A stretch of 64,000 bases of DNA from Thuidium tamariscinum. Lineage: Eukaryota > Streptophyta > Bryopsida > Hypnales > Thuidiaceae. Below the pieces are notes generated by a model. It saw nothing but the letters and a program-made list of their open reading frames with translations. It was not told the origin of the DNA and searched no databases. A program made the position numbers and the translations under genes. Location: positions 27,346,386 to 27,410,385 of the forward strand of contig OX344752.2 of assembly GCA_947034885.2 (NCBI GenBank), read 5' to 3'. Shown one piece after another: positions 1 through 64,000 of the stretch; position 1 is the stretch's first letter, and every line of letters starts with the position of its first letter.

Positions 1-112
1 AAATACACTCTTATCATAGAAGGTTTCTATAGTTTAAGCACCTATACTAGAGGTGTATCATCTTTGAGGCTCACAAGCTCACACTTCTATGCTCACATAC
101 TAGCAACCGTAA
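1..112. repeat. Partial short TIR element, right end (gctcac family)
   Basis: The window opens inside a copy of the small element seen whole at 24,018-24,242. Both share an 'aggtgtat' stretch, then the terminal block 'gctcacacttctatgctc' followed by 'acatactagcaacc'. Only the right end is present; the left end lies outside the window. No coding capacity is visible. Confidence 0.6.
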
Positions 113-869
113 AACAAGAATAAGTAGCAAAAAAATTGATAAGATGATTTTCATTCTAGATGGTGAATATTTGGAATTATTTATAGTTAGTAGTTGATCT
201 TCAATTGTTGCTAAAAAATCAATGAAAAAAATTTACAAATGTATTATTATAAAGTGTAAACTTTTATTATAAACAAGACATGTGGGACTTCAAGATTCAC
301 CTACAAAATCACTTAATTTTTATAGAAATAAGAGTTATCTAAGATGTGGGGTTGCAGTGCAAGTGGAATGTGATTGATGGTGCCGTAAAATTGCTAGTTT
401 TTACTTAGGGGTTAATTGAAAAAGTAATCTTTCTTCCAACAAAAGAAGGCAACAATCACCTTCTAAGATGGTGAATTTACCCTAAAGTAAAGAAAGTAGA
501 TGCATAGGTGTAGCAAAATAGAGCTTATTTAGACTAAACATAACACATATTTATTGTTTTCAAGCAATGGATTTACAATGATATTCATTTTTTGAAGTTG
601 TGATAGTAGATAAATTTCTTTTATCAAAATGGCCAGAGTACAATATATTTATGAAACAATAAAAATTCTTATAACCAAAAAGATGTAATCTACATAGAAA
701 ATTCTTGCAACCTAAACCTAATGCCTAGATCTCTTTGAAGTCCTATAAAAATAGTAAATAGAAAAAAATAGAGGAACAAGAGAATTAAACTATACAATTA
801 AAAGTCTTTTACTATATAGAAAGTACACAAAGTTGGTAAGCTCAACAATCACTATAAGGAACTCATGTT
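113..869. other. AT-rich intergenic DNA
   Basis: No open reading frame, RNA gene or clear repeat was recognised in this stretch. It is probably old transposon-derived or unconstrained intergenic sequence. Confidence 0.5.
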
Positions 870-1801
870 TTAACCCCTAAAGGACCAAGGCCTTTTTTTT
901 GTCAAAAACCTCTCAAAACTGCCATTTCTGTTGCATTCATCCAAGAAAACAAAAAATATATATTTTTTAAGAATCTAACCATAGGATCTTAAACTTAACT
1001 TGATTGAAATCAAGTGGTAAAAATTTCATGAAGTTTGACTGTACAGATTGGAAGATATGAGCATTCAAAGTTGGAAATACAAGTTTTTTTGAACTGTGGT
1101 TTGCAATTTCAGATGACTTTGACTGGAATTTGTATTAAAAAATTGCACTATAGACTTTGAATTTATAATTTTTTGTGTTAAGAAATTGAGTTGAGAGTCT
1201 AAGAAAAAAATTTCACACAAAAAACACTTAATTTTCATTCTTTAAAAAATTGTTAAGTAGATGTAGGTCCAAGATTGAAAGAAAAACTAAATGGTTAATA
1301 ACTCTAAAATGGGATTGAAATACAATAATCCCAATGGTGAGATTGTTCTAGAAGATAAACATAAACTTTTCCAACAATTTTTTTTGAAAAATTGTGAAAA
1401 TTGCATTCAAAAATGAATCCTATAAGTTATTTTTTCAAGAAATTGTTTAGATTGCTCAAAAAACAAGATTGTCCATAACTTTCTCATTATAAGTCCAAAT
1501 AGAGTGAATCAAAGCTTCACATGTAGGCAAAAATATATTATTTTCGAAAAAAAAAATTAAAAAATTAAATTTTGACTTTTTGCAAAAAAAATTTCTGCCC
1601 GCCGAATGAAAATTTGGGCTTTTTGTGGTATAACTTTTGCTCCCGGTCACCAATTGAAATAAAAATTACATTCCCATGAAGCTAATCAGTTTTCCTATCT
1701 TATGAGAAAGTTTCAAAAAGATTCATTAAAAATTGAGGTCTACGGAACCTGCCCGAACTCCAAATTGTCCCCCGAGGGGACAATGGTCCTTTAGGGGTTA
1801 A
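870..1801 (-). mobile_element. Non-autonomous TTAA element, copy 1
   Basis: The left end reads TTAA then CCCCTAAAGGACCA. The right end is its exact inverse, TGGTCCTTTAGGGG then TTAA. The interior is non-coding and AT-rich. It aligns by eye, in inverted orientation, with the elements at 8,920-11,548: shared blocks include 'aaccataggatctt', 'gtacagattg', 'cggcgggcag' and an 'aagcttt/aaagctt' region. TTAA at both borders with termini beginning CCC is the hallmark of piggyBac-type transposition. A TA target with ACCCC ends (mariner-like) fits the same bases. No transposase is present, so mobility would depend on a helper elsewhere. Confidence 0.7.
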
Positions 1802-1947
1802 GTGACAGATTTTAGGTGACATTCAATGTAGCAACATATGTTTTTATGTCACCAATGATGTCCGCCACAACATCTTGATATTGTGGCGGACATCATTCTT
1901 GACATAAAAACATGTGTTGCTACATTAGATGTCATCTAAAATCCGTC
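1802..1947. repeat. Foldback MITE (~146 bp hairpin)
   Basis: The whole segment folds on itself. The left arm runs from 'gtgacagattttaggtgaca' to 'gatgtccgccacaa' and the right arm is its near-perfect inverse, around a ~10-nt loop. It directly abuts the TTAA of the preceding element. The transcript would be a long stable hairpin able to feed small-RNA biogenesis. The superfamily is not identifiable from the ends. Confidence 0.75.
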
Positions 1948-2967
1948 ATCTAAAATATGAGTTTCTTACAATGAGTGGATCTCTACATGGTTAAATTGCC
2001 ATGAATATTTACAACTTCGTGTACTTTAGAACTATTATAATCAAAATACAAGGAATCTAGCAATTTCTAAGAACTTCCAAATCCTTGGTATTTCCTGAAT
2101 TTAACAGCATAATAGACGAATAGCTACAAAACTATCAAAAACTACTCCCTAAATCCTAAAAGTGAAAGCCTTTGCCAAGGAATCCTCTTTCAAATTGGAA
2201 AGAGAATGTCTGACCACCACCTTCATCCCATTTATGGAAACCTTGTTTGCCGCTATGCTCCTCCTCCTCATATCATTCTTAAGATTCTGTCTCCGAGGTG
2301 ATGTCGATGCCACAGTCTTCTCCCTATCATACCTTGCCCTCTTCTTTTCATCCCCAAGCACCTAGAACATAAATAAATCCAATGTAAGCACTCAAAAATG
2401 AAGAACACCTTGGTAGCACAACATACCAAATAGCTACTACATATAGTGCCGTCCAATCACTAGAACGTTGATCAACATCCTTAAGGTAAACAACAAAGTA
2501 CCAAATGAAATATATTAAACATGCGTAATTAATTGAGCCAATTTCTAATCCTGGGGGTGTACTATTTGGAAAGTCCCTTGATCACCTGTGAACAAGCCCT
2601 TATTATTTAGAGGCTATATATGTGATTTTTTGGGATTTAGAGAGGGCTTACTTTACCTAAATTTTTAAAGGGTGCTTATTTCATGCATTCAATCTTTTTG
2701 TTAAAAAATTTATGAGTGCCAATTTTTTATACCCTATGTTCATTATAAATACAACGTAGTAGAAAGTCATATAAACAATTGACATGGAAACAATTACAAT
2801 AAACATCCAAATCAGGGTTTTCTTTGGCAACAATGCAAAATTGCGACACCGCAACATCACGAGATGTCTAGTAGACCCCCCCGCAATGTCCAATAGAGTC
2901 AAACTTACTAAAAACTTTCATACTACTCGTTTGGCTACTTGGATGCCATGTGGCATCCATGTGACAT
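1948..2967. other. AT-rich intergenic DNA
   Basis: Short overlapping ORFs of 60-70 codons occur on both strands around 2,150-2,460. They show no recognisable domain, no splice-linked partner and no composition shift, so they are treated as chance. No other structure was recognised. Confidence 0.5.
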
Positions 2968-3182
2968 AGTAGGGGCGACCGCGAGTACCAAGAAGTGACT
3001 TTGACTAGAGTGACCGCAGGTACCCAAAGGTGACTTTGGATAGAGCAACCACAAGTACCAAAAGGCAACTTCAAGTAGAGCGACCACGGGTACCAAGAGG
3101 CGACTTCGGGTAGAGCAACCGTGGATACTAAAAAGCGACTTTGGGTGAAGGGACTGCAGGTACCAAGAAGCAACTTGCGGGT
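2968..3182. repeat. 35-bp tandem repeat, about six units
   Basis: Six consecutive 35-36 bp units follow the pattern 'tagagcgaccacgggtacc' + 'aagaggcgacttcggg'. Units differ mostly by transitions. The period is not a multiple of three, so the reading frames over it (88-106 codons on the minus strand) are frame-shifted translations of the same repeat and not a protein. The GC content is clearly above the surroundings. The core 'gcgaccacgggt' recurs in the larger minisatellite at 11.8-12.8 kb and its inverse at 18.3-18.8 kb. Confidence 0.85.
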
Positions 3183-3239
3183 TTGCAAGAGTCAATTGCA
3201 AGTGTCAAGCAGCAACATTGCGTCTCTATTCTCTACATA

Positions 3240-5600
3240 AATTTTCTTTATTCTTTTGTTGTTTTAGATCAAATTGAAAAACAATATATAAGTAACATAA
3301 CTCTTTGAAAAATTACAAAGAATAAATGGTGAAGTTCTTAGGTAAATTTTTTTCTTAAATATTTAATTGATAATATCAAACTGACCAATAATTTATAATT
3401 TAAAGGAATTTTAGAAAATTAAAAAAAAAAAAGTAGAATTTTTTAATTTAATATTCACTTTATTTTTTAATATTAGATTACCATCACAAACAAAATATGA
3501 GTAAGATGGTCTTTATAACATTCAATAGCCTTCGTTTTTACTACCTCTCATTTATACTCTCTACTCATCACATTGACTCTCCATGTCTTTTTTTTTTCTT
3601 AATTTTGAATTAGCTACAAATGGATGGAAAATATTTACTAACATCTATTGTAGATTGAAGTCAATGAAAATGAGTGTTAATAAATGTTGTGCTTGAGATT
3701 GCAAATAACAAATGGATAAATTTTTATTTAAATTTTTACCTATTTTTTATTTTAAAATGAAATTAAAAAATAATTCAAAATTAGGAGGACTCTTTGAGAA
3801 CTTTGAAAATTAAATTGTATTAGACCTAAAATGAAATCTTCACCATTTATTTTATTTTATAAATAAAAATTAAAAAATAATTTGTATTAAAGAATCTTGA
3901 AGAATTGTGACATCTAAATTTTATTTTTTTATTTTACATCTACATGACTTTCAAAATTAAAAAGATTCTTTGAGAATTACAAATTTGATCAATTTAATAG
4001 ATGAATTCTTACTTTTACCTATAAGATTTGTTTTTCATTTATAAAATTAAAGAAAAAAAAATTCATGATGAAAAGTCTTAATGAATTACAAAATTAAATA
4101 CAAAGTTGTTGTTTAAATCTCTATATTTTTGTTTTTTGTTTTTCAAATCAATGAAACAAATAATATTCAAGAATGATGAGACTTTCAAAATTCTCAAAAA
4201 TAAATGGAGAATTTATTATTTAAATATTTATCCATGATTTTTTACTTTTTAATATCAAATTAGAAATGACTCATTATGAAAAAGACTCTTTATTGATGAC
4301 TAAAAGAATTTTCACTTCAATGTCTAATTATTTTAATATCAAATTAGAATATTATTCATTATGAGAAAGACTCTTTATTGATGAATAAAAGAATTTTCAC
4401 TTCAATGTTTTATTTTTTTCATTTTTCATTTCTATTATAGCAATTCATAAAATTATATTTTATAAGTATTATATTTTTTAAATTATCAAAAATAAATAAA
4501 AAAATTTATATCTCTTTTTAGATTGTAAATCAAAATGAAAATTAATTCATTAGTAGGCACAATCTTTTAAAATTACAAAAAATTAAATTGATAAGTTTTT
4601 AATCTAAATTTATTACCATCCTCCTATGAAGATAAGCTGTTTGTTTGTTTGTTTGTTACGTTGAGATCTCCCGGACCGTGAATCCCCCGGGTGCGTGTTT
4701 GGTACCGTCGGAAAGCCCTCGGCGAGGAGGGGTGCACGGGCTTTGATTTATGGTGTTCCAACCTACGGCATGAAAGTTATTGAATTTTGAAGTTTTTGTA
4801 CATTAAAAAAAATAGAAAATTATTTATTCTGTTGTTTTTCCGAACCGTGGCAACAGCACGGGCCACCCTAGTTTATTTTTAATTTATGTAATGAATCAAT
4901 TATTATTATTAATAATAACAAAGAGTCTTGGAGAGTTACAAAAAATGAATAGGAATACTTTTATTAAAAGTTTTATTGATATCTTTTTAATTGTAAATCA
5001 AAGTGAGAATTAATTCATTATTAGGCAAAATCTTTAAAATTTGAAAATTAAATTGATAAGTTTTAAATCTAAGTTTTCCACCATTTATTTTTAATTTATA
5101 TAATAAAAATTTATTATTATTCATGATAAAGTGTCTTGGAGAATTACAAAAAAAATTAATAGAAATGTTTCTATTAAAAGTTCTATCTTTTATTTTTATT
5201 CTAAGAATCACCAAAGCAAAAGTTTCATGATTACAAAGTCTTTTTGAGAATAGCCAAAAATATTGAAAGGAAATTTTTTCACTTAAATCAACACCATTTA
5301 TTTCTTATTTTTAATGAACAGAATGATTCTTTGGGAATTGCGAAAAAAATGTAATTGAATAATTTTGGATTTAAGTATCAATTTCATATTTTCATTTTAA
5401 AATGAAAGTTACAAAATACTTCATAATTAAGAGGACTCTCGGGCAATTGCAAAAATTAAAAGGAGAAGTTATTTCTAAATTTTTGTCTATTATTTGTTTA
5501 TTTTAAATAAACATCACAAACAATAGATTAGTAGGATGAATCTTTGAGATTTTTTATAAATCATAAAAGAAATTCTTCTTCATACTCATATTTTTTGCAA
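3240..5600 (-). repeat. Degenerate ~105-bp tandem array (orientation A)
   Basis: A loosely conserved unit recurs about every 100-115 bp: a 'tcatgattaagaagactctt'-like block, then 'tgagaattacaaaaattaaa', then 'gaagttnttacttaaatntc' and a 'caccatttatttttattttaa' block. Examples of successive starts are near 5,018, 5,116 and 5,225. Divergence is high, so this is an old array. A copy of another repeat interrupts it at about 4,625-4,875. Nothing coding is visible. Confidence 0.6.
4625..4875 (-). repeat. Single copy of the ~250-bp 'tcggaaagc' repeat
   Basis: This GC-richer block contains 'tttgtttgtttgtttgtt', 'gttgagatctcccggacc', 'ggtaccgtcggaaagccc' and 'gaggaggggtgcacgggc', and ends 'cacgggccaccctag'. 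It matches the unit of the array at 40,851-42,205. Read on the minus strand it ends in a (CAAA)n tail, which suggests a SINE- or LINE-like 3' end, though no polymerase III boxes were confirmed. Confidence 0.65.
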
Positions 5601-5639
5601 CTTCTAAGGAATCATCCAACTTATATTATTTCTTACATA

Positions 5640-6729
5640 AATTTTCTTCGAAAAATGAAATATAAAATAGAGATTGAAGTTAAAAAATTTCTATAAGAAC
5701 TTTGAAATTTTCTAAGACTCTTCCTAACCATGACAAATTTGTGACTTTGAATGGACAAAAAAAAGTAGAAATTCAATTAAAAAATTCCTCTTTAAACTTT
5801 TGGAATTTTTTCCTTGTCCTACTAATCAAGTTTCTTTTTGTCAGATTGATTTTAAAAGTATTAAATACTTTTTATTACTACATATTTATATAATTTAAAA
5901 GTATAAAAAATGAAAGGTGAAGATTGAAGTAAGATTGCATGAATTTATTTTTGTGATTCTCAGAAATTGCTCTACTCATATATTATTTTTCATTCATTTA
6001 AAAAAGAAGAAACCAAATGTAGATATTATAGTAGGAACTTCCCTATTTCAATTTTTTTCAACTCGAAGAGTGTTTAGACTTTTGAATTATTTGTCACATC
6101 AGTGATATGAAAATAAAATTAAAGGATAGAGATTGAAGTAATAACTTCAAAATTTAATTTTGGCATTTATTTATTTTTTGTTTTTTAAGACTTCTAATCA
6201 TGAATTATTTGCCACTCTAATGTTATAAATAGAAATTAAATGGTAGAAATGTATGTGAAAACTTCTTTTTTAAATTTTTGCAATTTTTATGAATCATTTG
6301 TTGTCTTTAAATTAAAAGTGAAAAGTGAAGGGGAGAGATTTAAGAAAGAACTTTTCTATGTATTTTTTGCAATCTTCCAAAATTTTTAATCATATATGAA
6401 TTTTCACTTTAAGTATTCAATTAAAAATAATGGATGGAAGTTTTAAATAAGATCTCTTCCATTTATTCTTAGAATCTTCAAAAAAGTTGAAAAACCATCT
6501 TATTCATGAATTATTTGTTATGTTGATTTAAAATAATTAATAACAAGTAGGGAATTAATCAAAAATTCATTCTTGTAATTTTTTAATTCTTAAAGAAAAT
6601 TCTCAACTTTGAATATTTTTTCATGTTGATTTAAGAATAAAAAGGTGGATATTTCAATGAGGACATTTATATTCACTTTTTACAATTTTCAAATGAAAAT
6701 TCTATTCAGTCATGTATGTTTTATCACTT

Positions 6730-6805
<76 letters not shown>

Positions 6806-7650
6806 GAGTCATATGAACATGTCTAATCATACATTGTAATTTATAATAAATCATTATTCCCATGTAATATTTTTCAAATTGATATAGAGATAAAAGAAAA
6901 AGGTGAATATTTAAATAAAAACTTTATTATTTATTTCTAGGAATGATTAGACTCCTTCTGATCATGAATCATTTTTCACTTTGATTTTATAAAGACAAAG
7001 TAAATGGAGGAGATTGCATTGGGGTAAAAAAATATTCCTTTTAGTTTTGTGATTCTCAATTACTTGTCATGTTGATTTTGAAAATAAAAAATGATGGGTG
7101 AAGATTGAATTAAGAACACATTTATTTTTTTGGCAATCTTCAAAGAACCATTCTATTTATGTATTATTTGAAACATTGATCTAATAATAAAAATATGAAG
7201 TGGACATTTAAATAAAATCTCTCGATTTGATTTTGAAAATTCTTCCAAATTCTTCCTAATAATTAATATTTTTGTCTTTTATTTTATGGGTAACTAAGAC
7301 AGTCAAGGGTAGAATTTTTAAGTAAGACCTCTTCCACTTATATTCTAGAATTTTTTTTAAATCATTCTATTCATATATTATTAGTCACTTTGATTTAAAG
7401 ATAAAAATACATGGTTTAAAATTAATTAATAAATTTTCCTTGTTTTTCTTCAATCATATTAAAGTTTTTTTATTTTGAATAATTTATCATGTTGATTTTA
7501 AAAACAAAAAATGAAAGGTGAAAATTTCACTTAGAACTTGAGAACTTTCTTATTCATTTTTTTCAATTTTGAATTGATGAATCATCCTATTTATGTATAA
7601 TTTTTTGGGGAGATTTTTTCAAATATAAATGGGAGAAATTGGAGTAAAAA
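5640..7650 (+). repeat. Degenerate ~105-bp tandem array (orientation B)
   Basis: This is the same unit as at 3,240-5,600 but inverted: 'ggagattgaagtaagaactt', 'ttgcaattctcaaagaatc', 'atcatgaattatttgtcac', 'tttgatttaaaaataaaaa'. Block starts near 5,917, 6,018, 6,126, 6,243, 6,333, 6,435, 6,546 and 6,653 give the ~105-bp spacing. The switch in orientation falls at about 5.6 kb. An (AT)n tract interrupts the array. Confidence 0.6.
6734..6802. repeat. (AT)n microsatellite, ~34 units
   Basis: An uninterrupted AT dinucleotide run. It is likely length-polymorphic and prone to cruciform extrusion. Confidence 0.97.
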
Positions 7651-7699
7651 ACTAATAATAGATACAATAATATTTTGTTGTTTGTAAAGAATAATCTTC

Positions 7700-8910
7700 T
7701 TCATATGTAGCTTGTTATGGTAAATAAAAAATATAATATGTAGGTTTTAATTTAGATCTCATTTTAAGAAAATAAATTAAATCAACATGAAAAATTACTA
7801 AAAATTAAAAGAACTCTTTATGAATTGTAGAATTTATAATAAGAATGATTTCTTAATTAATTTACCACCCTATACTTTTTACTTTAAATCAACATGACAA
7901 ATAATATATGAATATAATGCTTGTTTTTTTAATTATTTCTATAATAAAATCAAAGAAATTTAAGTTCCTAAAACTTCTACCCATTATTTTTTAGTTATAA
8001 AATCAAAGCAACAAATCATTAATTGATTAGCAACAATTGAAGACTAAAAGAACAAATGAAAATGTTCTTACTTCACTACAAGAGAAAGGGGTGTTTTAAG
8101 TATAGTCCTAGAGATAACATTTTAAGTAATGAACTTTTTAGGAGATTTTAAGCAAGAAATAAGTGTCTTTGTAGTAAAATTTTACTAGAAAGACACTTAT
8201 TTCTTGCTTAAAATCTCCTAAAAGGGTCATTACTTAAAATGTTATCTCTAGGACTATACTTAAAACACCCCTTTCTCTTGTAGTGCTTCAAGCTCCACCT
8301 TTTTTCATTTTTATTATCAACATAACAAATTATCTATGATTACAAGGACTTACGAAAATAGTTCAATACTTTAAGAAAACTTTTTACTCAAAATATGACT
8401 ATCTATTATGGATATCAATGCAACAATTTATTCATGATTAAGAAAATTATTTGAGAATTTTGAATTCTAAAAGAAGAAGGTTTTGAATAATTCTTTTGCA
8501 CTAAATTTTTATTTTAAAATCTATTTAACAAATGATTTATAATAAGCAAATTTCTTTGAGACTTGTAAGACTAAAGTACATAAGTTATTTTTTAAAGCTC
8601 CACCCATTCTTTTTTACTTTTAAGGATTAAGAATTGAAGATCAATATGACCAAAAAAATTTGATTAGTAGGCCAAGAATAAGTTGCAAAATTTTTTAAAA
8701 GAGGTTTTTATGTACCTACATCACCATCCTTTATTTTTATTTGTACATCCAAAGTGACAAATTAGTTGTAACAAGGAAAAACCCTAAAGACCTTCAAAAA
8801 ACAAATTTAAGAAGTCTTTAATTAGATTTTTGTCTTTTACTTATAAAATTTGTATGACAAGTAATACATGAATTGGATGTTATTCTGAAGATTGCAAAAA
8901 AAATTAAATG
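7700..8910 (-). repeat. Degenerate ~105-bp tandem array (orientation A, interrupted)
   Basis: The array returns to the orientation seen at 3.2-5.6 kb, with blocks resembling 'gaactctttatgaattg' and 'caacatgacaaataatata'. A CACTA-type foldback element is inserted at 8,074-8,285. It ends where a TTAA element begins at 8,920. Confidence 0.5.
8074..8285. mobile_element. CACTA-type foldback MITE with 3-bp TSD
   Basis: The element starts CACTACAAGAGAAAGGGGTG and ends with the inverse, CACCCCTTTCTCTTGTAGTG. CACTACAAGA is the known terminus of plant CACTA (En/Spm) transposons. It is flanked by the direct repeat CTT (8,071-8,073 and 8,286-8,288), the 3-bp target duplication expected for that superfamily. 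Almost the entire 212 bp is a palindrome with ~100-bp arms. The near-identity of the arms suggests recent insertion or hairpin-driven correction. No coding sequence. Confidence 0.92.
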
Positions 8911-8919
8911 AGCTCTTAT

Positions 8920-9641
8920 TTAACCCCTAAAGCCCTGAACAACATTTTTTGAGATTATAAATTTTTTGGGCAGCTCAATATGGATGGAGTTTTTTTTTTT
9001 TTTCTTTGAAATTTTGATACAATGTGTGCCCAAGGAGTATCTTTAAGGCCCAACAATTTTCATAACTTTTGACTTAATGGTTAAAAAGTTATGGCAGGAT
9101 ATGTTGTTTTCTTTACTCGGCGGGCAGCCCAGGCAGCTGAAAAAACTTCTTCAAATTTTTTTTTCTTAAAGTGAAATTTCAAATTGGTTCTTTAGGTTTA
9201 TACAGACATAAGAAGCTTTGAATCAATCCATTCCAATCAATGAGTCAAAAGTTATGAAGATTTTGAGTTTGGGGTAGTTTGTGGCCAGTTATAGAATCTC
9301 TATAGTACAAGAAAAGTTTGAAATTCTTCATTTAATTCAATTTTTCATATTTTTGGAAAAAAATAAAAACAAAAGATGTAGACTGTTTATTACAACATTT
9401 TAACCATTGGGATTGAAAATTTTCAATTCCATGAATAAAATGTTCACAATTTAGTATTTTGGCTCATTTTTTACTTCTTTCTACTTACTTATTTTTTCTT
9501 ATATGTTGTACAATTCCAAATGGTTTGAAATTTTTTGAGAATGTAGCTGTAGTATATAAACTATTGTAGCCATTTTGAATTTTTGGTTTTCTTTGGGTAA
9601 TGTTCCCAATTTTCTATAGTACTACGGTATTTTGGGATTAA
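8920..9641 (+). mobile_element. TTAA element, copy 2a (right end degenerate)
   Basis: The left border TTAA|CCCCTAAAG is intact. The interior aligns with copy 3 at 21,413-21,986: 'ttttttgggcagctca', 'aggcccaacaattt', 'gttatggcaggatatgt', 'gggcagcccaggcagctgaa' and others. A degraded right border, 'tattttgggattaa', may end it at 9,641. Alternatively this and the block at 10,751-11,548 are the two halves of one 2.63-kb element, since the outermost ends (8,920 and 11,548) are well-matched inverted TTAA/CCCCTAAAG termini. Confidence 0.6.
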
Positions 9642-10750
9642 CTTTCTATAGTTGCTGGTTAGTTTTGGTTTTTACTTGGGTTTCATCTATATTTTCAATC
9701 AATGGATGAATGGGTGTAGTTAGTTGAAGGTAGTTATTATGGGAGTTGGAAATTGCAGTTAAATCTATTGTCAGTGGAGGTGGTTGGCAGTCTGGAGGAA
9801 GCCAGAGCTCCTGCGGCAGGGAAGCTGGCAGCCTATGTAGAGCGATAGATTTTGTGTTGAAGCTGTCTATGTGTGAGAAGGAGTTGTAGCGTCTATAGTT
9901 TTGGTGGTAATTCCATTGTGCTGAATCAATAGTTTTAGAGAGAGGTGGTTGTGGGATATACTATGTGAGGATCAATTGTAATTTTCGGTGATGAAATACA
10001 AAGCGGAGATTAATTGTAAATCTGGTGTTTGTGCATGCTGGGTGTGATGGAGTCTATTGTGCTGAATTTGTTGAATGTGTGTGAATAGATTAATTAGGTG
10101 CCAATTGTTGATGATGTTATGGAGTGCTCATTTTCCTATTGTATGTGTATCATGGTGTGATGGATTTATTGTAAGTGATGGATTGGATTGTTAGTGTAAT
10201 CTATAGTGAAAGTGTAATGGCTGTATGTATTAGATCCATAGATTCCACTCTGGGCTAAATTGATTTTAACATGAGCAATGGCATTGAGTGAATTAATGTA
10301 AATGGTAATGAGAGGAAGATCTATAGTTTAAGAACAATCAGAATTTGAGGATTTCTATTGTAACTGTGAGAATATTTTTGAGAAGAATCAATTGGTAAAG
10401 TTAAAGAAGGAGATTTGCAAGATCAATTGGATTTGGAAGACATGCTGGCAGAATGAAGTACAATCGGTGATGTAGTGAAAAGGGTGGAAAGAATCAATTG
10501 AAGATTGTACTTGGGAAGTTGGTGAAAGCTAAAGCTATGGAGTGAAGATAACAATGGATAAGTTTTCCCCATCTGGTTCAATTGTAATAAACTTTGGGTT
10601 ACATCCATAGTGAGAGTACAATTGGGTATTTTCCCTGTTTTCTATTGTGCAATCCCTAGGAATTAACATCAATTGTTATTCTTAAGGACACCTAAGGGTA
10701 TTTTCCTTCCTCCCTGAGAACGAACTTAACTATAGATATTTTTCAATAGT
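9642..10750. other. 1.1-kb insert of distinct composition
   Basis: This stretch is less AT-rich than both flanks and full of short recurring words ('tctattgt', 'caattgta', 'ctatagtt', 'gatcaattg'). It is unlike the TTAA-element interior. No ORF above 61 codons occurs. It could be an internal insertion or the interior of a longer, composite TTAA element. Confidence 0.4.
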
Positions 10751-11548
10751 TTAACCCCTATTAAAATATCAATCTATACTAGCCAACTTGCATTGAAGTA
10801 TGAACTCAAAGAATAACCACCATTTTGAATTTTTTTCACACAAATGTGACCATGTGAAGTGCAGTTGCCCGGATTTTTGCAGGGATAAAAAAACAATTTT
10901 TGTCAATTCAAATGCTTATATTTGGGTGCACATGAGCTAATAGGAGCCACTCAAGACATGCTTTGTTCCTTTTGGAGGGTCCTTTTGAAATTTTGATGAA
11001 CTATTTTAATTAAAAACATCATCAATTTCATCAAAATTAGTTCTAAAAATTATCCAAAGTTGTCAACAATGACAAAGTCTATTCAAAACATCATCATTTT
11101 CATTAGAAAAGTTTCTAAATATTCTAGTTTGAAATTCAACAAAGGAGTAAAAAGCACTGGTTACATGTGCTTTTTTGTACTTAATTAAGATAACATGATG
11201 ACATAATAAACTATGCAATGTTTGAACATGACACTATAACATTTATAATCTATGAAATGTCTTTATTTTAAACAAATCTAAGAAAATGTAAGTTCTATAA
11301 TCAAGAATAGTTCCAAAAAGGAGTGGTTACGATAAAAGTGGCTCATGTTACCTCAAGTGGACCCATTTTGCAATCTGTACGGTGGAAATTCCTGAAATTT
11401 TTTCCACATGTTTACAAACCATCTTATTACAAGATCCTATGGTTACATGAGTCAAAAATGTGTTTTAAAAAAAAATTGCACTTGTATTAGAAATGGCAAT
11501 TTTGGAGCATTTTTGGTGAAAACATAGTCAAAAACCTTTAGGGGTTAA
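10751..11548 (+). mobile_element. TTAA element, copy 2b / right end of composite element
   Basis: The left border TTAA|CCCCTATT is slightly degraded and the right border CTTTAGGGG|TTAA is intact. The right 200 bp matches the inverted left end of copy 1 ('gtacagattgc', 'aaccataggatc', 'agaaatggcaat', in reverse). It is non-coding. Confidence 0.6.
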
Positions 11549-11830
11549 ATGTTTATGCTTTGATTGTGAAGGACATTGGTCTTTTTGGCTATTTTGAATA
11601 GCTCCTTTTAAAATCACTACTCTAATGGTTGAATTTCTTCACATGTAATCTTTAAGAGAATAAAAATATTCTTATGAAAAATTTGATTTTAGTTCTCTCT
11701 AATATAGCCCCATTAATATTCATAGCTATCTATTCTCTTAAAAAATCACAACTTTCTATGAATCATAACCTTAAGTACATGAATGCAACTAATTAGATGT
11801 TGATTCTTTAGATTTTTTAAAGAAGCCATA

Positions 11831-12790
11831 ACCCATGGTTTCTTCACCTGTGGTCACTTCTTGAAAGTGAAACTTGTTTTTTCAAGCACTTAACAAAAGT
11901 GACTTTCCATCACCCACATTTGCCTCATCTACGGTCACTTCTTGAGAGTGAAACTTGTGTTTTGAAGCGATCAAGAAAAAATGACTTTCCATTAGCTACG
12001 GTCTCCTTATACGTAGTAGCCCCTTAAGAGTGAAACTTGTGTCTTTAAGCGATCAAGTGGAATCAACTTTCCATTAGCCGTGATCGCCCTATACAAGGTC
12101 GCTTCACCCACAGTCGCCTTACAAGCGGTCGCCCTTTGAGAGTGAAACTTATGTTTTAAAGTGATCAAATGGAAACCACTTTCCATCACCCGTAGTTGCC
12201 TTACCTGCAGTTACTTTACCTGCAATTGCCCCACCCACGGTCACCCTTTGAGACTAAAACTTGTGTTTTGAAGCGATCAAGCAAAAATGACTTTTAATCA
12301 ACTGCAATCGTCCTACACGAGGTCGCTTCACTCACACTCGCTTTACATATAGTCGCCTTTTGAGAGTGAAACTTGTGTTTTAAAGTAATCAAGTGGAAAC
12401 CACTTTCCATCACCCGTGGTCACCTTACCTACAATTGCCTTACCCATGATCGCCTTACCTACGATCGCCCCACCCGCAGTCACCCATTGACTGCAACTTA
12501 TATTTTGAAGTGATCAAGAAAAAAAGACTTTCCATCACCCGTGGTTGCCTTACATGGAGTCACCCCTTGAAAGTAAAACTTGTGTTTTGAAGCAATGAAG
12601 CAAAAAGAACTTTCCATTAGCCGTAGTTGCTTCACCCGTGGTCACCCCTTAATTGAGAGTGAAATTTGTGTTTTTAAGCAATCAAGTGGTTTAGACTTTT
12701 GATCACCCGTGGTCACTCTACACAAAGTCGTCCCACCCGAGGTCGCTTCACTCTAATCGCCTTTTGGCCATTCAAACTCATTATCTATAA
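11831..12790 (+). repeat. Minisatellite, 'gtgaaacttgtgttttgaag' repeats
   Basis: Irregular tandem units of roughly 65-120 bp carry 'gagagtgaaacttgtgtttt', 'gaagcgatcaagnaaaaatg' and 'actttccatcacccg' followed by one to four short 'gtcgcc(t/c)tacc(t/c)(a/g)c' blocks. The number of short blocks varies between units. The part right of 12,338 is also in the giant inverted repeat. 'gtcgcc' and 'cacccgtggtc' echo, on the opposite strand, the 35-bp repeat at 3 kb. Confidence 0.8.
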
Positions 12791-13701
12791 AGTGGTTCTT
12801 GTAATGTCATCTTAGCCAATCCGCAGTCGCCTCTTGGACATCTGCATGCACCCCTTGGACACCTACGGTCGCCTTTAGGCATATGTGTGTCCCCCTTGGT
12901 CCATTTCAAGTTTCAATTTGGGATTCACTTGTCTATGCAATTGCACTACTATTACAGCTTACAAAAAAGCTTGATAGTATGTCATTTAATTAGCATTAGA
13001 AAATTAGATTTGGAAAGATTTTGCATCTTACAACAATGTTTAGTAATATGCTACATGTGAATTAATAACAATAGTGTGTCAATTATAAATTAGTAATTGG
13101 TGTGATTAAAAAGGTCTTTGCAAATCCTAAATCCTACATACCCTAAACCCTACAAGCCCTAAACCTTGAAATTCAAAAATCATACTTGTATGCAATACTA
13201 AAATTTATAGATTCTAAATGGAGGTCTTTCGAAGATAATATTTTATTTCAAAAGGCGTCCAAAAGTATTAGATAATGACAATGTCCTTTAGTAAAAAAAA
13301 TTGAGAGGAGCATGCAAATGAAGGAAGTTTAAGGGTCATGGAAGGAAATTTAGGAAATCCATTTTTACTTTTATTTTCTTAGAAATCTCTTTAGTCTAAT
13401 AATTATCTTGGTCATAAACTTACATTCCATTTTTCTTGTTTATTTTCAAACTAAATACAAGAATGAAGACATTGGTTTTAGAACTTCTTCTTCCCATTTT
13501 GTCAACTTTTAAGTAAAATCATTTTACCACAATTTAATTTAGGATGTAAAATTAAAAAAATGCACAAATGGTATTGTAAAAGAAAATTTATGAAACCCCT
13601 TTACTTTTTCTCTTTTAAAGATCTTTTTACTAACCATCTTGGTCATGCACTACATAGCGCTCTATTTTGTTCCAAAACTAAAATCAAGAGCAATGACATG
13701 G
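12338..13701 (+). repeat. Left arm of giant inverted repeat
   Basis: The 1.36 kb here reappears in reverse complement at 17,370-18,733. Paired positions keep a nearly constant sum (about 31,070), so net indels over the arm are only about 2 bp, and the stretches compared by eye were almost identical. The outer third is minisatellite; the inner part is AT-rich single-copy-like sequence containing CCCTAAA motifs. No ORF is shared by the arms. Such identity means a recent inverted duplication or ongoing gene conversion between arms. Confidence 0.9.
13139..13165 (+). repeat. Telomere-like CCCTAAA cluster
   Basis: Within 27 bp the plant telomere unit CCCTAAA occurs three times ('accctaaaccctacaagc' then 'cctaaacc'), preceded by related 'cctaaatcc' words. 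The mirror copy lies at about 17,905-17,932 in the other arm. It may be a short interstitial telomeric remnant or a telo-box-like sequence. It is too short to have acted as a telomere. Confidence 0.7.
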
Positions 13702-13892
13702 ACATTAAAAAGTGACATGCATTTAGTACTATATTTTTTATATTCTTTTCTCTTTCTAAAAGATATATAAGTGTATGGAGAACTAAACACAAAGTTTGAA
13801 AATTTTCATTTTTATTGGTGGATTGTTTTGTTCAGAAAGTTGGTGAAAAGAAAGGATGAAGTTCTACAAAGTTGGTTTTTTTTATCAACGAC

Positions 13893-16682
13893 ATTAGTTT
13901 GTGAGCCTAAAAGCATGAGCTTGCGAGTTGTGAGCGTAGGTTTTGTGAGCCCAGAGAATTAACGAAAAAGAACTTTGAATTTCTTAAGCCGAGAAAAAAA
14001 AAAGTGAAGTCATTTTAAGAAAATCTATTTACAGTAAAATTTCAGCTTCATGACTGTGGACCTAGATGACCATGGAAATGTGGTTAATGTATTTTAAAAT
14101 TTCAAACCCTACTATCTCTAAAGGGCCTCTCAATACCTTCCAAAAAAAATTTTGAATTTTTGAATTTTTTTTTGAGGTTCAAAATCCAGAATCCAATAAG
14201 GGGTTTTCTAGGGTGATGGAGTCGTGCAAAAAAAAGTCCTTTTCTAGTTCACTTCTTTATAACAAAGAGCATCGATCTAAATCAATCACCTCAACTGCAC
14301 TATATTTTCTTTAGCCATTTTTTTCCAATCTGGTTATGCATTTCTGTAACTTCTAAATTTTTGCCCACAACAGATCAAAAATTGCATGAGATGCTCTTGG
14401 ATTACCAAGTAGTGAGTAACATATATGAAATCAACAACTTACTGAAACAATTGATATATTATAAAAAATATATCATACAAAGTAAAAGTACAGAGATGTA
14501 AATCAGAGATATAAATCAGTACATGAGTCTTGAAAGAATATGTATACAGACTCAGAAGAGTGACATAAAAAGTTCTTAAGAAAGCATCTGGAGTTTTTAG
14601 AAAACTAATAACCACAACTTCCTATACAATCTTTTTTCTAAGGACTAGTAGGAGTGTAGGAAAAATCCTTGATCCTGTACACCAAGAAGTTTCATGAGGA
14701 TCAGGACCTCACCTGCACCCATGCACCAAAACAGACAGTTAGTATGTTAAGGTACGTATGCGAGGTGTCTTCAGTCCTGAATCACTAGTTATCGTTTTCA
14801 CATCAAACATCCTAGAAACGAACAGCCTAAGTAAGTCCAAGCCATATGCCAAGAAAATAGGAAACAAAAGCAAAATCTGACTGCTTGGAGTAGACTGAGA
14901 GGAAGCCTTTCTTGGCAAGAAAGATCTGTTTGTAGCAGGGCAATTGCATGAAAGACTTGTACTATTTTTCGTCACACGTCTCATGCTGATCTGTTTTTTG
15001 ACCATAACTTTTGCATTTTTGCTCCAAATGACTCAAGATTTCTAGGGAAGGTACTCATAACTATCATACAGCTTACATAAATTTTTGATAATTTTCAAAA
15101 AAAGTTTAATATAAAAATAGTACTAGTGATTGAATGTCACATATGACAATTTGGAGGTTTTTAGTATTACATATGGAATACCTCTTTTTAATGATTTTGA
15201 GATGAAATTTGGATAAAATGGTCTTCTAATAGACTTCTAGCTTTCCACAAAAGGATTTTCAAAAATAGTTAATTTTATGTCATGTGGAGGTCTACAAAAA
15301 GAGCTTCATTCTGCTTGTATTTTGAAACATATAAAATATTATTTTGGTAGGTTCTTTGGTGAATGACCATCTCCATAAAGTTGTTGCAAATGGCCACTTT
15401 TTATTTTCTATATTTACTTATTTTTATTATTTTTTCCTAATTAAAACATGAAGATATGTATTTTCTTGAGATTTGGCACTTTTCCAGTTCTCCTACTTAG
15501 AAAATTTTCCTATACAATTCCTTTTGTAGGTACCTTTGTCTTAAAGGTATATACATAAGTCATATTTTTTCTTAAATTAAAAATTATTTTTCTAATTAAA
15601 TAATACTCCCAAAAAAATCAGGAGTACTATTGCAAAACGCAACAAATAGTACAGGTCTTTCATGCAATCACCCATGGGACCATTCTGATGTTTGAACATG
15701 GTTGATTAATTTGTGTACAGGCCAAAGAATTAATTCTTGTGGCCCCCAAATTAGCAAGTAATGAAGCCAAACTATCAAAGTCATTGTCATTAAATATATG
15801 AAATAGTTGTAAGCCACATGTCCATTTATAAGTAAATGGAGGCTAATTAAAATTATTTTAAGATAGTTAATCAATGCTTACCAATTAATGAGACCACTGC
15901 ATTCACTATATCACATGTGATCAGTAGGAAGCATAGCTAAGCACCATAAAAGGCAGTTTAGCAATGAACAAACATATTGAGAATAATCTCATTGAATTAA
16001 TTCAGAAAATCCATAATATTAGGCCATTATATCAACAAAGTAATACAAAATATGATATTTGACAGTGGCATTGTAAGAAATGCCACTAATTGTGTCTATA
16101 TAGTAACAGTTTAGGTCTTTTGATTCCAATTAGCTCACATATTGTTTAATGTGATGGCATCTAGATAATCATTTCAAGTTTATCTCTTGGGAAGAAACTT
16201 GAATTAGAATCCTAAAAAAAAGAAAAAAAAAGATTCCGACTTTATCACCCCGAAATTGATCTCTCGGTACCGAGAGAAGGTATTCAAGGGTGGAAAGTTG
16301 CAAAAAAATGAACTAGTAACATAGTCGGAAAAAAAAAGTTGAAAAAAAATCCAAGAAAAAGTTTTGAGAGCTCCAAAGCCCTCCATCTCCAAACCCCTTT
16401 CAATATAAAGAGGGATTTTGGAGGGTGATGGAGTTGCAAAAAAAATTTGAAAAATATAAAAAGGACTGAAAAAAAACTGAAAAAAATTGAAATTTTTTTT
16501 TTGAAAAAAAGAGTTTTGAAAGTCACAAATTTCAAATCCCATGAGGGGGTTATTAGATATAAAAATCCAAAATTCTTAAAGCACGGTAATAGATTCACAT
16601 CCTAAAAATCACTTAAAATTTCACCAAAAATTCTAGGTTCACAAGCTCATAGGCTCACGCTCGCAGGCTCACAAAATAGCAT
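13893..16682. mobile_element. Candidate 2.8-kb TIR element inside the inverted-repeat spacer
   Basis: The left end is rich in 'gtgagcc..gcatgagcttgc'. The right end is an imperfect inverse, 'acaagctcataggctcacgc' then 'tcgcaggctcaca'. These ends resemble the short elements at 1-112 and 24,018-24,242, so all three may be one family. The interior carries two direct copies of a 'gggtgatggagt(cgt)gcaaaa' motif (~14,211 and ~16,422), AT-rich filler, and no ORF above 112 codons. The ends are only moderately matched and no target duplication was found. Confidence 0.45.
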
Positions 16683-16739
16683 CCCCGGATTTTTTATGTC
16701 TGTTGTTCTAAAACGAACAATCAAAAGAGTCTATGACAA

Positions 16740-17369
16740 TAATGATTAGTAAATTTTTTATTTTCTTATTTTAAATAGGGAAATGGGATTTTCTTAAGTT
16801 TTTGTTTGATCTCTTTTGCACTTTATTTTTCATGATTCTACATCTAAAAGTCTAAACCCATATTAGGATGAAACAACTTTTAGGAGAAGTTGACAATATA
16901 AAAGGAAAAGGTCTTAGAACCAATGTCTTTCTTCATGTTTTTAATTTTGAAACAAAGAAGCTACATGGTGCATAATCAAGATGATTAGTGAAAGAATTTT
17001 TAAAAGAATTTCTAATTTTGTTTTCTATGGCACCATTGGTACTTTAGCCATTTATTTAACATTTAAATTTGTTGTATAGACTTTACATGATTAAACTTGA
17101 AAATTAATAAAATGAAAGGAGTATGTTTTATACAATAGTTTAGTGCCACTCTTTTACTTTCATATTATTTACTTAAAAGAAACATATAAGCTAAAAGATA
17201 CATGAATAAGATAATTAGTAGAGAAAATTTTTCCTTTAAAATAAGAAAGAATTTCCTAAAATTCCCCCAAAGACTACCTTTACACTTTAATTTTCATTCT
17301 ATATCATAATCATTTCACAATGGATTTTATTTTGAAGTACATAATACAAAATTAAGAAATAATAGTGCC
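16740..17369 (-). repeat. Degenerate copies of an arm segment
   Basis: Two or three diverged blocks resemble the inner part of the inverted-repeat arm: 'gaaacaaagaagctacatgg', 'gtgcataatcaagatgat', 'tagtgaaagaatttttaa'. They continue the arm's right-hand orientation toward the spacer, so the arm itself contains the end of an older ~200-bp tandem series. Confidence 0.5.
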
Positions 17370-18733
17370 CATGTCATTGCTCTTGATTTTAGTTTTGGAA
17401 CAAAATAGAGCGCTATGTAGTGCATGACCAAGATGGTTAGTAAAAAGATCTTTAAAAGAGAAAAAGTAAAGGGGTTTCATAAATTTTCTTTTACAATACC
17501 ATTTGTGCATTTTTTTAATTTTACATCCTAAATTAAATTGTGGTAAAATGATTTTACTTAAAAGTTGACAAAATGGGAAGAAGAAGTTCTAAAACCAATG
17601 TCTTCATTCTTGTATTTAGTTTGAAAATAAACAAGAAAAATGGAATGTAAGTTTATGACCAAGATAATTATTAGACTAAAGAGATTTCTAAGAAAATAAA
17701 AGTAAAAATGGATTTCCTAAATTTCCTTCCATGACCCTTAAACTTCCTTCATTTGCATGCTCCTCTCAATTTTTTTTACTAAAGGACATTGTCATTATCT
17801 AATACTTTTGGACGCCTTTTGAAATAAAATATTATCTTCGAAAGACCTCCATTTAGAATCTATAAATTTTAGTATTGCATACAAGTATGATTTTTGAATT
17901 TCAAGGTTTAGGGCTTGTAGGGTTTAGGGTATGTAGGATTTAGGATTTGCAAAGACCTTTTTAATCACACCAATTACTAATTTATAATTGACACACTATT
18001 GTTATTAATTCACATGTAGCATATTACTAAACATTGTTGTAAGATGCAAAATCTTTCCAAATCTAATTTTCTAATGCTAATTAAATGACATACTATCAAG
18101 CTTTTTTGTAAGCTGTAATAGTAGTGCAATTGCATAGACAAGTGAATCCCAAATTGAAACTTGAAATGGACCAAGGGGGACACACATATGCCTAAAGGCG
18201 ACCGTAGGTGTCCAAGGGGTGCATGCAGATGTCCAAGAGGCGACTGCGGATTGGCTAAGATGACATTACAAGAACCACTTTATAGATAATGAGTTTGAAT
18301 GGCCAAAAGGCGACTAGAGTGAGCGACCTCGGGTGGGACGACTTTGTGTAGAGTGACCACGGGTGATCAAAAGTCTAAACCACTTGATTGCTTAAAAACA
18401 CAAATTTCACTCTCAATTAAGGGGTGACCACGGGTGAAGCAACTACGGCTAATGGAAAGTTCTTTTTGCTTCATTGCTTCAAAACACAAGTTTTACTTTC
18501 AAGGGGTGACTCCATGTAAGGCAACCACGGGTGATGGAAAGTCTTTTTTTCTTGATCACTTCAAAATATAAGTTGCAGTCAATGGGTGACTGCGGGTGGG
18601 GCGATCGTAGGTAAGGCGATCATGGGTAAGGCAACTGTAGGTAAGGTGACCACGGGTGATGGAAAGTGGTTTCCACTTGATTACTTTAAAACACAAGTTT
18701 CACTCTCAAAGGGCGACTATATGTAAGGCGACT
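17370..18733 (-). repeat. Right arm of giant inverted repeat
   Basis: Reverse complement of 12,338-13,701 (see that entry). Homology breaks at the inner end after 'ccatgtcattgctcttgatt' and at the outer end inside minisatellite units that then continue independently to about 18,835. Confidence 0.9.
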
Positions 18734-19160
18734 GCGAGTAGGGTGACCGCAATTGATGGAAAGCTGTTTCAGCTTGATCGCTTCAAAAATACAAGTTTTT
18801 CTCAAGGGGCGACCACTTATAGGAGAAATGAGCTTTGAACTTGATGGATGTTTTTTCTCCCTAAAAGGGCATGTAGAGATGAAAAAACCATAGGTGGTGA
18901 ATGAATATATATGAGATTAAAAACTTGTGCTAGAAAGATTAATTTTTTCCTTCAAAAAACATATGTGGATGAGGTGATTATGGATGGTGGGAGGCAACCA
19001 TGTATAGAAAAGAACTAGTGATTAGAAGGTCATTTATCCACTAAAAAAGGACTAGAAAAAGTAGAAGAAGATAATTCTTTTGAAGGCCTTTTTTCTTAGA
19101 AGGGATAATCCAAAGTAGATAAAAGGCAAATCTCCTTCAAAGTTAATGTATAAAAGGATT
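18734..19160. other. End of minisatellite and AT-rich intergenic DNA
   Basis: The first ~100 bp are a last diverged minisatellite unit. The remainder has a few 'gatggtgggaggcaacc'-like remnants and no recognised gene. Confidence 0.5.
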
Positions 19161-21412
19161 TAAATTAGGATTTGTTTATTTTGAAATTTTGAAATAATCA
19201 TCCAAATTGTATGTTGTTTGTCCCATAAATTTTATAAAACAAAAGTTTGGATTAGAATTTACTTAAGAATTTTTCAATTTATTTGTTGTAGCTCTCAAAA
19301 ACTCTTTCAAATCATAATTGATTTGCTACTATGGATGTATAAATATAAAAGGTTGGTTAATTAGGTAAGAAATTTTTCTTGTAAATTTTGCAATTTTTTC
19401 TTTGTTGTACTAATTAATCATAACTTACTTGTCTTTGATGTCATCTAGAACTACATATAATGGGTCAAGATTGATATAAAAATTTTCTATTTAATTTTTA
19501 TGATTTTAAGAGAACCATTTTTTTAATGTATTAATTGTCATATTTACATTGATTTAAAAAATTAATAATAGACAAAGAGAGAGATAAGAGCATACTTATT
19601 TTTTTGATAATTTTCAACATCTATTCTTACAAAGATTTCATGCAAATTTTAGAAGAGCAATTGAAAGAAAATTTGAATTCCATCAAACCAAATAAACCCA
19701 TCATTCTACCTACATACTATTTAGCACAATTTTTTTTTTTAAAAATACGAAGGTTAAAAATTTAAGTAAAAACATTTCCATTTATTTTTTGAAATAACCT
19801 AAGTCTTCATTAGTTCATATAGCTATGAATTATATTTTACTTAAATTTTATAAATAAGAAGTGAGGGGTGGGAATTTAAATAAGAGCTGACTATAATTCA
19901 CTTTTAGAATCCTTAAAAGAATCATTCCATTTGAAGTATTTTTTATCATCTTGATTTAATATTGAAATCAAATGGTGAAAATCTAAATACAAACCTCTCT
20001 ATATATTTCTTGGGATTCTTCAAGACTTCCTAATAATTATGAATTCTTTGTCATTTTGATTATATAAATAACGTAAAAAGTGGAAATAAAACTACAAACT
20101 TCTTCATACCATTATAATTAGCAATCTTCAAAAGGTCCTCCTAACTTTGAATGTTTTGTTATGTTGATCTAAAAATAAAAAATAATTGATGAAGATTCAA
20201 TTAAGATTTTTCTTATTTTTTTCAATTATCAATAATTCATACTATTAAAGTATGATTTGTCATGTTGTCATTCAATAATTTAAAGTACTAGATTAAGATT
20301 TAAATACAAATTTTCCTATTAATTTTTGGCTATTCTCTAAGAGTTGTCCTAGTTGGATAGTTATGAATCATTTGTCATATTCATTTTAAAATTTTGAAAT
20401 TTGTGGTAGAGATTTAATAAGAACTTGTCTATTTTGATTTTGTAATTATCAAAGAATCATTATACTAATGAATCATTTGTGAAATGCATCTAAAAATGAA
20501 ACATAGAGGGGGGCAATTTAAGGAAGACTTTCTTCCTTTAGTATTGGTAACTTTCATGTAAGAAATTTTTCTTTTAATATTAAACTATTTTTTGAGACCC
20601 TTCATATTTATAAATCATTTTTTTGTGTTAATAATATAAAATATATAACAAAGGATAGGGATATAAGAAAGAACCTCCCTATATATTTTTTGCAATTCTT
20701 CAAAACTTTTCCTTAGTTTGAATAATTTGTTTGACTAAAAAACTAAAATACAAAGATTATACATATCTAAGAGAAATTATTATTTATTTATTTTTTGCAA
20801 TTCTTCAAGGGTTTTTGTAATCATAAATTACTTATCACTTGATTTTCTAACTATAAACTAAAAAGTAAATGATGATGATTTAAATAAGATCTTTTCGTTT
20901 TAATTTTTTCAATTTTCAAAAATTTCCAATCATGAATTGTTTACCATATCCATTCTAAAAACAAAAATGAAGGATGGAGATTGAAGTTATTAAGAATGTG
21001 TCCATATATGTTTTGTAATTCTCAAATAATCATTGCAATCGTGTATTATTTGGCACATTCATTTGAACTTACAATAAAATCAAAGTATGGTTGCTTGAGT
21101 AAGTATTTTGATTTGTTTTTGACAATTATCCAAAATTCCTTCTAATATTGAATTTTTTGTCACTTTGTCTTTGTAAATAAAAATAAAGGATGGAAATCTT
21201 AAGTAAAATCTTGTCCATGTAATTTTGAAATCTCCATAAATTCATTTCATTACTGTAATATTAATTATGTTGATTTAAAATTTGAAATAAAATGTTTGAA
21301 ATATATTAGAAACTACTCCATGTAATATTTGCAATTTTTAGAGAGCCCTAGTAACTTTATAGAGCTTGTCATATAAGTTGATTTTGTAGAATAGAAAATC
21401 AAGGGTGGAGAT
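19161..21412 (+). repeat. Degenerate ~105-bp tandem array (orientation B)
   Basis: Same unit and orientation as at 5.64-7.65 kb: repeated 'ttgcaattntcaaagaatc', 'atgaattntttgtcattttg', 'aaaataaaaaatggntggag', 'atttaantaagaacttttc'. Units are strongly diverged and spaced about 95-115 bp. The array ends at the left border of the TTAA element at 21,413. Confidence 0.6.
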
Positions 21413-21986
21413 TTAACCCCTAAATGCCTAAGCTGTGTTTTTTGGCATTATAAATTTTTTGGGCAGCTCACTACGAATGGAGTTTTTATTTTTTTTCTTC
21501 GAAATTTTCACACAACATGTGTCCAAAGAGTAGCTTCAAGGCCCAACAATTTTTGTAACTTTTGACTACACAGTTAAGAAGTTATGGCATGATATGTCAT
21601 TTTGTTTGAAGTGAGGGCAGCCCGGGCAGCTGAAAAAACTTCTTTAAGAAAACTTTTTTTTCAAAAGTAAAATTTCATATTGATTCTTTAGGTTTTTACA
21701 GACATGGGAAGCTTTGGATCATTCCATTTGGATTCACGGGTCAAAAGTTAAGAGGAGTTTTAGTTTGTTGGTAGTCTGTGGATAATTATGAAATTTCTAT
21801 TCTAAGATAAACTTTGAAGTCCATTATTTTATTCATTTTCTTAAGTTTTTGGAAAAAATAAAAACATTAGGTGAAGATTATTTATTTCAATATTACTATC
21901 ATTTGGATTGGCATGTTTAATTTTACTAAAAATCAAAATTTTAGAATGTTTTTGATGAAAATATAGTCAAAACCTTCAAGTGTTAA
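21413..21986 (+). mobile_element. TTAA element, copy 3 (short, right end decayed)
   Basis: The left border is TTAA|CCCCTAAATG. The right border has decayed to 'ccttcaagtg|TTAA' but is still recognisable beside the intact version at 11,530-11,548 ('atagtcaaaacc' precedes both). The interior is collinear with 8,920-9,450, including 'gggcagcccgggcagctgaa'. It is a ~574-bp non-coding internal-deletion derivative. Confidence 0.7.
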
Positions 21987-23190
21987 TCACATTTAATTGT
22001 TGATTGCAAAAATTTATTGACTCATTTATATATTAATAAGATGAAATTTCATTGATAAACATAATTCACTTAAATTGTCTATGTACTGTAAATACAAAAA
22101 TATATAAGAGTATTTTACTTAGTATTAGTTAATAAATTAATCCAACTAAACCTTCAAGGCTAGTTTGGATATATCATAATATGTATGTAACTAAATCAAA
22201 TAAACAATCTTCTACATTGTATTGAGCAAAGATCATAACATTCAATTCCTCATCTAATTTTGTCATATTGTATACAAATTTTTCTACAAATTGTACAGAC
22301 CTATACAAAATCACTAAAAGTACAAATATACCTGCAAAATAATATAGAAATGTTATATTGATAAAATAAAATATTGAATTGAAATTCAAATATAAACCAA
22401 GTACAATTACCCTGTGTTTATCATATTAGCCATAACATTCAACTTCTACTTTACATATTGTTGAGTGTATGAAGTGGATAGACTTAGATTTTTATTAGAT
22501 TTTTTATTTTAGAAATAGAACATGAAGAAAATTTTTTATCTCAATATCTACAAAATGCTCAAACAAAAATAAACAATTTGTCTATAATTCAATGACATTA
22601 TGACAAAGTTAAAAATATAGAAATAAATAAAAATGAAGTTAGGAAAAATAATGGAAAAAATACATTCATCATAAAGTCAATATCATATAGGAGAAAATTG
22701 TGTACAAATGATATACATCATATGAAAACAAGCTTAAGAAGGATGTAGTTAAAGATATGAAAAAACAAGCACACTCAAAATAAAAATTTAGAATTCATTT
22801 AGAAACAAAAATTTTGAAATAGACTTTATGTATACTTACAACCTTGATTGATGCTAATACTTGTATTTTCTTTGGTTTATCAAATCTGTAGATATGAGTA
22901 AGATGCCTACACTTACAAAAAACCTAAAATTGATGTAGCCATGAAAGCATTGAATCAAATATGCATGCAAACTACAACAAGATTTAAATTTAAATTTAAT
23001 GAAAACAACAACAAATCAATCAAAGAATAGAAATTATAAGTATGTAAAAGCCTCACACTAAAAGTGGACATAGTACACACTATGAAACAAATCTAATTTT
23101 TTCCACCTTGTCATGTTGTAGTTTCCTTCCTTCCTTCTACAAGAAAGGCAATATCTAGTAAAATTTCTAGCATTAGAAGAGATTCCAGGG
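21987..23190. other. AT-rich intergenic DNA
   Basis: No gene, RNA or clear repeat recognised. The longest ORF, 71 codons at 22,174-22,389 on the minus strand, is hydrophobic through AT bias and has no recognisable domain. Confidence 0.5.
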
Positions 23191-23194
23191 CTGT

Positions 23195-23485
23195 AGAAGA
23201 TTGTGAGTTCCCGGACTGCGGGAATGTAGAATGTGCAAAAATCTGCTGCGAGAACTAGAATCCGACGTGGTCGAGCAAGTGCCACGTCATTGATTTATTT
23301 TTTTCTTGTAAAAAAAAATTTGGATGTTTTTTCACATTTCAGGACCCAAATTTTTTTTTTTTTTTTCAATTTTTTTTTTTGGTAATTGTTGACCCAACGG
23401 CAGCTAGTAGTTATAGGGAACGATTTGGGGAATAGTCCTGAAATGGGCTCTTGGAGCCCTCAAATCTCCCCTAATGAGGATTCAT
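23195..23485. repeat. Dispersed ~290-bp repeat, copy 1
   Basis: This segment matches 37,245-37,505 in the same orientation: 'tccgacgtggtcgagcaagt' / 'ctacgtggtcgagtgact', 'gccacgtcatt' / 'gccatgtcatt', 'catttcaggaccca', a T-rich tract, 'ggaacagtcccgaaa'-like sequence and 'tggagccctcaaat'. It is non-coding. ACGTGG and CCACGT words at the front could act as G-box-like sites. Confidence 0.75.
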
Positions 23486-24017
23486 AAAAGCAAAATGCAA
23501 GTATTAACTTCCAATAAATACATCATACATTCCCAAACAATATCAAGTCGACAATCAAGTCTTGATATTGTCTAAAAGAAACATCAAACACCACTAGCTA
23601 GTTTTCATTATAAATATCAAATGAAATAATTAAATGATGTTTCTCTAGGATGAACTAAAAGTGTGACAAATTTTAGGATGGGAGCTAGCATGGGGACATA
23701 TATAATATACTAATATAGTATAGATAGATGTCATGTCAAGGTCATTTTGATGCTTGAAGTTTTGTGAAATGATGTTGATGTAAATGTCATTGTTAGTGAA
23801 TTGAACAAAAACTTACATTAGTATGTCTTCAAATACGAATTTATAAATATATAATGTCATTCTAGATTAGACTAGTATTAAGGACCTATAAACTATAAAG
23901 TTGGTACACCCAAAAGTGTAGCTGACCTTAAGGCATTGTCTACACTTTGCATACATTTCCATAATGAATTATGTATATAGATTGTAGATACCACTTTCAG
24001 TATCAAACTTCAACAAC
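23486..24017. other. AT-rich intergenic DNA with a small hairpin
   Basis: A short inverted repeat, 'caatatcaag' / 'cttgatattg', lies at 23,538-23,570. Nothing else was recognised. Confidence 0.5.
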
Positions 24018-24242
24018 GCTAGCATGTGAGCATAAAAGTGTGAGCCTATGAGTAGTGAGCTTAAGTATAAGTAAGTATCCTTCATTCATTAAAGGTGTTT
24101 GTAACATAAACACCTATAATATAGGTGTACAGAACATAAATATACTATAATCATTGAGGTGTTTATAATATAGACATCTATACTATAGGTGTATAGAATT
24201 CTAGGCTCATAGGCTCACACTTTCTATGCTCACATACTAGCA
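24018..24242. mobile_element. Short TIR element (MITE, gctcac family)
   Basis: Ends are inverted over ~38 bp: 'gctagcatgtgagcataaaa' + 'gtgtgagcctatgag' on the left, and 'ctcataggctcacac' + 'tttctatgctcacatactag' on the right. The interior has its own 'aacacctata'/'tataggtgt' palindromes. The right end recurs at window positions 1-112. Confidence 0.75.
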
Positions 24243-24830
24243 ACCATGGCTTAAACTATATGAAACTTTAAGCAACTTAATGATAGTAATTGATAGTAAT
24301 TTCTGGCAGTTTTAGGTGTACCCACCTTAATAGTACCTAGTTCGTATCCCTTGGTCACAACCAATACCCCAGACAGTGCAATGCTATTTCAATTGAAGAA
24401 GGTTGAAAACTTCTTAACACAATCTCATATTAGCACAAGCAATATAAGAAACCCATGTTTTTTTGGTATCAAGCCAAAAACATAGCATGTCTAAAATAAC
24501 ATCATATGCCTCATAGAACATTGGAATGTCCAGTGAATGAAGGCTAAAAAACGGGAGGATTTTGATTAGATGTTGTAAAAAGCATACTAAATTATAGTCA
24601 CAACAAATTAGTGTTATCAAAAACAATGATGTAGTTTAAAACATGGTTGTCAATATAAAGATGTTTTTAAGATCATTCAGAAAAACATTCATAGCCATGT
24701 CATTATCCTTGGTCAAACTTAATTAAAAGTAATTGACAAAATATTAGTTTGGTTAGAGGTAAAATGACTACCTTGGGTAAAAAAGAAGAAAATAGACAAG
24801 TGGTGTGAAAAATTATGTGATGTGGGATCT
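24243..24830. other. AT-rich intergenic DNA
   Basis: Nothing recognised apart from small chance ORFs of 61-70 codons on the minus strand. Confidence 0.5.
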
Positions 24831-24831
24831 G

Positions 24832-24885
24832 ACGTGGACTGATAACGTGGAAATCATGTGACGTGGAAATGGTATATTGACGTGG
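24832..24885 (+). promoter_or_regulatory. Cluster of four ACGTGG (G-box/ABRE-core) motifs
   Basis: ACGTGG occurs at 24,832, 24,845, 24,861 and 24,880, three of them as GACGTGG, followed by the palindromic 'ggcatgcc'. In plants ACGTG cores bind bZIP and bHLH factors. No gene begins nearby, so this may equally be a minisatellite remnant or a transposon end. Confidence 0.35.
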
Positions 24886-25149
24886 CATGCCACATCAGTA
24901 GTCATGGCAGACCTATGTTACAACTTTGGATGTTTCTTTAGACCTCATACTGGACATAAAGATGTTTTTAGAGTCATCACTTCTAGCAAAATCATTATTT
25001 ACTGCTTGCAATTATAACATCTAAGCAAATTTTTTCCACTGTGCAATTCATAACATTAGAAAGGACAAACAAACCTTGTGCGAGCTATTGGAGACGTCTT
25101 CTTTGATGTAAGCATGACTATAACATGACTATCAACAAGGGCTTTCATG

Positions 25150-26260
25150 TGTTGAGAACATCCATATGTTTTTTCTTTCTTTTTGTTGAGCATATTTTTT
25201 ATTTGATAAAAAACATTTTTTTCTTTATAATTCTAATTATAGTATTTTCTTGACAAGGAAAAGAATATCCATGTTTTTTCATTATTCAAATTAGAATATT
25301 TTTTTTGTAAAAATAACAAAGCCTATAATTTATTTGTGACATTTTTTCAATTGAATATTGTCTTTAGGAAATCTAGGATACTTATATTCTTTATATTATT
25401 GTGATTGAGTATTTTTTTTATTACAAGATTGGAAAACCCCATTTTCTTCTTTTTTTTACTATAATTGCATACAAGGGCTCTAAAGAAGAATAACAATACA
25501 ATTTGTATTTTTTGCACTATTAATTACAATTGCATATTTTTCTTGTACTAATAAGAACACCCATGTTTTTTTAAATCAAAGGTAAGAATTTTCTTCAATA
25601 TAATATTGGAGAATTTCAATTTCTTCCTTTATTACAATAGAAAATTCTCTTCAAACAAATAAGCACACAGTTCATATTCTTTTCACTATTGAAATTCAAT
25701 ATTGTCTCTTTACAAATCTAAACATCCATATTTTTTTATTAATTACAAATGATTATTGGTAACACCTACATTTTTTTATATGCAACAACTTTAATTTACA
25801 AGATTAAAAACATCTATGCCTTTTTCAAAATTTCAATACATAGAATAATTAATTTCTTCAAGTGAATATAATAATACCTATATTTTTTCCTTTTTTTAAG
25901 CAATTGCTAGGGCAATTGACCTTTTCCATTAGAAGAATGAGGGGATCCAAATAATCTTTTCATTATTGAAGTTTGGCTTTTCCTTTAGAAAATACCAACA
26001 TCCATTTCTTTCTCATTGTTACAATTGGATATATCTTTACAAGACTAAGATACACTTTCTTTGTAATGACGGTGGAATAGATTTCTTTACAAAAAAAATT
26101 AAGATTTGCAATATTTTGTTGGTCTCAAAATTGACTAAATTTCCATTACCAAAATTATACCATTGTATATTTCTTCCTTCTCTTACAATTGACAATCGAT
26201 TACAACTTGGGGAGTTGGGGGGAGGCATTGTTGAAAATTGTAGGAACAATGTCCAATAAA
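25150..26260 (+). repeat. Degenerate array around 'acacccatgttttttt'
   Basis: Blocks such as 'aacacccatgttttttt', 'attacaattgaatatt' and 'ttctttacaagaataag' recur at irregular ~75-95 bp spacing. This resembles the style of the ~105-bp arrays but with a different unit. ORFs here (97 and 81 codons near 26,000) run over the repeats on both strands and show no domain. Confidence 0.5.
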
Positions 26261-26880
26261 ATATAGGGTGTAATATATTCATTGCATGTAAAATTTGTAA
26301 ACAAATTATATTTATCGTAGGGTTCTTTAAAATTGAAAAACAAGATTATATGTACTATAGGGTTAAACATAATACTATAAATTATGTGAAGAATACATGT
26401 AAAATAGTATATATAAATATGAGTACCAAAAAAAGGATTATAGGTTACCATATGAAGCTTTAAATGTATTCATGAATGGGGTGATTTGTCATAAAATTTT
26501 GCCCATATTCTAGATAGAGTACTTCATTGCAAGGTACATATGGTACATGCAAAAAATACTGTAAAGTTTAGTATCTAAGGTCATGTATCAAATGATAGGA
26601 TTGAAGTTTTTTTGAGAAGGTATTAGAGGGAAAGTAGGTGACTTCAATTCAAAATATTTTTAGGGTTTATTGCAATTACATTACACAAATTGAGTGTATA
26701 TATTTCAGCTAGGGTTTAGAATTTAAAATTTGGATTTTTGTGTTGTTAATTCTCTTCCTTGATTGCAAAATTGGAAGCAAAATTGTTGTTGGTATCTTGT
26801 TTGTCTTTTTTGTCATTAATTTTCATACATGATTCTCAATATTGGTTAAAAATAATAGGTTATTTTCATAGTTTCAATAA
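26261..26880. other. AT-rich intergenic DNA
   Basis: No gene or repeat recognised. Confidence 0.5.
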
Positions 26881-27610
26881 AGAGGGGGAAAAATTGGATT
26901 TAAAGAAAGAAAGGAGGTATAAAAAGAATTGGGGATAAAAAGAAAAGTGGAGACAAAGAAAAAAGGGGTGCAAGTAAAGAATTGTCCACAAGGGGAAAAA
27001 ATGGGGATAAGGAGAAAAATGGGCTACAAGAAAAAAATTGGGCATATCTAGAAGAAACGAGGATAAGGAAAAAAATAGAGATGACATATAAAATAGGGAT
27101 AAGAAAAAAAGTGGGATATAGGAAAAGAATTGGAGATAAGGGAAAGAATGGAGTATGAGAGAAGAACTAGGGATATCAACCAAAAATATGGACATAAGGG
27201 CAAGAAAATGGTGTGTAAGAAAAGAATTGGAGATAAGGAAAAAATGGATATAAGGAAAGAAAGTAGGCTATAGGGATACAATTGGAGATGAGGGAAAAGA
27301 AAGGTTGTAGGAATACAATTTGGGATAAGGGGAAAAAATGGAATATAGGAATACAATTGGAGATGATGAAGAAAATGGGGAGAGGGGGAAAAAAAGGTTG
27401 TAGGAATACAATTGGGGATAAAGGGAAAAAATGGAGTATAGGAATATAATTGGAGATGATGAAGAAAATGGGGAGAAGTGAAAAAAATGTGTAAGAAAAG
27501 AATTGAGGATTAGGGAAAAAATGGGACATAAGAGAAGAATTAGGGAAAGACAAAAGAATGGGGATAAGGAAAACAAATGGACTATAAGAAAGAAATTGGA
27601 GATAAAGCAA
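26881..27610 (+). repeat. Purine-rich (G/A) degenerate minisatellite
   Basis: About 730 bp are strongly strand-asymmetric. The + strand is almost entirely G and A with scattered T, built from units such as 'ggggataagggaaaaaatgg' and 'agtataggaatacaattgg'. A higher-order ~96-bp period is visible at 27,326-27,490, where 'ggagatgatgaagaaaatgg' recurs. The minus-strand frames of up to 162 codons (Phe/Ser/Pro/Leu-rich) are translations of the pyrimidine strand, not a gene. Such tracts can form triplex (H-DNA). Confidence 0.85.
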
Positions 27611-28640
27611 GGATGAATAGTTGTAGTTCAATCCCACATGGCAAGATACTCTTTCATTCAACATTGTTTATGGATTAAGGTCATTTCATTTCATCGCAAT
27701 CCTTTCTTCAAAACAACCCCTAAAGATTCTTGGCTATTAGGATGCATATACCAATTCCACTCCAATTTTTAGCAAGTTTTGAACTCTTATTCAACAAATG
27801 AATTTTACAAGTTACTTATATTGACTTAAGCAAAGAATTGTTCTTGAAGAATGTATAAGAACCACTTACATTTAAGTAGAGATACATTAGTATATACCTT
27901 GAATGCTTAGAATTGCATCATCTCTTTCTATACACATAGATATTAGACATCTCTATGATTTGTTTGTGTATATTTATGCCTATTTGTTCATACTTAATTA
28001 TACATACTTGCACACAAAATGATTGTGACCAATTTGAATAAACATCACGAGAAGAAATCAATATGGAGGATTTGGATCCTAAGATTCTATAATCAAGTTC
28101 TCATATAATCCATGTCATAATGATTCATGAGAGAATTTTTCTTTTATGGCATGCACATTTGGAGGACTTTGAAAAATTCTTTGCCAAAGTGGCCTGTATT
28201 TCCTTTAACACAACCCCAAAACACAACATTCTCTGAGAGACTATTTTATTTGTTCATGAAAACATTTGAACAAGCTAAAAAATTTCCATCATTTCTTAAA
28301 GCTCATTGAAATATCCTTTTCATTGTACACAAGTTTCAATCTTCCAAGTTTCATATTCCTTCCACGACTTTAAGCCCCATAATTTCAATTATCAAGGAAT
28401 AACACTCAATACTATGACACATTCTCCAACCCACAAACTTTTTGGTAATTTAAATTCCATCACAATTAAAGAAAAATTAATCTTTAAGTTTATCAAGACT
28501 ACATTTTTGAGAGAATATCTCTTGCTATTATGTATACAAAGAAATTTTGTACAATCTAGGAACATAGAAGGAAAAAAACGAAATAACTAAAAAAATAAGG
28601 GGAAATTCATGACATTTAAGAATTGGACAACAAGTCCATA
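27611..28640. other. Intergenic DNA downstream of the myotubularin gene
   Basis: Two adjoining + strand ORFs at 28,127-28,309 and 28,306-28,590 (60 and 94 codons) have no recognisable domain and sit in ordinary AT-rich sequence; probably chance. Nothing else was recognised. Confidence 0.45.
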
Positions 28641-28921
28641 AATCAAGGCAAGACAAATAAATACACGCTCGAGCATCTGTTCAAACTTGATTAAAAGCTT
28701 CAATCCCCCTTCGGGACAATGATGGCCCAAGCAAAACGTTCTGAATGAACCACTTCCCAGCTTTGTACGAGAAAAACTACAAGGGAGATGTTATTTCCAG
28801 GCTCTGAGATGAAGTTTCGCAATTTGTATCCGCAATTGATTGACAATACCCATCAAAATTGGCACTCTAGACTCTAGAGAGAGCACATTAACGGAATAAT
28901 ATTTCATATTTCACAAATGAC
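28641..28921 (-). other. Probable 3' UTR of the myotubularin gene
   Basis: GC content rises here relative to the DNA to the left and matches the gene's exons. The region follows the stop codon at 28,922-28,924. No polyadenylation site was fixed. Confidence 0.45.
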
Positions 28922-31900
28922 TTACGTGACCTCAGAGACTTGCAAAGGTGGTTGCTGCACATCTCGTTCCCCTTCTGAGTCTGGTTGCTCTGAGTCAAAG
29001 TAGGATTCCAAAATTGAGAGTCGTTCTAAGGCAGCGAAGTCAGCACGGAGCCCAACGAAAGCACTGCCAATTCTAGCACAACCCGTTTGTGGCCAACGAC
29101 AGCTTTCTCCCGGTCGAAGCCTACAACTGCTGTTATGGTCAGTCCCATTTGGTCTTCGAAAAACATTGCTTGTTGCATCCATATCTGCTTGCATGGATAC
29201 AGATACTGACAACTGCCGCTCCTCGCTGTTACATTCCTCTACAGTGCCTAATCCTGCGGTACTTGAAGCTTGGCTCCTGTTGTCTCCACTTCCACTTGTA
29301 ATATCTGAGCTTTCTTCGTCCGAGGCATCTAAAAGTTGTGATGCCGTATTATTTATACGAACCTTGCAACCAATAGCTTCTATAACTTGCTTCAAAGCTG
29401 CCATTTCCCGCCTCTCACGCCTTGCAGAAGCCACGGTTTGTAATCGACTTTGTTTATCCTCTCGCAGCTGCTCCATCAACACTTCTCTCTCTGCTAATAA
29501 ATCCTTCACTTTGTCTTCTGCTCTTTCCTTCGCCTGCATAACAGCAAACGAAAAAGCAAACACATAACTAAGACACAACTATATTACTGCATTAGAAAAG
29601 TGCTGAAGATATGAGATACTAAAGGTCTACTTATCTGTTCATTTTTGGCAACAAGATAGCTAATCAATAACAGAATGAAACAATTGCAAGATCTTTTGGG
29701 TTATGGTGTTGAAGCTAGCAAACATGCATTCAGTCTATACCATGGTTTGGTGAGGTTTGCCAAAGGAGTAATTAACGATAAGTACGAGTCTTAAACAGCT
29801 CACCATTCGAACTGACGAGAAGGTCTCAGCAAGTCTATGAGTAGCTGATTCAAGGTCACCACCATGAGACCAGCCTACAGGAGGGTTGCCCCCGGTATTT
29901 GCAAGGCTGGGACAAGACCATCGCAAGAAGTATTGGCGCCATAAACTAGGAGCTGAGGCTGCAGCAGGTGGCAGAAGCACGTCGGCATTTTGAGAGATAT
30001 TGTACAACAGGTTGTAGTGCTCATGCTCTCTTCCCCAGGGCTCACGCTTATGCTTCAAATATGCCCATACACAAGCAGTAGATTCTGTAACTCCTCCCTG
30101 AACCCTTTCCTTCTCACTGCATCACAGATTCAATTAACATTGGCATCCCTTCTCAAAATCTTTTGCAAATCTCAGTCACCGCATCAATCTTCAAAGCTCT
30201 CATAACCAAGTAAAGGGTAAACTTGCAGTTCCAGTAGACAAAAGATAGCGCTCCATGTTATCAGCCTAATCTTATGGAAAAGAATTGGAGTTGTAAGAAA
30301 AATTAACATGGATACATAACACCAGGATTTGCATGGAACCTGTTACAGAGAAAATTCCCAAACCGGCATGAAAGCACGCAATCCATGAGCTCCACCAGGT
30401 ATGCCTGAATGAATACGAAAGTGGAATAACTTAAAAGGCAGGTCGTACTTTGAACTTCATTCATCAAATACTGCAGAACATCTCAAGCCATTTTCTGTTT
30501 CCGTCATAATTTCTTTCTCTTACCGTAATCATCAATCACTAGACTTCTCTCAGGAATTGAAAGCTGGATAATGACAGTGATACATAACCTGGCGGGACAC
30601 TAGTAAGAGTATAAGTGCCACACTCGCAAACTTACCTGAGTGAACTCAAAAGCATTTGGATAGATTCGCAAAAGTAGAGCCACAGCATCCATCCACTGCG
30701 ACAGCAGATGTATTAGTCACGGAATAATCCGTGCTCTATAATCGAAAACATGCTGAGAATCACATCCTTTGATCGAACAAACAGAAAGAGTTAAAAAAAA
30801 AGATACCTGAAGGAAAATTGGTGAATAGTCACTTGACTGTGCACCCGGAGATTGACTACCGACGGCGGAAGAAGATGAATTCTCAAAAGCCCCTCGCCCT
30901 GGTGAGGTGGAAGCCTGACCTGCTTGCCTCATGACTGAATCGGTCGCAGCCAAGTTCGGCGTCCCAGTGAATGTGGGATTTCCGAGTCGATCTGAAAACA
31001 TATGCCCGAAAGCCAGCCAGTCCTTCTCTATAAGTGCCTGTTCATACCAGCCATTTTCACTTTTCAGATGATGGTAAGCTCAAGAAAGTCATTCTCACCT
31101 AGGAACTGCAAGCAATTGATCGACTTTAAGATTATTGTCAGTAGAAGCACAACAATAACATATTCAAAACACTGCACTATTATACAATGCAAGATAGAGA
31201 GATGAGTTCATGTAGAATGGACGAAATAGACATAATTACCTGAAAACCCTGAAAGGTACGGTAATATGGATCAAGCAAGAGGCTTGCCAAAGCAACCAGT
31301 TGTGCAGTTCTATCCCATCCGTCACTGTAAAACCACGATGCAACTTTTTTAATTCAACAAAGGTATCCTTAAGAATTGATAGACCGTTGATAAAAAAATA
31401 AAGCACTGCATAAAATGGTTTACAAAGAAAAACAAGAAAAAACTTTCTTCTGCTCTGAGATAATCCCAAGTGCAAGTACACGGTGAAACAACAACTTATG
31501 CACAGTAGGGACCTATTCAATGTGTCACCTGCAATGAACCAAAACAGAAGCACCCTCAAGGTGAATACGAGCAGCAATCCACACGGCACTTGTCAGAATC
31601 TTATGACAGTGCAGTAGCCAGCCACTATCCCCCAAAGCTGACGCTGCACCCACTACACTGGCAACATTCCCTCCCACCCATGCGCGTCCTCCACTTCGCT
31701 GCACACATATCCTACCTGTGTAAGTTCAAGAACCAGAGCAAGACAACAGTCCTTAAGATTGCAAGGAGGATCAGGAAAGCCAAGTTGGGATTCCTCTTCC
31801 CCCAAACCAATTAAGACCAACCTCTTACACCATAAAACCCATGAAAAAGGAACCTTGCATACCAATAAGGAAGACGATCCATCCGAGGAACACGCCCCGT

Positions 31901-34900
31901 GAGTATCCAAGAACTCACGCATTTTAGTCAAGCTGTCACGCATCCCATGAATATTATCGATGCCCAAGAAAATCACCTGGGGAAAAGTATGAAAAAACCC
32001 ATCAGTGGACTATTAAAAGAGTATACAGCACTTCGTCCTATAAATAACAATAATACAAGTTTTACCTCAGATCGTTGATAATTTGCAGATGATTCCGACC
32101 CACCACCCATTGCACCATTGGCCAGCGCATTCTTTCTGGGTCGAGCATCCGCAATATATAACTTCCTGCAGAAAACAAGTGATCTTCATACGTGCAAATA
32201 GGAAACGCTCGTTGAGCATAAAACGCATCAACAAACCCAATGTAATATTGTTGATGAATTGCAAACCAATCAAACCTATCCTGCATTGCAAGTTTTTGAG
32301 AAAATCAAAGAACCAACTTGGATAGTGTCAGTTGCAATCTACTTGTGTGGTATCAAAGGCGACTCTAGAAAACCAGTAACGATGAAATCCAAACCAAGCA
32401 ACTCATACCACTGCACGTAATTCCTTCCCGTTCATATTCGTTCTACTATGGGCAATAAAAGTCCAGACACAAATAAATACCTATGCGGCTGATTTGCAGT
32501 ATTACAAATGGTAGCCACGAGCTTTTCATCTGCAGGACTGCAAAACATCAAGGCCTCGCATTTGTCAGTAAATGAGCATTTGCATTAATCATGATGAACT
32601 TCAAAAACAAAATGAAACAGTCTCCAGGACCAGATTTCTCATACCTGGCCGAACAGCTAGTCACACAATTACACCATACTCATAACATCCCTACCTGCGT
32701 GTCATTCCAAACCCCGTGAATGGCTGGGAAGATCGAGCAAGCACAGCTCCATTATCTGCAAATCGCAACATATACCAATCTTGTAGAGTTGAAAGACGCA
32801 GGAAGATTAGATACATTTACTAGGCACAACATATAACACCAAAGGACCTAAGTATTTAACAGAAATAAAATGGAAACTGCAAGAATTTACCAGGGTGTTG
32901 CCAGCAAAGATGCGCAAACCTGCCCCTAGAGCGAAAAAGAGCAGCCTGCTGAACCTCGTCATCACTATAATGAGAAACATAACAAGACCATTAGTCTGCC
33001 TTCACAGAAATACTCCGTAAGCATGCTATGTTAAAAGTATAAAAGTTTCCAGCAACTTCATTAGCTTGCTGAAGTACCTGACCGATTTTGGCATCACAAT
33101 AAGCGATGGATATGTCGGGCAAACGTTGTAATTTGCATTCGCTTCGCAAAGTCGCCAAGCACTGCCAAATTGAGATTGTTCCGTCGCACTTCGAGAAGCA
33201 TGATTATCCCTCGATATAAGGCGGACATATTCCGCACGCAATCTTTGGCGTGGATCACCACTTGTATGAGAGGTATCTGAAAAGGCGTACAAATCATATA
33301 GTCGAGTAGGTCTTGTTCGATATGCCAGCGCCTCACGTATTTTCCTCCGCTGATAAAATCAAGGTTGACAGACCTGGTTAATTTCGATCATTACCTCAGT
33401 AACTTATATTGACAGATAACTGACACCTGAGAATCCTGCTTAAAAGAATCATCAACCCTAGAAAAGAAACGAGTATGGAAACTAGAGTTCACCTGCTTGG
33501 TGTGAGGCAGGAAACCAAAAGAAATTGTTCGCAAATCCTTCCCTTCAATCATCAAACAGTAATTCAACAGGTTTGAAGCATTCGTTTTCATTTATTACCT
33601 ATTGAACACAGGGACTTGACTAACACAATTGAGGTGAATTGAGCAGGGTAAGTAAACATCAACTATACATCGAATAAATATAAAAAATGACTCTCAGTAC
33701 AAGGCGTAGCCCTCGTTGAATTATGATAAATACACAAGATGCTTGAACATCACGCACCAACTACCGTAAGCAAACGCCTTGAGGCTGTGCTTTGAAAAGC
33801 AGTGGATGTCCTTACAACCTGAACCTCAAGAGTCAAGCGATCATGGTTATCTCTGGCCACAGCTTGCGTAAGACTGATTCTGCGGCACCGTAAGACAAAC
33901 GGATGCTCTTTGTGCAGACTAATCGTGAATAATCCAATTTTAACATTCAAAATGATCCGGGAACTGTATCAATTAAGACGACTTCAGCAAATAAAGACTG
34001 AGTTTAAACTTTCAAAAACAGCCAGAATACTGGTAGCCATAAAATAGTCTGTCAATCAGCCAGTGAGAACATGTAAGCGATGAAGCAATTAGACTTCTTC
34101 AAAGAAAACGGCTTCTCACCTGCTTTGAAAAGTTTTCGATGGTTAACAAAGGAACAGTTCCGAGTGGTAACGGGAGCTGTGCACCCCCTCCCTGCAACAT
34201 CCACAAAGACCGTCGAGTCGGACAAACACATCACAATACTCTAGGAGGAACATCTTCATTTTACATGCTTTTCAGACTAGACAGGGGCCAATGATTTTAC
34301 AATCAAAATGCCTTGACCTCAAAGACGATCTTCACCAAAAAACAGGTTTGTGTACATATATGACATAAAACTAAGCCGCAAAAACTTTCATCCGAACACC
34401 AACCGCATGCACGTAGACTTAGGCACGCAGTTATTATTTCAAAGTTCAACGACGCCGCCAGACATACCACGAAAACCAGTCGGTAATTTGTGATAAATAA
34501 AGTGCCGGCTATTTCCAAATTCACAAGAACCGCTCCACGCGCCTGCCAACATATGAAAATTATTTTCATTACTGGTAAGACAATTCATCGCAATGTTCAA
34601 ATCCTTCAGCGTACCATACTACAAAGTTCAGGTACAGTTGTGAGTTACGGAGCACAATCTTGGAACAACTGATTAATTAAACGTCTCCTTCCACATTGCT
34701 GGCTACCTAACACCGCAATTACTCAATCCTCACTATCTTTCCAATGCTCATAGATTCATAGATTATAACGCCTAAATCCAATCCGCACGACATCTACAAA
34801 CTCTTCAAAAATTCGTCCACCACCACTTGCAAGAGTGACTCAAAATGAAGAAAATAGCAATCACAACAAAAATGAACCTCTTCCACAACAGCTTCAGCAG

Positions 34901-35178
34901 GCAACAGAAAGTCGTCCTCGCCTTGCATCATGACCCTCCCCGAGCCCTGCAATCGCATAAATTTCTCAATCCTCACCACGAAACGCTAACAACGCAACCA
35001 AAAATCAGAAACCCCAAAGAAAACAAGTGAAATGTCCTGAAAAAAATCCGAAAAAACCGATGATGATATCCCGCACCTTGAGCGACGCGCTGTTGCCGAC
35101 CTCCACCGGCGTCCAGTCCAAGCCATCGATCCAGCCCTCGACGGTAGACCTCGAGTCCATGCTGTGCCATACCGCCAT
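28922..35178 (-). CDS. MTM1: Plant myotubularin (phosphoinositide 3-phosphatase), 19 exons
   Basis: Predicted to remove the 3-phosphate of PtdIns3P/PtdIns(3,5)P2 on endosomal membranes, as known for the family. Coding exons (high to low): 35178-35077, 34946-34878, 34542-34468, 34191-34120, 33818-33758, 33542-33493, 33349-33078, 32964-32891, 32755-32695, 32537-32481, 32165-32066, 31976-31863, 31698-31529, 31324-31240, 31037-30807, 30695-30636, 30404-30340, 30116-29804, 29533-28922. All introns are GT-AG and frames join without a stop, giving 880 aa (Arabidopsis proteins are about 840). GRAM domain ~35-143; phosphatase core ~190-560 with catalytic HCSDGWDR (Cys425, Arg431) split across exons 13/14; '[18 protein letters not shown]' is diagnostic; coiled coil ~678-730; plant-specific C-terminus with '[18 protein letters not shown]'. 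Ser-rich linker ~485-530. The start is the first in-frame ATG after an upstream stop. Exon 5 borders are the least certain. Confidence 0.95.
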
Positions 35179-35195
35179 CACTACAACGCTCTCTG

Positions 35196-35213
35196 TCACC
35201 ACTCCATCACCAT
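35196..35213 (-). promoter_or_regulatory. Minimal uORF in the myotubularin 5' leader
   Basis: An upstream ATG opens a five-codon frame (M-V-M-E-W-stop) that ends 17 nt before the main ATG at 35,178. It contains a second in-frame ATG. If the transcript includes it, ribosomes would have to leak past it or reinitiate. The transcription start is not known from sequence. Confidence 0.5.
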
Positions 35214-36280
35214 GTCCTAACCAAAACTAAAACCCTAATTCGCAAAATCCCGGTTAGTTTGACGAATTCGAAGCGAAGCGAACAAGCACCACCGATCCTC
35301 AGCAGTCGTGCAACAATCACACGACAAATCGTGACCACCACCTTCGCTCTTCCACTTTCCAATCCTCATGGGATCCCTCCAGTCCAGTGGCGAGGTTTAG
35401 TCGGGATTTGCGTGGCCACTGGTTTCTCTCCTTCTCCGTGTTTCAGGCAAGGCAAGCTGAACTCTACATTTTACAAGCATATGAACCAGTCACTTGCTTT
35501 GATGACGCAGAACCCAAGAGCGAATCCAACAGCCTAATCAGCCAGTTTCATCCTTTCTGAAACAAGAGTAGGGTTGGATTTTGAATTTCTAAAGTAGGGA
35601 GCTGCAAAGTTGAATACCAGAAAAAACACAATTCTTAGAGTTTCGTTGGTGGCGGATGGTTGTTAGGTGACTGACCTGCTCAAAGAGCTCGATCATCAGA
35701 GAATTTGGAACGCGAACAGAAGACGATTTCAAGCTTCAGGAATCACATCCTTACAAGTGTAGGAGACAGACAGATTTGCTGAGCGCTGTGCGAAGCTCCG
35801 AAAGCCCACCGACCAGCAGGAACTTATCTTAGGGCGAAAGTTCATCTCCCCCGAATACCAAACCACAAGTTTTGTTTGCACACTTCTCCCCATTCTCAAT
35901 CAATCCTCTCAGAATGAGGACGTGGCACTCTCACCTTGACTCCGGGAGGGCCATTCTCAGCAGATCACAGTCCGGGAAGAAATTTAAGCTTAACCGGCTA
36001 AAATCCTACATTTTCTTGCACCAACCGGTTACTTGGAGAATACTCTGGGCTAGGCCTTAAGAAATTAAAGAATTTTTTTTTTCTTCTAAAATGATCGGTT
36101 TTTTTCCTGAAATTTTGAACTTCATTCAGAAATTATGGATTTCAACCGGCTAACTTGTAACTAAATGCCAGTACTCCCCGTTCATTGCAGCAGATTGAGA
36201 AATTTCATTTTTCTATTTTGGAGGTGAAGAATAGGGATAGTCACACCTTCATCTTGGTTGCAATTCTCAAAGAATGTGTA
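35214..36280 (-). promoter_or_regulatory. 5' leader and promoter region of the myotubularin gene
   Basis: About 700 bp upstream of the start codon keeps the moderately high GC of the gene (to roughly 35,960) and then grades into AT-rich DNA. Small ORFs on the + strand (62-92 codons) lack domains. No convincing TATA box was seen. Confidence 0.4.
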
Positions 36281-36289
36281 CTTGGGCAT

Positions 36290-36750
36290 CTTCTAATTGG
36301 GTATTCATAAGGGGATTGTCACACCACTTCCGAAGCACTCCATTTTTCATGAGAAAGTCTATGTGGTGTGCGTTGGGAGACCGTGAGCAAAAGGTGGAGT
36401 TGAAATTCCCGGAGAATTTCCAGTGCCGTTTCTTCTCCTTTGGAAGTGAAGAAATGGCACTTGCTCCTAGCTTTCTCGAAGAAAATTTCATCTCGCGCTT
36501 CCTCTATTCCATGCTCTTCCCTCATTGCACAAGTCACTCACGTAGTAACATTTATATGTTGCATTTGATTGGGCACCGATTTTATACAGAGGTAAACTAA
36601 TCCTCGAGTTTTGATTGTGGACACTCAACCCACCAAAAGGGGTGTCACACTTCCTTCATGTGCAACAAGTTGCCATTGGTTCCACTTTTCTCTTGGCAAT
36701 TTCTTTGACTTCAGAGAAATTTGCTTGTGAGAGGAGCTATGACAACCCTT
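36290..36750 (+). repeat. Head-to-head repeat, forward copy
   Basis: About 450 bp pair, in inverted orientation, with 36,790-37,245. Shared blocks include 'tttctcctttggaagtgaag' / 'ttgtcctttggagatgaag', 'catttgattggg', 'aaactaatcctcgagttttg' and 'gtgtcacac'. The conceptual frame at 36,274-36,600 (108 codons) and the minus-strand frame at 36,793-37,329 (178 codons) align around 'FFSFGSEEM' / 'FLSFGDEEM'. This hints at a decayed ancestral ORF; no domain is recognised. Confidence 0.7.
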
Positions 36751-36789
36751 CTAGGAGGCGGAGCTTTGATTATTGGAGAATTTGAAGTG

Positions 36790-37245
36790 TCATTAGGGGT
36801 AGTCACACCTCCTACAATAAGCAAAATTCTTTGAATTTGGAAAAATTGGTGAGAAAAAAGAAGAGCCAATCGTGTGTTGGTCTTTATGAAGGTGTGACAT
36901 CCCTTGAGGTGTATCAAGCGTGGAGAACCAAAACTCAAGAATCAGTTTACCTACATGCAAAATAAAGACTAACCCAATCAAATGCGACACAAGAAATTTT
37001 ACTTCATGAGTGATAAGGTGCAAGAAAGCAAAGGAGTGTAATAAATGAGTGGGAGTTAAAAAATTCTTTGAAAAATCTATTATAAACGTCATTTCTTCAT
37101 CTCCAAAGGACAAAAAACAACATTCCAAATTCTCCAAATTCTCTAAGAATTGCAATTCCCCCTTCTGCAATAAACCAATGACTAAGCACCACATGTTCAT
37201 TCTCAGGGGCATTAGCAGAGATTTGACGACTCTAGAAGCTTGCAA
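36790..37245 (-). repeat. Head-to-head repeat, reverse copy
   Basis: Inverted partner of 36,290-36,750, about 75-80% similar by eye. A third, partial copy in forward orientation lies near 37,680-37,860 ('ccattggttc', 'ctttgacttca'). It holds the longest ORF outside the three genes (178 codons, 36,793-37,329), but its codons show no recognisable domain. Confidence 0.7.
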
Positions 37246-37505
37246 GTTTCTGCAGCCCGAAATCACATAATTTGACGCAAAAATGCAATTTTGTAGGAAT
37301 CCTACGTGGTCGAGTGACTGCCATGTCATTAACTCCTTTTTTTGAAATTTTGGGACTTTTTTTCATATTTCAGGATCCAAAATTTATTTTTTTATTTTTT
37401 TATTTTTTTGAGAAATGCTGGCCTAACAAGAGCCAGCCGTTCCCCAAACTAGTTTTGGGAACAGTCCCGAAACGGCCCTTTGGAGCCCTCAAATCCCTCC
37501 TAATG
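37245..37505. repeat. Dispersed ~290-bp repeat, copy 2
   Basis: Second copy of the repeat at 23,195-23,485, same orientation. It directly abuts the reverse copy of the head-to-head repeat, so the two may belong to one larger element. Confidence 0.75.
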
Positions 37506-40500
37506 ATTAGAACAACTATGAAGAAGGTGTAATAACTCTTGTTCTTTTTTCTTTAAACATGTAGAAATGTTCTAAATGAAAAAAAATTCAAGAAATTTTT
37601 TATTTTGATTGGTTATAAGGGTCTTGTAGAACTTCCATCTAGCCTTTCAGGTTACACATTTTTCAAACATTGATTCTTTGTGCTCCAAACAACAAAAAGG
37701 AAGGAGGCACACCTTTACAAGGAATGGCTTTCCATTGGTTCTTTTTTTTTCTCATTTACTTCTTTGACTTCATAAAATTTTGTTTCTTAGAGAATTCACT
37801 ATCCCTAATGAGTATAAAGAATTTTTGCATACAAATATTTTCCCTTAATCATGCCACTACCACCCCTAGAGCACCATTTTCTCCTCTAATTGCAAACATG
37901 TATTGAATGTTGGATAATCTAAATGGATATTGAAAAATTATTGATTCATTGTGTTCTAGAAAAGGTGTGTATAGCTAATGCTAATGTTGGGGTTGCAAAC
38001 TTTATAAAATAGAATATGAAGTGCAATTTGAGTGCAATTGAACTCTCATTTTACATCAAGCAAAAGGTAGATTTCGGTTGGACCATTCAATACTAGCATT
38101 GGTCAAATAGATTTTCTTCTTCCTATACATACATGTTTACTTCTTTGAAGTTCAAAATTCTAATTGTAGTTTGTTTCAATCTCTACAAATATAAAGCAAT
38201 TTGGTTCCCTCAATACCACTAAAAAACTCCAAATTGGTTTAGGTTTGTACCACTAAACTACTCTCTTTAATTATGGATTTTGATCATTGAACAAGTCATG
38301 TGATTTAGAATTCAAATTACATAAGGTAAAAGGCTTTTCATGTATCTCTTGAGGTGGAAATATTATGAAATTAGTTATGAATTTTCAAACACAATCTAGT
38401 ATAGGTCCCTATTTGTGATCATAGGCCCTTGGAAACCCATCCATGCATAGTTTGAAAAAAACCCAGGGCTTGTTCAAAAACTAGCATTGCAACATGTATG
38501 TAGCAATAGAAATGGTTTTTAAAAGCGTTCCTTTCTAAATCTGAAATGAATGCTTGAATCAATCATTATTTCAGATTTTTCAATACTTGTAAGAAGGTAG
38601 TTGAACAACAAATTCTTATTTTGAATTAAATTCAAAAACACTTAGCCACTTAGAAATGAACCTAGTGTGACTCTTAAACCATCCATTGGAGAAGTAAAAA
38701 CAAATCTTATCAAGGTTCCCATTGTAATCTAGAATTCATTTTTCCACAATTCAAATGTCCATTTCACAACCCCTATTGGACAGTTAAAAATGCCCGCTCA
38801 GTTTTAGAGCCCTTTCCTATACGTGTCAGTCTATTGTATCCTTCATTTTACATCACTAGTGGATGCATGGTTTGGTCTCTCATTCATTCTCTAAAGTTGA
38901 TTCACTAAAATTTTAATTTAGCAAAGAAAATTCATTTGAAGATAGCCTTCATAACTTCATATATATATAAAAAGATAGATTTTGTAAATGGTTGACAAAA
39001 AAACATGCCCACCTAAAACTTCGAATATATTATGCAAATGGATTTTTTTTAAAGATTTCAATCTGTAAGAAAACGACTTCCTAAAATTGAACCTTATTTT
39101 CACTCTATAAAAGTCCATAACTATATGAAATACAATGATATTGGCACCAAAGAATTCATTATATAAAGAATATTTTCATTTACTTTTATATTTAGACATT
39201 ATAAACCATTTTTATGTGTTTGTGTATTAAAAAAAGTCTATATGTATTAAACTTAATTGTTATGACAATCTACACACTTATCTTTAAGAGTCAATAAATC
39301 AATGTTGATAGAAATTGGTTGTCAAAAAAATATATAGATGTCTTTTTAATCAAGTTCATATACTTTTATCCCAAAATAGCATGAGGAACTACAATACTTT
39401 GTATGATATTTGAGTTATCTGTAAAGTCCCCCCTACTTTGGGCATGACTTTTTTTGAAGTTGAAAAGGCAACTATAGTTGAAGCATCAAACTTTTTTGCA
39501 AGATACTTATGTCACACGACTTCAAAAGTGGGAACCAAACTTTTTTAGGCACCATTTTGATGGAAAAATAAGTTTCATACACACTTTTATTTTGACTTTT
39601 TTAACTCAATCATCTTTTTCACAAAACTCATTGGTTTAAATCCCAGTTCAGGGTGGGTTTTTTTGGCGATTTATTGCCAAATTTGAAATTTGATTTGACA
39701 GCATTTGCCACTGTCAGTGGCCCCCTCCAAATATTGCCCTTTGCTCGGAGGGCACACAAGGTTGTTTCCTGTTCAATTATAGTGCAAAAAAACAACCATG
39801 CCCCACTTTAGGGTACTTTACGAAAAACTCAATTTACTTTATAATATATACTCTTCCATGAAATCAACCTTGTAAAATGTTATAGTGGTGCTTTAGATTT
39901 GAACATTCATCCATAAGTTGGAAAGAAAATATCACATTTTGTACATATCACATGTCCATAATCTTCTTTTCATTGACAATTTGGCAATTTCATCTAATAC
40001 TTTTTTTGAAGCTCAAAGTTTTATGGCAAAAACTTTACAATTTGTTGCCAATTTTTAGCTTAGTAATTTTTTTATGCAATTTAGCACTAGAAAACCTCCA
40101 AAAAGGCTCTAGTTCTAAGGGAGTATAAAATATTTTAGCACCCGCAATCAATTAACTCTCAAAAATGTCTCACATACAAGAATTCTCTATCATCCATCAG
40201 ACTCTTAGTCTCCACAACAACATTACAAAGTTAAATAAACAAGGGAGAACCACCTATCCCCAACTAAGGGTCCATATCCAACTTATAAGATGAAGCTATT
40301 TTCCGCCAAGGCTAAAAGAGATTTCCAATCAAAGTTTGGGATGTACTTTTTTTCCATTTTCAAGGTTGGAACTAATAAAGTCATGACACATGTTCCAAAG
40401 TGTCATAAAGTGTGTGGGAAGTACCAAGTAGAAAAGTAGTCTTGGCTATGATCCAAATTGGAAGACTCTAGACATTGACTATAGGTTCAAAGCACTTCTT

Positions 40501-40850
40501 GGCTTCCAAAAATCATAGTAATTTTAATTTTGGAAACAAAATTGTGACAAATTTGTAATCCCCATATTTCCTATCTTTCTACATGAGAATAATTTGTATA
40601 GCCTCATAGTCTTCATGATCTATTTCAAAATTGCTTAAGTAATTGGGTATTGGTGGTTCTACCTTGTCATAAATATTTAGGAAAATAGTCTAAACCATCA
40701 ATTGAAGGAGCCATTGATAAAAGTTCTTGAACTAGTGTCATTTAGTTGGGGTGAATTGGCCCCCTTGCTCAGCCACTCCAAGTAATTTAGGGGTGCAAGT
40801 AAAACTCCTAGCTCCCTATGCTATACTTCTCTAATTTACCTCCTTCACTA
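37506..40850. other. AT-rich intergenic DNA
   Basis: No gene was recognised. At 39,690-39,750 a 'gtggccccctccaaatattg' + 'ccctttgctcggagggc' block resembles 'gtggctccctcccaatattg' + 'gcctctggtgggaggcc' at 46,427-46,465, so a further dispersed repeat is probably present. A 'ggtttaaatcccagttcagg' stretch at 39,633 recalls a tRNA B box, but no tRNA-like fold was found. Confidence 0.45.
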
Positions 40851-42205
40851 TCTATACCTTAGACAGGTAGTTTGTTTCGTTTATTTGTCATATTGAGATC
40901 TTTTGGACCGTGCCTCCCTTAGTCGTGTGCTTGGTAATGTCAGAAAGCTCTTGGCAAGAAAGGGCGCATAGGCTTGGTTTTGAGGCATTTGGACCCATGG
41001 TGAAAAAATTATTGAATTTCAAAGTTTTAATGAATTAAAAAATTAGAAAATTACTTTTACTTTAGTTATGACTATAGCATCGACATAGGGCACACTAGTC
41101 TATACCTTAAGACATGTAGTTTGTTTTGTTTTGTTTTGTTTGTTTGTCATGTTGAGATCCCCCAAATCATGCATCCCTTGGTCATGTACTTGGTACTATC
41201 GGAAAGCTCTCAATGAGGAAGGGTGCATGGGCTTGGTTTTGAGGCATTTGGATTCAGGGTGAAAAAAATATCGAATTTCAAAGTTTTAATGAATTAAAAA
41301 TTTAGAAAATATCTTTTACTTTGGATTTGATTGTGGCAATGGCATAGAGTACACTAGTCTATACCTTAAGGAAGCTTGGAATATTCTTTTTTGTTATATT
41401 TTGTTTATTAGGTTGATATCTCCCAAACTGTGTGTCCTCCAATTGTGTACTTGGTACCATCGGAAAGCTCTTGGCAAGGAAGTGTGCATGGTCTTTGTTT
41501 CATGGAATTTTGACCTATGGTGTGAAGATTATAGATTTTTGAGTTATTTTTGGTTTAAAAAAATTATTTTGTTTTGTTTATCACGGTGAGATCTCTTGGA
41601 CCATGCATCCTCCAATCGCGTGCTTGGTACCGTCGGAAAGCCCTTAGCGAAGTGGGGTGCATGGACTTTGTTGCATGGCATTCCAACCTATAGTGTGATA
41701 GTTATGGATTTTTGAGTTATTTTTGGTTCTAAAAAACTAGAAAATTACTTCTACTTTGATTTTGGTTGCAATCTTGGTACCATCGGAAAGCCCTTAGCAA
41801 GGAGGGGTGCATGAACTTTGTTGTTGGCATTTGGAACTATGGTGTGAAAGTTATTGAACTTCAAAGTTTTTATTATGCATTCAAAAATTAAGAAATGACT
41901 TTCACTTTGATTTTGGCTGTGGCAACAACATAGGGCACACTAGTCTTATACCTTAAGGAAGGTAGTTTGTTTTGTTGGTTTTATTTGTTTTGTTTGTCAT
42001 ATTGAGATCTCTCGGCCCATGTGTCCCCCGGTTGCGTGCTTGGTACTGTTAGAAAACTCTCGGCAAGGAGGAGTGCACGGGCTTGGTTTTGTGGTGTTCC
42101 AACCTACAATGCAAAAGTTATTGAATTTCAAAGTTTTTATGGTTCTCAAAAATAAAATAAATACTTTTATTTTAGTTCTAACTATAGCATCGGTATAGTA
42201 CCTAA
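40851..42205 (-). repeat. Tandem array of a ~250-bp repeat, six copies
   Basis: Copies start at about 40,851, 41,100, 41,359, 41,570, 41,770 and 41,948; three are near full length (~245-260 bp) and three are shortened to about 175-210 bp. Each holds a (T)TTTG-rich tract, 'cat(a/g)ttgagatct', 'ttggtacc(a/g)tcggaaagc', 'ggggtgcatggg(c/a)ttt', 'gttattgaatttcaaagttt' and ends 'gcacactagtctatacctta'. An isolated, less diverged relative is at 4,625-4,875. On the minus strand each unit would end in (CAAA)n. Confidence 0.85.
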
Positions 42206-44075
42206 CTAATTTGGAGCTCCTGATTGCAAGTATGAATTCAGAATTTGAAAATAAAATTATTTGCAAAAGATAAAAAATTCCAGCGTTTTTTCAAGTGGCC
42301 GAGTGGGGGTCAGTTCACTCCGCAAGATGTTAAATAAGTCCCACAAAGGTGCGACAGAGGGGTAGAACATGGCTCTAGTGGGGTAAAACTCATTTTACTA
42401 GGAGTTGATTGAAGTTTGGGGTTTATGTTTTTTTGTTTTTATGGTTGAATTTGGATCTCCTGAGACTAATTTGGAGTAGGTTTTTTTTTCCTAGAGATTT
42501 ATCGTCATCTTCTGTGAGCCCTCGAGATGGCACTCAGGACTCTGGGTCCATTTTTCACGATTAAATAGCGAAAATTAGCTAAAATATACAAGAAAAGGAC
42601 ATAAAAAGAGTGTTGAAGGAGTTTTGGTGTCAGTCTATGCCAAAATGGTGGAAAACCAACTTAGAAGGTGGAAAATTCCTAACTCTAGGAATTTGAATCA
42701 TTCTAAGTCTCCAAAGTAAGTTTGTGTGAAGATTTAGTAGTTCCGAGAGAAATGAGGAATCGAGAGTTAGTCAGTCCTAGTGTTTGTCTGTGCAAAATCA
42801 ACATTTTAAGGATGCATATGACATACTGACTAAGCCAAAAGAGTCTACTACGAGCCTAGGAGATTTACCAAGGCTCAAATTCAATTTTGGAACAAATTGG
42901 ATTTAAAAGTAAAACAATTACAAATGACTTGGAGAATTGGAGTTTCATAAGATCAAAGATGGAGGATTGGAGATTGAAGACTACAGAAAGGTGTTCCAAG
43001 GGTAGGAGCATGCCAGGAGCGAACAAGAATTAAACAATTGTCCAAGATTCTCGGGCATCGGGAATTAAATTGTCCAATTGGGCAAAGTAATTTCAAATTA
43101 CTAAAATTAGACTAGTGCAAGGTCGCGTGGAACTTACACTAAGAATCTAGGAGTGACCTAGATGTTACCCAATTTATTTCAGATTTTTCCGAAATTCCAC
43201 GTTGACTCCATGGGAAGTCAACCGCACATAGAAATGTTCGTAAATTCCTAGAAATTACCTATGATGCGGTAAAATCTCACTAAAAATTATGATAAGTTTT
43301 TGTGTGCTTAATAAGCGCCCGGTCAAGTTTGAAGACATTCCGACATTCCCAACTACCAAAACCGGCATCAACATCGAATTTCAATGGAATTTACAAGTTG
43401 GCGATGGGTTGACCGGCGTATTAGGAGCGAATGATGTCTGATTGTCGCAAATAAGGAGTCATTCCTTACTCTCACAGACATTCTTAACAACCCTGGCCTG
43501 ACAGATTCATCGAAATGCGCAAATCCTAAAAGTTAGATTTTTGACTTTTAATTGAAGTTACCGTAATTCCAATTTGGGCGCGCAAATGGCCTATGAGTGA
43601 GGAGTAAAGGGTCCCTTAGGCTAATTGGGGTCTTTTGAAGACAATGGCACAGATAGTTTTCCGTTTCGAGTTGTTCCCTAAAAGATAGAGAGGGTCAGCT
43701 CTTAGTTTGACTTTTTAATCGTTAATTGCGGTTAATTAAGAGTGATTTTGGAAATATCTCTTGGAAAATCAAAGATTGGATTTGGTCAAGATTTCTTTTT
43801 CGCGTAAAAAGCCATCTTTGGACTAAAGAAAGACAATTTTCGAAATGACTTTTGGTTAATTTGCAAAATATCTACGTAAATTAGGATTAATTCCAAAATA
43901 TTTTGGATTAAGATCTTGGATTTGATTTGACGAAGATTTCATTAGCCAAATGGGGATGTTTTTAGAAATTTCCACCATTAAACAACTATTATTTTGAAAT
44001 TACATTAGGGTAGTTTAAGATAAGAAGTAACAAAGTGTTTTCACCGGCAATTACCGAGAGGGGCTTGGCCACGGG

Positions 44076-44083
44076 TATATAAG
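44076..44083 (+). promoter_or_regulatory. TATA box (TATATAAG)
   Basis: TATATAAG sits in a GC-richer context ('ccacgggtatataagggccc') followed by repeated 'caccgacac' words. It is the best TATA match seen in the window. It could be a captured gene promoter or the promoter of an LTR remnant; no start codon with a long ORF follows. Confidence 0.5.
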
Positions 44084-44744
44084 GGCCCCCCTCGAGGTTG
44101 CCAGTACCCTTATTTCTCGCACCGACACTTTGTTCTTCTATTACTTGTGCCACCGACACGGTTGGGGCACCGCTTGGACCAAAGATTTTTTGGTCAAGTC
44201 TTATTTGTGTTTAGTTCTTTGAATTTGAAGGCTTAGGGCCCCTTCAATTTTTATTCCTTTGTCACACGTACTCAAGAGGCAAGGCCTCAACACTTTCTTT
44301 GCCACTAGTTCATGGAAATTTTGAGCATTGAGCGCCAAAGTTCGGTTTAAACACTATCATGTGTACCTCCTTTGGTTGCAAAATCCCAAAATACTAAGAA
44401 ATTTTAAGAGTTTAAAGTGAAAGTCTGGTTCAAACACTGTCATGTGTACCTCCTTTTGCGAATAAAATCCTTAAAATACTATTACAAAGATTCAAGACGG
44501 CGAAGCTTTGACTCTCCCTAACTATTAGGTGAAGGCGTTAGAACCCAAAGTCATATCACCATAATATGCATATAAGACCTTCGTGGTGGAAAAATCGCAT
44601 GTGTTAAACAAATTCTCAAGTCATTGGACTAATAACGATTAACCGTTGTAAGAAATTGGCCAAATTAGTGATTCCCATCCTTGATAGTTATAGATTCTAT
44701 TCCTGTTTTTTTAAAGATACTTAAAAAACCAAAATTAAATTCAA

Positions 44745-44805
44745 AAGCCAATCCAGTGAAGGCCAAACCAGCCAGTCCATCGAAGGCCAACCAGCCAGTC
44801 CAGCG
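44745..44805 (+). repeat. Short ~23-bp tandem repeat
   Basis: Three units of 'ccagccagtccagcgaaggc'-like sequence in a row. Nearby, at about 44,855-44,868, is an uninterrupted run of 14 G. Confidence 0.7.
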
Positions 44806-45995
44806 AGGAGGACCAGTACACGGGAGTTACCAGTACACGGGGTGACCAACGGACGGGGGGGGGGGGGGCTAATCGCACCCTGCCACGTGGCGTTATCTGG
44901 GGGTCCGAGAGTAGTAGTCGGAGGGTCCGTGAGCACAGTCTGGGGGGGTCCGTGAGTCGAAGTCCAGGGAGTAATTCGGGGTCCAAGGGCTAGGAGTTGG
45001 AATTCGGTGAGTCCAAAACTCATTGTGAAACCACAAAAATTTGATTTTCTCAAAAATCATTGGGTTGGCAATGGTAGCCACAACCCCCAAAACTTTCTTT
45101 TGATTTTTGCAAAAAATCCAAACTTTGAGGTCTCAACGATTTCTTACTCCAACCCACTCAATCTTCTAACGCCATAGCCAAGTCTCTCTCAAAATCATTG
45201 CAAAACTCTACAACAATAAGAATGAGGGAAAAGGGGAGAGATTAGGAAGATTAAGGTGACGGAATCTCAACACAAGAAGCAATTCCCATAAAAAACTAAT
45301 TTCCGAAGAAATAACACTATAGAGTTGATTCTTTATTCTTGGGGGTTGACCCTTGGGAATAAACAACTAATTTATTTAGAATATTACTATTGAAATTATT
45401 CTCGTTCTTTAGGAATGTTCTACATTCTTTGGTAGTTAGTCATTAATTAGATTCTTAGAAGGTTTGGATTTTGTTGGTTTCGTTTTATTAGGCCTAATAA
45501 GCCAAAAAAGAAATAAACAAATTGCCAACCAATTTCTTTTCAAATTAACGCCAATTCAAAATTAATTAGATTTGAAAAGATTTGATGATAGTTCTTGATT
45601 TTAAAATATTTAATAAGATGAAAGGAAGAAGACAAATTAACAACCAATTTATTTAAGAATTAACAAGAATTAAAAATTAATTAGATTTGAAAGGATTTGA
45701 TGATAATTTCTATTCAAAAGATTATAATTAATTTCATTTAAAAATTCGAATATTGATCAAAAGAATAAAACTAATAATAACAAAAACTAACCATTAAATT
45801 TCCATTTTTAAGATAGAGGATTTACTAGGTACTTAATCAAATAGGTAGACTAAGTCGAATTGTAGTATTTTCTAATTACCGGAGATTTAGGAATTAAAAG
45901 AAGTACGCAATTAAATTAGATCTACATAACTTTTAGTTTTCTTTTAATCATGAAAGATTTAATTGACCAACAACGTGAGAATTACTATGGATTAG

Positions 45996-46091
45996 ATGGG
46001 GAGCCGGAATGATTTTGATGGCGAGGTCGTGGGAGAATATCTCCACATGATGATGTTTGACGACGGGACCATGGAGATTTATGCAGAAGAG
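45996..46091 (+). CDS. Isolated exon-like ORF with splice donor (hypothetical)
   Basis: An ATG preceded directly by an in-frame TAG opens 32 codons, 'MGSRNDFDGEVVGEYLHMM' then 'MFDDGTMEIYAEE', of coding-like composition (acidic, GC-richer than its flanks). It runs into a splice-donor-like 'gaag|aggtaaat', after which the frame becomes AT-rich and stops at about 46,160. No downstream partner exon was found. It lies inside the 4.3-kb TIR element, so it may be a captured first exon of a host gene. The parent gene is not recognised. Confidence 0.3.
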
Positions 46092-46694
46092 GTAAATCGA
46101 TCTCATTTGATTTTTATTTTCATTGTTTTGTTACTAAGTTTCTTTTTACCGAATGCATGGAATTAGATTTGGACAATTTCATTTGATAAAGTAGAATAGG
46201 ATAGGATAGCCTAGTTAAATTTTAGAATAGAATAGTTAAAGTCATAGACTCAATTTAGATAAACAAAACGCTTTAAAGACGTGACTAAAAGAGTTCATTG
46301 CTTGGAAGGCTTTCTTTGAACACCCAATTAGAGAGAAAACTCAATTAGACACAAGACCCGTGTGATAAACTTCTAGCTCGACGGTGGAATTAGAAGCACT
46401 CACAGCTTCCCGCTCACCGGTGTTTGTGGCTCCCTCCCAATATTGGCCTCTGGTGGGAGGCCGCAAAGGGCTTTATTATAGATGAACAGTACCAAAAAAA
46501 ACACTCTCATTTGGAGTCTCAGATGCCAAATATGAACTCAGAATTTGAAACAAAAATTTATGCAAAAAATAAAAAATTTCAACGTTTACCCATGTGGTAA
46601 ACTCATGGACTTCGTGGGACTAATTTAACATCACGCAGTTCACCCCGGCCTGTCATTCTATAAACTGCCTGTTCTCTAAAACCATACTGTAAAC

Positions 46695-46710
46695 AAATAT
46701 CTTGACGTCA
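46695..46710 (+). promoter_or_regulatory. Evening-element core next to TGACGTCA palindrome
   Basis: AAATATCT (46,695-46,702) is the core of the evening element bound by CCA1/LHY/RVE MYBs. It is followed without gap by TGACGTCA (46,703-46,710), a bZIP palindrome. They lie about 1.8 kb before the RVE-like start codon and about 450 bp before the GC-rich leader begins. Feedback by the gene's own family is plausible but untested; an 8-bp AT-rich match can be chance. Confidence 0.35.
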
Positions 46711-46759
46711 AATTCCAAACTTGACGGACGGCGACACTTGAAGTCACCTGGAAGGATAT

Positions 46760-47139
46760 AAGGTAGCCGACCTATTTCCGATCACTTAAGCAATTACACA
46801 TAGTTGGAGTGCAGTTTTTTTTATTGCAAAATTTTTCCCATGTATAGAAATAGAGTTTGGAAGTATAGCATATTTTTTTAGAATTTTATTACACAAAATG
46901 TAATTACTATGAATTTTTTAGTAGAAGATTCTTCTTGACCTATAATGGTAATATAGGCCTTACAATTTCTGACCATAGGCTGATTGCAAAATCCACCAAG
47001 AGCTGATTGCATTAATGAGAGCCTTACAACCAATCCTAATGTGCCACAATTGCTTTGGGAGATGCACCACAATTTCACGGAAAAGAAGCAGCCTATAGAT
47101 TGGAAATAGGTAGGTGATCGGAAATGGGTTGGCTACCTT
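46760..47139. mobile_element. 380-bp TIR element (MITE) upstream of the RVE-like gene
   Basis: The left end 'aaggtagccgacctatttcc' + 'gatcac' is matched by the inverse right end 'gtgatcggaaatgggttggc' + 'tacctt' (24 of 26 positions). Flanks carry TA on both sides (ATA before, TTAC after, depending on the cut), as for TA-targeting families. It is non-coding. It separates the evening-element site from the GC-rich leader. Confidence 0.7.
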
Positions 47140-48537
47140 ACAAAGTTTTAAAAAAATACTCCCGGGAGTACTGTAGTTCAAATTTCCCGGGAAACCTGGA
47201 AGTGGCAGGCCCTGAGCTGGACGGTCCTGGCACAAACACGTGGCTGCACAGCTCCGGCTTCACCGACGTGGACCACAGAATGTACCGTGTCTCCCTCTCT
47301 AAGTTGCCGTGCCTCCCACGGTATCCCCCGTGCCTTGCTAACTGCTGGGGTCCTGGACTGGACTGGACTTCCAAGGAGCTGCTGCCGTGTGTGGGACCAA
47401 GTGTCAGGCCTGGACAGAAGGAATGGCTATGGCGTGCCCAAAGGCCATGGCCATCCTCCCACCTTGCTCGTCTCCGTTCATCGCCTGCCCTCTCGGGTCT
47501 ACAGTTGTAATAATCTTAGTAAGTTATTCCAATCGTTCCTCCTCTCTTTCTGTGCCGATTGATTTTCTAGCAAGAGAATCTCCTTTCATCTTTCTGCAGT
47601 CTGTTGATCGCTCTGTGTTTCAGTCGCTGGCTTGGCGTCTATTTCCGTCGGATTTTGAGTTCACAGGTGAGGGAGGGAAGCAGTCGATGATTCCACCATT
47701 TGGCGCGGCTGTGAGTTCAGTTGTTGTTGATCTAAAGGGTCCTTGGTCTTCCCGTGTTGCGAGTTGGTCATCTTGTGGTGGAATTTCCGGGATTCGTGGT
47801 ACTGGTTAGGTGCGCGGTGGTTAGAATGGTAGGGAATGGCTAGGCGCGAGGCTAGTTGTGACAGGGCTTTGCATTTTGAAATTGGGTTTCGCGGTGACTG
47901 GCTTTGCAAACTAGGGCTTGTGTTTAGGTGTGCAAACTATTGTGGTGGTGTCTCTGGTGCCGGCATCCAAGTGTGAAATTGGATACGGATCTTGTGAGTG
48001 CTTGGTAGGCCGAAGTACTGTAGTCCTCAGTTCGGGTGTAGAATTTTGCTGAGGTGTTGGCAGTGTTGGTGGTCGAGTTTCCGTGGCCAACTGAGAGCAT
48101 TTGTGTGGTGGATTTGTTGGTCATGCAAAGATTAGGTCTGTTGGAATCCTGCGCCTGAGATCATTTTGCGGAATCATGGTTGCATTAGACTTGACGTGTT
48201 GGTACTGCGGTTACATTCTGGTTCTGACGGGAGCCTCCCGGCGCTTGCGAAATCAGGTGCTAAGGTTGTTGAATGTGTGAGGTTGGCTATGATGCAGGAG
48301 ATTGGCGGTGTTGGCATACAGTTATTTTCTGGAAAGCCTGATGGTCAGAAATCGAGGTGGGTGTTTGTTTAGGAAGCTATCCGGAAACCGTAAGGTAGTT
48401 GGAATTTGAACACTGCGATACAGGAAACGAAGGAGGCGAGGAGTCTAGCGGAAAGTTGCGGAGTCCATTGCAAGTGGGTTTGGAGGCTAGATTGCAGTCG
48501 AGGACAGCAGAGCAGGAGGGGTTTGGACAGGCTGCAC
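47140..48537 (+). promoter_or_regulatory. Leader and promoter region of the RVE-like gene
   Basis: GC content jumps at about 47,160 and stays high into the coding region, suggesting a long transcribed leader. A strong donor-like 'ttcacag|gtgagg' at 47,666/47,667 and acceptor-like 'gcgatacag|gaaacg' near 48,423 suggest a leader intron. Frames of up to 140 codons at 47,124-47,809 have no domain and mostly lack an ATG start. The true 5' end cannot be fixed. Confidence 0.45.
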
Positions 48538-51500
48538 ATGAATGCGGCAAGCGCGGAGATGCTTGGTGTTATGGTTTCAGGATCTACGATTCCTGGCATG
48601 AGCTCCCCATCCGTGTCGGAAGACGGTTCCAAGAAGATCCGAAAGCCTTACACGATCACCAAGTCGAGGGAGAGCTGGACGGAGCAGGAGCACGATAAGT
48701 TTCTGGAGGCCCTGCAATTGTGAGTGCGTCCATCCCGGCTAGTTGTGTTTTGGGTGAGAGATGAGCGAGTAGCTCGGTGTGGTTCGGGGAAAATCGAACT
48801 GGTTATGAATCCCATGGCTTAGCGGTGTTTTTCGACCATCGTGGGGAGCCTTTCCCCGGGGGCGAGGGTGTTGAGTTGGTGAGATTTTATCATATCCGTA
48901 GGCGTGGTGATTGCTGAGGTCGTGGAATTGGCCTGGAACCTTGGGTAGCACAAGGTTTTCAGGAATCGCGAATGCTGGAGCTGGTCAGTTCACTCAGTTG
49001 TTTGGTAGTCTTTATTCAGGGGAGGAGGAGCGGACCCTGGATTGGTGTTTAGGGACGTGGTCGCGTGATTGTGCATGGTCGTCTGATGTCGTTGGTAGGT
49101 TAGGAAGATGTTGTTGAGGTCGAGTCCGGCTAGGTGTTTCATTTCTTGTGTTCACAACATTGGTAACCGACACTTGGGGCGTCCCTTTTACTTGCACAGG
49201 AAGTGGGAGCCCCCAGCATGGCTACTTCCCAGCCAGCCAATGAGTCTAACAGATTCTAATTCTACAGATTCTAACCAAGTTCACTCCCAGGCATATAGGG
49301 AGGCATTATCCCTTCCTCCAAGGGGGAATGTTTTAGGCTGGTTAACAATGTTGTGTTGTGCGCTGAGTGGAATTGGAGAGCATGATTTGCCCCGGGAGAT
49401 CCGCTTTTTTTGCTATTATTTCATCGCACCTGATTAATTGCAACCAGGCTTCTTTCCCAGTTTTGTTAGAGACCTTCGGGTTTTTTCTGGGAGGGATGGA
49501 ACGTACGTTGTGAGTGCAGCATGCTGATAGCTCCATTATCCCTTGAGCTGTCGACTTGTGCCAGTCATGCGTCTGCCGGATTGATTACGACCGCCTTCTG
49601 TCCGTTTGTGTTGGTTTTTTAAGTGAAGGTTGCAGGATGGGCCTTTTGAACAGGAATTTTGTGACGTCCTCTGATGGTCGTATGCTTTTGTTTTTGTTTT
49701 GTAGGTTCGACCGCGACTGGAAGAAGATCGAAGCTTTCGTGGGTTCTAAGACAGTGATTCAGGTAGCGCATCTTCTGGCCTGTGTCTTGAGCGTTGTGAG
49801 GATGTGCACGGTCGTGGATTGAGTTTCATGTTTGAAGGGGGTGGTCCGGGGTGAAGTGCGGCGTGTCGTTCCGGTACAGGAAAGATTCGGATTTGTAAAA
49901 GAATTGACATTTTGGAAGACTGCTTGAAGTCTGTGTTGTTGAAGGGGTAATCTTTCCCGCACGAGTTGTTAGGGGTTTGATGCAGTCGAGTCTGATTGTG
50001 TCCGTGTGGGTCTGGTTTGTGCGCAGATCCGAAGTCACGCGCAGAAGTACTTTTTGAAAGTTCAGAAGAATGGGACTGGGGAGCATGTTCCTCCACCGCG
50101 TCCGAAACGGAAATCCACTCTGCCGTATCCCCAGAAGGCACCCAAATGTGGTGAGTTCCTTGACCTTCAGATTCATGTCTGAATGAAATCTGGAGTGAGT
50201 GTCTGACCGTCTGCATATGGGTGGTGTCGTCGTGGATGGCCAAGTTCGCGGGAGGTAAGGCTAGGAAGCTTGGGTCTATGGTCACGACGGAGGGCCAGAC
50301 TAGTAATGGCAGTTTGTGTGGAAGCTCTTGGAAGCTAGGTGCGTCCCACCGTAATGTTTTATACCCTGAACGACTCGGATGTGTCAACTGGGAGTAGAGC
50401 TTTAGGAGAGGAGAATATGATGGCTTTGTTCCTGTTGGAGAAGTGGTGAAGTGCTCTTGAAAATGAGTCGTTAATTGCGGACTGGTCGTGTAATGCTGAG
50501 CGTGTGTGGTTCGCGATGCCGATGGAACCGGCGTCTCAGGGAGGGGCGTGTTGTGTGACGAAGGGTTGGTTTGCAGCATGCACACACAGAAGAAGTCACA
50601 GTTTTTCGGGTTTTTTTGAGGGCGTGAAATATGTGACTTGGGACTGACATGAACACATACTTCGTTGGGATGTGGACTAGCAGCACAAGTGCAGGCTTCG
50701 AGTGGGTTGAGAATTGAGGCTTCTCAGTCGGAGTCTAGCTATGGCACAGGCTCTCAAGGGCCTGCCATGTCCCCGGCTAGCCCGTCTATGTCAGCCTGGG
50801 TTCAACATTCCGTGTCTCCTCATGCGAGTGTTTCCTATGATGCGCCCGGTGAGTGCTCGGTCCTCAGCTGCATCGAGTGGGGTGTTTCTCAGACCGGGTC
50901 TTGGCGTGCATATCAGCACCACTTGTGTACCGAACCGGACCGAGGAACGCAGTTCGTAGTTGTGGAGTTCATGATAGGATGTCCCGGGGAAGTGAGTAGC
51001 TCGGGCGGAGTGTTTCGCGTTGAAGCGAACACGTTGATTGATTGATATGCTGGTCACAAGTGAAATTGTTCACCTCCCAGTAGTCTTGGAGGAGATGCGA
51101 TCTTTGTAAAATGGTGTAGGGTATTTGGTGGCCATGTCCATTGTGCGGTCGATAAGTGCTAGTGTTGTAAATCTGGGATTTCTGTTGTGTGAGTTGCATG
51201 TGTCGAGTGTGTGGTGGGAACTGTCGCTCCGTGGGCGGAGACATGTTGTGTCGTTGGTTTGAGAAGCCTATCGAATCCGTTGACGGATGGGCAGTGTCTT
51301 AAGCTTCAGGGCTCTTGGTACTGGAACATTTTCTTCGGATTTGGGTACTTGGTTGTGGCTCGGTGTCCGTTTTTGATGAAGTGTATAAGAGGCCGCGGTT
51401 GCACTGTGAATGGTTTTTTTGTGCGCTCCTCGCGTCGCTACATGCGACATTTTCGGCTGGCTTTCCTTGCGGATGTATGAGAATGGTCTGTTTCTCGGAG

Positions 51501-53221
51501 CCTCGAGGACCACGGGGATTTAGGAAACGACTGTCGGGTTAGGAAAGAAGTGTTGGGAACAATGTATCAGAGGGTTGAGTTCTCAATGGAGTGGTTGTTT
51601 TTCCTGTGCAGGCATCAAACCCGAACTGGGAGGCGTGAGTTTGACTGCGGTGCGCGCATCTAGTAACAGCCTGAGTGGTAGTTCTCCCGGCGGTTGGCCG
51701 CATCATGCGCAGCCTGCTAGTCAGCTTGGCCCGGAGTCTTGCATACGCAGTGAGCTATTTTTCTGTGTTTTCTCTGTTGTGACGATGATAGCTTCTTTGT
51801 TGTGCTCATTTACGACGTGAGTGCTTGGACCAGGATTTGCAGTGATGCGAGTGTTGTGATGTAGACGGGCGTTAATTGTGAGTTGATGTCATAAAACGTG
51901 TTCTGTGTTGGTCCCAGCTGCACCTGATTTCGCGGAGGTTTACAAGTTCATCGGCAGTGTGTTCGACCCCGGCGTCTCCGGGCACCTTCGGAAGCTGAAG
52001 GACATGACTGCCATCGACCGTGAAACCGTGAGTTCATGATGCGAAGTGTATTTTTTATTTTTGCAAGGGGGAGGGGATCCTGCAAGACCGCCTTGGTCGA
52101 ATAGTCACTGGGATCTAGTAGGATTGAAGGCAATGGAGTTCTCGAATCGACGTGAATTGCTGTGCTAGTGTCTGATCAGGATGCTATAGAGGAAGCTATG
52201 TTGTGTGAGCCGTCGTTTTGTTCGTTTCTGACTTGGGTTCCGTGGGTGTCATGCAGGTGCTACTACTGATGCGCAACCTGTCCATCAACTTGGTCAGTCC
52301 CGACTTCAACGAACATGTAAGTCCAGTGGGTTGACTTGGGAGCAGGGATCATGGACAGACCGATCCAGAGTGTTAACCGCAATCTCTCTGTTTGCAAGTT
52401 TTTCTGAGCCTGGGGTTGCTGCTGAATTTATGAGCAAGTTGCACTGTGGGTGGGCGCATGGGTGGAAGAGATGATCGCGGATCTGATTCGTCATTTTATT
52501 TTATTTGCTTTTGTTGGAACAGAAACTATTGTTGTCAGTTTGTGACGAGAGGGGAGTAAAAGGAAAGTGCTGTTGGGCAGAGGACTTGACAAGTACTCCG
52601 GACGCTGTTCCTCACACGCGTTCGGTATGGCAGCGATGATTCCCGGCTTGTTTGAGCGGATCATTTTTGAGCAGGCCAAGAGTTTGTTGCGTCGTTGGTG
52701 TTTGTACATTTCATGTGCTATGTGGTCGAGTGGCATGTTGGAATGTCGAGTTGTCGACCTTTGATTGATAAGTTTTGTTGTGGTGGTTGCTGCAGCATGA
52801 CGCTGGCGACGACACGACGTCGGACTCTGGGCAGGCAGCAACGACTGCGCCATCGACTCCGTTGTTGGTGAGCCCAAGAAGCGGGGACTCGGATCATTCG
52901 GAGCCGAGAGCAGCGTCGGCATTGCAAGCATACGCGGACAAGAACGCAGATGCAGGAACTCCTCGAAGGCTCTCCTGCGATGGCGGAGGTGAATCCATTT
53001 CAGCCTCTTTCACGAGCTGCGGGGTGTCTCCTGCGTCCCCCGGGATTCTGGAGTCGGGTTCTTCGTCGGTTCCCAGCTCTGGCGCAGTGTTGCAACCTGT
53101 CAGCGCCGGGTTGGCAGTGAAACTTGAGAGCTTGTACTCGGTTCCCAGTTTGAGCAGGCTGCCGAGTCTGCCCGTAGGCTTGGTCGGGGACGACAGCGGT
53201 GTAGATACGTGGTGGACTTGA
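48538..53221 (+). CDS. RVE: REVEILLE/LCL single-MYB transcription factor (RVE8-type), 8 exons
   Basis: Nuclear factor of the CCA1/LHY/REVEILLE family; the RVE4/6/8 branch activates evening-element genes in the circadian clock. Exons: 48538-48719, 49705-49762, 50027-50150, 50681-50848, 51612-51749, 51918-52027, 52257-52316, 52796-53221; all GT-AG, in frame, 421 aa. Single MYB repeat ~42-92 with Trp47 and Trp66 and the hallmark SHAQKYF at 83-89, followed by the LCL-type '[18 protein letters not shown]'. The conserved C-terminal block '[16 protein letters not shown]' ... '[16 protein letters not shown]' (~226-280) separates RVE8-type from CCA1/LHY proteins. A Ser/Gly-rich, low-complexity tail follows. 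The start is the first in-frame ATG; the frame is open further upstream without ATG. Exon 4 has a tandem acceptor (tagcag; 50,681 or 50,684) that would add or drop one residue. Confidence 0.95.
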
Positions 53222-56200
53222 GAACAAGTCTTTGCTTTTTGATCGACATGATTGTACGAATAGCAGCATCCCAAGCATCGGGATGGAGTGTGTATAGGAT
53301 CTGGTTGTGTGGTCTCGAGTTGAGGTGCCTGACAGTGCGGAGTGTGTGGAGTGTGTAGAGTACTGAGCTAGAGACGAATTAGATTTGTCTCGCCGACTTG
53401 GAGAGTGTGTAGTAGTAGCCTGCGGTATTTTCTCTCCCCATGTCCCTCTTTTTATTTCCAAGTGTTGTTGAGAAATGATGCTTAGAGATGGTTGGAGCTT
53501 CGAGTTTGGGAGAGTGTGGCGTGTACATGTACGAGTGATGTGACAGTGATGAAGACCTGCATTGTGGTTTTGGTTATTGGGGAATGTAAGGCGGGTTTTC
53601 CTGTGTTTTTTAGGGTTCGCAAAATTGGGGACTTGTGATTACTGGGGACGATTCGTCGTGTTTAGATAAGGAGCTTGAAGTTTCAGTAGGACTCTGTTTG
53701 TGTTCGACCCTTTGGTAGGATTTGGTCGGTCTGTTTGTAGAGTGGTTTCCTTTGTGCAACTCTGAATGGCAGATTCTGCTGAATGCAGTGGAGATGTAGC
53801 CTCATTGGATTTTATCTTTCGACCATAAACGCTGTTTGAGATTTAGTGGAGGAAGGACTTTTCTTTACTCAACGTCTTACCTCGAGCATTAATTCTGAGT
53901 CCATAGTGCATGTCGAATACTTTTTCTTATTTGCAGTCGTTGTACATTTGGCCCAAATAGGAAGCTTGTTTCTTTTAGATTCTTATGAATGCTTGCAGTG
54001 GTGTATGAGAGAATAGTTGTAGCGCCATTGTCGGATTGATATTGAAGTATAGTACACAGATATATCAAAAGTAGCACGCCTAAGAGTGCCCAAATATTAA
54101 GCATCTGAGCGTGGTTCCTAGTATTAGCTTGTCTTGGTTTTGTTGGGTTTAGGGTAGCACTTGAAGAAGATTTCAGAGTATCTTGGCATATATTTTTTGG
54201 ACATGTATGAATGAATTATAAATTTCATGAATTATAAAGTGTTGGCTATAGGTGTATCCTACTTACCTTTACCTATAGGAGAGCCAATATTGAGTGGTTG
54301 GATGATGAATGTTTTCTTTAGCTTATTGTAAGGGCTTTGTAAAATAGAGGAAGTATATTGAAAACGTGATTTTGGTTAGTTCTTAGCTTGGTTACTTGAT
54401 GTACCATGATTTTATGATGAATTTTTGAAATGGTTCATGTTTGATTGGAATAAGAGTAATATTTGTAAAAACAAAGAAATTATGTTTAGATTCTTGTTAG
54501 GCCAAAAAGCTCCATATATTAGTATACATTTTGCTTGTAGGAGTTTGTTTTGGAGGTTTATTGAAATCAAATTTCATTTTCTTGAATTGACTTTAGTAAT
54601 ATTCAAGTTGATTTTCTTGCAATTCATCTTGAATACAAATTGAAGATATTCTATTGATTTTGTTGAAGAGACAAGGTAAAATAATCTAATGTTGTCATCC
54701 ATCCAAATTCAACATCTATATATTGTATTGTCCCATTTGCATCAATCATCCATTCATTACTACAATTTCAGCAACCCTTTAGCATTATAACATTGTATTG
54801 AGGGAGAGGACATGCCAATGTGTAGATTAGTATAGATTAGTATGGAGCTATCTACAGATTCTATGCTTTACCAACTATGTATTAATATTTAGGAAAAGAA
54901 ATGGAAAAAAATCAATCAAGACTTTAGACAAGTTTGAAAAGATTGGATGAAGGAGTGTGTGGGCAAGTTTCTACATAGGTTTGGTCAAACTACTAGAACA
55001 AAACACATTTATACAACACCAAAGAGAACTAAACTCCTTTGAAGGCCTTGCCTTTGTCTTATTGATGCACTTCTTATAAAATTTTATCAAACATTTCTTA
55101 CTTGATATATAGAAAGTTTGGTATCTTTCTATGCTAGAAAACATATATTTTGTTGATCATATAGAAAGCCTAAAATTGGTAGAATCTCCTTTTGACATCC
55201 AACCTTGATTTTTTCATGAACTCATGTAAGTGTTAATTTAAAATTGTCAATAGCTCTAAAAACTAGGAGCTTATTAAACTTCAACACTTGTTCATTCAAT
55301 GGATTCTAACCTTTGCTCATTCCCGCCACTGAAATTTTTAAGCAAGTGACCATCCTGTGCACAAGATGACTTTTGAAATTGCAGGTTTAATCATGTGTAA
55401 CTTACTTGGAGCTTTTTAAATGATGGGAGAGAATAGTGGAAAAGATCGTGGAATATTCAAATGGCAGCTTAGACAACTTTTTTAAGCCAAAAAGAAGTAA
55501 CTTATCCCCATGTGCAAAATAGGATATCTTGATGTGCAACATTAAGAATCCTCTAAAGAATCAGAGAAACCTGCAGTGGGTCAAATCAGTTGTACAAGTA
55601 CCATTCATAAGCTGCAGGCAGATGCCATAATAAGCCCATTTGAACCCACGTACACACCTTCATGTTCAAAGAAATGAATCAACAGAATCATATTGATTTC
55701 AAAAACTGATGGAAAAAAATGTCTCAGTGTTTTCTAATTCTTCACCAAAAAATTAATCTACAACACCTAAAACACAGCTTGAGGTGGAATTCTACTTTCC
55801 AGGTAGTCAAGGACTACCGTCTCTCAATTCTACAAATTAGTGAGTCAGCCGCTTATCATTCGAGATTGCAAAATTTTCATGTACAATTAGACATGCCTCG
55901 ATCTCAATCGGCAAGGAGACTGAGACTTTCACGGGCAAGAATTGAATTATTTGTCGAAAAGAATCGTCATGTTAGTGAATGAATTTCCTACAGATTCCGA
56001 AGGGGAAGGCTGTGCACTCACATTCCCCGAGATCCCATCTCCATGAATGGGAAGCATGGCTGCAATCTTCTTAGTCTCGGTGAATCTTCAAAAAAATTCA
56101 CAGTTTCACTCAAATTCGAGTGAGGGAGACAGAGAGAGAGAAGATGGCATGGAGAATGCGGGGACACTCGCTACCTCCCTTCCAATTTTGTCTTCTGTGC

Positions 56201-56228
56201 CAAGAGATGCAAGTTAGGAATCTAAAAT
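53222..56228. other. RVE-like 3' UTR, intergenic DNA and ERF 3' UTR
   Basis: From 53,222 to roughly 53,900 GC content stays gene-like (probable 3' UTR on the + strand). AT-rich DNA without recognised features follows to about 55,900. The last few hundred bases before 56,229 are again GC-richer and fit the 3' UTR of the convergent ERF gene. The 87-codon + strand ORF at 55,719 has no domain. Confidence 0.45.
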
Positions 56229-58725
56229 CTACAGGGGTTGATCGTCCGGGAATTGGAACAGAGACGGAAAGCCAGTCGGTGACGGCACATCGCGCGGACT
56301 CCACAACGAAGACGACGGCTCGCCTTGCTCGAAAATCTGCTCATACGAAAACAATTCCACATCGGAGCTGCTCATCCCGGCGAACAAATTTCCGCCGCTA
56401 CTCGATGCTGCCACATTTGCACCAAAGGGTGCAGAAAATCCTCCAGGGCTCTCTACGGATTGCTGATACGAAGTAAATCTACCGGGATCTTCAGCCAAAA
56501 CTCCAGTCGCTGCTTGTTGCAAATACGGATGATTCTGATATTGTGTTGATGATGCTCCTGGGTTGTAAGAAGCTGACGGATCGGCTTGATTCTGGTATAG
56601 ATTCCCAGCTTGTGTGTTTGATGCTTCTGGGTTGTAAGAAATTCCCAGATCGGCTTCGTAGTGGCTCACATTGTGAAAATTGGGGTTGCTGGAATGTGGC
56701 CATAGCTGCTGTAGGGGGAGCGACAGCGGCGACGGTGGATTGAGATCCCGGGATGACCATAAGCTGCTCCGGGATTGCGATTGAGACTGGGATTGGGACT
56801 CAAATTGGTTTGGGGTTTGGATTGGTGGTGCTGGGGATCTGTCGGGGATGGCCATGTCGATGACGTTGAAAGCCGCGGCGGGTAGCAAGTAGGGATCCAC
56901 CAGAGATGAGGAGTTGAAGAGCGTCGCGCTGGAGGGCGATACTGCGAGCTCGGCGTGTTGCGTGGTGACGATGTCCGAATTCGTCGTCGTGCTGCTCCAA
57001 AGGAATTGTGAAGAAGAGGGTGCTCGCGACGGCTCTCCGCGTGACGGCCAGGCGGGATTTGAAGTGACGATGGTAGTGGACGCGGCGGCGGTGGTGACCG
57101 CAGTGACGCTCGATGGAGGTTTGGGCTTGATGTTGGGGGGAAGCTTGCCGTCGGGGAAGTTGAGCTTGGCACGGACGCCGCGGAACTTGGTGGCCGCGAC
57201 GTCGTACGCCATGGCGGCCTCCTCCGCGGTGTCGAACGTGCCAAGCCAGACGCGCGCTGCTTTCTTGGGGTCGCGAATCTCCGCAGCCCACTTGCCCCAC
57301 GGCCGCTGCCGTACTCCGCGAAACCTCTGCTTCCTCACTCTCCCGGTGCTCGTGGTGGTGACGCCCTCAATTGCTACGGCGGATTCGCGCGTTACGTTTC
57401 CTAGTCCCAGCTCCGCTTCATCATGCCCGCTTCGACCGCCGCGCATCTGAGAATCTGAAACAGCAAGAAAAATGTCACGTCCTGAGGGATGCGCACTGAG
57501 AAGATCGACCTAGCGAATTGAAGTGATCACGAAACGCTTTTTATCGCTTTATAGTTGAGTTCACGAAGGGTCTCGGGTGCATGCAGCCATGGTCCCACCA
57601 AAATGAATAGAAAATGGGAGATCGCACTGGTGGTGGCTGCTCAACTCCGACTAACGCCCGCACGAAGGTGCACCACCAATTGCTGATAATCAGGAATACT
57701 ATCACAACATGAATTTCACTGGGAATTGGGGATAAAGCTTAACCCGCTTGAAGGTTCACGAGAGGTTCACGATGAAAGCAGCCCTGACTCACCTGTTGAA
57801 AGCGGTGGGCTCCTCCGAAAATTCACTACTCCGTATTTAAGAACTCCATATAACTACCAGTCTACCAATACTACAGTGTAACAGAAATGGCAAACAAGGC
57901 CCACTCAAGGCTCCCTCCGCGTGATTCTATTAACTCCATACGTGGGATTTATAAACCCCAGATCGAAACCCTTAAACCCTGCCGTCAGAATCTAAGGCCT
58001 ATCCCAAACTACGGCTTAAAGGCCCAGATTTGTGAGCTGAGCTCAACACAAAAGCGGCACTAAAAGCGTGGAACACCAAAGACTGAAAGTGTCAAATTTC
58101 ATATGTTGAAAAAATTATAATGGAATAAGATGGTGGTGGAAGGGGGGGTACCTGGATTGCTACGAGGAGGCGAGAAGTAAGGTTTGCAGCAGATGTCGGA
58201 GTGCTGGATGCCGGAGTCTGAGCTGCAGCTGCTCATCCAGCTGGGGCTGCTGCTGTACGCTGTGGCCGCTCCAGGTGACGATCGCGACTTCGTGGCCTTA
58301 GACACCACTTCCCCAAGCGGATTCACCGTTGTTGGCGGCCACGAGAGTGTGACCACTTCACTCGCGCGCGCCTGAATCTCCATGTCCCGCGCCAAATTCG
58401 CAATCACACTGGGGTCGGACCAAGCACTACTGAGGAATTCGTCTCGGGGGCGCTTGTTTCCCGCGAGCGCGGCGCTCAGACCCTCGTCACGGTCACACGA
58501 GCTCAAGAGGTCTCTCCAGGGGCTGGAACTCATGTATGGTGCCTCTGGGCTTGTGAAGAATCCTTGAGAAGGATTTTCTACTGCCCCTGAAGGGGACGGT
58601 AAGAATTCCATGGCATTGGAAACGATCTCCGCCGTGCGGCTCCGCGAGCGAGGGATGTAATCCGGAGGGCCAGTCGCTGGTTCCAGCTTGTCGATTCTTC
58701 CTGGTTGCATGCGCACACAAATCAT
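56229..58725 (-). CDS. ERF: AP2/ERF transcription factor, ERF subfamily, 2 exons
   Basis: DNA-binding regulator expected to bind GCC-box promoters of stress and ethylene-responsive genes. Exon 1 58725-58152 (start ATG at 58,725, '[12 protein letters not shown]'); intron 58151-57455 (GT-AG, 697 bp); exon 2 57454-56229; 599 aa. The splice joins the two frames in phase through 'SNP-DSQMRGG'. One AP2 domain at ~235-292, from [17 protein letters not shown] to [11 protein letters not shown], with Ala14 and Asp19, the ERF-type rather than DREB-type pair. A short basic stretch (GRVRKQR) precedes it and may help nuclear import. The long C-terminus is rich in Ser, Pro, Gln and Asn, with an SQ repeat, two 'SYNP(E/G)AS' repeats and an acidic/aromatic end typical of activation regions. 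Upstream 'DYIPRSRSR' recalls N-terminal ERF motifs, but the group within ERF is not settled. Using only exon 2 would give a 405-aa protein starting inside exon 2. Confidence 0.93.
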
Positions 58726-59735
58726 GACCAAGCGACCGCGAAATTGTGTATTCGGCGACTATTTTACAGATACGCGTCGACGAATTCCAAATATTCGAGT
58801 GATTGCTGCTAATGGATCGCTGTAATGCTGCTGCTCTTCAACTCCAATGTGATTGCATCGTTAATCTTGGGTATCCGCTGTGATTTCAAATCGAATGAGC
58901 TCGCTCGCTATCACGAATGCTCTCCTCGATTGATTTCAAATGAATTCATGCGCTCGAAATCTGCCATCCACGAAGTGAAAATTGCGGCCAATAAACCGCG
59001 ACAACCTGGACCAGTTCCTGAATTGATCATTCACGATTCTTCAAGCCCACAACTGAAGTTAGTCTTCCGTCTTCAATCTCGCCATTACTAATTCGATCCG
59101 ATTGCGTCCGTCGCGCCTTCACAGTCCAAAATCCAACGAAATTGTAATTTCGATTGATGGGCGATACGCACAGTCTGCCAAAACCTTTCCAAACTTCGCA
59201 AACACAAAATTCCCCACCACGGATCAACCTCCAATAATTTCTTCCCACAAGGGTGCGTACGTACCCAATTGGTCAGACCTGTCTCTGCCAAGTCCCGATT
59301 ACTAAACCTTGATCAATCGCTCCTTACAGTAAGTCGATTGATCTCTCTCAGTTAGCAGAAATCAATCTTACTCCCCTGAACCAATTTCATCACAACACCG
59401 CAACGATCCCACTCGTGTTTGCAACAATAATTCCCCCTGCCCGACTAATTCCACACCTCGACCGACACAAGTGAATTGCTATTCGATTTGTCAATTGTCA
59501 ACCTCGCGCAATGCCACCACTTGTGATTGCCACCACAATGTGAGCCTAACAGGGAACTAGAGCCCAACATAACAATCCCAACTAACTAACTCCATTGACT
59601 TTGAATTTCGATTGGAAGTGATTGTGCTCACGGATTTGAAGTGAGGAGGCGACTGATGTTTCAATCTGTGCCCACTGTAGTCGACAGCATGCAATAAATG
59701 AAGGTAGCAGTCTTATAGTGAGGTAAAGATTTCAG
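58726..59735 (-). promoter_or_regulatory. 5' leader and promoter region of the ERF gene
   Basis: Moderately GC-rich sequence extends about 900 bp upstream of the ERF start and has many 'aattcgat/atcgaatt'-like words. No clear TATA box was found. Short ORFs on both strands (67-88 codons) are without domains. Confidence 0.4.
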
Positions 59736-59738
59736 TAA

Positions 59739-59981
59739 ATGTCATGTGAGAAAAACAGTGTTGAGGTTCCAGGTGATCCAGGCTTTGTGAAAGAAGTGCA
59801 AAGACGCGTTGCCGACGGAGGTGCCAGGGCAGGGCTCAAGCTTCCAAGCCGGAGGCTCCAATTGAGTCGCAAAAAGGACTCCAAGTCTCTTGGGGACTGT
59901 GTCCTGTTCACACAGGGGGCTGGGAGGAAGGTCTTGACCGGAGCTGCCTTGGTGGCGGGGCGACCCTGGTCCCTTTTTTAG
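59739..59981 (+). other. Isolated GC-rich island with 80-codon ORF (unknown)
   Basis: A 250-bp patch of ~58% GC between AT-rich neighbours holds one ORF starting at an ATG ('MSCEKNSVEVPGDPGFVKE') that is basic and ends at 59,981, followed by 'agggtcagggccccccactc'. No family is recognised. A fragment of a captured gene or of a retroelement is as likely as a real small gene. Confidence 0.25.
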
Positions 59982-60000
59982 GGTCAGGGCCCCCCACTCC

Positions 60001-60971
60001 AGGGTAAATGTAAAAATTACCCCTTATTTTGTGCCACGTAAATTTTGTACTTCTTCACCTCCAGCCAAAAATGACCAAAAATGACACTAAAATTTATAAA
60101 TTTTTTGGTTTTTAATAACTTTTTAGATAATTTAAATCTTTTGGATTTGTTTGATGAATCATATGTAGTATGCACTATCATGTTTGTACAAAAAATTTGA
60201 ACCTAAAAAAGATTTATAAGGTTGTAAAACATAAGTTCAACACATTGCCTAATTCAAAAAATATTTCAAATACAAGGGTATTAAGATATAACAATGGTCC
60301 ATGTGGCAACCTATACTCTCTCTACAATGGTCCCATGCTCTCAATTCCAAAAGAAATTCAAATATTGAGAGAACCAACATCATTTGCACATTTGTTTACC
60401 AACATGCCAAGGCAAAAAAAGTAGTTTTGGAGTTCTAAAAAAATTTGACAAAAAATAAAGTAGTTCCAAATCATAGTGATTTGAGTGGTAATCAAAACCA
60501 AGTTTTGGACATGGCTAACTTTGAAACTAGTTTTCTTTCAAATGTCAACTATTTTTTTCTTCAAATTTTTATAGCAACGTGGATTATGTTGCACACTACA
60601 ACTTTCATGTTTACATTTTTCGGCTATGTCATTTAACTCTCATGGTAATATCATTTGAATGCAAACAATGCAATTTTGTACTCAATTTAAGTAGTCATTG
60701 TATATAGTCCTTTAGGACCATATTCTAATACTATTTCCTAACACTCGAACACCTCTTTTCTACTAGTGTCATGACAACTCAAACTATTGAGAGATTATTG
60801 AAAATATCTTCATAAAAATTGATTCAAACCATATCTACATTTTTAAAGTAAGATCACCCCAAATTGCTCCTTGCTTGAAACCACCATCATCATTCTATGT
60901 ACATCTCCAAAATTAATATGTATCAATTTAGAAGATACCATTCTAGAACTTCTACCTTCATAATTTCTACA

Positions 60972-60974
<3 letters not shown>
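60001..60974. other. AT-rich intergenic DNA
   Basis: Two successive + strand ORFs (84 codons at 60,170; 63 codons at 60,445) are not recognisable. Nothing else was seen. Confidence 0.45.

Positions 60975-61026
<52 letters not shown>
60975..61026. repeat. (AT)n microsatellite, ~26 units
   Basis: Uninterrupted AT/TA dinucleotide run. Confidence 0.97.
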
Positions 61027-61028
<2 letters not shown>

Positions 61029-62151
61029 AATTCTACATTATTAGGCACATTAGAACCTCTTTTCACGTGCCAACAACAAGAAATTTTGAAAATTGAACCA
61101 CTCCTATAATAGTAACTAGGCATAGTAGTAAAAAGTGACAGTTTGCCAAGGAGTACCTTCTTTTAAGGATTCAAAAGGACTAAATTCAACCAAAAGAAAT
61201 GAACAACAAGTTATTCAATTATCAAGTATTCCATATTTTTGAGCATAAACCACCCTTAGTAAATTATCCATTCACTTGTTAGGCAAGTTCTAGTCCTAGT
61301 TCTAGTCTGCAATCGAGTCATAATGTCTAATTATATAATTTTGCTCACATGATTCAGCATTACAATTTTTCATCCAACATCCAATTTTCATTTGGAATGT
61401 TCATCCTACTCCATCAATTTCTTGGCAATAGTTTTACATTGGACAAAGTCCTCATTGTTGGAAATTGCAAGAAGAGATGTGCCTCCTTATCAGACTCCAC
61501 ACTCTTTGCCACAACCCCCCTCTCCTTTGGCATTGCCCTACTATATATAACCAATGTTTCTTTGTAGGCTAGTGTCCCCTTGTTGGCCTCACTACAGACT
61601 AAAGAAGCTAGTTTTTAGAGGGATGAAACCATAACCAGTTGTTGACTTTTCAACGCTAACGTGGCTCTATACCATGGACTACCCATCACCATCGCTATTT
61701 CAAGTTGCAACTCATAATCTTCTTTCCTTTCAACTTGGTACCTACACCCTTGGATTATGAAGATCTAAGGTTGTGATTGAAAAATGAATGGCCAATTATG
61801 TCCAATAACCTACTCGCCGCTACCACAACTCGTCGGTTATCTAATACATAATGGTTAGATTCTGACAAATCTGGCAAAATTTTGCTAAAAAAAAAAGGCA
61901 ATGTACATAACTCACTCTTTAGGAGGTATATAGTTGAGAAAATTAGGGTTGTACTGCAAGAGCCAGTTTTTGGAGCAAACTTGAACTTGAAGGTATCCCA
62001 AAATTTTATCCAAAGTGGTACTCAGGTAGGTATGCAAGATATGTACAAATGTACAGATGTTATAAAACTTGGCTTGGGACAATTGAAAGAGTGTTCCAAC
62101 AAACAAGTTGAAGTCAGCCATAATAATGCTCTCAAGGTATTATTTCAGTAC
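61027..62151. other. Intergenic DNA, possible degraded coding fragments
   Basis: The sequence is less AT-rich than elsewhere in the repeat regions. The ORF at 61,882-62,169 (95 codons; 'GANLNLKVSQNFIQSGTQVG') looks less AT-driven than most chance frames, but no family is recognised. It ends within the 22-bp direct repeat at 62,152. Confidence 0.35.
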
Positions 62152-62659
62152 TGTAATCTTGTACTCTAGTTCAAACTGTGTCACAATGAGCTGAAAAACT
62201 GAAAAAATTGACACAACCCCCCCAAATCTGATTTAAACATTAAATTAAAAAAAATTTTAACCCCCTTCCCCACCCAATCTGATATAAGTATTAAATTTTA
62301 AATTTTAAAATTGTTTAAATTTATAAATCCCCCCTCCCCCCACCCTCTTATAATTCTGAGAGGGTGGGTTGGGAGACAAAGATTATGGGACAATGACATT
62401 CAATATTAGTACCGTATTCGTATTTGTATCCGTATTTTGTACCCGTACTCTGAATCCGTATCCTGTACCCGTATCCTGTACCGTATCCTGTACCGTATCC
62501 ATATCCGACGGTTGTTGATTTTTCTTGGAGGGGGGGTGGGATTTTTTAAAATTCAAATCCAATGGCTGCTGATTTTTCTGATGAGGGAGGGGGTAGGAAA
62601 ATTAACAAAAAGCAGTGACAGCCACTTTTCGTCACATTGTAATCTTGTACTCTAGTTCA
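62152..62659 (+). repeat. Segment bounded by a 22-bp direct repeat
   Basis: 'tgtaatcttgtactctagtt' + 'ca' occurs exactly at 62,152-62,173 and 62,638-62,659. Between the copies lie C-rich blocks on the left (62,218-62,345, itself a duplicated 'aatctgat..aa.tattaaat' unit), a 12-bp minisatellite, and G-rich blocks on the right ('cttggagggggggtggg', 'atgagggagggggtagg'). Both flanking ORFs end in the same residues (CNLVL) because of the repeat. Confidence 0.7.
62411..62513 (+). repeat. ~12-bp minisatellite (cgtatcctgtac)
   Basis: About eight imperfect units of 'cgtatcctgtacc' / 'cgtatttgtatc', shifting from 'cgtattcgtatt' at the left to 'cgtatccatatc' at the right. Confidence 0.85.
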
Positions 62660-62713
62660 TGGCATGGGGTCCAAAAGAAGCTTCATTCAGTCCAAACAAA
62701 TATGACACGGGCA

Positions 62714-62974
62714 GGACGTTAAATCCTACCATTGAAGGTGGGCCCAGCAGGTGGATTTATCTTGGGGAAAACGTAGGAATTTTTTATTTTTTGCAAAATC
62801 CTTTTTTTGCAAATTCTGAATTCATATTTGAAATTAGAGACTCCAAATTAACTAGAAGAGGTTTATAAATTACCCTAGACATAGTTCAAAATAGAGGGAT
62901 TTTTTTTTCACTTTATTTAGAGAACCCAAAATTTACCATGTTGGGCCCACCTTCAATGGTGGGATTTAACGTCC
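62714..62974. mobile_element. 261-bp TIR element (MITE)
   Basis: The left end 'ggacgttaaatcctaccatt' + 'gaaggtgggccca' and right end 'tgggcccaccttcaatggtg' + 'ggatttaacgtcc' are inverted over 33 bp with very few mismatches. The interior block 'tttgcaaattctgaattcat' + 'atttgaaattagagactcca' matches, in inverse, sequences at 42,210-42,287 and 46,510-46,580. This links the element to the 4.3-kb TIR element, whose ends also contain 'ttaaat' followed by 'cccac'. Confidence 0.82.
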
Positions 62975-64000
62975 CACAATACACAGTACTTTCTAGTCAA
63001 GGGATATAATATCGTATCCAAAAGGCAGGATCAGTGGAAAATAATTACTTTTAAGGAAGGTGGAAAGAAAATGATAACAAGAAATTGCCAAATTTAGCAA
63101 GAATTAAATGACCAAGTTGTTGTAAAAAATAAAGAAAATGTCCAATGTTAGATGGAAAGTCCGAACTCCGAAGTAAAGACCAATGACAACCTACCATCAA
63201 GAAGAATTTTGATGCTGGCAAAGTGAAGGAGTTTTCCATTGACATTTAGTGCAAATGAAGGGTGGAGAAGTCATTTTTATAATGAGTGTTCTCTTTCACA
63301 ATCCCTCAAGTAGTTATGGGATAATTTGAAGATGAGAGCTTGACTACTCATTGTCAAAAGGTAAAAATTGTGTTGAAAATAGAATTCCAAATTTCATTTT
63401 GGCATAGCAAAATAATTTATTTCAAAAAACTCGCAATGCAATTGTACCAAAAAGGTTTATCAACCTAGAGAGATTCACTAAGAAGTTATTAAGTACTTCC
63501 AGGTGCAATTTGAAGTAAAACAAGCATTTGTAACTATGATTTGCCAACTCCTAGCAATGTAACTTTTGTCTTTTAAAGTTAACTCTGAAGTGCTTTATTT
63601 TTCATTATCGAATGTTGGGATCTAAATTGTCTTGTACTCTCACAAAGTAGTTTTGAATGCACTTGCTATGAGAATTTTAAAAAACACAAAAAAAACACAA
63701 TCAAGTTCTAATTATAAATCAATCAATAGTTAGATGCTCATTTGGAATTTTGGAGGGGCCAATTCCCAAGTGGACTGGGGATGCTGTAACTTAACAGCTA
63801 TGAAGTTGCTGTCAATAAAATACATCAGTACTGATAGTGAGCTAGGAAAATCAGCTAAGCTATCAGTTTGATAAATTTTTGTTTTTTTAAATTATTTACT
63901 TATTTATAAACAAATGAAAGAGAATTTTTTTGTAAGGGGTAGGAGTTTGAAAAAGTTTTAAATTTTTCAATATTTGGCAGCCAAATACAGTGCTGCACTC
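62975..64000. other. AT-rich intergenic DNA
   Basis: No gene, RNA or clear repeat recognised up to the window end. Confidence 0.5.

Follow-up and report, generated by a model that had tools for sequence, protein, structure and literature searches.

TTAA-bounded non-coding elements in the genome of the moss Thuidium tamariscinum, almost certainly members of the piggyBac superfamily

Introduction

The piggyBac transposon is a leading tool for genome engineering. Terminal inverted repeats (TIRs) in the superfamily are 12-19 bp long and have a C-rich start, generally CC[C/T]T, according to the available part of PMC2872659. Accounts of its presence in plants differ. In the portions of these papers available to us, PMC12732532 calls piggyBac occasional in plant genomes, PMC8086355 places such elements in fungi, plants and animals on the authority of a survey, PMC10813416 has piggyBac isolated from insects, fungi and plants, and PMC10794571 counts PiggyBac among the superfamilies in plants, while the available part of a Ceratopteris paper gives 1,230 PiggyBac copies (122 kb, 0.00%). 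Among the matches listed in the openly licensed literature, no title or opening of an abstract dealt with an expansion of piggyBac in land plants. In two papers on plant miniature elements (MITEs), PMC12595863 and PMC12550479, the words "piggyBac" and "TTAA" are both absent from the main text as available; PMC12550479 also refers to a further "special group".

Here we analysed a stretch of 64,000 nucleotides from Thuidium tamariscinum (C4:27346386-27410385), referred to as the window, together with the assembly from which it was taken (363,211,507 bp in 19 contigs). The window contains three elements that are almost certainly non-autonomous members of the piggyBac superfamily, and the nuclear genome of this plant also contains many piggyBac elements with a transposase. 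The superfamily is already known; it is the host and the scale that are unusual.

Results

Three related elements in the window

The elements, here called A, B and C, are each bounded by TTAA. Coordinates are positions in the window, and the minus strand of A is the orientation of its transposase-bearing relative, described below.

870-873, no strand: left TTAA target-site copy of element A (from the sequence and genome copies)
874-1797, minus strand: element A, 924 bp, non-coding, very probably a piggyBac derivative, with a 14-bp perfect TIR, CCCCTAAAGGACCA
1798-1801, no strand: right TTAA target-site copy of element A (from the sequence)
8920-8923, no strand: left TTAA of element B
8924-11544, plus strand: element B, 2,621 bp, a relative of A and C; its right end matches a transposase-bearing element (E 8e-12)
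11545-11548, no strand: right TTAA of element B
19096-19417, minus strand: empty paralogue of the insertion site of B, with one TTAA at 19160-19163 (joined-flank match)
21413-21416, no strand: left TTAA of element C
21417-21982, plus strand: element C, 566 bp, right end decayed; 77% identity to B over the first ~540 bp
21983-21986, no strand: right TTAA of element C

Sequence comparison showed that the three are mutually homologous. Besides the ~540 bp of 77% identity, C has its right end in common with B, and the minus strand of A aligned with B over two segments, one of 548 bp at 57% identity and one of 188 bp at 68%. Together with TTAA, the TIR of A forms an 18-nt perfect inverted repeat (870-887 and 1784-1801), and around B there is a 15-nt perfect inverted repeat, counting two flanking bases. 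A profile built from A, B and C gave E 0.064 for the next best stretch of the window, which is not convincing as a fourth copy.

All three elements are non-coding. The longest reading frame in any of them is 104 codons and that of the consensus of 30 A copies is 78 codons, while a Pfam search with 10 of the 12 frames of at least 50 codons in or overlapping the elements gave nothing credible (best E 0.077). A search against Rfam returned nothing, and a scan for patterns in viral contigs yielded 29 stretches related at most by pattern and short chance words.

Several other repeats were observed in the window. A foldback element (1798-1953) with 77-nt arms, 87% complementary and 2 nt apart, lies directly against the right TTAA of A. 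An inverted repeat of ~1.47 kb with 97% identity occupies 12239-13707 and 17363-18814. At 412-415, the minus strand has a lone TTAACCCCTAAGT end, and the 627 bp preceding the window contain no TTAACC to pair with it.

Borders of the elements

A preliminary description of this DNA had listed seven positions at which TTAA adjoins similar termini. TTAA could be read at all seven, and six of them (870, 1798, 8920, 11545, 21413 and 21983) bound A, B and C, leaving position 10751 unsupported as an element end. Among the matches listed to segment 10600-11370, none begins at 10751 and only the window itself crosses it: of these 42 matches, one is the window itself, 39 start at 10,906-10,935, and the remaining two start at 10,780 and 10,919. 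We consider B to be one unit because an empty site matches the sequences flanking it on both sides.

The interior of B contains a later insertion at 10924-11364, and perhaps more. The inserted sequence is a separate element, a 441-bp repeat that starts with GGGTGCACATGAGC, ends with ACCC and is flanked by a 4-bp duplication, ATTT, as judged by eye (10920-11368). Three further copies are flanked by CACT, ATCT and TACA, so that the target of this repeat is 4 bp long with no fixed sequence.

Within the window, CCCCTAAAG occurred 22 times at up to one mismatch against 12.4 expected, a count reached in 1 of 100 shuffles and thus by itself only marginally above chance. The case therefore rests on end-to-end homology and on the genome-wide counts rather than on this motif.

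The TTAA target across the genome

From 6,941 first-look candidates, 40 full-length copies of A with 96-100% identity were scored, including the one in the window. For further analysis we retrieved the 30 most similar copies, the window's own among them, as loci (numbered with the prefix L). TTAA was present on the left side of 29, on the right side of all 30 and on both sides of 29, corresponding to 59 of the 60 borders; two copies, L031 and L059, have altered terminal bases. The next base outward was mixed, both on the left (T in 14, A in 8, C in 7 and G in 1) and on the right (A in 13, G in 9, T in 7 and C in 1). The mean divergence of the 30 copies from their consensus was 1.44%, which must be read as a minimum for the whole family because these copies are the most similar ones. 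The identity among copies suggests a fairly recent expansion of the A family.

Counts of the ends alone gave a similar picture. There are 5,028 exact occurrences of CCCCTAAAGGACCA in the genome, as compared to 1 for the reversed control, and 4,488 of TTAACCCCTAAAGGACCA, as compared to 0. TTAA precedes 4,488 of the 5,028 exact CCCCTAAAGGACCA ends and is missing from 540. TTAACCCCTWAA yielded 20,418 ends against 219 for its reversed control. Collection of genomic copies by their shared termini, as had been suggested beforehand, thus bears out a TTAA target, and A-type elements are flanked by a 4-bp TTAA target-site duplication. A different end, TTAACCCCTAAATGCCCA, was present 7 times among the retrieved loci of this genome (for example at L087:1228), which suggests another abundant family of piggyBac type.

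Empty sites

The sites compared here are paralogous repeats with 67-90% identity, not orthologues. When the flanks of B were joined by one TTAA, they matched the minus strand of the window at 19417-19096 with identical residues in 178 of 268 columns to the left of the junction and 44 of 65 to the right. With the two flanks tested apart, the TTAA at 19160 was the best for each after B's own flank (992 and 988 tests for left and right), and the right flank alone scored 14 at this TTAA as compared to 4 for the next unrelated one (988 tests). The empty site is part of a diverged, mostly very AT-rich repeat family that occurs in both orientations at 3200-8900 and 19100-21340.

For 9 of the 30 A copies, the joined flanks yielded a spanning match when the retrieved loci and the window were used as targets, with at most three matches listed per copy. 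A single intact TTAA was found in at least one match for five of these (L031, L035, L036, L039 and L050), whereas for the other four (L032, L043, L045 and L054) the junction tetranucleotide differed from TTAA in every match listed. All supporting copies except L031 also showed matches with a variant junction, and L054 is an A copy inserted in another copy of the A family. The preliminary description had expected a single TTAA at orthologous empty sites if the elements are piggyBac; at these paralogous sites the expectation was borne out for B and for five of the nine A copies, but not for the four with variant junctions.

Transposase genes and transposase-bearing elements

Of 658 first-look candidates for the piggyBac transposase domain (PF13843), 116 were scored above the cut-off, with a best E value of 5.7e-80, and there are matches on each of contigs C1-C10. 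None of 14 control genomes gave a match; as these appear to be prokaryotes (the only one named is a cyanobacterium), the control is weak. The earlier premise that land plants lack piggyBac, or have it only very rarely, does not apply to this genome; for other plants the papers, in their available parts, differ.

One transposase-bearing element is a full 5.1-kb copy, L080, with TTAA at 59-62 and 5151-5154 and the ends CCCTGAAACGCCGG and CCCCTAAACGCCGG (CCCTGAAACG and CCCCTAAACG with TTAA included on both sides). It contains an open frame of 1,023 codons with the PF13843 domain at residues 533-932 (266.5 bits). Comparison of its predicted protein to solved structures identified piggyBat (9c0f, E 1.1e-27) and a chain named "Transposase" (6x67, E 1.1e-22), which we take to be the T. 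ni piggyBac transposase. The aspartates of the motifs TVDE, TDNF and GVDTADQ, presumably the catalytic ones, align with those of the solved transposases. The transposase-bearing relatives of the non-coding A, B and C thus appear to encode a DDE_Tnp_1_7 transposase with a catalytic DDD triad.

Eight more loci are 99.93-99.98% identical over ~3,985 bp to L071, which is the same copy as L080. All nine have TTAA at the one end that was covered and unrelated flanks. Because these loci are near-identical, the 5.1-kb family has probably moved very recently. At L073:217-220, the TTAA next to a copy of this family is also the border of a B/C-like element, so that one TTAA serves both elements.

The transposases of 20 loci fall into lineages that are 33-58% identical to each other, with near-identical pairs within some of them. 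This low identity between lineages argues against a single recent arrival. We located the 5' ends of 8 of the 9 transposase elements examined, choosing among TTAACC strings; 6 start with CCCC, 1 with CCCA and 1 with CCCT. The 3' end could be located for only six of these eight.

A transposase-bearing relative of element A

In a direct comparison of A, B and C with the 20 transposase loci, matches were confined to L069 and L073. The L069 element, at C7:1354927-1360069, has TTAA on both sides and a frame of 774 codons, in which the transposase domain is uninterrupted and TIDE, MDNFFTS and GVDVADQ motifs are present. Its ends aligned with those of A over 305 bp at 68.5% identity and 143 bp at 70%, in the same order and orientation and each reaching TTAA (E 1.7e-41 and 3.8e-19). 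The scores were 158 and 84 bits, as compared to at most 39.7 bits in 200 dinucleotide shuffles. The right end of B matches the C7 element as well, whereas at the same threshold no match to it was obtained for the left end of B or for C.

On this evidence, the non-coding A and a transposase-bearing element have homologous ends. Since both ends of A align with those of the C7 element, A is an internally deleted piggyBac relative that lacks the middle. The TIRs differ, however (CCCCTAAAGGACCA in A versus CCCCTAAATGCCCA and CCCCTAAGTTCCCA in the C7 element), and the ends are only ~69% identical, so we regard the C7 element as a relative and not as the demonstrated partner of A. The search for a transposase flanked by the same ends, which the preliminary description had proposed, therefore succeeded in part: an element with a piggyBac domain has both A ends in common, while an exact partner with CCCCTAAAGGACCA ends was not found among the 20 transposase loci compared.

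Superfamily assignment and host

Taken together, the TTAA statistics, the paralogous empty sites with a single TTAA and the C7 element with both A ends uphold the piggyBac-like reading that had been put forward at the outset. Kolobok and Sola3 also duplicate a TTAA target. That one of these superfamilies mobilises A, with piggyBac merely using the same target, would agree with the lack of an exact partner, but both A ends align with a TTAA-bounded PF13843 element at scores far above those of the shuffles, and we consider this very improbable.

Still less probable is an origin from mariner- or pogo-like elements with a TA target and ends of their own reading ACCCC...GGGGT, the TTAA being accidental. 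At a single site, a TA duplication next to A...T ends gives the same bases, and the preliminary description had left this alternative standing. With a TA target, the outer T and A would be free and, judging from the base composition, the outer T would be expected in about one-third of the ends. Instead, the outer bases are nearly invariant (4,488 of 5,028 exact ends and 59 of 60 borders), which excludes a Tc1/mariner 2-bp TA duplication with free neighbours; moreover, the bases beyond TTAA are mixed across A copies, and an element with a PF13843 domain has ends homologous to those of A.

We also rejected a TWA target for A, as well as a PIF/Harbinger 3-bp duplication of TTA or TAA, since the three bases next to the symmetric ends, TAA at the left border and TTA at the right one, make no direct repeat. 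A target duplication of 8-9 bp, as in hAT and Mutator elements, was rejected too: the direct repeat around A ends at TTAA, and the bases outward are mixed across copies.

An open frame of 426 codons of AP2/ERF type is located within a GC-rich island at 56232-57509 on the minus strand of the window. We compared one light-harvesting protein of the assembly to solved chains. The best was 9vfj_2 (438.5 bits), a 620-residue chain named "LHCI-2" for which no source organism is given; the next chains scored 351 to ~329 bits and are presumably mostly from land plants, and further ones scored 318 bits and below and are presumably largely algal. Together with the AP2 gene, these scores point to a land plant as the most likely host. 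Contamination with DNA from an animal, a fungus or an oomycete, the organisms from which piggyBac is mainly reported according to the available part of PMC12732532, is an extremely unlikely source of the transposase copies given that PF13843 matches occur on each of contigs C1-C10, that A is on the same contig and in the same window as the plant AP2 gene, and that the assembly contains chlorophyll a/b-binding genes.

Discussion

By analogy with the established biochemistry of piggyBac, a related element would supply the transposase that binds the ends of A-type elements, the bound element would be excised via TTAA hairpins, and the excised element would then be inserted at a new TTAA, duplicating it. 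We think it somewhat more likely than not that, in at least this lineage of plants, piggyBac forms a native population that is ancient, diverse and mobile to this day, with several transposase lineages kept over long times, at least one recently moving family and tens of thousands of ends. If so, piggyBac would be a major native class of transposons in the kingdom for which the available part of PMC12732532 describes it as occasional. With its many intact-looking transposase frames and ~20,000 matching ends, this genome opens the superfamily to testing in plants, including whether the transposon was inherited from early plants or arrived from outside, and the near-identical transposase-bearing copies provide material for excision assays. 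The TTAA class may also be mislabelled in surveys of plant MITEs that are based on five superfamilies.

Like the plant MITEs of the Stowaway, Tourist, hAT, Mutator and CACTA types, the elements described here are non-autonomous, present in high copy number and bounded by TIRs. The targets differ, being TA for Stowaway and TWA for Tourist in the available part of PMC12595863 as compared to TTAA here. The coral CMITEs, which are MITEs derived from piggyBac, resemble A in being non-coding with TTAA flanks and a short TIR, and they likewise keep internal sequence between families, one of which is tied to piggyBac by its ends (PMC2872659, in the part available). According to the same part of that paper, they are ~100 bp in size as compared to 924 bp for A, which, unlike them, aligns with a transposase-bearing relative over 143 and 305 bp of its ends.

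Similarities to piggyBac itself extend to the transposase. The T. ni (6x67/6x68) and piggyBat (9c0f) proteins are DDE_Tnp_1_7 transposases, as is the predicted protein here, with the three aspartates in the same motifs, although the solved chains have 578 and 594 residues whereas the L080 frame has 1,023 codons with a long part ahead of the domain. The TIR of A is 14 bp long, within the range of 12-19 bp, and starts with CCCCT, which does not match CC[C/T]T exactly; the 5' ends located in the local transposase-bearing elements also start with CCCC rather than CCCT in 6 of 8 cases. A TTAA target duplication and a C-rich 14-bp TIR are common to both, while the host here is a plant.
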